Shown: piece after piece, positions 1-43,427 of the stretch
Layout: each line of letters begins with the position of its first letter
Numbering within the stretch: the stretch's first letter is position 1
DNA from: a virus
Direction: 5' to 3' (one strand)
Virus record (IMG/VR): IMGVR_UViG_3300031595_000006
Location: 1 to 43,427 of that record
Length of the DNA stretch: 43,427 nucleotides
Translations under genes and position numbers: made by a program
The notes under the pieces: generated by a model
The model's input: the letters and a program-made list of their open reading frames with translations, nothing else
Databases searched by the model: none
Told to the model about the DNA's origin: nothing

Positions 1-858
1 AATAACCAATTCTCGGTGTTCTACGATTCGAAATTCACGATGTCTATTACGATCAATGGACAGCTCCTATTGTGCATGCTGGCGGAACGGCTGTTGAAAG
101 TACCAAGCCTGGAAATACTGCAAGCGAATACGGACGGCATCACCTATCGCATTCACCGCGTCATGGCACCGGTTGCGGAGAGGGTGCGATCGGAGTGGGA
201 AGCGCAAACTCGCCTAAAGTTGGAGGAGGTGCGTTATCGTCGCATGTGGCTGCGGGACGTAAATTCATACGTGGCCGAGAAGCACGACGGCTCGCTCAAA
301 CTAAAAGGGGCTTTTTGGTTTCCGAATAAGTTCCCCGACGATATCACGAACGCCAGCCCGCCGGCGTGGCACAAGGACTTTTCCAACGTCGTCGCCACGA
401 AGGCCGCAGTCGACCACATGGTCAACGGCACCGACATCGAGCGGTTTATTTATAGCCACCGCGACCCGTTCGACTTCATGCTGCGCGCCAAGGTGGACCG
501 CTCGTCGCGGCTGGAGTTGGGCGGGCGCGAGATGCAACGGATCATGCGCTATTACGTGGCGGTGAACGGCGCGGAGCTGAAAAAGATCAGCCCGCCGGTC
601 AAGGGCGCGCGGGTTGGGGATTGGAAACGGCGCAACGGTATCAGTGACGGGGAGTATGCGCGGGTGCTCGCGGAGGTGGGACCGGGCGTATGGGACGCTA
701 GGATCCACACGGCGAACAAGAGCAAGTACGTCATCCGCGAAATGGCCATCGAGTCCGGGTTCAAGGTTGCGAATTGCTCGGTGGCTCGTGATTTTGACTT
801 TAGCAACGTCGATTATGCTTGGTACGTTGACCAGGCCAAGCGCCTCGTTATAGGTTGA
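1..858 (+). CDS. DNA polymerase, C-terminal part (5' truncated by window edge)
   Basis: Frame is open from base 1, so only the C-terminal ~285 residues are present; a GTG at 16 is probably internal. The segment has a palm-domain pattern I associate with phage family-B-like replicative polymerases: a hydrophobic helix with INGQLLLCMLAE, then the metal-binding motif NTDG, where cellular family B has DTDS. It would copy the phage DNA in the cytoplasm. The TGA stop lies inside the TTGACA box of the next promoter. The missing N-terminal part should carry the exonuclease and motif A. Family assignment is from memory of motifs, so family A cannot be fully excluded. Confidence 0.7.
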   Translation, partial: NNQFSVFYDSKFTMSITINGQLLLCMLAERLLKVPSLEILQANTDGITYRIHRVMAPVAERVRSEWEAQTRLKLEEVRYRRMWLRDVNSYVAEKHDGSLKLKGAFWFPNKFPDDITNASPPAWHKDFSNVVATKAAVDHMVNGTDIERFIYSHRDPFDFMLRAKVDRSSRLELGGREMQRIMRYYVAVNGAELKKISPPVKGARVGDWKRRNGISDGEYARVLAEVGPGVWDARIHTANKSKYVIREMAIESGFKVANCSVARDFDFSNVDYAWYVDQAKRLVIG

Positions 859-883
859 CAATGCGCTTATACAAGCGTACTAT
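855..883 (+). promoter_or_regulatory. Promoter/operator A of dispersed family
   Basis: TTGACA at 855-860, 17-bp spacer, TACTAT at 878-883: close to the sigma-70 consensus. The flanking GGTTGACAAT matches the repeated element family. The ATG of the GIY-YIG gene is at 893, only 9 nt after the -10 box, so the transcript would have almost no leader. The polymerase stop codon (856-858) is within the -35 box. Confidence 0.75.
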
Positions 884-892
884 GCGTATATT

Positions 893-1675
893 ATGCCGCG
901 CCGAACTAACCCTCTCCCCACTACCATTTATTGGCTTTACGACGTTCGACCCGAGACGCTGGCCCAATGTCCAGAGGGGCGTCCGTTCTACTGCGGAAAG
1001 ACCGTTCAGGATACGAAGCGCCGATTCGAGGCGCACAGACACAATGCCCGTAAATATCCTGACCGAGCAATATCACGAAAAATAAACGAGTGCGGAGACC
1101 TGATCCGCATCCACGTGGTTGAAGTTGTTCCGGCAGATGGCGATTGGATCGCGCGTGAAAGGTTTTGGATACGGGTACTGCGCATCTTGAGTCATAGCGA
1201 ACCCGTGAACGTGTCGGATGGTGGCGCGGGACCGACGGGCTTGGTCCACACTCCAGAATCACGCGCAAAGATGAGCGCGTCCAAAATGGGAACGGTGCTG
1301 TCGGACGAGCATCGAGCCAAGATAGGAGCGGCGCACAAGGGAAAGTTCGTCTCAGATGAAACCCGTGCGCGAATTGGTCGCGCTAGTGCGAATCGATCAC
1401 CGGAGACACTGGCGAAACTCAGTGCATGGCAGATAGGTAGAAAACTGTCTGCCGAGCATCGCGCCAAGGTTAGCGCAGCGATGAAAGGCCGATTCGTCTC
1501 AGCGGAAACTCGCGTAAAAATGTCGATTGCGTCCAAGAATCGTTCCCCGGAGGCGCGCGCCAGACAGAGCGAAAGGATGAAGGGGAGGGTATTCTCCCCC
1601 GAAACCATAGCCAAAATGAGTGCGGCACAAAGTCGGCGGTATCAGAGATTACGAGAGGCTAATGCCCGCGCCTAG
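893..1675 (+). CDS. GIY-YIG homing endonuclease with NUMOD3 repeats
   Basis: 260 aa. The N-terminal domain (about residues 10-105) has the GIY-YIG pattern: YWLYD near residue 13, YCGKT near 33, KRRFEAH near 42, and NVSDGGAGPTG at the domain end. From about residue 115 there are six or more short repeats of the type SDEHRAKIGAAHKG and SPETLAKLS, which are NUMOD3 DNA-binding modules of phage homing endonucleases. Such free-standing nucleases cut a specific site in related phages and spread by repair. It sits directly behind the polymerase gene, a usual neighbour of homing endonucleases. It has its own promoter and no visible Shine-Dalgarno. Confidence 0.9.
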   Translation: MPRRTNPLPTTIYWLYDVRPETLAQCPEGRPFYCGKTVQDTKRRFEAHRHNARKYPDRAISRKINECGDLIRIHVVEVVPADGDWIARERFWIRVLRILSHSEPVNVSDGGAGPTGLVHTPESRAKMSASKMGTVLSDEHRAKIGAAHKGKFVSDETRARIGRASANRSPETLAKLSAWQIGRKLSAEHRAKVSAAMKGRFVSAETRVKMSIASKNRSPEARARQSERMKGRVFSPETIAKMSAAQSRRYQRLREANARA

Positions 1676-2060
1676 CGAGTTCCAAATCCAGCGCGCAGTG
1701 GTCATTTGGGCCGAAGGCATCTTCCGCAAAACCGAGCAGCGATGGAGTCCTGAACCGGCGCTCTTGCCGACCGTGGTCATGTGGCACACGCCGAACAATG
1801 GGCGCCGCGGGCAAGACGGCGCGCTGGAAGGCAAGTTCCTCAAAGAAATGGGCGTCAAGCCAGGCATTCCCGATCTGTTTTTTCTCCACGGCGGATTGTT
1901 CGGCTTGGAACTGAAAAAGGCGGACGGCTCGCTCTCCAAGGACCAGCGCAATTTGCACCCCCGCCTGGTCGCCGCCGGGGCGCGGGTGGCCACGGCCTAT
2001 TCGCTCGACGAGGCCAAGCAAATTGTCCGCGGTTGGGGGTTGACAATACACGGCCGGTGA
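1662..2060 (+). CDS. VRR-NUC domain nuclease
   Basis: 132 aa from ATG 1662, preceded by GAGG; it overlaps the end of the GIY-YIG gene by 14 nt. The pattern is that of phage VRR-NUC proteins (PD-(D/E)XK superfamily): W.TPNNG near the N-terminus, GVKPGIPDLFFL as the metal-binding region, then GLELKKADGSLSKDQ with the E-x-K catalytic pair. These small nucleases are usually found with phage polymerases and helicases and are thought to resolve or trim branched DNA. The last codons contain the next TTGACA box. Confidence 0.88.
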   Translation: MPAPSEFQIQRAVVIWAEGIFRKTEQRWSPEPALLPTVVMWHTPNNGRRGQDGALEGKFLKEMGVKPGIPDLFFLHGGLFGLELKKADGSLSKDQRNLHPRLVAAGARVATAYSLDEAKQIVRGWGLTIHGR

Positions 2061-2067
2061 GTAGTAT
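2040..2067 (+). promoter_or_regulatory. Promoter/operator B of dispersed family
   Basis: TTGACA at 2040-2045 within GGTTGACAATACAC, 16-bp spacer, TAGTAT at 2062-2067. The ATG of the next gene is at 2074, just 6 nt after the -10 box, so the start codon would be at or next to the transcription start. The element is embedded in the 3' end of the VRR-NUC gene. Confidence 0.7.
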
Positions 2068-2073
2068 CGGCGC

Positions 2074-2448
2074 ATGAACCGCGACCCACTCCACGCCCGC
2101 ATCGCCAGTCTGCAAGACGAACTGGCCAAGGCGCACGCCCTGATTTCCGAGATGCGGATGGATCGCACGCGGGACGTTCACGAACTCTACGGCGTGGCGG
2201 ACCTGACGAAGCGCGAGGCCGAGATCGTATCGGCCATCGCCAAGCACCGCCGCATCACGCACGACCGGCTGTTCTCGATCCTCTACGCGGATTCGGACAC
2301 GACCGTCGGGATGAACACGGTGCAGGTCCAGATGGTCGCCATCCGCCGCAAGCTCGCGCCGCACGGCATCGCGATTAAGACACTTTGGAAAGTCGGTTAC
2401 GAAATGGCCGCGGACGACGTGGCCAAACTGAGGGATTTAGCAGCATGA
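2074..2448 (+). CDS. Winged-helix DNA-binding protein (OmpR C-terminal-like)
   Basis: 124 aa. Residues 1-40 are a helical, charged segment; residues about 43-115 resemble the effector domain of OmpR-type regulators: LTKREAEIVSAIA, then an N-x-V-x-V-x-x-x-x-x-R-x-K-L recognition-helix pattern (NTVQVQMVAIRRKL), and a wing ending in VGYEM. No receiver domain is present, so it is not a classical response regulator. It is a candidate phage transcription regulator and lies immediately behind a dispersed-family element. The start is inferred to be leaderless. The stop overlaps the next ATG (ATGA). Confidence 0.75.
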   Translation: MNRDPLHARIASLQDELAKAHALISEMRMDRTRDVHELYGVADLTKREAEIVSAIAKHRRITHDRLFSILYADSDTTVGMNTVQVQMVAIRRKLAPHGIAIKTLWKVGYEMAADDVAKLRDLAA

Positions 2449-3011
2449 TCTTCCCCTATCGCGTTCGCCACGATGTTGTCTTGCGCGCCTTGGTCGCCGT
2501 CTGCGTGCTCGTGGCGACTGTCATTGCGCTGTCCATGAGTGGTGCTTATGCAAGCCCGATCGAGTGCGGGCGGTTCGGGTGTCACGAGACGCGCCTGGTA
2601 GCGCCTGCCAAGCACCACGCCCGGCACCGCGTCCACCGGCCAACAAGGGACGCCAACGGCAACATTGCGGACAGCCGCTACTGCCACCCCGAGACTGCTG
2701 CCGGTCGCATCACGATCGCCTGTGACCTTGCCGACAAGATGCAAGGTTTCATCCGTGACGTGGTGGCGCGCGGCTTCAAAGGGCCGGTGCATTGCCTGTC
2801 CTATTCGCACAGCCATGTGGCGCACAGCCTGCACTTCGTCGGCGAGGCGTGCGACTTCGCGCAGCGTGGATGGGGAAAAACGGTGCGGGTGATGTACCAC
2901 GTTCGGGACTTGGTGGCGAAGTGGGGCTTGCGCGACGGCTGCACCTTTCGGGACTGCGGGCATATTGATAGTGGTCGGTCGGTCGGTCGGGTTCGGATGG
3001 TGCGGCGGTGA
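2445..3011 (+). CDS. Exported M15-like peptidase (VanY/DD-carboxypeptidase type)
   Basis: 188 aa from ATG 2445 (ATGA overlap). The N-terminus carries a hydrophobic segment at residues 13-33, ending near AYASP, that looks like a signal peptide or anchor. The zinc motif SxHxxGxACDF occurs as SLHFVGEACDF (His130, Asp137), with a second His in GHIDSG (His173, Asp175), typical of family M15. The likely role is peptidoglycan peptide cleavage in the periplasm. It lies far from the lysis cassette, in the early region, so a role other than lysis is possible. A four-fold GGTC repeat encodes the last residues. The stop overlaps the next GTG. Confidence 0.75.
   Translation: MIFPYRVRHDVVLRALVAVCVLVATVIALSMSGAYASPIECGRFGCHETRLVAPAKHHARHRVHRPTRDANGNIADSRYCHPETAAGRITIACDLADKMQGFIRDVVARGFKGPVHCLSYSHSHVAHSLHFVGEACDFAQRGWGKTVRVMYHVRDLVAKWGLRDGCTFRDCGHIDSGRSVGRVRMVRR
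2973..2988 (+). repeat. Tetranucleotide repeat (GGTC)4
   Basis: Four perfect copies of GGTC, in the 3' end of the M15-like gene just after the codons for GHIDSG. A change in copy number would alter the C-terminus and the stop, which overlaps the methyltransferase start. Confidence 0.85.
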
Positions 3012-3835
3012 GGCTCTACCAAGGCGATTGCCTCGACGTGATGCGCTCGCTTCCGGCGGGGTCGGTGGACCTGACCGTGACCAGTCCGCCTTACGACAAT
3101 CTGCGGACGTACAACGGGTCGTTGAACGATTGGAACGCCGCCAAGTGGCAAGCGATCATTGCAGAATTGTACCGCATCACGACGGACGGCGGAGTGGTCG
3201 TTTGGGTGGTCGGAGACGCGACGGTCAACGGTAGCGAAACGGGCACCAGTTTCCGGCAGGCGCTTCATGCGATGGAGTGCGGGTTCAATCTCCACGACAC
3301 AATGATTTATCACAAAGAAGGTCCGCCGCTCTCACACAATCGGTACGAACAAAAGTTTGAGTTTATGTTCATATGGTCAAAAGGTCGCCCCAACTCTTTC
3401 AATGGTATTCGTGAGGCTAGTCTACACGCCGGGAAGAAGCGAACCGGTTCGATGCGCCAAGATGGCGACGATCTTTCAACGAGAAACATCGGCGGAATCG
3501 TCGCGGATGATAAACTGCGCGGGAATGTGTGGCTGATTTCGTGCCAGAATGGCGGGACAAATTACAAAGCCGCGCACGTCCATCCAGCCATCTACCCTGA
3601 ACAACTCGCACATGACCACATCGTCTCGTGGTCGAATCCAGGCGACGTTGTGTTCGACCCTTTCCTTGGCAGCGGCACCACTGGAGTCGCCGCCAAGCGC
3701 ACCGGCCGCGACTTCATCGGCATCGAGCGCGACCGCGACTACTTTGCACTCGCCCTGGACCGCATCGCCCGCGAGCCGTGGCCCGGTCAGGCCCGGTGGG
3801 AGCAATTGCGGGCGCGGTTACAGGTGGCAGCGTGA
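3008..3835 (+). CDS. DNA adenine/cytosine-N4 methyltransferase (beta class)
   Basis: 275 aa with GTG start overlapping the previous stop (GTGA). Motif IV is TSPPYD at residues 25-30 and motif I is DPFLGSGTT near residue 215, followed by GRDFIGIERD; the order IV then I is that of beta-class N6-adenine/N4-cytosine methyltransferases. It would methylate phage DNA using S-adenosylmethionine. No restriction endonuclease partner is adjacent, so it is an orphan enzyme, perhaps protecting against host restriction or marking DNA for regulation. SPPY is compatible with either base. Confidence 0.9.
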   Translation: MRLYQGDCLDVMRSLPAGSVDLTVTSPPYDNLRTYNGSLNDWNAAKWQAIIAELYRITTDGGVVVWVVGDATVNGSETGTSFRQALHAMECGFNLHDTMIYHKEGPPLSHNRYEQKFEFMFIWSKGRPNSFNGIREASLHAGKKRTGSMRQDGDDLSTRNIGGIVADDKLRGNVWLISCQNGGTNYKAAHVHPAIYPEQLAHDHIVSWSNPGDVVFDPFLGSGTTGVAAKRTGRDFIGIERDRDYFALALDRIAREPWPGQARWEQLRARLQVAA

Positions 3836-4065
3836 CCGACACCCTTGGATATGCGCCCCGCGGTCTGTCTCGTGACGAGGCGGCGCGCTATGTCGGCGTC
3901 GGCGCCACTAAGTTTGACGAGATGGTGAAGGATGGCCGCATGCCGCGGCCGAAACGCATTGACGGGCGTGTCGTTTGGGACCGCCTGCGCATCGAGGCGG
4001 CGTTCTCTGACCTGCCCGACGAGATGAAGGTCAACCCGCTGGACCGCATGCTTGCCGCGTCGTAA
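3832..4065 (+). CDS. Excisionase/AlpA-like HTH protein
   Basis: 77 aa, GTG start with GTGA overlap to the methyltransferase. The pattern GLSRDEAARYVGVGATKFDE followed by DGRMPRPKRIDGRVVWDR is that of MerR/AlpA-type small DNA-binding proteins used as excisionases. Its place 11 bp ahead of the integrase supports a role as recombination directionality factor that favours prophage excision. It could alternatively act as a transcription regulator. Confidence 0.75.
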   Translation: MTDTLGYAPRGLSRDEAARYVGVGATKFDEMVKDGRMPRPKRIDGRVVWDRLRIEAAFSDLPDEMKVNPLDRMLAAS

Positions 4066-4076
4066 CATGGCGCACA

Positions 4077-5141
4077 ATGGGCGGAGATCATCCCTACGCT
4101 GGCTCTTACGAAGATCGCCACGGTAAACGCCGCTGGCGATTTCGCCGCGCGAGTAAAACCGTTCAACTGCCGGGAGCACCTGGCCAGCCTGAGTTCGAGG
4201 CGGCATACGCCGCCGCGCTCGCCGGCAAGCCGATTCAAAAGGCACAGGTCCGCCGCCTACCGACCGCCGCCTCACCCAAGTCGTTGCGCGCCGCGTGGCG
4301 CATTCTCCGCACCGACACGCCTGAATGGAAGCAACTCGGTTCGGCCATCAAAACATCGCAGACGGCCATAGCCGAAAAATTCTTGACCATGACCTTCGCC
4401 GACGACGACCCGACCGTGTTCGGCGACGTCGCCGTGGCCGATCTGCAGCGTCGGCACATCAAGGCTATCCTGGCCCGTAAATCCGACACGCCGCACGCTG
4501 CGGCACATCTCCTGCGCGTCATCCGCAAATTAATCGGCGTGGCGCTTGACCAGGGATGGATCGAGTTCGACCCGACGCACCGGCTAAAATTCCGCCCCGA
4601 GTACAAGGGCTGGAAAGCGTGGTCGGCGGAACACCGGACCAAGTTCGAAAAGCACTGGCCGGTCGGCTCTACGCCGCGCCTTGTTTACGCGCTGGCGCTC
4701 TACTTTGGGCACCGCCGATCGGACATCGTGAAAGTGCGGTGGGCGGACATCGAGACGGCTGGCACCAACGTCGTCCAGAAGAAAACCGACAAGGCGCTTT
4801 GGATCCCGGTGCTCGCCGACCTTCAGCGGGTGTTCGACGCGACGCCCCGGCAAAGCGAGTTCGTCCTCATCACTCAATATGGCCAGCCATTCAGCGCCAA
4901 GGCGCTCGGGATGCGAATGCAGCGATGGACGCACCTTGCGGGCCTCCCGGCGGGATGCACGCTCCACGGCCTCCGTAAGACGCTTGGCAAGATGTTGGCG
5001 GAGAGCGGCGCCAGCACCCGCGAGATCATGGCTATCCTTGGTCACGACGACATCGCGCACGCGGAACTCTACACGCGCGAGGCCGAACAGAAATTGCTCG
5101 CCACTGCCGGCATGGAAAAGCTGGCTAACCGCCGTGGCTAA
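4077..5141 (+). CDS. int: Tyrosine integrase
   Basis: 354 aa. Residues 1-60 form an arm-binding-like N-terminus rich in Arg/Lys; 70-165 resemble the core-binding SAM-like domain. The catalytic residues are visible: Arg in GHRRSDI (213/214), His-x-x-Arg in HGLRK (297/300), His323 in LGHDD and Tyr332 in AELYTREAEQ. The enzyme would integrate and excise the phage by site-specific recombination. The 3' end overlaps direct repeats that may be its own arm sites. No clear Shine-Dalgarno is visible before ATG 4077. Confidence 0.95.
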   Translation: MGGDHPYAGSYEDRHGKRRWRFRRASKTVQLPGAPGQPEFEAAYAAALAGKPIQKAQVRRLPTAASPKSLRAAWRILRTDTPEWKQLGSAIKTSQTAIAEKFLTMTFADDDPTVFGDVAVADLQRRHIKAILARKSDTPHAAAHLLRVIRKLIGVALDQGWIEFDPTHRLKFRPEYKGWKAWSAEHRTKFEKHWPVGSTPRLVYALALYFGHRRSDIVKVRWADIETAGTNVVQKKTDKALWIPVLADLQRVFDATPRQSEFVLITQYGQPFSAKALGMRMQRWTHLAGLPAGCTLHGLRKTLGKMLAESGASTREIMAILGHDDIAHAELYTREAEQKLLATAGMEKLANRRG

Positions 5142-5169
5142 CCCGACTGGCTAACCCGACTGGCTAACC
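5123..5169 (+). repeat. Four GGCTAACC direct repeats phased at 13 bp
   Basis: GGCTAACC occurs at 5123, 5136, 5149 and 5162, exactly 13 bp apart, spanning the last codons of the integrase gene and the bases after it. A fifth copy lies at 5294-5301. Regularly phased direct repeats next to int are typical of integrase arm-type or excisionase sites. The function is inferred. Confidence 0.8.
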
Positions 5170-5311
5170 GCTAAATAAGTTATTGATTTCTAACGACCAT
5201 GCTACTCCCCTAGGGAGCGCCAGCCCATAGCAAAATCAATTGGTTAACTCGGCGGTTCGCCGCGCTCGTTTCCCGTAGGTTCTCGTAGCGTCGGGCTAAC
5301 CGCCGCCGCCC
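5142..5311. other. Candidate attP region
   Basis: This 170-bp gap between int and the repressor has no gene. It contains the repeats described separately and a near-palindrome around CTCCCCTAGGGAG (about 5205-5217), then an AT-richer stretch near 5222-5245. A phage attachment site normally lies here next to int. The exact core cannot be defined without the host sequence, and I see no tRNA fragment. Confidence 0.5.
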
Positions 5312-5587
5312 CTAAAACTCCTCCCAGATAATTCCACGGCTATTTCCCGAAAATGTGAAGTGCACGCCCTCGCGTTCGTAGTATCCTTGCAGGCGTGCGC
5401 GCAGGTCGAGACTCGCCTGTCCTTCCTCGACGCGCCGGATAGAACTGTCTGAAACGCCCGATCGGTCGGCGAGCCGCCGCACCGAGAGCGACAGTACCGC
5501 ACGCGCCGCACGCGCCTGGCGCGGCGACATCGCCCTAATCGTCTGCATTTGCACCGACCCCCAAGAGTCACTCTCGGCGCGCAACAT
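5312..5587 (-). CDS. Small HTH (XRE/Cro-CI-like) regulator, candidate repressor
   Basis: 91 aa from ATG 5587, or 78 aa from an internal ATG at 5548, which leaves a more typical N-terminus (MQTIRAMSPRQARAARA). The helix-turn-helix lies at VRRLADRSGVSDSSIRRVEEG. It has no LexA-type peptidase domain. The position, transcribed away from a control region and beside int, is that of an immunity repressor, though it is short for a CI protein and could be a Cro-like factor. It is the only obvious XRE-type regulator in the window. Confidence 0.75.
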   Translation of the reverse strand: MLRAESDSWGSVQMQTIRAMSPRQARAARAVLSLSVRRLADRSGVSDSSIRRVEEGQASLDLRARLQGYYEREGVHFTFSGNSRGIIWEEF

Positions 5588-5747
5588 GGCGAAAATTCAC
5601 GGTTTTTCAATGCTTGTCGCTGTTAACACTTAATCGGGAACCTGTGAACTATAATTCAACCGACCGTGAGCAAATTTTGCTTGCGGGTGAATAAATTTTG
5701 ACTAAGGTTGTAGTTGTTAGTGCACACATGTAACGAACGGGTGGAGC
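5588..5747. promoter_or_regulatory. Divergent control region between HTH gene (-) and small + gene
   Basis: 160 bp, clearly AT-richer than the surroundings, with no gene. AAATTTTG occurs twice (about 5681 and 5693), and a TTGACT lies at 5698-5703 facing the + gene without a convincing -10 box. The arrangement suggests an operator/promoter region of an immunity switch. The dispersed GTTGACAATAC element is not present here. Confidence 0.5.
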
Positions 5748-5930
5748 GTGAAACAAATAACGGGGGCAGAGCGGGCGGCCTTGGTAGGCCCGAATTCAGG
5801 GGATGAGACCGACGACGGAATCGCGATGGCGCTACTCGATGCGGCTCGCGAGCTGTCCGAGGTCAAAGAGCGGATTGAGACGCTGGTGAACACGCACGCG
5901 ATGCGTCGCGGTGTGAAGGTGGCGGCATAA
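5748..5930 (+). CDS. Small protein, Cro-position
   Basis: 60 aa, GTG start after GGGTGGAG. It is acidic in its first half (GDETDDG) with a helix from about residue 26 (LLDAARELSEVKERIETL) and a basic C-terminus. I do not recognise the family. It is the first gene rightward from the control region, a place where cro- or cII-type genes sit, but there is no visible HTH. A strong terminator follows 22 bp after the stop. Confidence 0.55.
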   Translation: MKQITGAERAALVGPNSGDETDDGIAMALLDAARELSEVKERIETLVNTHAMRRGVKVAA

Positions 5931-5952
5931 CCGAGATGCGAGTGGGCGACTC

Positions 5953-5975
5953 GGCCGCGCAAATGCGGCCTTTTT
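5953..5975 (+). terminator. Intrinsic terminator
   Basis: Perfect 6-bp stem GGCCGC/GCGGCC with a 6-nt loop, followed by TTTTTCTTT. It ends the short + transcript of the 60-aa gene and faces the convergent DUF7338-like gene. Confidence 0.85.
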
Positions 5976-5977
5976 CT

Positions 5978-6409
5978 TTACCAGTTCAGTTTTATTCCGG
6001 CGAAACCGGATGGCTGCCATCCCGCGTACCACGTGACACGCTTGCCGCTGTAGCTCACGAACGGCAGCGGGATCCCGACGTGGAGCACGCACCACTGCCA
6101 ACCCGTCTCGCCCAGGTCGTTGCGCTGGATGGTGCCGACCGGTGCGCGGCCGGTGACTGCGTAGTTTCTATCAGCCACACCGACGACGAAGCATCGGAAG
6201 TTCTGGAGCGGATTGCGCAGGACGTTCCATGTGAACCAACGCCGCCACTGCGGCCACTCGGGGTGATACCAGTCGGCTTGGTCGACGGTCTGTTCAGTAG
6301 CGTTGCCGAACCACCACACGGGGTTGATCTTTTTCCACGGTGAGACGGGCGTCCGGCCGGTGACGGTCGCGCTGGTTTGGTCGGCGTTGAATGTCCATGT
6401 TTCAGGCAT
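5978..6409 (-). CDS. DUF7338-like phage protein
   Basis: 143 aa, very rich in Trp (for example NPVWWFGNAT and WPQWRRWFTWNVLRNP), with C-terminal VSYSGKRVTWYAGWQPSGFAGIKL. This matches a widespread phage family usually labelled DUF7338, with a WRNP..N..F..GV core that I recall as membrane-associated and of unknown function. It is the last gene of the leftward block and ends at the T-run of the opposing terminator. Confidence 0.65.
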   Translation of the reverse strand: MPETWTFNADQTSATVTGRTPVSPWKKINPVWWFGNATEQTVDQADWYHPEWPQWRRWFTWNVLRNPLQNFRCFVVGVADRNYAVTGRAPVGTIQRNDLGETGWQWCVLHVGIPLPFVSYSGKRVTWYAGWQPSGFAGIKLNW

Positions 6410-6464
6410 TGACTCGCCCTTTCGGCGCGGTTAGCTTATGTTCCTACGCAATAGGAGAATAGGT

Positions 6465-6629
6465 ATGCGTGAACAAAACGAGTACAACGAGCGGGCATTG
6501 ATGGTGCTGGTGCGCGAGTCGCGGCGGATGGAGGACACCGCCGAGCGCGTGCGCCTAGTGGTCGAGGCGATGGCCAAGCGATCAGGAATTAGGGAGGCGC
6601 GAACGGAGGACGGATTCGAGGCGACTTAG
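6465..6629 (+). CDS. Small charged helical protein
   Basis: 54 aa from ATG 6465, preceded by AGGAGAATAGGT, a good ribosome binding site; an upstream in-frame ATG at 6438 lacks one. The sequence is one charged amphipathic helix (ERALMVLVRESRRMED, then ERVRLVVEAMAKR). Function unknown. Its 3' end overlaps the end of the DUF5664 gene by 48 bp on the opposite strand. Confidence 0.5.
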   Translation: MREQNEYNERALMVLVRESRRMEDTAERVRLVVEAMAKRSGIREARTEDGFEAT

Positions 6630-6980
6630 TATGGCCGAAGCGGCACCAGGCAGCGGGCGATCGTCAATTAGATTCCCCGTCTCCATTGCGTCGAGCAAGA
6701 TGGCGCAACAGCCAATGACGTGCCCGAGGTGGTGGACGCCGCTATCGGGCGCGCACTCCTCTCCGTCAAGATAATCGGCGAGATGACGATACGCAGCGGC
6801 GATATAGGTCCGCGCCGGCACTTTCTTTTCGCGCCAGTTGTACGGGCCGTACTTTGTGGCACCGTCCACCATCGCATGTGCACCGTGAATGATCCCGGCC
6901 GAAGGTAACAGCGACAAATCGACCTTGCGGGCGCCGACGAGTGTTTTAGGGTTCACCTCGTCGTCGGGCGGGTTCGGCAT
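6582..6980 (-). CDS. DUF5664 / dATP-dGTP diphosphohydrolase N-terminal-like protein
   Basis: 132 aa from ATG 6980 after CGGGAAAG. The pattern K.DLSLLP..GIIHGAHAM..GATKYGPYNWR, then HLADYLDGEE and GVHHLGHVIGCCAILLDA, is that of the phage DUF5664 family, whose His and Asp/Glu residues suggest a metal-dependent all-alpha nucleotide hydrolase. It may act on the deoxynucleotide pool during infection. The enzymatic activity is inferred from the family name only. Confidence 0.8.
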   Translation of the reverse strand: MPNPPDDEVNPKTLVGARKVDLSLLPSAGIIHGAHAMVDGATKYGPYNWREKKVPARTYIAAAYRHLADYLDGEECAPDSGVHHLGHVIGCCAILLDAMETGNLIDDRPLPGAASAILSRLESVLRSRLPNS

Positions 6981-7006
6981 CTTTCCCGACGTGCTGCAAT
7001 GGGCGG

Positions 7007-7195
7007 TCAAATCGAACGCTCCAACAGGTCGGCCGCTTCCTTGGCGACTTCAATGAGTGCCGTGGTCTGCGGGGCGATCGCCGCGCTTTCCGGGTGAATG
7101 GCTGCGCGCAGGCGCGTTGTGACCTGTGACGTTGTGTCGATGCACTGATTCGTGGCGCGGCACCTGCCATTGGTGCAGGTCGCGGGGTTACACAT
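7007..7195 (-). CDS. Small Cys-rich protein
   Basis: 62 aa from ATG 7195, which overlaps the previous stop; a GTG at 7210 would add five residues. The first 20 residues contain four Cys (MCNPATCTNGRCRATNQC), the rest is helical. It may bind a metal. I do not recognise the family. It is 26 bp upstream of the DUF5664 start and is probably co-transcribed. Confidence 0.55.
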   Translation of the reverse strand: MCNPATCTNGRCRATNQCIDTTSQVTTRLRAAIHPESAAIAPQTTALIEVAKEAADLLERSI

Positions 7196-7310
7196 TCCAG
7201 ATTCGTCCACATCGTCGACAGAACATTATCCAGCGCATGCGAAACCGAGGCGACCGCGCTACAATCTGGTGGCGATGACGGTGGAAAATGGCGCACCAGA
7301 GGCTACGCAT
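7188..7310 (-). CDS. 40-aa Cys-pair (zinc-ribbon-like) protein
   Basis: Found by reading the gap between neighbours: ATG at 7310 overlaps the stop of the upstream gene, and the TAA at 7188-7190 overlaps the next start. The product is basic, begins MRSLWCAIF and ends with FCRRCGRIWNV, a C-x-x-C-G-x-x-W ending common in tiny phage proteins. Start and stop overlaps on both sides support a real gene. Function unknown. Confidence 0.5.
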   Translation of the reverse strand: MRSLWCAIFHRHRHQIVARSPRFRMRWIMFCRRCGRIWNV

Positions 7311-7518
7311 GTGCCCGCGCCTTCCGCGCCGCGATCTTCATCATGTTGGTCCCGTGCGCCCAATGGCCGTTCAAGGTGCGGAGGTTTGCCGTGCTTGGGT
7401 CGTCAAGGAACTTGGCAATCGCTTCGGTGATTTCGGAGTGGATCAGTTGCAACTCGAACCGGATGCCTTCCTCTTGGGCAAGAATGGCGGCGTCGTGCAG
7501 TTGACCCGGTGATTGCAT
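7303..7518 (-). CDS. Small phage protein, nucleotide-pyrophosphohydrolase-like helix
   Basis: 71 aa from ATG 7518, preceded by GGGGAGG; the longer TTG-started frame would run through the promoter. The text HDAAILAQEEGIRFELQLIHSE is helical and acidic; the remainder includes a GHWAHGTNMMKIA segment. I do not recognise it with confidence. It is the first gene behind promoter C. Confidence 0.6.
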   Translation of the reverse strand: MQSPGQLHDAAILAQEEGIRFELQLIHSEITEAIAKFLDDPSTANLRTLNGHWAHGTNMMKIAARKARAHA

Positions 7519-7539
7519 ACTATCCTCCCCGATGCGTTG

Positions 7540-7567
7540 ACAATACACCAAGGGCGGGGCGTGTCAA
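7540..7567 (-). promoter_or_regulatory. Promoter/operator C of dispersed family
   Basis: On the minus strand: TTGACA (7567-7562), 16-bp spacer, TATTGT (7545-7540). The -10 end also reads GTTGACAATACACC on the + strand, so the two halves form an inverted repeat of the family core. It drives the leftward genes from 7518. The stop codon of the metallophosphoesterase gene is inside the -35 box. Confidence 0.7.
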
Positions 7568-8796
7568 GTCGTCGAGCGCACAGGGGGGAAGTTCTGCTTG
7601 TTCCGCCCGATCTCGCCGCCGTCCCGGTGAAGCGTGATCGACTGCATCGAACTGCCTGCGCGGTAACCGTGACTATGTGCAAACGAATCGCGTGGCACCG
7701 GCTGGCGAAACGACTCGCAGATGAGCGAGCCGACTTCCTTTTTTGTCTCGTGGTGGATGTGGCCGAAGATGCACCAGCGATAAAGCGATGCGTTCCAGTA
7801 TTCGGGGTGGTCCTCCGCCATCATTATGTACATGCGCTCGGGTTTCATGGTGTGCCCGTGCGTGGCACCGATGTAATTGACGCCGAACAAGTGGAAAAAG
7901 TGGTCGTTGTTGCCGTCCTCCGGATCAATCTCCACGCGAGGCTCGTTTTCGTAGAACATGCCGAGCGATATGTTTAGCCAGCTCGCCGACTCGGGGTCGT
8001 GGTTACCCTTCAGATTCTTGACGATGACTTTCTTGTGCCGCTGCAGCGCGAAATCAATCGTGGTGCGCAGCGTGTTGACGCCGACCCAACGCACCTTCTG
8101 GCTTCGACCATCGACGTCCAGTTGGTGACCGGAGGCGGGCGTAACGTTGCGCTGATCGTCGGCGTGGAAAAAATCACCCGTGTTGATAATGACAGCGGTA
8201 TCGGCGGCCGGCGAAAGTCCGATAAGGCGCTGCAGAGTGCTTTCGATTCGCGCCGTGCCGATTTTCAGGTCGTTCGACTCGCCCGTTTCCTTCCCGAAGG
8301 CCATCATGCCGGTATGCGGGTCGACGATCGGGTAGTAGTTGCACAGATCCGCGTCCGTATCTTTCGGCGGCGGGACGAGTTTGGCAAAGCCGCGGTATTG
8401 TTCGAACTCTTGCTTGATCGCGGAAACAAGGTGCGCCGTGTGGGATGCGTCCTCTCGCGTCTTGACCCACTTTGCCAGTTCCCGCCCGTTGGGATCCACC
8501 AGGGCGGAGACGCCCTTGATGCTATGCCCCGCAGGCACCGCAAACGTCTCACCCGCCTCGGGGCGCTGCTCCACCGACTTGCCGCGGGGGCCATCGGTGA
8601 CGCGCGCAATGCGGAAGCCCGGCATTGCAGCGGGCGTGTCTAGCAACATCCCGCGCTCGGCGGCCGATTTAAGGTGACCTTGGAAAGTGGACCTAGCCAG
8701 TCCCGATACCTTAGCCGCGGCGCGCTCTGACCCATACTCTCGGTATAGGTCGGCGGCGGCTCGGCACTGTTCGTCGGTGTGACCGGCTTGTGCCAT
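7564..8796 (-). CDS. Calcineurin-like metallophosphoesterase with N-terminal HTH
   Basis: 410 aa. Residues 1-60 form an HTH-like unit (AAADLYREYGSERAAAKVSGLARSTFQGHL). The phosphoesterase core begins near residue 150 with the motifs NTGDFFHADD, LKGNHD, ATHGHTMKP and FGHIHHE in order, giving the Asp, Asn/His and GHxH metal ligands. This architecture is common in phages and has been annotated as metallophosphoesterase or, wrongly, oxidoreductase. The substrate is unknown; nucleic acid is plausible given the HTH. ATG 8796 lies 1 bp after the previous stop. Confidence 0.88.
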   Translation of the reverse strand: MAQAGHTDEQCRAAADLYREYGSERAAAKVSGLARSTFQGHLKSAAERGMLLDTPAAMPGFRIARVTDGPRGKSVEQRPEAGETFAVPAGHSIKGVSALVDPNGRELAKWVKTREDASHTAHLVSAIKQEFEQYRGFAKLVPPPKDTDADLCNYYPIVDPHTGMMAFGKETGESNDLKIGTARIESTLQRLIGLSPAADTAVIINTGDFFHADDQRNVTPASGHQLDVDGRSQKVRWVGVNTLRTTIDFALQRHKKVIVKNLKGNHDPESASWLNISLGMFYENEPRVEIDPEDGNNDHFFHLFGVNYIGATHGHTMKPERMYIMMAEDHPEYWNASLYRWCIFGHIHHETKKEVGSLICESFRQPVPRDSFAHSHGYRAGSSMQSITLHRDGGEIGRNKQNFPPVRSTT

Positions 8797-8797
8797 C

Positions 8798-9085
8798 CTA
8801 ATTGCCGCGGTCCTTTGTCAGAAGCTCGAACAGATTGTCCAGGCGTTCCGACATATGCTTCACGTCGCTGCGCATCCCTTCGACCGCAACCACCGTGCGC
8901 CCTTCGGCGGCGACGAGCGCGTTATTCAAAGCTGCGTCACTGGCCTGTAGAACCGCGACATGTTTTTCCAGTTCGACTATTTTCTTGTCGCGCGTCGCGA
9001 ACGCGCTATTGATCCACCGCACCAAGCCGACCGTGGCGCTAAGTACGACGGAAATAGCCGCCAGTGTGGTCCAGTCGAGTATCAT
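8798..9085 (-). CDS. Membrane-anchored coiled-coil protein
   Basis: 95 aa from ATG 9085, overlapping the protease stop (ATGA). One N-terminal membrane segment (TTLAAISVVLSATVGLV) is followed by a long helix with heptad-like spacing (ELEKHVAVLQASDAALNNAL to the C-terminus). The topology resembles small lysis-region proteins of the holin-associated or hemolysin XhlA type. It could tune holin triggering. Function inferred from place and topology only. Confidence 0.65.
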   Translation of the reverse strand: MILDWTTLAAISVVLSATVGLVRWINSAFATRDKKIVELEKHVAVLQASDAALNNALVAAEGRTVVAVEGMRSDVKHMSERLDNLFELLTKDRGN

Positions 9086-9882
9086 TTCGCGCCGCAACGC
9101 GCGAACAGGTCCGCAGCGCCGTTCGTCTTGAGGAACGCCTTGATATCGGACAGCGGCACGGAGAAACTGAAGCCGCCGGCAGCCGTGCCGCGCACGTTCA
9201 CGCCGACGAACTCGCCCGAGCCGTCATAGAGCGCACCGCCAGAATTGCCGGGCGCGATGGGTGCCGAGTGCTGCACAAGGCCGTGCTCGCCGTTGTCCGT
9301 AAGATCGCCAAGACTGCCGGCGAGTTGTAGGTCGCGATACGACCGCTCGACACTCGACACGATGCCCTTGGTCACGGTCGAATAGAGCACTGCATAGGAA
9401 TTGCCGACGGCGTAGACCGTGTCGCCGCGAATCGGATCGGTGCACGCCAGAACGGCAGCCTGCGTCGCGGGCAACTTCGTCTGGACCTTGAGCAACGCCA
9501 GATCGAGCGCCTTGTCGGTGTCCACGACTTTATAGACGTAGCTGTTCGTCTGGACGATGCTCGGGCCGGCGTAGTATTCCTGGCTGACGGTGCCGGGACG
9601 GACGATCTGGATCTTCTCTTTGGTGACCTTGCCGTCTTTGTCGACCTTGTCCTTTTCGACCGTCTCATATTGGCTAGTGACGCAATGCGCTGCGGTCAAC
9701 ACATAGTTGCGGTTCGTGTCGATCAGCGTTCCCGAACAACCCTTGTTGACCAGGAAGTTCGTCTGGTCGATCTGCCGGTTCATGTCCGCGATCTTCCAGC
9801 CATCGGCGCGGGCGTAGCCAACGACGGCAAGGAGCGCCAGCACGACGAGGACGGGGAGCAGCCACTTGTTGAATTCGCGCAT
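9082..9882 (-). CDS. Exported trypsin-like serine protease
   Basis: 266 aa with an N-terminal membrane/signal segment (residues 8-24). The S1 catalytic triad is visible: His66 in LTAAHC, Asp127 in DLALLKV and Ser214 in APGNSGG. A charged insertion at residues 72-92 is unusual. The protein should act in the periplasm or at the cell surface. It lies between the spanin genes and a membrane protein, so it is either a lysis accessory, a lysogenic conversion factor or a protein that degrades envelope proteins. A ribosome binding site AAAGGA precedes ATG 9882. Confidence 0.9.
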   Translation of the reverse strand: MREFNKWLLPVLVVLALLAVVGYARADGWKIADMNRQIDQTNFLVNKGCSGTLIDTNRNYVLTAAHCVTSQYETVEKDKVDKDGKVTKEKIQIVRPGTVSQEYYAGPSIVQTNSYVYKVVDTDKALDLALLKVQTKLPATQAAVLACTDPIRGDTVYAVGNSYAVLYSTVTKGIVSSVERSYRDLQLAGSLGDLTDNGEHGLVQHSAPIAPGNSGGALYDGSGEFVGVNVRGTAAGGFSFSVPLSDIKAFLKTNGAADLFARCGAK

Positions 9883-9895
9883 TACTGTGTGTCCT

Positions 9896-10099
9896 TTACC
9901 AGCAGCCGAGACGATGGCCGGTTTCGTTGTGGATACGGATTTGCTCGACGGTCGCTTTAGTGTCGTGCTTCATCGAATAGGTAATCGCCCGCCACGCCGC
10001 GCACTGCGCAGCGGTGTCAGTTGTCGCGGTTGTACTGGTCGCGCATGCCGGGAGTAGCAGGAGACTTGCCAACGCTACGCACGGCAGCAGCGTGCGCAT
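9896..10099 (-). CDS. Rz1-like outer-membrane spanin lipoprotein
   Basis: 67 aa from ATG 10099, inside the 3' part of the Rz gene in another frame. It starts MRTLLPCVALASLLLLPAC, a lipoprotein signal with lipobox LLPAC, so the mature protein would be acylated at Cys and sorted to the outer membrane. It would pair with Rz to fuse the membranes in the last step of lysis. It is not Pro-rich like lambda Rz1. The overlapping layout is the classic spanin pair. Confidence 0.8.
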   Translation of the reverse strand: MRTLLPCVALASLLLLPACATSTTATTDTAAQCAAWRAITYSMKHDTKATVEQIRIHNETGHRLGCW

Positions 10100-10382
10100 C
10101 GGTGCCGCGTTGAACCGCAGCCTGTTCGGCTTTGTCCCACTTGGCTTGCACAGATGCTTTTCCATCGTGGACTCCGATTCCATAAATGACGGTTGCCCCG
10201 CCGATGATGACCGCGGCGACGAGCGCCCAATCGCGAATGTGGTTGATGTTGCGGCCGAGCCACGGGCCGATCAGCGGAACGGTTGTGGCCGACGCAGCGA
10301 GCGCCGTTGCGAACACGAATAGCAGGACGCAGAGCGTGATCGCGCCGAGGCCGAGTGCGTAGTGGGTCAGGATGGCGAGCAT
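10017..10382 (-). CDS. Rz-like inner-membrane spanin
   Basis: 121 aa. Two hydrophobic segments (residues 8-32 and 53-69) are followed by a periplasmic charged helix with GKASVQAKWDKAEQAAVQRG, a spacing often seen in Rz-type i-spanins (length to the first segment is unusual, since Rz usually has one). Its last third overlaps Rz1 in another frame. The ATG at 10382 follows the preceding stop by one base. Confidence 0.7.
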   Translation of the reverse strand: MLAILTHYALGLGAITLCVLLFVFATALAASATTVPLIGPWLGRNINHIRDWALVAAVIIGGATVIYGIGVHDGKASVQAKWDKAEQAAVQRGTDAHAAAVRSVGKSPATPGMRDQYNRDN

Positions 10383-10383
10383 G

Positions 10384-10512
10384 TCAGCGCCTCATCAGTT
10401 GAAACAGCGCCAAGAACCCCTGCGCGCTCAACACGACAAGGCTGATGAACGCGCCGGCGCCGAGAACGAAAAGCGTGATTGCACCGATCATCGCGAGTAG
10501 GGGACTGGCCAT
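10384..10512 (-). CDS. 42-aa membrane protein of the lysis cassette
   Basis: Start ATG 10512 after GGGAGGATTGAACAA, a good ribosome binding site. The product is a single long hydrophobic stretch (residues 4-40, for example AMIGAITLFVLGAGAFISLV). Set between endolysin and Rz, it may be a second holin, antiholin or pinholin. It is too short for routine gene calling. Confidence 0.65.
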   Translation of the reverse strand: MASPLLAMIGAITLFVLGAGAFISLVVLSAQGFLALFQLMRR

Positions 10513-10516
10513 TTGT

Positions 10517-11047
10517 TCAATCCTCCCTCAAGCACCACGTCCGCTCGCCCCAAGTGCGATCGGTGCGGCGGTTAACGAGGCCCTTGAGAACCTTACCGGC
10601 GGCGCGGGTGTATTGGGTGATGGCGTTGCAGCCGGCCTCGACGCGCCCCTTGTTGAGATAATCGGCAATGGAGGGGTGGTAGACGCCGGCCTTGTCGTAA
10701 TGGCCCTTGCACACCCGACCCGGCCCAATGTTGACGGCGAGGCTAATCAAAGCCGCTTGCCGGTGTGGCGGGAATTCGTTGAAGCCCGGCATGCAGGCTT
10801 GCAGCGGGGCGGCGTAACGCGGCGCCAGTTTGGCCAGTTCTTCGGTACACTTGGCGCGGCTAAATTTCATGCCGGGCTTTAGCCACGGCCAGTCGTAATT
10901 GGTGATGCCGCCGCAGACCGTGGTCACGCCCGCCGGATCGAACGGGAGATGTTCGGCAACAAGATTCATTCCCTCCCAATGGCCATAAAGCAGGGCGGCG
11001 AGGGTGGCGGCGGTCGCGCCTAGGCCGGCCTTGCGGGCGACGCTCAT
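10517..11047 (-). CDS. GH24-type lysozyme with SAR-like N-terminus (endolysin)
   Basis: 176 aa from ATG 11047, overlapping the holin stop (ATGA). Residues 7-22 are a weakly hydrophobic, Ala/Gly-rich segment typical of signal-anchor-release endolysins. The catalytic area is HWEGMNLVAEHLPFDPAGVTTVCGG with Glu25, Asp37 and Thr42/43; the Glu-Asp distance (12) is longer than the usual E-8-D. NIGPGRVCKG and the C-terminal GLVNRR..E fit phage lysozymes that cut the glycan of peptidoglycan. Cys residues may form redox-controlled disulfides, as in R21-type enzymes. Confidence 0.88.
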   Translation of the reverse strand: MSVARKAGLGATAATLAALLYGHWEGMNLVAEHLPFDPAGVTTVCGGITNYDWPWLKPGMKFSRAKCTEELAKLAPRYAAPLQACMPGFNEFPPHRQAALISLAVNIGPGRVCKGHYDKAGVYHPSIADYLNKGRVEAGCNAITQYTRAAGKVLKGLVNRRTDRTWGERTWCLRED

Positions 11048-11250
11048 TCGTCCCACCCCGGCTGCGCGACGAAGCGGAGAGCGAGGGTGGCGAGCGAGAG
11101 GCCGATGGAACCCGACACGAACCAGCCGAAAGAAAGGCTATCCTGGAACGCCGGCCACACCGCGTAGAGGCCCGACAGGACGGCATTCAACGCCGCAGCC
11201 CTGACGCTCCAGAGGCGGTGTGCCTTTTGCCATTGCTGAATGGGGGCCAT
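11044..11250 (-). CDS. Holin-like protein (DUF7940 type)
   Basis: 68 aa from ATG 11250. Segments LWSVRAAALNAVLSGLYAVW and FGWFVSGSIGLSLATLALRF look like two membrane helices. HRLWSVRAAALNAVLSGLY is the signature I associate with small DUF7940 proteins found directly before phage lysozymes. It would permeabilise the inner membrane or release the SAR endolysin. The start codon is 6 nt after the -10 box of promoter D and has no Shine-Dalgarno. Confidence 0.75.
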   Translation of the reverse strand: MAPIQQWQKAHRLWSVRAAALNAVLSGLYAVWPAFQDSLSFGWFVSGSIGLSLATLALRFVAQPGWDE

Positions 11251-11256
11251 GCGCGT

Positions 11257-11285
11257 ACAATACCGCACTTATGGAGTATTGTCAA
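11257..11285 (-). promoter_or_regulatory. Promoter/operator D of dispersed family (lysis promoter)
   Basis: Minus strand: TTGACA (11285-11280) in GTTGACAATACTCC, 17-bp spacer, TATTGT (11262-11257). The two ends form an inverted repeat TTGACAATAC / GTATTGTAC. The -10 box is 6 nt before the holin ATG. Confidence 0.8.
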
Positions 11286-11337
11286 CGTAGGATTAAATAC
11301 TGGTTGCGGAGGTCGGCCGATGCGACTAGGGTGAGGT

Positions 11338-11949
11338 ATGTTGAGAAGCACAGCCATCGATTGCCTGCACGCCGCTCTGGCCAGGGTCGCGCGACTCAAG
11401 GCGCGGCGATATCCCGACATGATCCGCGTCATCGAGAGCATGTCTGGCGCGACTGCGACCGGGGTCGGAATCGCAGATTATCTAGCTCTTTACGAACACG
11501 TCCTTTACGCCCGTCCCCGTTACATTCTCGAACTTGGTGCCGGACTAAGCAGTGCGGTCATTGCCGCCGCGACGGTCGCTGCCGACTACCAGCCTCGGTT
11601 CGTGGCAGTCGAGGAAAACCCCGAATGGACCGCGCACCATCGCGTCATCATCGCGCCCGAACTGCTAGAACGAATCGAGTTGATTGAGCGCCGCGCGGAG
11701 GCGACAGCCAACGGCGCCCACTACATCAATTTGCCAATCTTACCTTATGATTTTGTGCATGTTGACGGTCCCGCTACGCCCGATGTCACCTGCGACATTA
11801 TCGAACTATCGCCGCATCTAGCGTCACGCTGCCGCATCATTTTCGACGGGCGCGAGGCGAGCGCACGGCACGCTCGCCCCCATCTTGAAGCGGCAGGATT
11901 TAGACTCCGCCGCGGTCCGCTCACGCTCAGCCACGAATTTTGGCGCTAG
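11338..11949 (+). CDS. Class I SAM methyltransferase-like protein
   Basis: 203 aa, ATG after GGTGAGGT. Motif I is ILELGAGLSSAV (about residue 62) followed by FVAVEENPEW, then YDFVHVDGP (about residue 138), a Rossmann-fold methyltransferase layout similar to FkbM-type and other small-molecule or sugar methyltransferases. It stands alone on the + strand between tail fibre and lysis genes and converges on the fibre gene with a 4-bp overlap. It may modify a host surface sugar or the virion. The substrate cannot be told from sequence. Confidence 0.7.
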   Translation: MLRSTAIDCLHAALARVARLKARRYPDMIRVIESMSGATATGVGIADYLALYEHVLYARPRYILELGAGLSSAVIAAATVAADYQPRFVAVEENPEWTAHHRVIIAPELLERIELIERRAEATANGAHYINLPILPYDFVHVDGPATPDVTCDIIELSPHLASRCRIIFDGREASARHARPHLEAAGFRLRRGPLTLSHEFWR

Positions 11950-14159
11950 TGCCACTGAATCGTAACGCCGTAGATCGGAATGATCTTGCCGTTGAGCGTC
12001 TTGACGCGCGCTTGTATCGACGACCCGCTGGTACAGGCTGTGTCAGCCGTTTCGGCAACTTTGCGGCCTGACTGGCCATTGCCCGCGCTCGACAAGGTCG
12101 CCGACGCCCAATTCGTGCCGCCGTTGCATGACACCTCGACGGTCAAATCGGTGTTGAGCGTCGGCGTTGCCGTGTTGTCATACTCGACCAGCACACGAGC
12201 ATTGGCCGCGGCGCTCGTCGGAGTCTGCGCCGTCGTCACGATGGTCATGTCGTTGACCGGTGACGTGTATGCGTTCAGGTCCGACAATTGAACGGCGGAC
12301 GTTCCGTAGTTGTTCTGTAACAAGACCGCCGCGACGTACCGAGCGGTAACCGAACCAGTCCGCGTAAAATCTGTTACCGATGACGGAATGGTGATGTCTG
12401 AGCCGAGTTCAGTCCAGGTCGTTCCGTCAGTCGAATAATAAAGTCCCATGCCGTTGGTGGGGCCAGCAGGACGAGCGAGTTGCTTCACCTCAATCTGCGT
12501 GACAGTGTAATTGGCACCAAGATCAAGTTTCGCCATAATGCGCGAGTTGATGCCGGCAGCACTCAAATCGCCGATGGTCGTCAGCGAGATATTCGTGCTG
12601 GTGTTATTATCGTTGATGTTCGCTGCCGTGCCACCAAGAGGCGTCGATGGCGTTGCCGTCGTAAACCGCGTCAATGTCGGGGTCGACGCAACATAACTCG
12701 TCTGCGCGTTCGTTGATGTGCGCGTGCCGTTTGTGAGCGTGGCAATGCCAGCGGCGTCCATGAAGCCATCGGCAACCAAACCGACGGAACGACGATAGGT
12801 GCCGAAAAGCTTTGCCTGATAGATATAATTGAGCAGGAAATCTTGGCGCTCGGTGGTCGTCATCCCGCCACCGCCACTGGTCGCAGGAACGGACCAGTTG
12901 CCGCCCGCGTCGAGATACTTGCCGGCGGAGAAATCGCCTGCGCCTGGCGCAGGAGCTAGGCCCTTCGTGCCGCCCGATCCGGCGTCGCCAACCATTCCCG
13001 GCAGCAACGCCGTGAGCGTCGCCGCAGTCGAATAGGTCGAACCATTGAGCTTCATCGTGCTCGTGGCGCTATCCAGGGTCTTGTTTGTCAACGATTCCGC
13101 ACCCGCCAGAGTGGCGAGCGTACCCGTGGCGGGCAGCGTGACGTTCGTAGCACCTGTGGTCGTGAGCGTCAGAGCATTGGCACCCGCAGTGGTGAATGCC
13201 GCCGCGGTCGTGATGTCGCCGCCCATGTTCAGCGTGCGCGAGGCATCGTTGACCTTGACAGTGAGTGTGCGGCCGGCGGTCAGGGTCTCATTCGCAGTCA
13301 CGGTCAGGTCGAACGCGCCCGTGCCGGCGTTGCGTATGGCGAGGCCCGTCAGACCTGTTGCAGTACCGCCATTGATGGTCGGAGCGGTCAGCGTCTTATT
13401 GGTGAGCGTATCGGTCGTAGCGCGGCCGACCAGCGTGTCGGTAGCCGCCGGAAGCGTGAGTACGCCCGACGCCGCTGCAGAAGCCTGCACGGTGGTCGTG
13501 CCGGAACTGGACCCTTTGTGGATAACGGTGCCGCTGTTGAACGACTTCGCGCCGGTGACCGTCTCGACGTTACCGAGCGTCATCGCCGTGCCGGACGCGG
13601 CCGGGCCGGTCAGCGTCACGCCGTCGGGAATGGTCAGCGTCGCGCCCGTCGCCGGCGCGGTGATGGCGACCTTATTGATCGAGGTGGCAGTCGCGACGCC
13701 CAAGGTGGGCGTGACCAGAGTCGCGCCGGTCACGAGCACGACCGCACCTGTGCCGCTCGATCCGTCCGAAAGATCGGCGACGGCTGGCTGCGCGCGGGTG
13801 ACATTGCCATCCGTGCCGACGCCGGTCAGGAACTGATGCGACACCGCGACGCTGGAGAACACACCGCCGAGGCTGCCAACGGTCGGGGCGGGAATGGTCG
13901 TGTTGCGCTTGAAGCGCGTGCCGACCGAATCGACGATGCAGCTCAACCCGTCGTCCGCGGTGGTCGTGTCGCTCAGATCGGCGTCGAAGCCCTGACCTGC
14001 AATGTCCACGCCGAAGGCATCGGAGTAGTCGTGACTGCGCACCTCGTCAGCGTTCGCCACGCGCAGGCGCACCCGGCCTTTGAAGTAGGACCGGTCGTCT
14101 GCCTTGCTGTTGGCAGTGCCGTCGACAAAAACGCTATTGATGGGGTGATCGGTGGCCAC
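11946..14159 (-). CDS. Tail fibre / appendage protein with LTNKTL repeats
   Basis: 737 aa, GTG start after TGGAGA. The N-terminal 100 residues contain VGTRFKR after a DDGLSC.VD element also seen in its neighbour (EDTQNFTV..., DGTTC). The middle is a string of beta-rich repeats with LTNKTL marks (for example TDTLTNKTLTAPTING and AESLTNKTLDSAT), common in phage fibres. The C-terminal third (from about residue 500) looks like a discoidin or galactose-binding fold (ARYVAAVLLQNNYGTSAVQLSDL). It is probably the host-binding fibre. Confidence 0.85.
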   Translation of the reverse strand: MATDHPINSVFVDGTANSKADDRSYFKGRVRLRVANADEVRSHDYSDAFGVDIAGQGFDADLSDTTTADDGLSCIVDSVGTRFKRNTTIPAPTVGSLGGVFSSVAVSHQFLTGVGTDGNVTRAQPAVADLSDGSSGTGAVVLVTGATLVTPTLGVATATSINKVAITAPATGATLTIPDGVTLTGPAASGTAMTLGNVETVTGAKSFNSGTVIHKGSSSGTTTVQASAAASGVLTLPAATDTLVGRATTDTLTNKTLTAPTINGGTATGLTGLAIRNAGTGAFDLTVTANETLTAGRTLTVKVNDASRTLNMGGDITTAAAFTTAGANALTLTTTGATNVTLPATGTLATLAGAESLTNKTLDSATSTMKLNGSTYSTAATLTALLPGMVGDAGSGGTKGLAPAPGAGDFSAGKYLDAGGNWSVPATSGGGGMTTTERQDFLLNYIYQAKLFGTYRRSVGLVADGFMDAAGIATLTNGTRTSTNAQTSYVASTPTLTRFTTATPSTPLGGTAANINDNNTSTNISLTTIGDLSAAGINSRIMAKLDLGANYTVTQIEVKQLARPAGPTNGMGLYYSTDGTTWTELGSDITIPSSVTDFTRTGSVTARYVAAVLLQNNYGTSAVQLSDLNAYTSPVNDMTIVTTAQTPTSAAANARVLVEYDNTATPTLNTDLTVEVSCNGGTNWASATLSSAGNGQSGRKVAETADTACTSGSSIQARVKTLNGKIIPIYGVTIQWH

Positions 14160-14179
14160 GTATATTCTCCACTAAAGAC

Positions 14180-14193
14180 GAGTATTATCAACC
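14180..14193 (-). promoter_or_regulatory. Element E of dispersed family (operator, weak promoter)
   Basis: GGTTGATAATACTC on the minus strand, between two fibre genes. With 17-bp spacing the -10 position reads GAGAAT, which is poor and overlaps the Shine-Dalgarno of the next gene. It looks more like an operator copy than a full promoter. Confidence 0.55.
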
Positions 14194-14194
14194 G

Positions 14195-15529
14195 CTAGAC
14201 GCGGATATATTCCTCGATGAAGGCGCCGCCTGTCGTGCCGTTGCCGCCGACAGGGGATGTGCCGCCGATTCCAATCGTCACTGGCTCGGTGGCCGAAAGA
14301 TCGGCTACGTCGACCCATCCGGCACCGGAGCCGCCGGCACCGGCGCCGTCACCGCCGCTGCCGTTGCCGCCTCTACCGAGATTGCGACCGGGGGAAGCCG
14401 CAGAGCCGAAAGGTCCGCCGGAATGACCACCGCTCGTACCGGACCCTGCGGCGGAGCCGAAATCCTCCATGCCTGTAGTCAAGCCACCGGCCGCGCCGGC
14501 GGCGGCGACATCGCCCGCATGGCCGCCTTCAGCCGTCAGATGCGTGCCGAAGGTTGTCGGTCCACCCGACCCGCCGGGACTGCTGCCACCGCCGCCGCCG
14601 CCGCCGCCGATCAGATAGACTTTGACGCCGAAGCAATTCGCGTCGTGGACGAAATTACCCGTGGATAGAAATTGTGTGAATTTGATTTTAAATTCGCCGG
14701 ACGCCTTATTCCACGACGATCCGTTGAAAACGATGTCCGCGTTCTGCGCCTTGTCGTACGCTTTCCAGCCGTTCGTCGGCACGTAGTAGACCCACGCACC
14801 GCTCTCGTAGCGCGCGATCTGTGCGGCCTTGCCAGCCCACGCGCCGGTCGGCGATGAGCCGACGATGTACTCGACGTTTGCAGTCGGAGAGACCGGCGGC
14901 GCGTTTGTCGTCTGATTCTCGATTATCCAGCGCACTTTCGCACCGCCGCCGGACATGGCAGACGGAAGCACCGACCCTGTCGTCAAAGCTTGCGAACCGA
15001 ACCCGGCGGTAAGCGTTCCGCCCGACGTCTTGTGGTAATAGGTGTCGGTGGACTCGTCGTAGACGAATTGTCCGATGCGAACCGCCTGGAAAACCCAACC
15101 GCGGGCGAGATAGACGCCGATCTGTCCATCCTTGCCCGCCCAATCGGCACCGGTCGCTGCGGTCGGGATGTAATAGGTATCGCCACTCACGGGGGACACG
15201 GGCTGCGTGGTCGTCGTGGTCGAGAGCACAGCGTAAGGCGTGGGGATTGCGGCAACGGCCTTGTATCGCTTCGCGTCCGCCGTAACCGCGCAAGTAGTGC
15301 CGTCGTGCGCGGTCGTGGTGTCGGTCGAGTCGTACTGGAAAAGAATGCCTTTCCACTGGATGTAGAGCGGCAGCGTGCCGTCGGCCGGATCGACGACAGT
15401 AAAGTTTTGCGTATCCTCGGTGTCCGAGAAGACCCAAATGAATCGCTTGGTGACGGCTGTGCGCTGCAGCGCCTTGTCGGCTGCGCTACCGACCGGCCAT
15501 GCCGCGACTGTGTCTAATGCGCTGCTCAT
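14195..15529 (-). CDS. DUF2793 tail protein with Gly-rich C-terminus
   Basis: 444 aa. Two DUF2793-like units are visible: GDTYYIP..ATGADWAGKDGQIGVYLARGWVF and VEYIVGSSPTGAWAGKAAQIARYESGAWVY, each about 60-70 residues. A Gly/Ser-rich segment (GGGGGGGGSSPGGSGG, then many GG pairs) forms the last third and ends in IEEYIRV, similar to glycine-rich adhesive tips. It is probably a fibre or fibre-tip receptor-binding component. ATG 15529 has element F directly in front rather than a clear ribosome binding site. Confidence 0.8.
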   Translation of the reverse strand: MSSALDTVAAWPVGSAADKALQRTAVTKRFIWVFSDTEDTQNFTVVDPADGTLPLYIQWKGILFQYDSTDTTTAHDGTTCAVTADAKRYKAVAAIPTPYAVLSTTTTTQPVSPVSGDTYYIPTAATGADWAGKDGQIGVYLARGWVFQAVRIGQFVYDESTDTYYHKTSGGTLTAGFGSQALTTGSVLPSAMSGGGAKVRWIIENQTTNAPPVSPTANVEYIVGSSPTGAWAGKAAQIARYESGAWVYYVPTNGWKAYDKAQNADIVFNGSSWNKASGEFKIKFTQFLSTGNFVHDANCFGVKVYLIGGGGGGGGSSPGGSGGPTTFGTHLTAEGGHAGDVAAAGAAGGLTTGMEDFGSAAGSGTSGGHSGGPFGSAASPGRNLGRGGNGSGGDGAGAGGSGAGWVDVADLSATEPVTIGIGGTSPVGGNGTTGGAFIEEYIRV

Positions 15530-15544
15530 GGTGTATTATCAACC
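15530..15544 (-). promoter_or_regulatory. Element F of dispersed family (no room for a promoter)
   Basis: GGTTGATAATACACC on the minus strand ends next to the ATG at 15529. A -35 use would place the -10 box inside the gene, so it cannot be that gene's promoter. The TGA of the upstream hub gene lies inside it. It is best read as a protein-binding site at a gene junction. Confidence 0.55.
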
Positions 15545-18043
15545 CACATTCACGGAAGCAAGCGTGAACGGCTTTTCGTCCACGCTCGGATTCCAGTTGG
15601 ATTCAATCGAGGCGTCGTATTCGGTCAGGGCGAGGGTTACGGTCGAAAAATCGTCGGAGAAGCCGACGCCCGTCACCATGTAATTGCCGATCGCCATCGG
15701 CCATAGTTGGCTATCCCACGTCCCAACCGATCCGATGAGTTCGTCCGCCGCGACTGCGAGAATGTTCGCGTCAACGGGAACGGTGATCGTTTTACCAAGG
15801 CGCGAGCTGTCGACATACGCCTTGAGCAACCGTTCGGCGCGGCGATAGTCACGGGTGAAATCCAGCGACAGTGTGCCCGGCAAAACCTCTCCGTCCGTCG
15901 CCTGAAGATCGTAGCGGTCAAGGATCGGGCCGTTGACGGTCTGGTAATTCTGCTCCTCGGCCACAAAGACGACTTGCGCGCGATTGATGAGGTCGCGCTT
16001 GGCCTTCGCCGCCTGGTACGTGAACCCGCCGGCAATGATGCCGTCGTGAATGGTGAACGTCGGCGTCTTTGGCCGCGACGACGAAACCCACACCTTGCCG
16101 CCGCTCATCAGCACGTAACCGCGGTTCGCACTGAGCAGTCGCGGCAGCACGCTATACGGCTTTTCGTTCAGAATGATCGCGCCGTCGATGGTGTATCGCT
16201 TGATAAGCGTGCCATCTGCGCAGCCGACCAGTTCATCGTCATATGTGGCTGCGTCTGCTACGCGGTCCCAATCGATCTTGTCTTTCGGGATACGACCGCC
16301 GAATTCGCGCGTCAGATACCACGCCTGCACGAGAGAGGCGTTATTGGACCACTTCCACGTCGTTTCGTCGTCAAGCAGTTGCTGCGGATCGCGCGGGTCA
16401 TAGACCTTGACCCCGTCCACCGACAGGTACGGATCGGGGCGCGCAACCTGTCCCCACAGGGCGTTGAATGCATCTTGCGTCGAGCCGCCGAAATTGTACT
16501 CGCCGACATACGTGGCAATTCCGCGCTGGCGGAAAATCGTGGTCGACGATCCGGTGTAAAGCGTGAAACTAGCCACAAAGATCGAATGCGTGCCGGCGTC
16601 CCCGTTCTGCTCCTCGATGCTGACTTCGTAATAGCGATACGCTGTGGAGTTGCTGAATGTGCCGGTAAAAGCCGCGTTCGCCGAATAGCTAGCGGCTACG
16701 CTGACGTAAAGGTCGGTCCACGTCGAGTTGTCGTTCGAAGCCCTCAAACGGACGATAACACTTGCACTGGATAAGGCGGCGTCGGTTGGCGCTGTCACAC
16801 AGAAGCCGGTAGCCGTCACCGAATGCCCGGAGCCGAGGTCAGCGCCAACTACTGCGGTCAGATTTCCGGTGCCTTCGTAGGACGCGCTTTGCAGCGCGAC
16901 TTTGATCGTTTCGTTGAGCGCCGCAGCACCATTGGTCATCGTACCGATGACGGAAGCGTTGGCGAACGAAACTAGCGAGAGGCTGACGTTCGGATACCGC
17001 GCCAAAATGAGCGGGTCGGCGTCTTGATCGACAGCACCGAATCGCAGCGACACCCGCATGTTGCCGGGATAGTTCGGCTGTCCGGGTGAAGACAGTGGCG
17101 TTTGAATCGAGTTCGGCGCCAGGTCCGAAAATAGAAGCGTGTCGGTGCCAATGGTGATGCTGCGAACGGCGGAAATTTCTCCGTCATTAATCAAAATGCC
17201 GTGCGTCAGATACGGCGGCGTCACCTGTTCGAAAAAGAGCGCGCCGCCAACGTAGGCATTACCAACGATGATGCGCTTATACGGAAGCGACTGGCGTTCG
17301 GTGACCTGCACCGACGCTTGCGTACTCTGACCGCCGAGGACGCCGCTGCTACCGCTGGATAGCGACGAATCGCTACCAAGAGATCCCAAGCCTGTGTGCG
17401 GCTGGAGGAATGATGCCGCGAGCGAGAAGCCGACAGAGAGAACCGAAAGCGCCACGAAACCGACTGCACCAGCGACGAATGTAGACGCGCCAGTCACGCC
17501 GACCACCGCCAAGATGGCAACACCGATGGTGACCGGATCGTAATTCGCGGCGTAAGTCGGTGCGACGCCGCCCATCTTCATGGCGGGTCCGTGAACCGGC
17601 GGTTGTTCTGCGTCATTGAGCACCGACCACGCAATCGGCACGTTCTCGGCCTGCACCGTTGTAAAGCCGCGCTCGTTGCGGGCAACGAACCAGTCGCGCG
17701 CCCGGCAAATGGCGGTGGCCTGAACCGCCGCGCCTTCGGTGATCGTCCACACCAACCCCACGTCGCCGGGCTTCGCCCATCGCGGGTCGATACGCTTCCA
17801 GCCGTGCCGACGCGCTGCGCCTTGGAGCAATCCCTGCATCCCGCCGTTGGCGGAGATGTAACGCAGCGCGCCGAAGCGGGAGTGATACCGGCCCCTATAC
17901 GCAGCGACCGGGTCGTATCCCAACGCATCCTTGACGATGTCCGCAGCCCACAGCGCGCAATCGTCCACGCCCCAACGCATGACCGATCGCCCGGCGCGAT
18001 CCATGCCGGCCAAAACTGCTTTCTCTAAGGCGGCTCGCGTCAA
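15539..18043 (-). CDS. Tail tip/central hub protein with N-terminal DUF6950 (NlpC/P60-like) domain
   Basis: About 834 aa from TTG 18043 (AGTGGA 7 nt upstream, overlapping the previous stop); a longer frame to 18139 would overlap the upstream gene. Residues 1-130 match DUF6950 (RWGVDDCALWAADIV, RYHSRFGALRYI, KPGDVGLVW), related to NlpC/P60 Cys peptidases. A hydrophobic stretch near residues 165-215 is typical of J-like hub proteins. Later parts (KRIIVGNAYVGGALF, RQRGIATYVGEYNFGG, DPQQLLDDETTW) fit the hub fold. It would form the tail tip that contacts the cell wall. The usual catalytic His after the Cys is not evident. Confidence 0.85.
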   Translation of the reverse strand: MTRAALEKAVLAGMDRAGRSVMRWGVDDCALWAADIVKDALGYDPVAAYRGRYHSRFGALRYISANGGMQGLLQGAARRHGWKRIDPRWAKPGDVGLVWTITEGAAVQATAICRARDWFVARNERGFTTVQAENVPIAWSVLNDAEQPPVHGPAMKMGGVAPTYAANYDPVTIGVAILAVVGVTGASTFVAGAVGFVALSVLSVGFSLAASFLQPHTGLGSLGSDSSLSSGSSGVLGGQSTQASVQVTERQSLPYKRIIVGNAYVGGALFFEQVTPPYLTHGILINDGEISAVRSITIGTDTLLFSDLAPNSIQTPLSSPGQPNYPGNMRVSLRFGAVDQDADPLILARYPNVSLSLVSFANASVIGTMTNGAAALNETIKVALQSASYEGTGNLTAVVGADLGSGHSVTATGFCVTAPTDAALSSASVIVRLRASNDNSTWTDLYVSVAASYSANAAFTGTFSNSTAYRYYEVSIEEQNGDAGTHSIFVASFTLYTGSSTTIFRQRGIATYVGEYNFGGSTQDAFNALWGQVARPDPYLSVDGVKVYDPRDPQQLLDDETTWKWSNNASLVQAWYLTREFGGRIPKDKIDWDRVADAATYDDELVGCADGTLIKRYTIDGAIILNEKPYSVLPRLLSANRGYVLMSGGKVWVSSSRPKTPTFTIHDGIIAGGFTYQAAKAKRDLINRAQVVFVAEEQNYQTVNGPILDRYDLQATDGEVLPGTLSLDFTRDYRRAERLLKAYVDSSRLGKTITVPVDANILAVAADELIGSVGTWDSQLWPMAIGNYMVTGVGFSDDFSTVTLALTEYDASIESNWNPSVDEKPFTLASVNVG

Positions 18044-18597
18044 GTCGGGGTCCACTGCAAGTTTTGGTTCACCAATGCCGGAATCATGTCGAGGCCGGTA
18101 TCGCCCGGAAATTTCCAGTGCTGATTCTCCGGCGTCCACGCTTCCTCGACGGCGCGGTCGAGGATGTAAAAGCCTGTGTGCGCCACGATGTTGATGGTCG
18201 CGGTGCCATCGTCGGCGAGCACGAACGATTGCGTATCGAGTTCGGAGTCGACCAACTGCACCGGATCGGCGACGATATTGCCGTTGTCATCCAAGCAGCC
18301 GAGCCACACGAGGCCAGCGCGGTTGTGAACGTCGTCTGCCAACTTGGCCAGAATGTCGGCGTCAACGCCGCTAAGCGCGAACGTGATGTCCTGCGCTTCG
18401 ATCTGGCTCGACTGCTTGACCGGCGTCACGCTGCCGAGTGGCCCGACGCCTACCCAAGTGTGACCATTCCAGGTCAGCGAACCGACGTTCGAGCAGAAAT
18501 AGCCGGTGCCGCTCGGGTGATCGACTTCAACGAACAGGACGCGCGGTGCGCCTTGCTTCAACGCCTGCGCCATACGCTCGGTGACGGGACGACTCAC
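18040..18597 (-). CDS. Tail assembly/baseplate-hub associated protein
   Basis: 185 aa, GTG start overlapping the previous stop (GTGA). The pattern QIEAQDITFALSGVDADILAKL, then VWLGCLDDNGNIVADPVQLVD and DTQSFVLADDGTATINI, is seen in tail proteins located between the distal tail protein and the hub in siphoviruses. The beta-rich sequence suggests a structural role at the tail tip. No enzymatic motif is visible. Confidence 0.7.
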   Translation of the reverse strand: MSRPVTERMAQALKQGAPRVLFVEVDHPSGTGYFCSNVGSLTWNGHTWVGVGPLGSVTPVKQSSQIEAQDITFALSGVDADILAKLADDVHNRAGLVWLGCLDDNGNIVADPVQLVDSELDTQSFVLADDGTATINIVAHTGFYILDRAVEEAWTPENQHWKFPGDTGLDMIPALVNQNLQWTPT

Positions 18598-19328
18598 GGC
18601 ACCAAATCCAGCGCCTCGACGAGCGAAAAGGAAATCGACCCCATGAATCCGGCTGCAAATTCCATTTCGCCCGAGTCGTCCGTCGTCAGCCGAAACACCG
18701 ACGCCGCGGTGCGTAACGAAACCGTGTCGCCGACCGACACGCCGGCGCGCAAAGGGGGTTCAATCTGAATACCGATCTGACCGGATGCGTCCGTATTGCC
18801 ACCGATCATCGCGTGGTAGCGGTGCGGAAAACCGGCCGGCACTCCGTTCGGCTTGATCTCCAGCGGATCGCCGCGGCGCAGCGCATTGACCACGGAGGCC
18901 GGAAAGCCTTTCAAGACCAGATAGCGGCTGCCCTTGGCGGCGACCTGCGCGACGTAGACCGTCGGCGGCATCAGCCCATCGACGAAGCCTGTGCTGTCCG
19001 AAAAGAGCGTGCCGTCGCTGAACCGGCTGCTTGCAGGTGCTGTGTTGCGATTGTACCAGCAGTCCAACTTGGTCGGGTCGGCAAAGCGCAACAGTCCGGC
19101 GCGACCGCGCAATCGCGAAAAGAACGCCTCGGCGTCTTGCCGATTGGGATCCTGCAGCGGCGCCGTGGTCATGTCGACCATCCACAACTGCGCGTGCGGA
19201 CCCTTGATGCTTACCGCGCCTTGCCACGGGCGATTGGCAACCTGCGACATTGAGCGCAGCCGATACTTACCGGGGACGGCAAGTCCCCAATCGTACCAGG
19301 CGGCGGGAAAGTCGTAGATCGTGGTCAT
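18594..19328 (-). CDS. Distal tail / tail-tip structural protein
   Basis: 244 aa, ATG two bases after the tape measure stop. It begins IYDFPAAWYDWGLAVPGKY and has RFADPTKLDCWYN and EIKPNGVPAGFPH. The order tape measure, this protein, 185-aa protein, hub is that of siphovirus tail tips, where the first gene after the tape measure usually encodes the distal tail protein. Assignment rests on position and overall beta-rich composition. Confidence 0.65.
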   Translation of the reverse strand: MTTIYDFPAAWYDWGLAVPGKYRLRSMSQVANRPWQGAVSIKGPHAQLWMVDMTTAPLQDPNRQDAEAFFSRLRGRAGLLRFADPTKLDCWYNRNTAPASSRFSDGTLFSDSTGFVDGLMPPTVYVAQVAAKGSRYLVLKGFPASVVNALRRGDPLEIKPNGVPAGFPHRYHAMIGGNTDASGQIGIQIEPPLRAGVSVGDTVSLRTAASVFRLTTDDSGEMEFAAGFMGSISFSLVEALDLVP

Positions 19329-19330
19329 CG

Positions 19331-21823
19331 CTACCGTTTCGGCGGCAAGTAATTGCCGGGCGAGTTCTGGCTAAGCTTCTGGACAGCGGCGACGGTCTTT
19401 TGCTGCGTGTCAGCCGCGCTCTGTGCGATCTGCTGACGCAACCGCGCCTCGACGTTCGGGTCGGCGTTGTTGAACACGTACTGCGGGGCGACGTTGACCA
19501 CGGTCGGTTGGCTGCCGCTTGATGTGGCGACGCCGAGCTTGCCGTTCTTGGTGCGAGTAAGCGGCATGACCGCTTCCGGGCCAGCCTCGCCCATCAAACC
19601 AGCACCGTCCGCGAACTTCATCGGGCCGTTACCGGCGGAGAACAGCGTCGGGCTGCTGACGATCTGACCGGAATAGGCGCTGATACCGCGACCGGCGAAC
19701 ACATTGCCGTTGGCGGAAGCCCATTGAAAATTGCCAGCGTCACCGGTTGCGCCTTGGAAGCCGGTGCCGGAACCGCTGCCACCAATTCCGAGCAACCCAA
19801 GCAAGCCGCCGCCACCGCCGAAGGCTTTGCCCCACAGATTATCGATCGCCATGTTCATCAACTTGTCGGCGATCTTGTTCAGCGCATTGGAGCCGGCCGT
19901 CTCAAACGCTTGCCACGCCGTCGCGCCCGCCTGCAGTTGGGTCCGCATGTCGGTCGCGAAGCCGTGCAGCGCGTCTTGGGCGGTGTTAGCCAGGCCGGCG
20001 AACGCATTATTCAGACGGATCGCCTGCGCTTCCGAACTGGCCAATGCGGCAGGAACATCGTTTCCGTACAGACCCTTTAACTGCTGTGCGATCTGCACGT
20101 CTTCCGGCGTTAGAAACGCGGTCTGCCTGCCAAAATTGATGCTCGAATTGACGTTCGCACGCTCCGCTGCCTGCGCCTGCTTGCCCATTGCATCGGCAGA
20201 CGCCAGCAAATCGGCGGTCTGCTGTTGCGTCAGAGGATGGCCAAGGCGGATGTTCTCGTAGACCTTGGCCATCACCGCGGCATACGAGGCTGCCTTACCC
20301 GTCGCCATGTCGACCGTGGCGGCCTGGATGGTGTAGGAGTCGGCCGACTTGTCGATCGCCGTGATGCCGAGCTGCGTTTCGTAAGTGTATTTCTGGATCG
20401 CGGCGACCTGCGCGCCAGTCAGTCCGGCGCCTTGCTGTTGCGCCTTGGCGACCTGGTCCATTTTCTGCGTGACCATGTCGGAGATGGTCGCGAGCGGGCC
20501 AAGCGCACCAACGTAAAGGCCGATCTGCTGGATCGCCGCGTCGAGATTGACGGCGCTTACGGCGCGATTAAAATTATTGATCGCTTCCGTACTACCCTGC
20601 GTACCGAATGCGTTGTTCGCGTTTTCGGCATCAAGTTTCTTGAGGGACGCGGTTAGCTTGTCGGCAACCGTGGCACCGGAGCCGAGTGCGGAGACAAGCG
20701 CAGCGGCTTGAGCGGCGGTAACTTGCGCAGTAGGTCCAGGCGCAGGCGCATCCAATCCACTCGTAGCGGGCGGATACGCCGGCACCGGCCCGACCATGTC
20801 GTTGATCTTCGACGCGGCGGTCGGCGCGTGGACGTTGTTCATGCCGGGGATTGCGCTCGCCATGCGGAAGGCGTTTGCAATCGCCGTAAAGACCCCGTTA
20901 CCGGACCACTCCTTCAGCGTGCGCGAAATATCGAGCAACGTATCGTAGAACTGCTTCTCATCCTCCAGCACTTCCGACGTAAATATCGACGCAAAGTTAT
21001 TCTTGGCGAGAGTCGACGCTTCGTCGATTTCGATTTTCAAATCGTTCCATTGCTGGACCTGCTGCTGCGTCAGGATGTCAGCCTGATTAAGTCCATCCAC
21101 CAGCCCATTCATGCCGCCAGCCGTAGCGGTCGAGTCGAGCACGCGACCGACAGCAATGCCGTTGCGACCGCCGCTCGCCGAGCGGGCAATTATGTTTTTC
21201 TGTTCCTGGTCGGCGTTATGATATGCCTGCGCAAGCAAATTCCACGCAGTCGTCGTGTCCTTGGTCGCGGACAACTGACTGACAAGCGTCGGACTGATCT
21301 TGCTCAGTTCGGTGTAGAGCGGGCCGGTGCCCTGTCGCAACTGCTCAACCGACACGGTGAACATGTCCAGGCTTTGCGTCATCATCTCCGACGAAATGCC
21401 GACGCGGTCGCCTGCGATCTGCAACCCCTGCAGTTGCGTGGTCGTGATGCCGGCAGTATCGGCGATATTCGTCAGACTTTGGGCGAGTTCGCCCATCCGG
21501 TTAGCGGACTCGATCATCTTGTCGATCGCAACGACGATGGCACCGACACCGGCTGCGGCAGCAATTCCCTCCGGTCCCATGACCGTCAGCAGCGAACCCA
21601 TGATGCCGAAGTTACTGGCCATGCCCGTGGCGCGCGCTTCCAATACGCCAAGGACTTCAGACATTTTGCCAAGGTCGCGCTCGGCAACACTCGACGCACT
21701 ACCGCCCATCTTGGTCGCGGCGGACTCGGCCTTGCCTGCGGACGCGGCAAACTTATCCAAGTCAACCGTCGCCTTTTGGGCGCCGGATGAGTCGATGACG
21801 ATTCCGAGTGTCGCGTCGCTCAT
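19331..21823 (-). CDS. Tail tape measure protein
   Basis: 830 aa. The N-terminus (MSDATLGIVIDSSGAQKATVDLDKF) is typical of tape measure proteins, followed by long helices and Ala-rich hydrophobic stretches (for example VMGPEGIAAAAGVGAIVVAI and the Gly-rich GKAFGGGGGLLGLLGIGGSG). The C-terminal part has the usual AFADGAGLMGEAGPEAVMPL-like element (FADGAGLMGEAGPEAVMPL). It sets tail length and may aid DNA entry; at about 1.5 angstrom per residue the tail would be near 125 nm. ATG overlaps the stop of the T-like frame (ATGA). Confidence 0.95.
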   Translation of the reverse strand: MSDATLGIVIDSSGAQKATVDLDKFAASAGKAESAATKMGGSASSVAERDLGKMSEVLGVLEARATGMASNFGIMGSLLTVMGPEGIAAAAGVGAIVVAIDKMIESANRMGELAQSLTNIADTAGITTTQLQGLQIAGDRVGISSEMMTQSLDMFTVSVEQLRQGTGPLYTELSKISPTLVSQLSATKDTTTAWNLLAQAYHNADQEQKNIIARSASGGRNGIAVGRVLDSTATAGGMNGLVDGLNQADILTQQQVQQWNDLKIEIDEASTLAKNNFASIFTSEVLEDEKQFYDTLLDISRTLKEWSGNGVFTAIANAFRMASAIPGMNNVHAPTAASKINDMVGPVPAYPPATSGLDAPAPGPTAQVTAAQAAALVSALGSGATVADKLTASLKKLDAENANNAFGTQGSTEAINNFNRAVSAVNLDAAIQQIGLYVGALGPLATISDMVTQKMDQVAKAQQQGAGLTGAQVAAIQKYTYETQLGITAIDKSADSYTIQAATVDMATGKAASYAAVMAKVYENIRLGHPLTQQQTADLLASADAMGKQAQAAERANVNSSINFGRQTAFLTPEDVQIAQQLKGLYGNDVPAALASSEAQAIRLNNAFAGLANTAQDALHGFATDMRTQLQAGATAWQAFETAGSNALNKIADKLMNMAIDNLWGKAFGGGGGLLGLLGIGGSGSGTGFQGATGDAGNFQWASANGNVFAGRGISAYSGQIVSSPTLFSAGNGPMKFADGAGLMGEAGPEAVMPLTRTKNGKLGVATSSGSQPTVVNVAPQYVFNNADPNVEARLRQQIAQSAADTQQKTVAAVQKLSQNSPGNYLPPKR

Positions 21824-22142
21824 GTGCGGCTAAACATCGACCTGAAAAGCGCGGGGGTGATTGGTTCGGGCGTCGGTTCTGGCGGACTGTTCAACATATC
21901 CAGCCGCTTGCTCTCCATGAGGTCGAGCAAGTCCAGTTCCCATGTGGCAAGCCGCTCGTTTCTCAGGCGGCACCAGGCGTCGATTTCGGTGTGGCTTATA
22001 GGAAGCGCGGAGTAGCCGTTGCCGGAACGGCCGCGACGTTCAATTTGCCAGAACGCTCGCCATACCCTCTCGGCCGCTGCGGGTATCCGCGAATGCCGTT
22101 GCTCTATTGCTCGGCAGAGGGCGCGACCGAGCCTTTGGTAAA
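21820..22142 (-). CDS. T-like tail chaperone frame, reached by -1 frameshift from the G-like gene
   Basis: An open frame of 106 codons ends at 21820, overlapping the tape measure ATG. It begins FYQRLGRALCRAIEQRH and continues with ISHTEIDAWCRLRNERLATW and ELDLLDLMESKRLD, a credible protein. It has no ATG, GTG or TTG between the last upstream stop (about 22190) and codon 71 of the frame, so it cannot be started independently at full length. It lies -1 relative to the upstream G-like gene and overlaps its end, exactly as in lambda G/GT. The fusion would be about 233 aa and would load the tape measure for tail assembly. Confidence 0.8.
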
Positions 22143-22520
22143 AGCCGCGCGGTTCTCGGCCTTGGCACGCACCTGTTCCAGAATGAACGGGTATGCCTTG
22201 TAGACGGCGGCGACGTTATCGACCGTGCACTCCTTTTCCTCGCCACCGAACTTGGGGTTCGGCGTCCACGAAATCGTGGCGCGCGAGAGAACGGTGACGA
22301 TGTTCTTTTCAATGTCCGCGGCGCTCATGGGCGCGGCATCTTCGGCGGCGAGGCGGGCGTTGGTGATGTCGCGATATGCCGCTTTCTGCCGATCGCTGTC
22401 TGGACCGGCAACCCGGATCGTAAACCCGAGCGGGGTGCGACGATCCGGGCCTTTGATGTCGATATCGATTCCGGCTTCCTGCGTGGACGCGAGCGTATCA
22501 AACTCGGAGAGATCAACCAA
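22104..22520 (-). CDS. G-like tail assembly chaperone
   Basis: 138 aa, TTG start at 22520 after AGGTG; an in-frame stop just upstream excludes a longer form. The sequence (DLSEFDTLASTQEAG, FTIRVAGPDSDRQKAAYRD, NIVTVLSRATISW) has the DUF-type pattern of small proteins preceding the tape measure. It would coat the tape measure protein during tail assembly, in a low ratio with its frameshifted fusion. Confidence 0.8.
   Translation of the reverse strand: MVDLSEFDTLASTQEAGIDIDIKGPDRRTPLGFTIRVAGPDSDRQKAAYRDITNARLAAEDAAPMSAADIEKNIVTVLSRATISWTPNPKFGGEEKECTVDNVAAVYKAYPFILEQVRAKAENRAAFTKGSVAPSAEQ
22138..22144 (-). other. Candidate -1 frameshift site
   Basis: In the G frame the codons read GCT TTT ACC; the TTT can re-pair with TTT one base back. 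It is not a perfect X-XXY-YYZ heptamer (A-site ACC becomes TAC). It is the best slip point in the overlap between the last stop of the -1 frame and the G stop at 22104. Confidence 0.45.
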
Positions 22521-22535
22521 ACAACACCTGTGGGG

Positions 22536-22943
22536 TTAGAGCGTGACGCCGGTGTCCTGGATCGAGACGTGCAGGAGCGTGGTCGACTTCGCGATGCCGA
22601 CCTGGATCTTCTGCATCCCGGTCACGACGTCCGCCTCGGGACAAATTGCGCCGGGCGTGCCGGACAGGAAGTAGGGGACGCCGGCGGTCAGCGTGCCGCC
22701 GATGGTCGTGTCACCGCCCTTGACCACGGCGATGGGCTGACCGGAACTGGCGGAGTTGAGCGCGAAGCCGTCGACCTGGCGCGTGCCGGTGCCGTTCGAG
22801 TCGGACAGTTTGTAGGTGCTCGTCGCGGCGTCCTTGTAGACGGCCTGACCCTGCGTGATGGTGGCGCCGGCGACACCGGAGCGATCGACGTTCGCTCCGG
22901 TGCCCGCTGCTACGTTCGCGGCAGTGATTGCGATGTCCGCCAT
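22536..22943 (-). CDS. Small structural protein, decoration-like
   Basis: 135 aa from ATG 22943, two bases after the major tail protein stop; the longer frame is a shadow. Repetitive, Gly/Thr/Ala-rich beta sequence (GATITQGQAVYKDAATSTYKL, GDTTIGGTLTAGVPYFL) resembles DUF2190-like capsid or tail decoration proteins. Lying between the major tail protein and the chaperone, it may decorate the tail tube. Function inferred. Confidence 0.6.
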   Translation of the reverse strand: MADIAITAANVAAGTGANVDRSGVAGATITQGQAVYKDAATSTYKLSDSNGTGTRQVDGFALNSASSGQPIAVVKGGDTTIGGTLTAGVPYFLSGTPGAICPEADVVTGMQKIQVGIAKSTTLLHVSIQDTGVTL

Positions 22944-22945
22944 GG

Positions 22946-23419
22946 TTACGCCGCCGCCAGTTCTGCGATGTTGCTGTTGATCTCGACGGTGCTGTTGATG
23001 TTGCGCACCGTGTTCGGGCCGCCGCCGTTGTGGGTGTAGTCGGTCACGAGGCCGACGAAGAAATGCGTGGTGCCGTTGGTGCCCTGCGAGTCGTCCCACA
23101 CGACCTTGAACGCGTAGTTGTCCTTGGCGTCACGCGCCGCCTTGAGCGCCGCCTGACCGGCATCGCCATTGACGAACGAAAACACGTTCTTCATCTGGCC
23201 GGCGTTCTTCGTGCCCTTCTGCTTCAGGTCACGATCGCGATTGATGAGCGCCGTGGTGATGAGGTTCGCGGTATCGCCGAACGGGCCACAGGTTTCCCAA
23301 CCGTCGACCTCGACCCAACTCTGTCCGTTGAAGTCGGCGACAGCGAAATCGGCAGACTGCGTGGCCTTCACGCCGCCGATGTAGATTTTCGCCCCTGCGA
23401 CGGGGAAAAGATCGGACAT
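22946..23419 (-). CDS. Major tail (tube) protein
   Basis: 157 aa from ATG 23419, with GGAG 7 nt upstream. The pattern GAKIYIGG, FNGQSWVEVDGWETCGPFGD and QKGTKNAGQMKNVFSFVNGDAGQ, then NYAFKVVWDD and FVGLVTDYTHN, is that of siphovirus tail tube subunits. It would form the tube around the tape measure. Neighbours (tail terminator upstream, chaperones downstream) agree. Confidence 0.85.
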   Translation of the reverse strand: MSDLFPVAGAKIYIGGVKATQSADFAVADFNGQSWVEVDGWETCGPFGDTANLITTALINRDRDLKQKGTKNAGQMKNVFSFVNGDAGQAALKAARDAKDNYAFKVVWDDSQGTNGTTHFFVGLVTDYTHNGGGPNTVRNINSTVEINSNIAELAAA

Positions 23420-23466
23420 ATTCAACTCCGTCTAAGGGATCGCGCGCCATCACGGCGGGCTATGGG

Positions 23467-23494
23467 TTGACAATACACCATCCCGAGGCATAAT
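23467..23494 (+). promoter_or_regulatory. Promoter/operator G of dispersed family
   Basis: TTGACA at 23467-23472 in GGTTGACAATACACC, 16-bp spacer, CATAAT at 23489-23494, pointing to the + strand secreted-protein gene. A second CATAAT at 23528-23533 lies 6 nt before that gene's ATG with a weaker TTGCCG upstream, so two start points are possible. Confidence 0.65.
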
Positions 23495-23539
23495 GCAAGG
23501 GGGCTTGCCGCGCGCCCGGAAAATGGCCATAATGGGGGT

Positions 23540-23836
23540 ATGAAACGGTTTATTATCCTCTTGTGTCTGCTGAGCGCGCCGGCGTGGGCCGATGACCGGT
23601 CAACCTGCCTCATGGCTGCGGCGGCGCACCTTCCGGCGGTGCCGGGGCTTCAGATCACGTCCTCGCAGGCGCAAGAGCTGACCGTTCGGCCGCAGGATAA
23701 GAAAACCATCCGGTCGCAGTTCATCGTGACGATTGATTTCACCGCCGCGGCGCAGACCATGCAGTCGCAGTCGCTATGCACCCTCGCAGCGTGGGGCGTT
23801 CAGCGCCCCTTTATCGAGCCGTGGCCGCGCAGTTAG
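23540..23836 (+). CDS. Exported protein of unknown function (moron candidate)
   Basis: 98 aa with a clear signal peptide: MKRFIILLCLLSAPAWA, cleavage near AWA-DD. The mature part has two Cys (CLMAAAAHL and LCTLAAWGV) that may pair, and no domain I recognise. It is inserted on the + strand between the major tail protein and the tail terminator with its own promoter, the typical layout of a moron expressed from the prophage. It could alter the envelope or exclude other phages. It overlaps the convergent terminator gene by 4 bp. Confidence 0.7.
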   Translation: MKRFIILLCLLSAPAWADDRSTCLMAAAAHLPAVPGLQITSSQAQELTVRPQDKKTIRSQFIVTIDFTAAAQTMQSQSLCTLAAWGVQRPFIEPWPRS

Positions 23837-24252
23837 GGATACACCTTCCACGGGATGACCACGGGGATCTCGTCATACGCACCGGACACGATGTCACCTT
23901 GAACCATCGGCTCGTCGACGATGCGGAATTCGATTCCGGAGTAGGTCCACTTGGTGCCGAAGGCAAACGCGTTGCGGATGCTGTTGGCGAGGTCGGACGC
24001 GGCGCCAATGCCTTGGCCAATGGGCCAGCAAACCGTGGCGAGCAGAATGCCCATGCGGATCGGCTCGTGGCCGCCGCTGAGTCGACCCGAGACTGGCTGG
24101 TTCTTAGCCACCACGAGGCGGACGTAAGGATGTGTGCTGTCAGGCGTGAACGTCGTGTTCGGATACGATACCTGAGTGCCGCTCGGCAACGTGACCGTGC
24201 CGAACTGCGTAATCAGGCCGTCAACGATCTTGCCCTCAATGGACGTGCTCAT
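23833..24252 (-). CDS. Tail terminator protein (DUF4128 type)
   Basis: 139 aa. The pattern SIEGKIVDGLITQFG, YVRLVVAKNQP, RMGILLATVCWPIGQGIGAASDLANSIRNAF and EIPVVIPWKVYP matches phage tail terminator/completion proteins of the DUF4128 group. It would cap the finished tail tube and join it to the head. It lies between the gp10-like and major tail genes as expected. Confidence 0.82.
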   Translation of the reverse strand: MSTSIEGKIVDGLITQFGTVTLPSGTQVSYPNTTFTPDSTHPYVRLVVAKNQPVSGRLSGGHEPIRMGILLATVCWPIGQGIGAASDLANSIRNAFAFGTKWTYSGIEFRIVDEPMVQGDIVSGAYDEIPVVIPWKVYP

Positions 24253-24446
24253 TGCTAAGTGACCTCGATATTTTCAACCGAATTCAAAAGTCGCTGGAGA
24301 CGTTGGGCGACGAGCGAGCGTTGACCGGGTTCGGGCAGACCACCGTCGATGCGGCTCGGCTGACCTTGGTCGCGCTCCAGATCGCGCTCGTCGCTAAGAT
24401 GCAGAACCGCCCGCACGCTGGAGCAATTCCTCCTCCGCCTTCTTGA
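24252..24446 (+). CDS. Possible small antisense gene
   Basis: 64 aa from TTG 24252, in a 141-bp hole between two minus-strand virion genes, running 53 bp into the next gene's end. The text (DIFNRIQKSLETLGDERAL, DAARLTLVALQIALVAKM) is a plausible helical protein, and the minus strand has no usable frame here. No ribosome binding site or family promoter is visible, so it may be chance. Confidence 0.3.
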   Translation: MLSDLDIFNRIQKSLETLGDERALTGFGQTTVDAARLTLVALQIALVAKMQNRPHAGAIPPPPS

Positions 24447-24852
24447 CGATTTCCGGCCACCGTTGCGCGGCGAGCGTCACGAAAAGGCGAGCGGGCGTTT
24501 TCGAAGTCCCCATCTCAACATAATTCGCGTAATTCGCCACATAGCCGCAGTAGACCTTGCCGCCAAGCGGCGTCCCGTTGATGACCAGGTTCACGGTATC
24601 CGCGCTGTAGGCGAAAGAACCCGCCGCGGCGTTCGCTGGTTTCGGGTCGCGCATGGTCGGCATCGAATCGTTCGACGCCATGAGCGATGCGCGCAAAAAG
24701 CCGGTGTCGACCGGCATGTTGCCGCCCTCGGCGCGCGTCTTCTGCATCTCCTCGACGACAGTCTGCGCGGCTTGGTGGAAAACAGCCTCCGCCGCCGCCT
24801 TCGAATTGGCGACCCACGCCGATACCTGTGCGGAGAAGTTACTGTCCGCCAC
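24394..24852 (-). CDS. HK97 gp10-like head-tail joining protein
   Basis: 152 aa, GTG start with GGAGG upstream, overlapping the end of the MuF-like gene by 14 bp. Typical pattern: helical N-terminus, NMPVDTGFLRASL, then VYCGYVANYANYVEMG and a C-terminal helix (PEIVKKAEEELLQ). The PVDTGxLR and YAxYVExG motifs define the gp10/HK97 family of neck proteins that prepare the connector for tail attachment. Confidence 0.85.
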   Translation of the reverse strand: MADSNFSAQVSAWVANSKAAAEAVFHQAAQTVVEEMQKTRAEGGNMPVDTGFLRASLMASNDSMPTMRDPKPANAAAGSFAYSADTVNLVINGTPLGGKVYCGYVANYANYVEMGTSKTPARLFVTLAAQRWPEIVKKAEEELLQRAGGSAS

Positions 24853-25894
24853 CGTCTACCGCCTCCGCCTTGAACTGATTCACAGCCTTGCCGATGAAGT
24901 CGATTTTCACACGCTCATAACAGCGGCAGTTTATTTGTGACGGGTACGGGGCATGCATCTGCGGCCCGAACGGCGTGGCAAATGGCTCGTTCCACTTGCG
25001 GCCGTCGGAGTTCATCCCCGGCACTGCGCGATGCGTCGGCCGCACCCGATCATCGCCGGCCGTCACCGGGAATCGGGTAATCAGTTCGACGTCGACTTTC
25101 CCGTCGTCGATCGCCTGCTGGTACGCCTCCGTCTGCGCGGCACCAAGCGCCTGCATCGTTTCGGTGCGGGCGATGTTGTCACCGCGCCATTTCAAAGCAC
25201 GGTTAGCAAACGACACGCCGGCCTTGACCTGCATGTCCGCCGGAACGGCCGTGCCATCCTCGATAGCTTTCAGAACAACGCGGTCGAACCGCTTGTCGCG
25301 CAGCCCGTAATCGAGCGCCGCGCGCAGGTCAGCCGGATCAGTCGACGCCAGTTTGGCCTTGTAGTTTTCCAGCCACTGAATCTGGTTTGAGTGCAGCCCG
25401 ATGATGCCGCCGATGCGCTGGCGCGTTACGGGGTCAATGCGGCCGATAAGATCGAGCGCAGTCGTCCGCGGGTTACTGCCGGCCACAAGGCCCTGTTCCA
25501 AAGCACCGCGAATGGCAACGCGCTGGTCGTCAACAATCTCGGTGATGAGGTTGCCGGATAGGTCGCGAATGATCTGCTCGGCGCGCGGGTTGCGAACGTC
25601 GAACAGGACGTGCAGCGCGTAGCCGGCGGCTTGGTCAATCGCCGGCGCCGCGGCGGCCACCGCAAGCCCGCCCGTATTGAAAATCTGTTGGTGGACGAGC
25701 GCCAACGCCGAAAAGTTTGCCGGTTCGAGGCCGACCAAGCGCAGCGCGCCGGGCACGTCGCCATTTTCCAGCAGACGCACGAGCGCGTTGATGTCGATCC
25801 GCTTTATCTTGTCCTTGATCGCGCTTAGGAACGCCGCTTTCATCTGCGGCTCCCATGTGTCGGCGAGGCGTTCGAGGTCGAGTGTGCCCGCCAT
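24839..25894 (-). CDS. MuF-like minor head protein
   Basis: 351 aa. The C-terminal third has the phage MuF/SPP1 gp7 pattern: DNIARTETMQALGAAQ, DDRVRPTHRAVPG and PSQINCRCYERV. The N-terminal part is helical (ERLADTWEPQMKAAFLSAIKDKI). Such proteins enter the procapsid and may be ejected with DNA. The gene is usually next to the portal; here it lies 7 kb away, between connector and neck genes, an unusual order. Confidence 0.88.
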   Translation of the reverse strand: MAGTLDLERLADTWEPQMKAAFLSAIKDKIKRIDINALVRLLENGDVPGALRLVGLEPANFSALALVHQQIFNTGGLAVAAAAPAIDQAAGYALHVLFDVRNPRAEQIIRDLSGNLITEIVDDQRVAIRGALEQGLVAGSNPRTTALDLIGRIDPVTRQRIGGIIGLHSNQIQWLENYKAKLASTDPADLRAALDYGLRDKRFDRVVLKAIEDGTAVPADMQVKAGVSFANRALKWRGDNIARTETMQALGAAQTEAYQQAIDDGKVDVELITRFPVTAGDDRVRPTHRAVPGMNSDGRKWNEPFATPFGPQMHAPYPSQINCRCYERVKIDFIGKAVNQFKAEAVDGGGQ

Positions 25895-25897
25895 AGC

Positions 25898-26248
25898 CTA
25901 GCCGCCGACGAGGCCAAGCAACTCGGCCAATAACGCGTCGTATGCCTCTGCGGACAGCGTGAGTTTCGTACTCGCGCCCGCTTTGACGTGACTACAATCG
26001 CGCGGAGCGTCCTGCATCGACCCTTTTTGCGGAGCCATGTTGCAATAGTTGTTGCAGTGATCGTCGCCCGGAGTACAGCGCCCCGGCTGTCCCTTGTCGC
26101 GCGCGTAGCCGCAAATATATCTGCCTGCCACAGTTTCCGGATTTCCACGCAGATAGACAGAAACGGTTCCGTCATCCTCCCGCGTGAAATTGATGTATCC
26201 GGGGTACAACGGGTCACCGTTCGTGTGGGCTGAAATCAGTGTGGACAT
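25898..26248 (-). CDS. Hypothetical Cys-rich phage protein
   Basis: 116 aa, ATG 26248, overlapping the preceding gene by 13 bp. A Cys-rich middle (CGYARD, RCTPGDDHCNNYCNMAP, DCSHVKAG) suggests metal binding or disulfides; the C-terminus is helical (AEAYDALLAELLGLV). I do not recognise the family. It lies within the head-completion cluster. Confidence 0.6.
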   Translation of the reverse strand: MSTLISAHTNGDPLYPGYINFTREDDGTVSVYLRGNPETVAGRYICGYARDKGQPGRCTPGDDHCNNYCNMAPQKGSMQDAPRDCSHVKAGASTKLTLSAEAYDALLAELLGLVGG

Positions 26249-26409
26249 CGGATGTTCCGATAATGTTTGAGAATGCGACGACGCCTCTCGTTGTTTGACA
26301 GGTTCAGGTCGTCAAACTCGCGCTGACGAGCGATAGCGTCGTCTGAAAGCACTAAACCTTCGACGGCGCATATCGCGGCAAACGCCTTTCTGCCTATTGC
26401 GATGGGCAT
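26236..26409 (-). CDS. Small basic protein in head cluster
   Basis: 57 aa from ATG 26409, in a TAATG overlap with the upstream stop; the longer frame to 26673 is a shadow of the connector gene. Sequence MPIAIGRKAFAAICAVEGL, then DDAIARQREFDDLNLS and a basic end ERRRRILKHYR. The AICAVEGL..SD...R pattern recalls the small proteins that follow adaptor genes in other phages. Function unknown. Confidence 0.55.
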   Translation of the reverse strand: MPIAIGRKAFAAICAVEGLVLSDDAIARQREFDDLNLSNNERRRRILKHYRNIRCPH

Positions 26410-26780
26410 TACACCGTCCTCGCCTGAATCTCGTACATGACCACGGTGCCGGCCGGTTTCAGCGGATTCACGTTGACAATGTTCAAGGTCGCGCCGTCCG
26501 GCGTCACGAGCGTATCGGTGACGCCTGGCACCACGGCAACACCCGGTGCCACGAGCACCTTTTTGTCCGTGGCGAGGATGACAGTACCGTTGACGTCCTT
26601 TTGGGCGTAGTCGGTCACCACCATCGTCGCGGGATAGTCGGTCGTGGTCGTGGTGCCCGACGAAGGATCCCACGCATTGCCGCCGGTCGTTGCCGAGCGG
26701 CGAATGGCGCCGACAGCCCCAAACCTGCCAATGAGGCGCGTGGCGGTCGCGGCGGACTTCGTGTAGTCGAAACTAGACAC
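26409..26780 (-). CDS. Head-tail adaptor/completion protein
   Basis: 123 aa, GTG start overlapping the previous stop by 8 bp. Helical start (SAATATRLIGRFGAVGAIRRS) followed by beta strands (YPATMVVTDYAQKDV, TVILATDKKVLVAPGV, GATLNIVNVNPLKPAGTVVMYEIQ), the layout of phage head closure proteins such as HK97 gp9 or SPP1 gp16. Its place between the connector and neck genes fits. Confidence 0.65.
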   Translation of the reverse strand: MSSFDYTKSAATATRLIGRFGAVGAIRRSATTGGNAWDPSSGTTTTTDYPATMVVTDYAQKDVNGTVILATDKKVLVAPGVAVVPGVTDTLVTPDGATLNIVNVNPLKPAGTVVMYEIQARTV

Positions 26781-27306
26781 GGATCGCTTCGCCGGTCAGT
26801 CGGTTGGGCAGGCCCTTTGACGACAGGAACGGCCATAGCAAGTCTTGCACCACGGCGAGCACCGGTCGGTAATCCGAGGGGTCAGTGAACAACAGCGCAT
26901 ATTCGACACGAATGGGGCCGATGGCCTCACTATTGACGATGTCGGACTGCGTGACGACCGGACTCATGGCGAACGGCGTTGCCGCTTCCACGAGCGCAAC
27001 CTCGCAGCAAGCATATTGATACTCGTAGGGGATTTCGTTGGGGAGAACAGGCCAGCCTTCGCGATCCGTCACGGCATACCGCGGAAACGGCATGGTCTGG
27101 AGCCGGCGGTTAACCTTCTGGCCGTCATAAACGAAAGCATCGACCAGAAACCGGCTGGCGCGGACAATCGCTTCACTTAGCTGATCGTCAGAATATGTGG
27201 AGATATCCTTGCCGCGGTCGCTGCAATACGTTTTCAGGAACGCCAACGACACGATGGCGTTGGCGGTGCTCATACCCGTGCCGTCTTCAACGACTAGCGT
27301 CACCAT
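26773..27306 (-). CDS. DnaT-like/head-tail connector protein
   Basis: 177 aa. It begins VTLVVEDGTGMSTANAIVSLAF, the signature at the start of the phage proteins listed as DnaT-like or head-tail connector (HK97 gp6 / SPP1 gp15 role). Helices follow (QLSEAIVRASRFLVDAF) and the C-terminus is GLPNRLTGEAIRV. It would bind below the portal. ATG 27306 lies 20 bp inside the preceding small gene. Confidence 0.7.
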   Translation of the reverse strand: MVTLVVEDGTGMSTANAIVSLAFLKTYCSDRGKDISTYSDDQLSEAIVRASRFLVDAFVYDGQKVNRRLQTMPFPRYAVTDREGWPVLPNEIPYEYQYACCEVALVEAATPFAMSPVVTQSDIVNSEAIGPIRVEYALLFTDPSDYRPVLAVVQDLLWPFLSSKGLPNRLTGEAIRV

Positions 27307-27439
27307 GTCGAATCCACTTGGCTAGTTCTTTCGCCTGCGCGGCGTCGGCGACCTGCGCACACCGCTCGCGCTCCTCCAGTATCGCGTCCCGAATCAATTG
27401 CTTGAGTTCCGCCAGGAGTTGTTCGCGCTCTGGCGACAT
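27287..27439 (-). CDS. 50-aa helical protein
   Basis: Found from the sequence: ATG 27439 to TGA 27287, overlapping the connector gene. The product is a single charged helix (MSPEREQLLAELKQLIRDAI, then ERCAQVADAAQAKELA). The C-x-x-V-A-D/E ending of a helix like EERERCAQVAD is common in tiny phage proteins. No clear ribosome binding site. Function unknown. Confidence 0.55.
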   Translation of the reverse strand: MSPEREQLLAELKQLIRDAILEERERCAQVADAAQAKELAKWIRHGDASR

Positions 27440-27452
27440 GGGCACTGCAATA

Positions 27453-27496
27453 CAAAAGCGCCCCGGCGGTTACAGACGCAACGTGACCGCCGGGGC
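27453..27496 (-). terminator. Strong intrinsic terminator
   Basis: Minus strand: GCCCCGGCGGT and ACCGCCGGGGC pair perfectly over 11 bp (27496-27486 with 27470-27460) around a 15-nt loop, followed by GCTTTTG. It lies between promoter H and the 50-aa gene. Confidence 0.8.
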
Positions 27497-27524
27497 AGAG
27501 GTGGCAGGGAGGGAAGCAACGAAC
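27453..27524 (-). ncRNA. Candidate ~70-nt small RNA or attenuated leader
   Basis: Promoter H would start transcription near 27524, and the terminator ends near 27453, with no start codon plus ribosome binding site between them. The product would be a short RNA ending in a strong hairpin. Alternatively the terminator is an attenuator for the head-completion genes downstream. Inferred from promoter and terminator only. Confidence 0.45.
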
Positions 27525-27530
27525 AAGAGC

Positions 27531-27558
27531 ACTATACACCCTTGCGGGGGATTGTCAA
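27531..27558 (-). promoter_or_regulatory. Promoter/operator H of dispersed family
   Basis: Minus strand TTGACA (27558-27553), 16-bp spacer, TATAGT (27536-27531), the best -10 box of the family. The -35 side reads GTTGACAATCCCC. The stop codon of the 60-aa gene is inside the -10 area. A terminator follows about 35 nt downstream. Confidence 0.75.
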
Positions 27559-27714
27559 CGTCTCGCGCTGCTTCGGCGGTGCCGGCGGAGGTGGAGGCGG
27601 GGGCGGCACCGGGGCCGACTCGCGCCAGCCGTGGCTGCGCCAATTCACCACCTCATCGGGGTGAACATCCGCAGTCTTGCCGGTATCCATGTGGGTCATC
27701 GGAACTGTGGGCAT
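27532..27714 (-). CDS. Small Pro-rich virion-cluster protein
   Basis: 60 aa from ATG 27714, with AGGAG 5 nt upstream. An upstream in-frame ATG at 27814 would add 34 residues but lacks such a site. The text TADVHPDEVVNWRSHGW resembles small phage proteins with a HPDEV..W...GW core; it then runs into eight consecutive Pro residues. Function unknown. Confidence 0.6.
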   Translation of the reverse strand: MPTVPMTHMDTGKTADVHPDEVVNWRSHGWRESAPVPPPPPPPPAPPKQRETLTIPRKGV

Positions 27715-27805
27715 CGAGGCTCCTAGTTTTGTGTAAGGTATTTGTGACGCTGACGGCACCGCGCATCCGATCATGCCCCAGAGGGCGAAGTTGATGGAGA
27801 GGGCG

Positions 27806-28075
27806 TCAGCCATGCCGCCAGCCGTTACAGTGGGCATCCTCGTGGCGGATAACCTGTTCACGTTGCTGGCCGGAGGCGATGATCTCAAGACAGCCTCCTT
27901 GACCCCATACCTGACAGCCGTAGATCGTGCGATCCGTCTCGATGCCAAGCGATCTGCATATCTGTCCGGTTTGCCACAGTGGCCGCTCGATCCGCACCAA
28001 AGGCCCCGTGTACGGCAACATGTTCGCAGGGGGTGCGAGGATCGACACGAGCGACATAGCAAGCAGCGTCCTCAC
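27806..28075 (-). CDS. Small exported protein with HExxH-like motif
   Basis: 89 aa, GTG 28075 overlapping the previous stop (GTGA) with GGGGG upstream. The N-terminus RTLLAMSLVSILAP is hydrophobic, and the C-terminus reads IRHEDAHCNGWRHG: HEDAH fits HExxH and is followed by CNGW, seen in small phage metallopeptidase-like proteins. Cys pairs may form disulfides (CRSLG, GCQVW, GCLEI). The catalytic Glu is present (His-Glu). A role in envelope crossing or virion maturation is possible but unproven. Confidence 0.6.
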   Translation of the reverse strand: MRTLLAMSLVSILAPPANMLPYTGPLVRIERPLWQTGQICRSLGIETDRTIYGCQVWGQGGCLEIIASGQQREQVIRHEDAHCNGWRHG

Positions 28076-28365
28076 TGCGCCCCCGCAAAGTCCGGCTGCG
28101 CCACCCACTCGCTCGGAAGCGCATAGAGCGCCCCGGTATTCAGCGCGGGGCCGGCAATCCGGATGAACCAGAAGCCGGCCTGATAGCTGTGCGTCACGGT
28201 GCCGTCGCCGGCGGTCGTGTCCTGCGATGGGTCCCAGACCTGTACGTTCGGGATGCACACATCGGCCCGCCATGCGCCCGCATCGGTATCCACGATGAAG
28301 AAGGCACCAACGGCAGGGTCGGACTTGGCGCTGGCCTCGTCGGTGAACTTGTAGAGAGGCGTCAT
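28072..28365 (-). CDS. Hypothetical protein, fibre-associated
   Basis: 97 aa, ATG 28365 in an ATGA overlap with the 402-aa gene. The sequence (KSDPAVGAFFIVDTDAGAWR, VQVWDPSQDTTAGDGTVTHSY, GFWFIRIAGPALN) is beta-rich without recognisable motif. Its overlap with the 402-aa structural gene suggests a chaperone or partner for that protein. Confidence 0.6.
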   Translation of the reverse strand: MTPLYKFTDEASAKSDPAVGAFFIVDTDAGAWRADVCIPNVQVWDPSQDTTAGDGTVTHSYQAGFWFIRIAGPALNTGALYALPSEWVAQPDFAGAQ

Positions 28366-29570
28366 GACGTGAGCCCCGCTGTGGTGGTCGGATCGACGGA
28401 AAGGAAGGCGAACTTGCGGGCGAGGCCGTTGAGGGCGCGATCACCTGCTGCGCGGTTGCCGTGGTAGGCGGGATACGTAACCGAACCCCAACTTGTAGCC
28501 GAATATGACGGTGTGCCACCGTTTGCCACGGCACCAAACGAGGCAGCATCAAATTTGAATGCTGATTTAGTAATTCCAGACCATATTCCAGAACCGCCAA
28601 TAGTGGCGTCAACCTGCGTCGTGCCATTGTATATAGATGTTTTATTAGTACCCCCGAAGAACATACCGTTTCCAGCGACATTGCTCCATCGGAGCATACT
28701 CGGCCCGGTACCCCCCGCCACCCCATTCGTCTCGACATACGCTCCCTTCGCTGCCAGTGCAGCCGCGAGCGCAGGCCCGATGAGTTGCCGAATGTCGGCC
28801 CCGACCGAGGCAGAGGCACCGGCAGTGACGACTGGGCTGGGAATGTCGAAGGAGTTCTCCACGAGGGAGTTGAGGATGAAGTAGACTACACCCCCGGCAT
28901 TCGCTGTTATTTGCAATCGATCAGAAGTTGAGCCGGGTGTACCCGCAACCCCGTAGCGTTGATAATTTGTTGTGCTTGTAACTACTACTACACCAGACCA
29001 AGAGCCTGTACCCGATATGGAAACAAGAGGTGATCCCACTTTATACGCAAAAGCCGAAGAAACGTGCGTGTTTGTGTTGCCTGTCCCTCCAGAGGAATAC
29101 GCATATGCTGCTATTGTCCCAAGGCTATTATCGAGCTTATAAACCTTACCGCTCGTGACAATGTTTTGTAGACCTGATGCTAGTAATGTTGCAGTATCGT
29201 CTACAACTGACAAGACAGCAGCAGCATCGCCGCCTTTAGCCATATTCGTCAGATCGGTCGGATTGGCGTTGTAGTTCGTGCACTTGTTGGTGATGCTTTG
29301 CAGAAGCGGTGCCCCGCTCCCATCCGGCATCACCAGCGTCTGGTTGCTTGGTGCTGAGACGTAGACGCCCGAAGCGTTCTGGTACCAGCGCGTCCCGGTG
29401 CGCGTGTTGGAGAAGCAGGCACTCTCAGGAAGATTGCCGTAACCCTTGGCCCAGTAGAGCCTGGCATCGTCATGCGCGGCGAAGGTGACGAAAGGTGCCA
29501 GCGAGCCGTATTTGGCCGAGACCCAACCGGGGATGGACCCCAACAATATCTGCCTCAACGCCGGCCGCAT
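28362..29570 (-). CDS. Head-located fibre/appendage protein
   Basis: 402 aa, ATG in a TAATG overlap with the previous gene. N-terminal part ends near YWAKGYGNLPESACFSNTR, then low-complexity Ser/Gly/Thr beta sequence with LQNIVTSGKVYKL and SGTGSWSGVVVV, likely a carbohydrate-binding jelly-roll region. Bases about 28500-29300 are clearly AT-richer and use codons rare in neighbours, showing import or strong diversification. Being in the head gene cluster, it may be a head fibre or misplaced adhesin. Confidence 0.6.
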   Translation of the reverse strand: MRPALRQILLGSIPGWVSAKYGSLAPFVTFAAHDDARLYWAKGYGNLPESACFSNTRTGTRWYQNASGVYVSAPSNQTLVMPDGSGAPLLQSITNKCTNYNANPTDLTNMAKGGDAAAVLSVVDDTATLLASGLQNIVTSGKVYKLDNSLGTIAAYAYSSGGTGNTNTHVSSAFAYKVGSPLVSISGTGSWSGVVVVTSTTNYQRYGVAGTPGSTSDRLQITANAGGVVYFILNSLVENSFDIPSPVVTAGASASVGADIRQLIGPALAAALAAKGAYVETNGVAGGTGPSMLRWSNVAGNGMFFGGTNKTSIYNGTTQVDATIGGSGIWSGITKSAFKFDAASFGAVANGGTPSYSATSWGSVTYPAYHGNRAAGDRALNGLARKFAFLSVDPTTTAGLTS

Positions 29571-30130
29571 TACACGGCCACCGAATGCAGGGTGATCTTC
29601 TTCACGGACTGAGCCGAAGGCGTATAGCCGCCGTTCGTCACGAGATAGCCGAATAGCTTGCCGCCCGCAGGAACCGTGACCTGCTTGTTGATGCCGCTCG
29701 TTTCGACATAGCAGGTCGAGCCGAGATCGACGGGCGTTCCAAGATCGACATATCCTGCGAACGACGCCCGATCACCGGACAGTAAATCCCACGCCGCATT
29801 GTCCGCATATGCGCTCGGAGGCGTGACACTGTAGAGGTAGAGTCGGAAGCTAGTCTCGCCGGAGGGAACGGCCGAAACATCCTGTTCAAGCTTTGCGGTC
29901 GTGATGATGACCTGACCGCCAGCCGATGGCCCGATTCCGTCAAATTCAAGCGCACCGCCTTCGACATCGTTGGCCGTATAAGCCGTGGTGTCATTCGGGC
30001 GGGCGAAGGATGCAACTGCTGCAAAGCCTTGGGCAACAACAGCCACCCGATGCGCGAACGTCCCGTCGCCCATGTCGACGAGTTTGTCCGTCGCACCAGC
30101 AACATTGGAGTTAAACGTCTTGTCCGTCAT
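29570..30130 (-). CDS. Structural protein following the coat gene
   Basis: 186 aa with CGGAG before ATG 30130. The pattern VAQGFAAVASFARPNDTTAYTANDVEGGALEFDGIGPSAG-type text (seen as ASFARPNDTTAYTANDV and GQVIITTAKLE) recurs in many proteobacterial phages next to the coat gene, where it is unassigned. It ends with beta strands (KQVTVPAGGKLFGYLVTNG). A capsid accessory or decoration role is likely. Confidence 0.65.
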   Translation of the reverse strand: MTDKTFNSNVAGATDKLVDMGDGTFAHRVAVVAQGFAAVASFARPNDTTAYTANDVEGGALEFDGIGPSAGGQVIITTAKLEQDVSAVPSGETSFRLYLYSVTPPSAYADNAAWDLLSGDRASFAGYVDLGTPVDLGSTCYVETSGINKQVTVPAGGKLFGYLVTNGGYTPSAQSVKKITLHSVAV

Positions 30131-30155
30131 CGACTCGGCTCCGCGTTAAGAGGAA

Positions 30156-30184
30156 CCGGGCCGTCGCACAATACGGCGGCCCGG
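30156..30184 (-). terminator. Hairpin after the coat gene, overlapping promoter I
   Basis: CCGGGCCG and CGGCCCGG form a perfect 8-bp stem (30184-30177 with 30163-30156), loop 13 nt, followed on the minus strand by TTCCTCTT. The T-run is weak. The -10 box of promoter I lies in the loop, so the same DNA can be a terminator of the coat transcript and a new start. Confidence 0.55.
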
Positions 30185-30195
30185 AGTATTATCAA
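30168..30195 (-). promoter_or_regulatory. Promoter/operator I of dispersed family
   Basis: Minus strand TTGATA (30195-30190) in GGTTGATAATACTCC, 16-bp spacer, TATTGT (30173-30168). It would start transcription of the 186-aa gene and those after it. Confidence 0.65.
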
Positions 30196-30198
30196 CCG

Positions 30199-31344
30199 TT
30201 AGCCGAGCAGCGTAACGATGTGCTCGTCCTTGGACGACGCGGTGCCCCACGCCATCGACACTTCGTATTTGACCTGGCGATACATCTTGTAGAGCGCCAG
30301 TTCGAACACGAGGCCGGTGATCGGGTCGGTGATCGTGGTGCGATCGACCGCCATGTCGCCACCCTGCGGAAGCGCCGGGGCGCGAGCCGCAAGAATGAGC
30401 GCAGTGCGCGCGAACGCCACGTTCGGCGAGTAGGCCGAGCCGACCGTGACCGCCGAATTGTCGGCGACCGCGGTGAGCAGGCCCGGCTTGGCGATCGTGA
30501 CGTTGCCACCCGACAGCGCGCCGACGACCACATACTTGTGGGTGTCGCCCGCGATCGTGATGACGTCGCCCGCCAGGATCGTGCCCGTGCCGGTGTCGAC
30601 CGGAATCACGGTGTCACCGACCGCAGCCGCCGCGTTGTTCACGAGGTAGCCGCTGCCCGTGCCGGCAGTGTGCGAAACGAAACCGCCCGAGTTGCGGAGC
30701 GCGAAGCCCTGCAGTCGGTCGGTCATGCCGTTGCGCAGCATGTCGGACGAACCCGCCTCGTTCACCTTGAACAAGACGTTCTGCTTGCCGCGGAGGTTCG
30801 CCATCGCAGCCGAACCGAGCGCGAGCTGCAGGTCCGACTTCGGGGCGCCGTTGGCTTCCAGGATCTGGAGAACGCCAGCGGTGTCCGACAGATCGCCGGC
30901 GGTGCCGAACGGCGCGGTGCCGGCGGTGCCGTAGGCGCGCGAGGCGTGAGTGACGGCGGTCAGGGCCAGGTCGGCCTCGATCGCGTTCGTCAGGTTACGC
31001 ATCGCCTCGGCGAACTGGTCGACCATGACCGGGTTCAGCGAACTGCCGATGGACAACTGCTCCTCACCGGACCACAGGACCGGCGAAGCCTTGGACTTGG
31101 TGATGACGATGTCCTTGTAGCCGACCGTGGTGCCGCCCGTATTCGCGGGGAGCTGGCCGGGCACAATGTCTTCCAGCGGGCCGGCGGTGCCGACCGGCGA
31201 GCGGACGGTCTGACCAACGGCGGCGCGTTCGGCGGACGCATCGCGCTTGCAGGCCGGGATGATGCCGACCATCTCACGCGAAACGACGTTCAGAGCCTCG
31301 TAGACGACCGGGATGATGCCAGTCAAAGTGTTGCTTGAAGCCAT
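30199..31344 (-). CDS. Major capsid protein (P22-coat-like)
   Basis: 381 aa. The N-terminal text NTLTGIIPVVYEALNVVSRE and the following GIIPACKRDASAERAAVGQTV match the P22-type coat family, with an HK97 fold and an Ig-like insertion expected in the middle (DVITIAGDTHKYVVVGA region). It assembles into the procapsid with the adjacent scaffold. AAAGGGA precedes ATG 31344. No N-terminal cleavage domain is visible, consistent with P22-like assembly. Confidence 0.92.
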   Translation of the reverse strand: MASSNTLTGIIPVVYEALNVVSREMVGIIPACKRDASAERAAVGQTVRSPVGTAGPLEDIVPGQLPANTGGTTVGYKDIVITKSKASPVLWSGEEQLSIGSSLNPVMVDQFAEAMRNLTNAIEADLALTAVTHASRAYGTAGTAPFGTAGDLSDTAGVLQILEANGAPKSDLQLALGSAAMANLRGKQNVLFKVNEAGSSDMLRNGMTDRLQGFALRNSGGFVSHTAGTGSGYLVNNAAAAVGDTVIPVDTGTGTILAGDVITIAGDTHKYVVVGALSGGNVTIAKPGLLTAVADNSAVTVGSAYSPNVAFARTALILAARAPALPQGGDMAVDRTTITDPITGLVFELALYKMYRQVKYEVSMAWGTASSKDEHIVTLLG

Positions 31345-31361
31345 TTATTTCCCTTTCAGGG

Positions 31362-31389
31362 TTGACAGTGATGAACGGAGGTGTATTGT
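31362..31389 (+). promoter_or_regulatory. Promoter/operator J of dispersed family
   Basis: TTGACA at 31362-31367 in GGTTGACAGTG, 16-bp spacer, TATTGT at 31384-31389, pointing toward the HNH gene. It lies within the bases just before the coat gene start on the other strand, so it could interfere with coat gene transcription. Confidence 0.7.
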
Positions 31390-31427
31390 AAGTGGATCAT
31401 CCGATCCGAGCGCCCCGTTGCATCCGC

Positions 31428-31456
31428 AAACCTGGGCCGTAGCGACTCACAGGTTT
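31428..31456 (+). promoter_or_regulatory. Hairpin covering the HNH ribosome binding site
   Basis: AAACCTG (31428-31434) pairs perfectly with CAGGTTT (31450-31456) around a 15-nt loop. The AGG in the second arm is the only Shine-Dalgarno-like sequence before ATG 31461. In the RNA, the site would be hidden, as known for some T4 homing endonuclease genes. Confidence 0.55.
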
Positions 31457-31460
31457 CCCC

Positions 31461-32054
31461 ATGAGCAAACCTTGCTTGGTATCCGACTGCTCGAACGACG
31501 CTGCTCATGCCGCGAACGGCAAACGCGGAATGTGCTCAATGCACTATCAGCGTTGGAAAAAGCACGGCGATCCGCATCGCGTCGACAAAGTCGCAAGTCC
31601 GGCTAAGGACTGGCTCCTTGCTCACGTCAAATTTCAGTCATCCGACTGTCTGACGTGGCCGTTCCACGTCGGAGACGATGGCTATGGTCGCGTCCATCGT
31701 TTCGACAATGGTCGTCTGACCACCGCATCTCACATGATGTGCGAACTGGCACACGGTCCTTGTCCACCGAAATACGAAGCCGCGCATTCCTGCGGCAAAG
31801 GACACTTGGCGTGCGTCAATCCGCAACATCTCTATTGGGCGACGGCGGTTCGTAATCACGCCGACAAAATCGAACACGGAACTACGAACCGCGGTGAACG
31901 CCAAGGGTCTCACAAACTGACAGAAGCCGACGTTCTCCGCATTCGAGAATTGGCCGGAACAAGACCGCAGACAGAAATCGGCGCTATGTTCAACGTAAGT
32001 CAAACGCACGTCAGCAGCATCGTTACCGGACGATGCTGGGGTTGGCTCGACTAG
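31461..32054 (+). CDS. HNH homing endonuclease with C-terminal HTH
   Basis: 197 aa. Cys-x4-Cys clusters at the start (CLVSDC, GMCSMHYQRW) form a zinc-binding element; the HNH core is AAHSCGKGHLACVNPQHLYW followed by NHADK (about residues 110-142). The C-terminal part (LTEADVLRIREL, IGAMFNVSQTHVSSIVTGR) is a HTH for site recognition. It is inserted opposite in direction between coat and scaffold genes and overlaps the scaffold gene's end by 4 bp. It would promote its own spread by cutting coat-region DNA of relatives. Confidence 0.9.
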   Translation: MSKPCLVSDCSNDAAHAANGKRGMCSMHYQRWKKHGDPHRVDKVASPAKDWLLAHVKFQSSDCLTWPFHVGDDGYGRVHRFDNGRLTTASHMMCELAHGPCPPKYEAAHSCGKGHLACVNPQHLYWATAVRNHADKIEHGTTNRGERQGSHKLTEADVLRIRELAGTRPQTEIGAMFNVSQTHVSSIVTGRCWGWLD

Positions 32055-32845
32055 TCGACCAGCGCGACCTTATCGGCCATCGCCTTCGCCTTGCCGCCCG
32101 GATCGAGTGCTTCGAACGCCGTGCGGCTCATCGACTTGCCGCCACCCGTGCCGTTGGATTCGCGAGTGCCGCTGCCGGAATTCCCGGTCCCTTTCAGGAT
32201 GGCGTCGCGATTGGCATAGGAGTCGACAAGCATTTCCAGTGACTCGTCGAAGTCGGCGATCTCGCCGGGCTTCGAACGAGAAAACAGTTTGTTGCCGGCC
32301 GCGTCGTAGCCGACGATCTTGCCGTCCTCGACCTTGAACCGCTGGCCAAACATGGCCTGCACCAGATCGCTCGGGACGGCGACTTTGTCGGCGATGAACT
32401 TGGAGCGGCTGAACGCGCCGCCGACCTTCTCGCCGTAAAGGTCGCTCTGGATCTTGTTGTAGTTGGTCTCCAGTTCCTTCACGCGCTCGTTGGCGGCCTT
32501 GACGGCGTTGGCGACCTGATCCTCGGCAGCCTTTTTCGCAGCGGCCTTGATCTCGTCGACCTTGCCTGCGGCAACGAGCTGACCGGAGTCCAGATTGGCG
32601 GTGATCTCCAGCGCCTTGCGCGCGGCCTCGGCGTCGGTAATTCCGTCGAACGCTTTCAGTTTGGCCTCGGCGGCTTCCTTCGCTTCACGGTGCGATTTCG
32701 CCTCGCCGTTCAACCGCGAAATGGTCGCAACGGTCGTGGGCGCGTCGAAGGCGATCGTCTTTCCGTCATCGGCGAGATACACCGGCTTGCCATCCTGCAC
32801 TTCGGCGTAGGTCTTGCCGTCAACTTCCAGGGTCTTGAGCTTCAT
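32051..32845 (-). CDS. Scaffolding protein (DUF6651-like)
   Basis: 264 aa with a strong AAGGAG before ATG 32845. It starts MKLKTLEVDGKTYAEVQDGK, then a long charged helix (residues about 45-130), and ends with a Gly/Ser-rich tail and a basic helix. This is the layout of phage scaffolding proteins that guide coat assembly and leave the shell. The position just before the coat gene fits. Confidence 0.8.
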   Translation of the reverse strand: MKLKTLEVDGKTYAEVQDGKPVYLADDGKTIAFDAPTTVATISRLNGEAKSHREAKEAAEAKLKAFDGITDAEAARKALEITANLDSGQLVAAGKVDEIKAAAKKAAEDQVANAVKAANERVKELETNYNKIQSDLYGEKVGGAFSRSKFIADKVAVPSDLVQAMFGQRFKVEDGKIVGYDAAGNKLFSRSKPGEIADFDESLEMLVDSYANRDAILKGTGNSGSGTRESNGTGGGKSMSRTAFEALDPGGKAKAMADKVALVD

Positions 32846-32867
32846 CTAAACTCCTTGGTCATCCGAC

Positions 32868-34409
32868 CTATTGCGCCCCTTGCATCCGCGTTGGGGCAGG
32901 AACACCGGGAGCGGGTGCCCCCGGAATCTGTTGGGGCGTACCGACTTCCGGTGCCTCCTCGACGTCACCCGGCAATTCATCCAGGAGACGTTCGTCCTCG
33001 GTGTCGACGTCGAACTCAGGCGAGAGAATTCCGCGCCGACGCATTTCGTGCCAAAATGTGCGCTGCGACAGGTCGCCGGACGCGCGCATGGCCAGCAAAG
33101 TCGGCTGGCTCTTGTCGTCTTCCAAGCCAACGTCGAAGTCGGTGTTGATCGTGACCTTGGCGCGCTGGTCTTCCTTCAACCACATCGCCGTAAGCGCGAG
33201 CGCCTTTTCCAGCGCATCCTTGAGATTGATCGCCCAAGCCTGGATGGCAGAGTTGCCCTTTTGCGCGGCGAACGCCGTCGTGATGACGGTCAGATTGCCG
33301 GTCTGCGCGGTGAGCGGCTGGCGCCCCAACTCGCGAAGGTTCTGAATCGTCTCTTTGATATCGTCGGCCAGGAACCGCAGCGACGTGGCGGACGGTTCAA
33401 TGAATCCCCAATGCGAAATGCCGTGACCGCCGCTCCCCGACGGGACGGCGTACAAGACAGCCTTCGGACCCAACTTGACCGGAAGCGGGAAACCGTCCGG
33501 GCCGGTCTCGGGTGTCACGCCGTCGCCCGACAACATCGGAAACGCGGTCGCTTCCTTGATCGATTTAAGCCCGCTTTCCTGCTGGAAAAGTTCGATCTGC
33601 AGGTCGGCCGCGTCCTGCATCGACGGCACAAGTTGCCAAGGCGAACCGCAGTGGCGACCGGTCGTAAACGGCACAAGCGGGATAACGCCGATCGTCACCG
33701 GGCCGGATTCGATCTCGACCCAAATGCGGCCGACGTTGGCGTCGCCCTGTTGCTCCTCGAACAACTGCCACGTCGCGTCAGCGTATCCGCCGCCCGCGAG
33801 TGGCGCGCGGTTGAACACGCGCACGCGCTTGAACGTGACTTCGCCGAACCCGTCGCGCTCAACCACATCCTCGCGAATGCGGACGTGCGTCAGAATCTCG
33901 ACACCGCCGACGATGTCGCTATAGACCGCAATGACGCGCTTCGCCGGGATGTGAACCCAATAGGGGCGAGCGCCAATTGCCTTTTCGTCGGCAATCGTTG
34001 CCTGCGCCGGCACGTCCTTGGTGTAGTCGACCAGGATCCAAGTGATCGCGTGCGAGATACCGTTAAAGAACGTCGACTGCGCAAAGACGTGGAGGTGGTT
34101 GCCCTTGCCGTCGATGTCCTCGACCAGCTCCGTCACCCGCGGGGACGCGCTGTCCTCGGTGACGCCCATCTCCTCGGTGAACGGCTTGGCTGCCAGGTTC
34201 TCGACGATGTCGCGGAAGACGTTCGTAAACTTGGCGTTCTTTCGCCGGAATTCGTAATCCTCGGCCGTCTCGTTCTGAAATTTGGGCAGATACTTTTGCC
34301 CGGCCGCACGCATGGTCGCAGCGCCGCCGAGAATGGCGTCGACCATGTCCCAATACGGCTCCATCGCCGTATAAGCCGAACTCGGGGTATCTGGCTTCGG
34401 AGCGGCCAT
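32868..34409 (-). CDS. Portal protein (DUF4055 family)
   Basis: 513 aa, ATG in TAATG overlap with the terminase stop. The N-terminus (YWDMVDAILGGAATMRAAGQ, KYLPKFQNETAEDYEFR) and the middle (VENLAAKPF, PAKRVIAVYSD, VPLVPFTTGRHCG-like IPLVPFTTGRHCG) fit DUF4055 portals. It forms the dodecameric ring for DNA packaging and tail attachment. The C-terminus is Pro-rich. Order terminase, portal, scaffold, coat is canonical. Confidence 0.92.
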   Translation of the reverse strand: MAAPKPDTPSSAYTAMEPYWDMVDAILGGAATMRAAGQKYLPKFQNETAEDYEFRRKNAKFTNVFRDIVENLAAKPFTEEMGVTEDSASPRVTELVEDIDGKGNHLHVFAQSTFFNGISHAITWILVDYTKDVPAQATIADEKAIGARPYWVHIPAKRVIAVYSDIVGGVEILTHVRIREDVVERDGFGEVTFKRVRVFNRAPLAGGGYADATWQLFEEQQGDANVGRIWVEIESGPVTIGVIPLVPFTTGRHCGSPWQLVPSMQDAADLQIELFQQESGLKSIKEATAFPMLSGDGVTPETGPDGFPLPVKLGPKAVLYAVPSGSGGHGISHWGFIEPSATSLRFLADDIKETIQNLRELGRQPLTAQTGNLTVITTAFAAQKGNSAIQAWAINLKDALEKALALTAMWLKEDQRAKVTINTDFDVGLEDDKSQPTLLAMRASGDLSQRTFWHEMRRRGILSPEFDVDTEDERLLDELPGDVEEAPEVGTPQQIPGAPAPGVPAPTRMQGAQ

Positions 34410-35662
34410 TAGTGTCCTTGATATACGCCGAACTGCGCTGTTGGCTTACCGTGCCGCACCGCTTCAAGCGCGTAGCGCAGCGAGTCGATGGTGTGGTTTT
34501 TCTTGTCGTCGAGAATGGACGTGATCTCGTCTGTTTTCGGGTCGATTTTGTACGTGTAACTTGCGAGTTCATCCCCGACGTGTCGGCAATCCGGATGCAC
34601 AACAATGTCGTATGACTTCAAGAACTCGATGCCGTCCTCAACCGATCCGGCACCTTTCAGAGCCGATCGCATCAGCGGAAATCCGGCATCCCGCATGTAC
34701 GAAATCGTTTCGGGTCTGGCGCTATCTGCTCGAATCGGGACGCGCCGGATTAGCGATTTCCAATTCGGGTCAACGGCCTTTTGCTCACTCCACGCCGGGT
34801 CGACCTTGTCGAAAAGCCGCGGCGTCTGATTTATGCCGCACCCGAGCGCCCATGCTTCACGCCAAACGTAGAGCGTGCGACCTTCGATAAAGCAGACCAC
34901 AAGAACCGTCGGGTCGACCGAAAAGCCCCAATCGGCGCCGCCGTACAGAATGGTCCCCGCCTTCGGCGGCTCGAACCATTCGATCTTCCAGTTCTTGAAT
35001 ACTCGCGCTTCCGACTTTTGCTCGTAATCGCCGAGCCAGATGTGCGCGTAGTTTTCCTTGTCGCGGCGCTGGTCGAAATCCTTTTCCTCAACCAGTTCCG
35101 TCTCGTGAAACCAAGGATTGTCTTGCCAGTTGGCGCGCACGACCGTACTGCGTGGCGGCAACTCAGGTCCACGCAACAACGCGTCGACCGGATCCTTTGG
35201 ACTCTTTGGGTTCCACGAGAACCATAATTCGGAGTTTGGCTTGCGGAGAGTCGGCCGCAGCATCCGCAGCGACGTTTTGGAAAGCGTCTGCGCTTCCTCG
35301 ACCCACGCTACGTCGTAACCTTCCAGCGACTTAATCGATTCCGCAGTATGATTTTGCATACCCTGGAAAATGATAAGACCGTCGCCGGGTGTCTTGATCT
35401 CCGCCTTCTGGACGTCGAATTTATTGCCGACGCCAAGTTTCTGTATCTTCAACTCAATCGTGCGCTTGGCCGATTGCGCCAGCGACTTTTGAACTTCACG
35501 AATGCAAACCGCGCGTAGACCCGGCTGCACCAGCGCCTTTTCCACCAACATCTCGGCGAAAAAGTGCGACTTGCCTGACCCTCGACCGCCGTGTGCACCC
35601 TTATACCGACTCGGGTTCAGCAGGGGCAGGAACGCCCGTGGCGTCTGGATGTCCAGGATCAA
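34409..35662 (-). CDS. terL: Terminase large subunit (PBSX/Terminase_3 type)
   Basis: 417 aa from TTG 35662, overlapping the small subunit by 62 bp. Walker A is GGRGSGKS at residues 25-32; Walker B/DE is YDVAWVEEAQT near residue 117. The nuclease domain shows GADWGFSVDPTVLV (about 240) and HTIDSLRYALE near the end. The enzyme pumps DNA into procapsids and cuts concatemers. IQTPRAFLPLL at the start is usual for the family, supporting the TTG start. Confidence 0.95.
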   Translation of the reverse strand: MILDIQTPRAFLPLLNPSRYKGAHGGRGSGKSHFFAEMLVEKALVQPGLRAVCIREVQKSLAQSAKRTIELKIQKLGVGNKFDVQKAEIKTPGDGLIIFQGMQNHTAESIKSLEGYDVAWVEEAQTLSKTSLRMLRPTLRKPNSELWFSWNPKSPKDPVDALLRGPELPPRSTVVRANWQDNPWFHETELVEEKDFDQRRDKENYAHIWLGDYEQKSEARVFKNWKIEWFEPPKAGTILYGGADWGFSVDPTVLVVCFIEGRTLYVWREAWALGCGINQTPRLFDKVDPAWSEQKAVDPNWKSLIRRVPIRADSARPETISYMRDAGFPLMRSALKGAGSVEDGIEFLKSYDIVVHPDCRHVGDELASYTYKIDPKTDEITSILDDKKNHTIDSLRYALEAVRHGKPTAQFGVYQGH

Positions 35663-36095
35663 TTACAGTCCGCACAATTGCAGTAATCGGTTGACCGGGA
35701 TCGGCCGGTGCCTTGGGCACAGCGCCCTTGCCAATCGCGCCCTGTTCCTCGGCGATCTGGCGCATCACGGCGCGGGCCTCGGCGGGCTGGTTATTGCCGG
35801 CGTACCATTCGGCCTGCTGGCTCAGTGCGATCAGGCGGGCCTTTTGCTCGGCGAACGGCGCGACTTCGGCCAGGTCAGCATCGGGGCCAAGCAGGCGCCG
35901 ACGCTCGGTATAGAATTCGTCGGCCAATCCGGGCGGCAACAGCGCCACGCGCGGGTGGCATGCGTTGACGTCGTCCTCGGTGCAGGCGGTGTCAGGAAAG
36001 CGCATCCTGAACGCGTCACAAATCACCCGCGGCGTATCGAACGCGGCGAGGCGGAGAACTATGAACCGCTTTTGCGCCGCTGTGTGTTCCGCCAC
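35601..36095 (-). CDS. terS: Terminase small subunit (DUF2280)
   Basis: 164 aa, GTG start. The pattern AAQKRFIVLRLAAFDTPR, VNACHPRVALLPPGLADEFY and FAEQKARLIALSQQAEWY is that of DUF2280, the small subunit found before PBSX-type large subunits. It recognises the packaging site. The C-terminal 35 residues are Pro/Ala-rich and overlap the large subunit gene. Confidence 0.88.
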   Translation of the reverse strand: MAEHTAAQKRFIVLRLAAFDTPRVICDAFRMRFPDTACTEDDVNACHPRVALLPPGLADEFYTERRRLLGPDADLAEVAPFAEQKARLIALSQQAEWYAGNNQPAEARAVMRQIAEEQGAIGKGAVPKAPADPGQPITAIVRTVIDPGHPDATGVPAPAEPESV

Positions 36096-36109
36096 TTCAT
36101 TTGCTGCAG

Positions 36110-36244
36110 CTAAAAGTAACCCTCTCGCCTTCGGCGTACCTGATGCTCGCTGGCAGGCTCCCCGTCGGGTCCGAGCCGGCGGATCAGCACCTTGCGAATG
36201 AGGCGATCAAACCCCGCGCTATCTACCCGAACAGTCCCCGCCAC
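36110..36244 (-). CDS. 44-aa protein preceding terminase
   Basis: GTG 36244 to TAG 36110, found by reading the late leader. The product is basic and helical with a clear pattern: FDRLIRKVLIRRLGPDGEP, then ASEHQV and ending EGYF. Its GPDGEPAS motif looks like a conserved small family of unknown role. No ribosome binding site is obvious. Lying 14 bp before the small terminase gene, it would be the first gene of the late operon. Confidence 0.5.
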   Translation of the reverse strand: MAGTVRVDSAGFDRLIRKVLIRRLGPDGEPASEHQVRRRREGYF

Positions 36245-36386
36245 GGGACGTCACGCGAGGTGGGTAGTGCCCTTCCGTCCGACGCCCCGCCGGTACGACA
36301 AAAGCCCCTGATTTCAATGCCTTATGGCTATCGGGCTTGTCGGCTCCGCCGGGTTGGCGCCGGGCGGAAAGGTATTTGCGAGGTGG
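36245..36386 (-). promoter_or_regulatory. Structured leader of the late operon
   Basis: About 140 bp between promoter K and the first small gene. A terminator-like hairpin pairs AAGCCC (36338-36333 as read) with GGGCTT (36307-36302) around a 25-nt loop holding an inner GCC..GGC pairing, followed by TTTTG. An earlier GC-rich stem CCGCC/GGCGG sits around 36345-36365. The layout suggests attenuation or antitermination control. Confidence 0.5.
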
Positions 36387-36415
36387 ATAATACACGAAGA
36401 TGGGAGGATTGTCAA
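36387..36415 (-). promoter_or_regulatory. Promoter/operator K of dispersed family (late promoter)
   Basis: Minus strand TTGACA (36415-36410) in GGTTGACAATCC, 17-bp spacer, TATTAT (36392-36387). It is the last family element before the terminase and head genes. The stop of the 64-aa gene is inside the -35 box. Confidence 0.8.
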
Positions 36416-36606
36416 CCGACAACCGCATCCACCAGCCGCTCGATCTCCTCGCGCGACATTTCGGGGTGCTCGATGCCCATCTCGCCGATGACCCATGATC
36501 GGCGTTGAGCGCGACGATGTGCTGCCTGTTCCGCCGGCGATAGTGCGTTGAACCGATCGACTGCCGCTTTGACCAGGGCGTCGAGTTCGGGGTTGGGCTT
36601 GCTCAT
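36412..36606 (-). CDS. Small helical protein
   Basis: 64 aa from ATG 36606, overlapping the previous stop (TGA within CGATGA). The sequence is helical: ELDALVKAAVDRFNALSP, then MSREEIERLVDAVVG. A short AEQAAHRRAQRRSWVIGE part is basic. I do not recognise it, though similar small proteins flank terminase genes. It is the last gene of the leftward early block. Confidence 0.6.
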   Translation of the reverse strand: MSKPNPELDALVKAAVDRFNALSPAEQAAHRRAQRRSWVIGEMGIEHPEMSREEIERLVDAVVG

Positions 36607-36758
36607 CGTCGCGGCCCCCGCCACGCCGCCACAACGTCCGGCCAGGCGTCATCGACCGCGACCATCGCGCCAAGGATCATCACCGCGGGCACGTACAGGA
36701 ACGCGCCAACGACAGCGAGCGGCCGGCGAATCCAGGGGTTGCGGATGTCGGCGATCAT
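36603..36758 (-). CDS. 51-aa membrane protein
   Basis: ATG 36758 to TGA 36603, overlapping both neighbours. One membrane helix (RPLAVVGAFLYVPAVMILGA, then MVAV) after the start MIADIRNPWIRR, and an Asp/Trp-containing end. Too short for routine calling but supported by overlap signals on both sides. Function unknown. Confidence 0.6.
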   Translation of the reverse strand: MIADIRNPWIRRPLAVVGAFLYVPAVMILGAMVAVDDAWPDVVAAWRGPRR

Positions 36759-36904
36759 GGCATGCGCGCCGTAGCCGCCGCGATGTAGACGATTGCCTCA
36801 ACGACTATCGCCAGCGTCGACGTGATGGCGAAAGGAATCCACCACCACGCATCGGGCGTGCCGAAATCGTGCCAAACGGCAGACGCGATCCAGAGGGAAA
36901 TCAT
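36755..36904 (-). CDS. 49-aa membrane protein
   Basis: ATG 36904 to TGA 36755, ATGA overlaps at both ends. It has Trp-rich text (DAWWWIPFAITSTLAIV) and a second hydrophobic part (VEAIVYIAAATAR), so it is probably membrane-bound. With the next gene it forms a pair of tiny membrane proteins before the late promoter. Function unknown. Confidence 0.6.
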   Translation of the reverse strand: MISLWIASAVWHDFGTPDAWWWIPFAITSTLAIVVEAIVYIAAATARMP

Positions 36905-37329
36905 GGCCGCCCCTGATTGGCCGCCATGTGCTCTGGCCAGAACGCGCTCACGAACGATGGATAGTAGTCGTCGGAGTTGTCGGTTCCGACTTCCAAAACC
37001 GTCTTGCCGGTCACCACGTCGATCATTTCGAGAGTGTCGTTCGTGTTACCGTATCGGTCGTCGGGTTTCTTACGGACCAGCACGCGGCAGGGCTGGAACA
37101 CGTTGCGCAATTCGTCGGTCGGAGAGACGAACAGTTTGCCGAGATAACTTCGGTAGCCGTCGCTCGGATCCTCCGTGGCGGTATAGACGACGCCGTCGAG
37201 TCGAAAGCGGATGCAGTTCGCGTCCTCTAAATCATCACGCCATTCATACATCTTTACCTTTTCGACGAACGTATCAACCGCGTCCAGAACGTGCTCGCCA
37301 ACAAGGCTCATCAGTTCGACGTCGCTCAT
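36901..37329 (-). CDS. Hypothetical early protein
   Basis: 142 aa from ATG 37329, with AGGAG 6 nt upstream; the longer frame is read-through of the upstream gene. Text: SDVELMSLVGEHVLDAVDTF, MYEWRDDLEDANCIRFRLDG, then DTLEMIDVVTGKTVLEVGTD. It is acidic with alternating helices and strands. No family recognised. Confidence 0.65.
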   Translation of the reverse strand: MSDVELMSLVGEHVLDAVDTFVEKVKMYEWRDDLEDANCIRFRLDGVVYTATEDPSDGYRSYLGKLFVSPTDELRNVFQPCRVLVRKKPDDRYGNTNDTLEMIDVVTGKTVLEVGTDNSDDYYPSFVSAFWPEHMAANQGRP

Positions 37330-37514
37330 CGCTGGCTCCTGTTGCTTGGCAGCCCATTGACCAAATTCGACCGCACGCCCCACGAGTCCTCGCCGAACTC
37401 GACCGGCTCGACGCGAACCTGGTGGCCTCGCTTCGCCCAATACGCGGCGATCGTGCGGCAGAGCGCATTGGCGCCGGCGCGGGAAAGGAGGTCGGGAATT
37501 TCACTGTACGGCAC
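37326..37514 (-). CDS. Hypothetical small early protein
   Basis: 62 aa from GTG 37514, preceded by GGAAAGG; it overlaps the previous stop by 14 bp and the next start by 4. Text includes LLSRAGANALCRTIAAYWAKRG, then HQVRVEPVEF. The AYWAKRGHQVxV element occurs in small phage proteins that I cannot assign. Confidence 0.6.
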   Translation of the reverse strand: MPYSEIPDLLSRAGANALCRTIAAYWAKRGHQVRVEPVEFGEDSWGVRSNLVNGLPSNRSQR

Positions 37515-37824
37515 GGGCGCCCTTTCCAATCACGTCGTCCAAGTCAACGCCGACGAGTTGCGCGACCTTGCGAAGAATCTGCATCTTCTCGTCGATCTCG
37601 CATTCCGGCTCGCCGTTGCGCTCGTCGTATTCCTTGGCGCGCTTGAGCAGTTCCTTCATTTCGAGAACCTGACGTTTCAGTTCCTCGAATTCGGCGCGGG
37701 ATATGACAGGCTCACCGATCGGCATGACCTTGAACGGCTGCACAGGCTTTGTGGTTGGTTCGAACCACGGCGCGGGTGTCCACATATCGCGGTAGTGGTC
37801 ACCGACCATTGACACGACGCACAT
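37501..37824 (-). CDS. Hypothetical helical early protein
   Basis: 107 aa, ATG in a TAATG overlap. N-terminal YRDMWTPAPWFEP is Trp/Pro-rich; residues 45-85 form a charged helix (AEFEELKRQVLEMKELLKRA), and IDEKMQILRKVAQLVGVDL follows. No recognised domain. The helix may mediate oligomer formation. Confidence 0.65.
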   Translation of the reverse strand: MCVVSMVGDHYRDMWTPAPWFEPTTKPVQPFKVMPIGEPVISRAEFEELKRQVLEMKELLKRAKEYDERNGEPECEIDEKMQILRKVAQLVGVDLDDVIGKGARAVQ

Positions 37825-38090
37825 TATTGAACGCTCCTGTCGGCACGAGCGGCCTGTTCCTCTGCCTCTATGGATTGCTCAACCGCCTCGTCGTACTCGA
37901 CGATGCAGATCGGCGGCATGTCCTTGGGGCCGACGCGGTGACCAGCCGGCGTGAAGTAACCGTGGTTCGGATCCGGTGCGACCTGGTAGCCGAGGGTCAG
38001 GAAGATGTCCTGCAGCGTCTCGGCGAGGTGGGATTTGGCGACCGTGTTGCGGCCTTCGATGTAGATGGTCAGTTCGTCGGGCTGTGGCAT
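37824..38090 (-). CDS. Hypothetical early protein behind promoter L
   Basis: 88 aa from ATG 38090; the longer frame would run through the promoter. Sequence PDELTIYIEGRNTVAKSHLA, ETLQDIFLTLGYQVAPDPN, then an acidic helix. The YIEG.NTVAKSHLAE.L...L.Y start is reminiscent of P-loop-like small proteins, but no true Walker motif is present. The start codon is 6 nt after the -10 box. Confidence 0.65.
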   Translation of the reverse strand: MPQPDELTIYIEGRNTVAKSHLAETLQDIFLTLGYQVAPDPNHGYFTPAGHRVGPKDMPPICIVEYDEAVEQSIEAEEQAARADRSVQ

Positions 38091-38096
38091 GGCGTG

Positions 38097-38125
38097 ACAA
38101 TAAGCCAAGAACGGAGTATTGTCAA
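38097..38125 (-). promoter_or_regulatory. Promoter/operator L of dispersed family
   Basis: Minus strand TTGACA (38125-38120) in CGTTGACAATACTCC, 17-bp spacer, TATTGT (38102-38097), followed 6 nt later by ATG 38090. The ends form an inverted repeat TTGACAATA / TATTGTCAC. Confidence 0.8.
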
Positions 38126-38145
38126 CGGAAATCGCGAGTCAACCG

Positions 38146-38343
38146 TTACGTCTTGAACGGATTGCTGTAGAGCGTACCGTCCGGGAAATGATAGCGACCG
38201 CACTTTTCACACGCCCACCGAGCGTAGAACGGCTGCGGGTCGGCCGGCGCGTCGACGGCAAACGCACTGGTGGCAGTTTCCCGGTAAACCGGTTGTAGAT
38301 ATGGTGTCGGGCCGTTGTCGTGACCACAGTGGAGACACCGCAT
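38146..38343 (-). CDS. Zinc-ribbon-like small protein
   Basis: 65 aa from ATG 38343, overlapping the previous stop (TGATG). Two CxxC pairs (CLHCGHDN at the N-terminus and CEKCGRYH near residue 48) would bind one zinc. Such proteins bind nucleic acid or proteins. No further assignment. Confidence 0.65.
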   Translation of the reverse strand: MRCLHCGHDNGPTPYLQPVYRETATSAFAVDAPADPQPFYARWACEKCGRYHFPDGTLYSNPFKT

Positions 38344-38615
38344 CACTCGCTCCCACGTTGCTGCACCTTATATACCCACGCCCGACTGCACCGCGCCAGC
38401 TCCGCCACGCGCGCCGGTTCGATTCCCTCGCGCAACAGCCCAGCCACCAGGATCGCCACATCGCTGCCCCTTGGTCGCGGCGCGCGGGGCCGATCGGGTC
38501 GATGGCGCCGCAGGGTAGTGTAGACCGTGGATAGGGACGTGGCGAGGCGGGTGGCGATGGCGGCGGGGGAATGGCCGGCGTCGGAGAGGGCGAGGATGGT
38601 GTCGCGGGTGGTCAT
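38343..38615 (-). CDS. HTH DNA-binding protein
   Basis: 90 aa from ATG 38615. Two HTH-like units are visible: DTILALSDAGHSPAAIATRL ending in LSTVYTTLRRH, and VAGLLREGIEPARVAELARCSRAWVYK. This resembles transposase/resolvase-type helix-turn-helix repeats in phage regulators. It is a candidate for controlling the dispersed promoters. Overlapping starts and stops place it in the operon of promoter M. Confidence 0.7.
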   Translation of the reverse strand: MTTRDTILALSDAGHSPAAIATRLATSLSTVYTTLRRHRPDRPRAPRPRGSDVAILVAGLLREGIEPARVAELARCSRAWVYKVQQRGSE

Positions 38616-38863
38616 CACCAGCCGTTCGCTGTACGACTCGCAGCCTCAGAATTACAAACCTTGGCCGACGTCGGCAGAGGCCGCCACGCAGTCATGTACG
38701 GCCATTGATGCGGGATACGCTGCTTGAAGTGATAGTCGCGAAAGCATTCGCCATCCCACCAACACATATCGATCTGCGGGCCTGCTGTGGTTATGAGGAA
38801 CGCGTTGCCGTTCTTTGGAGCCGTTTCCGGCGGCTGCCACCTATCGTTTGACCCATCCGTCAT
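38615..38863 (-). CDS. DUF551-like protein
   Basis: 82 aa from ATG 38863 with CGGGA upstream; a GTG at 38890 is too close to the -10 box to be used. The pattern RWQPPETAPKNGNAFLIT..MCWWDGECF and AWRPLP is typical of the DUF551 family of phage proteins of unknown role. Confidence 0.75.
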   Translation of the reverse strand: MTDGSNDRWQPPETAPKNGNAFLITTAGPQIDMCWWDGECFRDYHFKQRIPHQWPYMTAWRPLPTSAKVCNSEAASRTANGW

Positions 38864-38891
38864 GTTATAATTCCCGTGGATATTCGCCACA

Positions 38892-38919
38892 ACAATACAC
38901 CGTCACAACGCACTGTCAA
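38892..38919 (-). promoter_or_regulatory. Promoter/operator M of dispersed family
   Basis: Minus strand TTGACA (38919-38914) in GGTTGACAGTGCGTTG, 16-bp spacer, TATTGT (38897-38892). It shares the GTTGACAGTGCGTTG block with promoter N. The helicase stop codon is within the -35 box. Confidence 0.75.
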
Positions 38920-40505
38920 CCGCTATTTGCAGCGGCAGGCAACGGGACAATAATCTCCGCCCCGTCCGCCGTGACCTGCCTCGCGCTGGTCCGCGAAGCA
39001 CCATTCGGCAACAGAATGGCCGAGCCGTCCGCACGGATCCACCGCGCCTCTCGCACGCGCTCCGCCAGCCCCGCCGCCAAGGCAACGCCATCCGCAACAA
39101 CCGCGCCGTCCTGCTCCCACACGCGCCGAATCGCCTGCCACCCGCCCGACCTATCGGTGCCACCCTTCCACGACGCAATCAGCGCCGCGCCCGACGGCAC
39201 GTCGAACAACTTCGCAGTGGTCGGCTCGGAGCGTTCCGACCGCATGTCGAACGCGCAATGCGGACAGTCCAGCGTGCCCTTAGCGACGGGGACCAGGCAC
39301 GCCGGACAATTCTTGGTCATCACCGCGTCGCATTTCCAGCAGCGCGCCGCGGCGGCAGCGTTGCGCGTGCCGCACTCGTCGCAGGAGACCAACCGCGCTT
39401 TGGTTTCGCGGGGACGGATGAAGTCAAGTGGGCCGTGAGTCGAAATGTTCCCGCCCCAGTCAAAAAGTAGACCATCAGACTTGCCGGCGGCGATCGACGA
39501 CTCGATGTTGCCACCAACGGTGCGCAAGAGCCGACCGCACACTTGAATATATTTTCCGAGGCTCTTGGTGGCGAAGCGCATGGCGAGCAAGTCGACGCGT
39601 GGATTATCAAACCCCGTTGTCAGCACATCTTTGTTGACGATCGCCTGCAGTTCGCCGCGGCGGAATGCCTCGATATTACGTGTTCGCTCGGCGTCCGGCA
39701 TGTCACCTATAACCAGGCCGGCGCGAATGCCCCACTCGTTAAGGCGCTGACACATTGCGCGTGCGGCCTTGACGGACGCCTCGAAAATGAGCCACGCGCG
39801 ACGCTCGCTGCGGTATGGAATCAACTGGCAAATGTGATTATCCATTTGCGCGAGCATCTGCGTGTCTTGCGAATCACCCGTGTACTCGCCTTGTCGCGTC
39901 TTAAGCGCAGACAAGTCCATCGTATCCGTGACGCTGGCCGAGAACGCAGGGACAAGGTAGCCGTCGCGGATGCCGTCAATGATGGAATATCGGTAGACGA
40001 CCTTATCGAACGGCGCTTCCTCGCCTTCCACAAGCGACCCGCCTTGCAAACGGAATACCGTGCCGGAAAAGCCGGCTTGGCGCGCATGTGGAAAACCGCG
40101 CAGGAATTGGCGGTACATGCCGGCCTGCGAATGTGGGATCAGGTGGCACTCGTCAATAAAGATATTGTCGATGTGGCCGAAGGCGGCAGCGTTGCGATAT
40201 ACGCTGTTAATCATCGCCACGATAACGGGAGCGCGCCATGTGCGCTCACCAAGCGAATCGCCGTTCAAGCCGCAACGCACGCCAAGCGACTGCAGAGCCG
40301 CGTAGTCCTGAAATGCCAACTCTTTCTTGTGGACGAGCACGATCGATCGTTCGCCGCGCTCGCACGCGCGCCGACACAGTTCCGCGATACTCAGAGACTT
40401 ACCGGATCCAACACACGCGTCGACCAGTGGGCGCAACGTGCCGCAGCGCCACGCCATTTCGATGGCGTCGGCTATTTCGATTTGGTGGCGCCGAAGGGTA
40501 ATCAC
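38916..40505 (-). CDS. SF2 DEAD/DEAH-box helicase with zinc fingers
   Basis: 529 aa, GTG start overlapping the HNH-AP2 stop (GTGA). Motifs: LRRHQIEIADAI (Q-like), ACVGSGKS (Walker A, about 30-37), FIDECHLIPH (DECH, about 117), GFSGTVFR (motif III, an SGT in place of SAT), TTGFDNPRVD and QVCGRLLR (motifs V-VI). The C-terminal part has CxxC pairs (CDECGTRN, CWKCD, CPAC, CPHC) forming zinc ribbons. It probably unwinds DNA for replication or recombination with the VRR-NUC and exonuclease. Confidence 0.92.
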   Translation of the reverse strand: MITLRRHQIEIADAIEMAWRCGTLRPLVDACVGSGKSLSIAELCRRACERGERSIVLVHKKELAFQDYAALQSLGVRCGLNGDSLGERTWRAPVIVAMINSVYRNAAAFGHIDNIFIDECHLIPHSQAGMYRQFLRGFPHARQAGFSGTVFRLQGGSLVEGEEAPFDKVVYRYSIIDGIRDGYLVPAFSASVTDTMDLSALKTRQGEYTGDSQDTQMLAQMDNHICQLIPYRSERRAWLIFEASVKAARAMCQRLNEWGIRAGLVIGDMPDAERTRNIEAFRRGELQAIVNKDVLTTGFDNPRVDLLAMRFATKSLGKYIQVCGRLLRTVGGNIESSIAAGKSDGLLFDWGGNISTHGPLDFIRPRETKARLVSCDECGTRNAAAAARCWKCDAVMTKNCPACLVPVAKGTLDCPHCAFDMRSERSEPTTAKLFDVPSGAALIASWKGGTDRSGGWQAIRRVWEQDGAVVADGVALAAGLAERVREARWIRADGSAILLPNGASRTSARQVTADGAEIIVPLPAAANSG

Positions 40506-41047
40506 TGCGAGGAGCGCATTTCCGGCGGAATTTCCGCCAAGCGAGCGTATTCCCCAAAATGCTCCACGGCCCCTCTATTGTAAGCGGCAACCGCGTCCTC
40601 AAGCCTCTCATGTAGACCAAGCCACACCCGACGCTTCTCTACGCTCAAAGACGCCTGCCACTTACCCGTAGCCCGATGTAGACTTACGCCTTTCACACCG
40701 CTCGTGTTTTGTGGAGACTTTCGTTTATTCGCGTGGTTCTGAGTCGCAGTCGCCGGACGCAAATTGGCAAAACGGTTGTCAGTTGTGTCGAGGTTCTTGT
40801 GGTCTATATTTCGCGGCATCTCACCGGTCATATAGAAATAGGCAAGCCTGTGAGCGTAGTACCGCTTGCCGTAAAGCGTAATCGCGCGATAGCCGTGGTG
40901 CGCGTTGCAACCGGCTATGTTACCCGCATTCTGAGTGTTCCATATACGGTCATAGTGCGAGCGAACCTCTCGCGGTCGCCACCTGAACTCACCGGTTTCC
41001 GGATTGTAGTCGACCAGGCGACGGACGTATTCGATAGTCAGAGTCAT
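40502..41047 (-). CDS. HNH endonuclease with AP2 DNA-binding domain
   Basis: 181 aa. Residues 10-30 are an N-terminal NUMOD-like element (DYNPETGEFRWR). The HNH core is YAHRLAYFYMTGEMPRNIDH with NLDTTDNRFANLRPAT (about 64-100). The AP2-like domain runs SGVKGVSLHRATGKWQASLS, then RVWLGLHERLEDAVAAYN. This is a free-standing phage homing endonuclease beside the helicase gene. The start codon is 7 nt after the -10 box of promoter N. Confidence 0.92.
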   Translation of the reverse strand: MTLTIEYVRRLVDYNPETGEFRWRPREVRSHYDRIWNTQNAGNIAGCNAHHGYRAITLYGKRYYAHRLAYFYMTGEMPRNIDHKNLDTTDNRFANLRPATATQNHANKRKSPQNTSGVKGVSLHRATGKWQASLSVEKRRVWLGLHERLEDAVAAYNRGAVEHFGEYARLAEIPPEMRSSQ

Positions 41048-41054
41048 ACCGCGT

Positions 41055-41082
41055 AGGATACACTACCGCAACGCACTGTCAA
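41055..41082 (-). promoter_or_regulatory. Promoter/operator N of dispersed family
   Basis: Minus strand TTGACA (41082-41077) in AGTTGACAGTGCGTTG, 16-bp spacer, TATCCT (41060-41055). ATG of the HNH-AP2 gene is 7 nt further. It overlaps the 3' end of the 60-aa gene. Confidence 0.7.
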
Positions 41083-41245
41083 CTTCTAAGTACGGCAGGC
41101 CCGACTGAAACGCCACGGGCTGCAACTGCCGCTGCCACAGGCACGGCGGCTTTTCCTCGTCGTGGTCCCACGACAGCCGGCACCGACGACACTGGTAATC
41201 GCCGGTTGACAGGCGGATGGCGTCACAGTGGCTAGTTGCGCTCAT
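41063..41245 (-). CDS. Small zinc-ribbon-like protein
   Basis: 60 aa, ATG in an ATGA overlap. Cys residues CDAIRL, CRRCRLSWDHDEEKPPC could bind zinc (CxxC plus His/Cys). The C-RxC-x-x-x-W-D/H pattern is common in tiny phage proteins. Its stop lies inside promoter N. Confidence 0.6.
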   Translation of the reverse strand: MSATSHCDAIRLSTGDYQCRRCRLSWDHDEEKPPCLWQRQLQPVAFQSGLPYLEVDSALR

Positions 41246-41457
41246 CGAACAGGTCGCCTTGTCGCGAGATCATCGTCGCCATCCTCCGCCTCCTCGAACC
41301 GATGCAAGAACCCGATCGCGCTCACCAACTCGCCGCGGCGCAATCGCGGCACGTTCGGCTGGCTGTCCGGAATGCGCCAGATCGGCCGCTCGACGCATTT
41401 GGTGCGGCGGATCGGACGGCCGGAAGGGTGCGGATGCTTAGGTATTGGGCGCCCCAT
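41242..41457 (-). CDS. Hypothetical early protein
   Basis: 71 aa from ATG 41457, which overlaps the end of the 176-aa gene; a longer frame to 41886 is a shadow. The N-terminus is basic (GRPIPKHPHPSGRPIRR) and the C-terminus acidic (FEEAEDGDDDLATR). No family recognised. Confidence 0.5.
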   Translation of the reverse strand: MGRPIPKHPHPSGRPIRRTKCVERPIWRIPDSQPNVPRLRRGELVSAIGFLHRFEEAEDGDDDLATRRPVR

Positions 41458-41968
41458 TAGTGAGCTGCGACAGCGCATCCTCGGCAGCGGCGACGCCACT
41501 CTCGACACCAGCCAAAAAATCCTCGTGGCCCTTGAACGCCTGGTCGCCGCGCGTCTCAACCGCGTCCAAACGAGCCGCGAGCGCATCGGCACGCGCCTCC
41601 AGCGCCTTGGGGATCGCATGCGACCGCGCCGCGATGGTGCGGAATTTGTCGACCAATGCCATTGCTTTGGATCCTTCGTTGAGTGCGGTTGCGATGACGC
41701 GTGCGGAACGGATGCGGTCTGTGGCGCGGTCAAGGGACGTGGTGAGGGCGTCGTCTGTGGTCCAAGTCGGATTGCCGGCCAGTACGTCAAGCGTAAACAC
41801 CACATCGCGGGCGAACGGGCCGTAATGTACCGAGGCCGGCGCAGCAGAGTTGAACGTGTGAGTCTGTGTCGGCAATGAGCGAACAAGCGGCGAGATGACG
41901 CGCACCGAGTCGCCGTTGGCCCCCGAAATGCGCAGGACGTTGCCGCTGTTTAGAAGCAGTTGGGTCAT
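41438..41968 (-). CDS. Hypothetical early protein with beta start and helical C-terminus
   Basis: 176 aa from ATG 41968 (ATGA overlap). Residues 1-70 are beta-rich (QLLLNSGNVLRISGANGDSV, VISPLVRSLPTQT), then long helices (DKFRTIAARSHAIPKALEARAD, EDFLAGVESGVAAAEDALSQL). It may be a multimeric structural or scaffold-like early protein. Not recognised. Confidence 0.6.
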   Translation of the reverse strand: MTQLLLNSGNVLRISGANGDSVRVISPLVRSLPTQTHTFNSAAPASVHYGPFARDVVFTLDVLAGNPTWTTDDALTTSLDRATDRIRSARVIATALNEGSKAMALVDKFRTIAARSHAIPKALEARADALAARLDAVETRGDQAFKGHEDFLAGVESGVAAAEDALSQLTNGAPNT

Positions 41969-42153
41969 TTCACCGCTTCCGAAATGGCGGTGTAGATCGA
42001 CCACGCCATGATCTGCCACACCGTAACCCACCCAATGATGGCTTGGACGACAAGCCAGCCCGGCGTTTCAGCAGGCATTGGACCGCAATGCCAGAACCAA
42101 ATCAAAAGCGCGCCGCACATAACCGCCAAAACGCCTCGCCAGAATTGCATCAT
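41965..42153 (-). CDS. Small two-helix membrane protein
   Basis: 62 aa from ATG 42153 after GGGGGTAGG; the longer frame is read-through. Two hydrophobic segments (WRGVLAVMCGALLIWFWHC and GWLVVQAIIGWVTVWQIM). Small Trp-rich membrane proteins of this type occur in phage early operons and may affect host membrane functions. Function unknown. Confidence 0.65.
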   Translation of the reverse strand: MMQFWRGVLAVMCGALLIWFWHCGPMPAETPGWLVVQAIIGWVTVWQIMAWSIYTAISEAVK

Positions 42154-42473
42154 CCTACCCCCAATGCCCGCTCGACCACGCGCAAAATGCGCTGCGGCGG
42201 CTCGATCGGCTTCTTTAAGAACAGCCCGTCGTGGAGCCAGTAACGGACACGCCACAGTGCTTCCTCGTAGTTCTCGCCGGCTTCCAGTTCGTCAACCTGT
42301 TCCTGCAGACGCCGATTCTCGTCCTCTAAGCCATCGTTCGCAGCCTGTTGTGAATCGGCTTCCGCCTTCGCCTCGTCACGTTCACGGCACAGGTCGTCGA
42401 AATCGTCCTGCATGTGCTCGGGCAGGGCGGCGCGGAGTTCGTCGTCGATTTGGGCCGTGGTGCGAGCAGTCAT
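42150..42473 (-). CDS. Coiled-coil early protein
   Basis: 107 aa from ATG 42473 (ATGA overlap). Residues 5-75 form a strongly acidic coiled coil (DELRAALPEHMQDDFDDLCR, then LEDENRRLQEQVDELEAGE); the C-terminus is WRVRYWLHDGLFLKKP. It could be a host-interaction or replication accessory protein. Longer frame upstream is a shadow of the exonuclease. Confidence 0.65.
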   Translation of the reverse strand: MTARTTAQIDDELRAALPEHMQDDFDDLCRERDEAKAEADSQQAANDGLEDENRRLQEQVDELEAGENYEEALWRVRYWLHDGLFLKKPIEPPQRILRVVERALGVG

Positions 42474-42649
42474 TTGCGAAACGCCAACACCAGAAAACCG
42501 ACAAACGCCCCTATTGGCGTGAATGCGCCGAGCAGCGCCGCCACAAACAGCCACGCAGGCAATTCTTTCGGTACTGGTCCGTTTGCCACGAACCAAGCAA
42601 AAAGAAGCAACGATGCCAAACAGCCGACGCCACCGATGAATTGTCTCAC
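42470..42649 (-). CDS. 59-aa two-helix membrane protein
   Basis: GTG 42649 (GTGA overlap with the exonuclease stop) to TGA 42470 (ATGA overlap). Two membrane segments: GGVGCLASLLLFAWFVA and LPAWLFVAALLGAFTPIG. Found by reading the gap; overlap signals on both sides support it. Function unknown. Confidence 0.6.
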   Translation of the reverse strand: MRQFIGGVGCLASLLLFAWFVANGPVPKELPAWLFVAALLGAFTPIGAFVGFLVLAFRK

Positions 42650-43194
42650 GCTGCCGCTCCTGTGTTGTCGTGCGCCCTCTTGAGCACCGCCAGCGCCGCG
42701 TTCGCCGCCCGCGTCTGCGCAATGGCGTCATTGAGCGCGATGTGCGGCGGCGGAACGTCGTACAGACGGCGATCGATGCCCGCCAGGTCGTAGAGCGTGC
42801 GAGTGCAGCGCACCGACGCCCAATGCCACGGGCAGGGCAGGCCGGCGACTTTATAGACGTATTCGAGGATCGGCCCATCGAACCCGGCGCCGTGGCACCA
42901 GATGAGGCAGTCGCCGTTGGGAGCGGCCCACCAAATCCATGCCGCGATGTGCTCCAGAGCTGGCCGCAGTGGCACCGGGTTGCTAAAGGCCGCGGTGCGC
43001 GCCACCGGATCCTGCTGCATCCACCACGCCAGCGTGTCGGCGGATTGGTGCAGGCCGAGCGCGGTCTGTTCCTCGACGGACAGGTTGATGGTGGTGTGCG
43101 CCTCGTCGGTAAAGCGGACCAGCGCGACTGAAGTGACAACGGCGCCTGGTGTGGTGCCGAGGGTTTCGGTGTCGACCATGATGTGGGTGGTCAT
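42646..43194 (-). CDS. DEDD 3'-5' exonuclease (Rv2179c/RNase T-like)
   Basis: 182 aa. Exo motifs: MVDTETLGT (Asp8, Glu10), CHGAGFDGPIL (second Asp, about residue 100) and HIALNDAIAQTRAA (His/Asp near 150), the DEDDh arrangement of small phage 3'-5' exoribonuclease/exonuclease domain proteins. It may proofread for the polymerase or process nucleic acid ends. Confidence 0.88.
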   Translation of the reverse strand: MTTHIMVDTETLGTTPGAVVTSVALVRFTDEAHTTINLSVEEQTALGLHQSADTLAWWMQQDPVARTAAFSNPVPLRPALEHIAAWIWWAAPNGDCLIWCHGAGFDGPILEYVYKVAGLPCPWHWASVRCTRTLYDLAGIDRRLYDVPPPHIALNDAIAQTRAANAALAVLKRAHDNTGAAA

Positions 43195-43334
43195 GGCTCA
43201 ATTGGCTCCATCGAAACCAAATGCCACGTCGCGCCCATGCGCAGCCATGTAAACAGATACTCGCCGGGGTACATCAGCACGCCGTCGAGATAACGCGAGC
43301 CGAGTTTGCGTCGCTCCTGCTTGATGTCAGTCAT
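43191..43334 (-). CDS. Hypothetical small early protein
   Basis: 47 aa from ATG 43334, overlapping the previous stop (TGATG); the longer frame to 43373 would run inside the upstream gene. Text MTDIKQERRKLGSRYLDGVL, then YLFTWLRMGATWHLVS. Not recognised. Confidence 0.55.
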   Translation of the reverse strand: MTDIKQERRKLGSRYLDGVLMYPGEYLFTWLRMGATWHLVSMEPIEP

Positions 43335-43420
43335 CACCAGGCCCCAAAGCCAACCGCCGCCAGCAACAGGCACACGGCGAAGATGGCGCTACCGGCTAGA
43401 TTTGCGAGTTCGTAGAGCAT
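43334..43420 (-). CDS. 28-aa membrane peptide
   Basis: ATG 43420 to TGA 43334 near the window edge. The product is one hydrophobic segment (LAGSAIFAVCLLLAAVGFG) ending in AW. It is too short for routine calling and is supported mainly by the TGATG overlap with the next gene. It may be a real membrane peptide of the operon. Confidence 0.4.
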   Translation of the reverse strand: MLYELANLAGSAIFAVCLLLAAVGFGAW

Positions 43421-43427
43421 CAGGACA

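What the first reader, a model, noticed from the sequence alone, without database searches (positions are those of the whole stretch)
21820..22520. G/GT-type programmed -1 frameshift with no start codon in the T frame
The second frame (106 codons, ending at the tape measure ATG) has no ATG/GTG/TTG for its first 70 codons, overlaps the G-like gene in the -1 frame, and encodes credible protein. Only a frameshift near TTT at 22140-22143 gives a full product. The slip site GCT-TTT-ACC is not a standard heptamer, so the mechanism may be unusual.
Basis: partly seen in the sequence, partly recalled or inferred. Interest (0 to 1): 0.65.

Follow-up and report, generated by a model that had tools for sequence, protein, structure and literature searches.

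The report
Phage tail-chaperone G/GT ribosomal frameshift
A tail-making phage almost certainly uses the classic trick of letting a few ribosomes slip back one base near the end of its tail-chaperone gene to make a longer version of the protein; the slip site is a loose variant (only T-TTT is kept across relatives), so this is a solid new example of something already well known.

Summary
Between major tail and tape-measure genes (minus strand) lie a G-like gene (22520-22104, TTG start) and an overlapping -1 frame (22143-21820) with no ATG/GTG/TTG in its first 71 codons. The -1 frame is real protein: Pfam Phage_TAC_18 above cut-off, and third-position changes dominate in relatives (554 of 695). 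G matches the tail assembly chaperone family phrog_313. In about 85 relatives the same arrangement recurs, and at the junction T-TTY is invariant. The upstream codon varies (Ser, Ala, Gly, Val, Pro) but always ends in T, and Phe is TTT in 85% of non-redundant sequences against 20% elsewhere. Stops in phiLM21 bracket the shift to about five codons around this site. A stem starting about 7 nt downstream is present in the window and many relatives. A sequencing indel is excluded by independent contigs; independent translation of T is very unlikely. Best reading: lambda-type programmed -1 frameshifting making G and a 233-residue GT, with Phe-tRNA slipping from UUU to UUU at 22142-22140. The heptamer GGCTTTT is not canonical, but non-canonical sites in phage tail chaperones are already documented. 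No frameshift was measured.

The parts
22104..22520 (-). G-like tail assembly chaperone gene (138 aa; TTG start, AGGTG 5' of it)
   Evidence: ORF; phrog_313 Tail assembly chaperone 53.5 bits; start residue lines up with the ATG of relative L010
22140..22146 (-). slip site G_GCT_TTT; Phe codon 22142-22140 re-pairs at 22143-22141 after the -1 shift
   Evidence: T-TTY invariant in 27 non-redundant sequences
22109..22132 (-). possible stimulatory hairpin GCTCGGT-N10-GCCGAGC, 7 nt after the slip codon, inside the last codons of G
   Evidence: -10 kcal/mol; 7-bp stem; similar 8-bp stem with N10 loop at the same place in L015; a 10-bp stem with the same 7-nt spacer in most Rhizobiaceae relatives
21820..22143 (-). 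T frame (-1), 107 codons from the re-read Phe codon plus stop; C-terminal part of GT (GT predicted 233 aa)
   Evidence: Pfam PF23812 Phage_TAC_18, 32.7 bits, cut-off 27; all 26 aligned T proteins hit it
19331..21823 (-). tail length tape measure gene, start overlapping the T stop
   Evidence: phrog_1716 and others, tail length tape measure protein
22946..23425 (-). major tail protein gene
   Evidence: phrog_158 major tail protein, 6.4e-21
23833..24252 (-). tail terminator gene
   Evidence: Pfam Phage_tail_terminator_5, 2.8e-19; phrog_179

Best explanation
This is a lambda-type G/GT tail assembly chaperone pair. Most ribosomes translate G to its TAG. A minority slip back one base when Phe-tRNA sits on UUU (22142-22140), re-pair it with the overlapping UUU one base upstream, and go on with UAC into the T frame, making GT (predicted 233 aa, junction ...NRAAF-YQRLG...). 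By analogy with lambda, G coats the tape measure protein and the T domain of GT recruits the major tail protein. Shown here: the two frames, T coding, conservation and position of the junction. Inferred: that the shift is ribosomal, that a hairpin 7 nt downstream helps, the roles of G and GT, and the efficiency.
For: Order tail terminator, major tail, G, T, tape measure. G = phrog_313; T = Phage_TAC_18 above Pfam cut-off. PHROG 8233 (271 positions, tail assembly chaperone) aligns G members at 9-124 and T members at 173-252, so G and T occur in one polypeptide family. Same -1 overlap in relatives from Rhizobium, Sinorhizobium, Phyllobacterium, Devosia and Shinella phages or prophages. In the non-redundant set the T before the Phe codon and the first two T of it are 100% invariant while the preceding codon is TCT, GCT, GGT, GTT or CCT; naive odds from codon usage about 10^-22 for the NNT choice (the sequences are related, so this overstates it). 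In phiLM21 a -1 stop TAG lies one codon before the re-read Phe codon and the G stop three codons after the Phe codon. T-frame differences fall 554/103/38 on codon positions 3/1/2 in 26 independent pairs. 83 of 88 loci have no start codon in the T frame before its codon 22.
Against: No expression data. The site GGCTTTT does not allow good re-pairing of the preceding Ala-tRNA. Downstream structure is not significant by MFE in the window over 50 nt (z +0.7), only locally (30-nt window among the lowest 6.5%). Folds gave no match to solved structures.
Confidence: 0.94

Rival explanations
1. T is translated on its own, by re-initiation after the G stop or from a non-standard start codon (for example ATA overlapping the G stop, AATAG).
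For: Public records annotate T of relatives as a separate gene from a codon inside the frame. In the window an ATA overlaps the TAG stop.
Against: Conserved T sequence (FYQ.L...L) begins at the slip codon, 33 nt before the G stop in the window; no start codon there in 83 of 88 loci; initiation would not explain the invariant T-TTY with a variable preceding codon.
Confidence: 0.04
2. The frame break is a sequencing or assembly indel, or a recent mutation, and G and T are really one gene.
For: Such indels do occur: relative L033 seems to have one just downstream.
Against: Two other contigs (3300031235, 3300028800) carry the identical junction, one of them about 3% diverged in G; the same break at the same codon occurs in 27 non-redundant sequences.
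Confidence: 0.005
3. The shift is made by RNA polymerase slippage on the TTTT run rather than by ribosomes.
For: A short T run lies at the junction.
Against: Transcriptional realignment uses longer runs (Tn, n > 8; PMC3711429). Several relatives have only TTTC.
Confidence: 0.01

Closest known systems
Lambda gpG/gpGT tail assembly chaperones and the conserved G/GT frameshift of long-tailed phages (Levin 1993; Xu, Hendrix and Duda 2004, as cited in PMC5009743)
   Same: Gene order, -1 direction, G then overlapping T, T ends at the tape measure start, low-level -1 shift expected
   Different: Lambda slips on GGGAAAG (lysine codon; my own knowledge); here the shift codon is Phe (TTT) and the preceding codon does not re-pair well
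Non-standard slip motifs of phage tail chaperones in PRFect (PMC10885494), e.g. 'twoonefour'
   Same: GG-C-TTTT appears to fit 'twoonefour' by its name; the authors report that most such sites are not explained by G:U pairing
   Different: Their motif definitions (supplement) were not read; relatives here (CTCTTTT, GTCTTTT) show that the two-one part is not conserved and only T-TTY is
Sinorhizobium phage phiLM21 and Rhizobium phages RHph_N28_2, RHph_TM3_3_3
   Same: Homologous G (34-36% identical by tblastn) and T, same junction TCT TTT AC(C/A)
   Different: Annotated as separate hypothetical proteins without a frameshift; 9-10 bp rather than 7-bp downstream stem

Membership tests
G/GT tail assembly chaperone frameshift (lambda type) | Two overlapping ORFs between major tail protein and tape measure | tested here: met
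   one cement-like ORF also lies between major tail and G
G/GT tail assembly chaperone frameshift (lambda type) | Second ORF in the -1 frame without its own start | tested here: met
G/GT tail assembly chaperone frameshift (lambda type) | Both parts belong to tail chaperone families | tested here: met
   phrog_313 for G, Phage_TAC_18 for T
G/GT tail assembly chaperone frameshift (lambda type) | Slip sequence conserved in relatives | tested here: met
   T-TTY invariant
G/GT tail assembly chaperone frameshift (lambda type) | Canonical X_XXY_YYZ heptamer (common, not a defining requirement) | tested here: not met
   GGCTTTT; canonical GGGTTTT or CCCTTTC only in some relatives
G/GT tail assembly chaperone frameshift (lambda type) | GT fusion protein made in low ratio to G | not testable with these tools
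   needs protein or reporter data
-1 frameshift with downstream stimulatory structure | Stem 5-9 nt after the shift site | tested here: inconclusive
   stem at 7 nt in the window and many relatives; at the 10-bp stem 8.2 of 10 positions pair on average against 1.0-5.2 when slid; little covariation and no stem found in some relatives

The most novel reading that the evidence does not exclude
A relaxed class of bacterial -1 shift sites in which only the Phe-tRNA re-pairs (U_UUY to UUU) and the preceding tRNA need not, kept across alphaproteobacterial siphophages; a sister group of TAC_18 phages (Curvibacter P26059A type) uses the same Phe codon to shift +1 instead.
Probability: 0.4. Interest if true: 0.42.

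Novelty: new member of a known kind. Interest (0 to 1): 0.25.

Why it matters
It adds a well-supported, unannotated G/GT frameshift in a large family of phages and prophages of Rhizobium-like bacteria, and gives natural variation (ten heptamers at one homologous site, plus a +1 relative) that could test which parts of a shift site bacterial ribosomes really need. It does not change how tail assembly is understood.

Tried and rejected
Solved-structure searches by sequence and by fold found nothing credible, although both AlphaFold models were fairly confident (mean pLDDT 84). A Shine-Dalgarno-like stimulator upstream was looked for: G-rich stretches bind the anti-SD at about -29 to -16 in relatives, but the window is weak (-3 to -4 kcal/mol) and the spacing varies, so it is not claimed. 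RNAalifold over all relatives gave no common structure, because at least two stem types exist. A nucleotide search of phage genomes found only a far Rhizobium phage match elsewhere in the head-tail region. Literature searches for Rhizobium phage frameshifts and for CUUUU-type sites in phage tails gave nothing specific.

Full report
What is there. On the minus strand the window holds a siphophage tail module: tail terminator 23833-24252, major tail protein 22946-23425, a cement-like ORF ending at 22536, G 22520-22104, T frame 22143-21820, tape measure 21823-19331. G is 138 aa and matches phrog_313, Tail assembly chaperone (53.5 bits). The T frame is -1 relative to G, open from 22215, and its stop overlaps the tape-measure ATG. 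It scores 32.7 bits against Pfam Phage_TAC_18, cut-off 27. Its first ATG, GTG or TTG is 71 codons after the junction.

Is it an error? Two other IMG/VR contigs carry the same junction. One is practically identical; the other differs at 13 positions of G, all third codon positions, yet is identical around the junction. An indel is excluded.

Relatives. Protein alignment searches gave 79 viral and 10 bacterial-genome loci; three close relatives came from annotated phages (L002-L004). In all but a few, G ends with the codons NNT TTY followed by a -1 frame of about 107-122 codons. Exceptions: L033 (an indel just downstream), L089, L098, L099 (no T frame; the next gene is a protease-like ORF or the tape measure) and L063 (contig end). 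Removing redundancy leaves 27 T sequences. They align from their first residue: F(Y/R/F), then conserved L, P, W and F motifs (invariant F1, L9, P21, W28, F31, R39, W57, W68, F100).

Where is the junction? In the 27 sequences the third base of the codon before Phe and the first two bases of the Phe codon are T in every case. The preceding codon is TCT (18), GGT (4), CCT (3), GCT (1) or GTT (1). Phe is TTT in 23 and TTC in 4; in the long ORFs of these relatives TTT is 20% of Phe codons, in the window 30%. Amino-acid conservation cannot explain a fixed third-base T with five different amino acids; re-pairing of Phe-tRNA one base upstream can. phiLM21 brackets the shift: a -1 stop TAG one codon before the re-read TTT, and the G stop three codons after the Phe codon.

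Is T a protein? In 26 independent pairs of relatives, T-frame differences (beyond the first 15 codons) fall 103, 38 and 554 on codon positions 1, 2 and 3; 510 changed codons are synonymous, 119 are not. All 26 aligned T proteins match Phage_TAC_18. PHROG 8233, a tail assembly chaperone family of 271 positions, aligns G members at 9-124 and T members at 173-252, so in some phages the two are held as one polypeptide.

Mechanism. The likely event is -1 slippage of Phe-tRNA from UUU (22142-22140) to UUU (22143-22141), then reading UAC. Heptamers in all loci: CTCTTTT 56, GTCTTTT 14, GGGTTTT 5, GGCTTTT 3 (window and its two near-copies), CTCTTTC 3, CCCTTTC 3, CGGTTTT 2, TTCTTTT 2, ATCTTTT 2, GGTTTTT 1. 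Only GGGTTTT and CCCTTTC are canonical, so the 5' half is relaxed. PRFect lists eight -1 motifs from annotated phage frameshifts, and says the classical one is absent from most overlaps (PMC10885494). By its name 'twoonefour' covers GGCTTTT; I could not read its definition. In experiments two fs-genes of an HK97-like phage tail chaperone cluster shifted at 6-7% (PMC3711429). Lambda makes gpG and gpGT at about 30:1, with T binding the major tail subunit (PMC5009743).

Stimulator. In the window GCTCGGT-N10-GCCGAGC (22132-22109) starts 7 nt after the slip codon, about -10 kcal/mol. L015 has AGCTCGGT-N10-GCCGGGCT at the same place. In most relatives with a TGA right after the junction a longer stem, GCTGATCGAC...GTCGATCAGC, starts at the same spacing; averaged over 49 distinct sequences 8.2 of 10 positions pair, against 1.0-5.2 when slid by 1-3. 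Mean z of 80-nt folds downstream is -2.4. Some relatives lack any such stem, covariation is slight, and the sequence also codes protein, so a role is likely but not shown.

Distant TAC_18 phages. Vibrio phage 1.207.B has GCT TTT TTC with a -1 T frame, Roseobacter phage CRP-6 GAT TTT ACG, Bradyrhizobium phage ppBdUSDA122-1 AAT TTT ATT, Mannheimia phage 1152AP2 GGGAAAG as in lambda; all T frames match Phage_TAC_18. Curvibacter phage P26059A and its relatives have T in the +1 frame, with a +1 stop 17 nt before the G stop, leaving AAC TTT C(G/A)A as the only conserved candidate.

Verdict. A G/GT programmed -1 frameshift, a new example of a known kind, with a non-canonical but probably ordinary shift site.

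Noticed in passing
L103:1600-1670, L106-L109:1850-1911: Curvibacter phage P26059A group: G and a TAC_18 T frame are joined by a +1 (or -2) shift, bracketed to 17 nt by stops, with AAC TTT CGA or AAC TTT CAA as the only conserved candidate; UUU_CGA resembles the influenza PA-X +1 site UCC_UUU_CGU (title of PMC3498833).
   Followed up: partly
L098, L089, L099, after the G stop: Distant G-like genes without a T frame: in L098 (Aureimonas) a tape-measure-like ORF follows directly, in L089 and L099 (Devosia MAG) a prohead-protease-like ORF follows (by eye).
   Followed up: partly
window 22536-22943: Between the major tail gene and G lies an ORF weakly like Phage_cement_2 (Pfam, E 7.7e-4, below cut-off) and phrog_4368; a decoration-like protein inside the tail module is unusual.
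   Followed up: no
L002:4148-4435, L003:4142-4438, L004:4085-4369: GenBank records annotate T as a separate gene from an internal start, cutting off the conserved beginning (FYQKLIERLC...) and missing the frameshift.
   Followed up: yes
L033:2880-2920: One base fewer than L042 shortly after the slip site; breaks GT in this metagenome contig (error or real defect).
   Followed up: partly
165-215 nt after the slip codon in relatives: A second region of strong predicted RNA folding (mean z about -1.7 against local background) in the RTGNGYGPN part of T; may simply reflect GC-rich coding.
   Followed up: no
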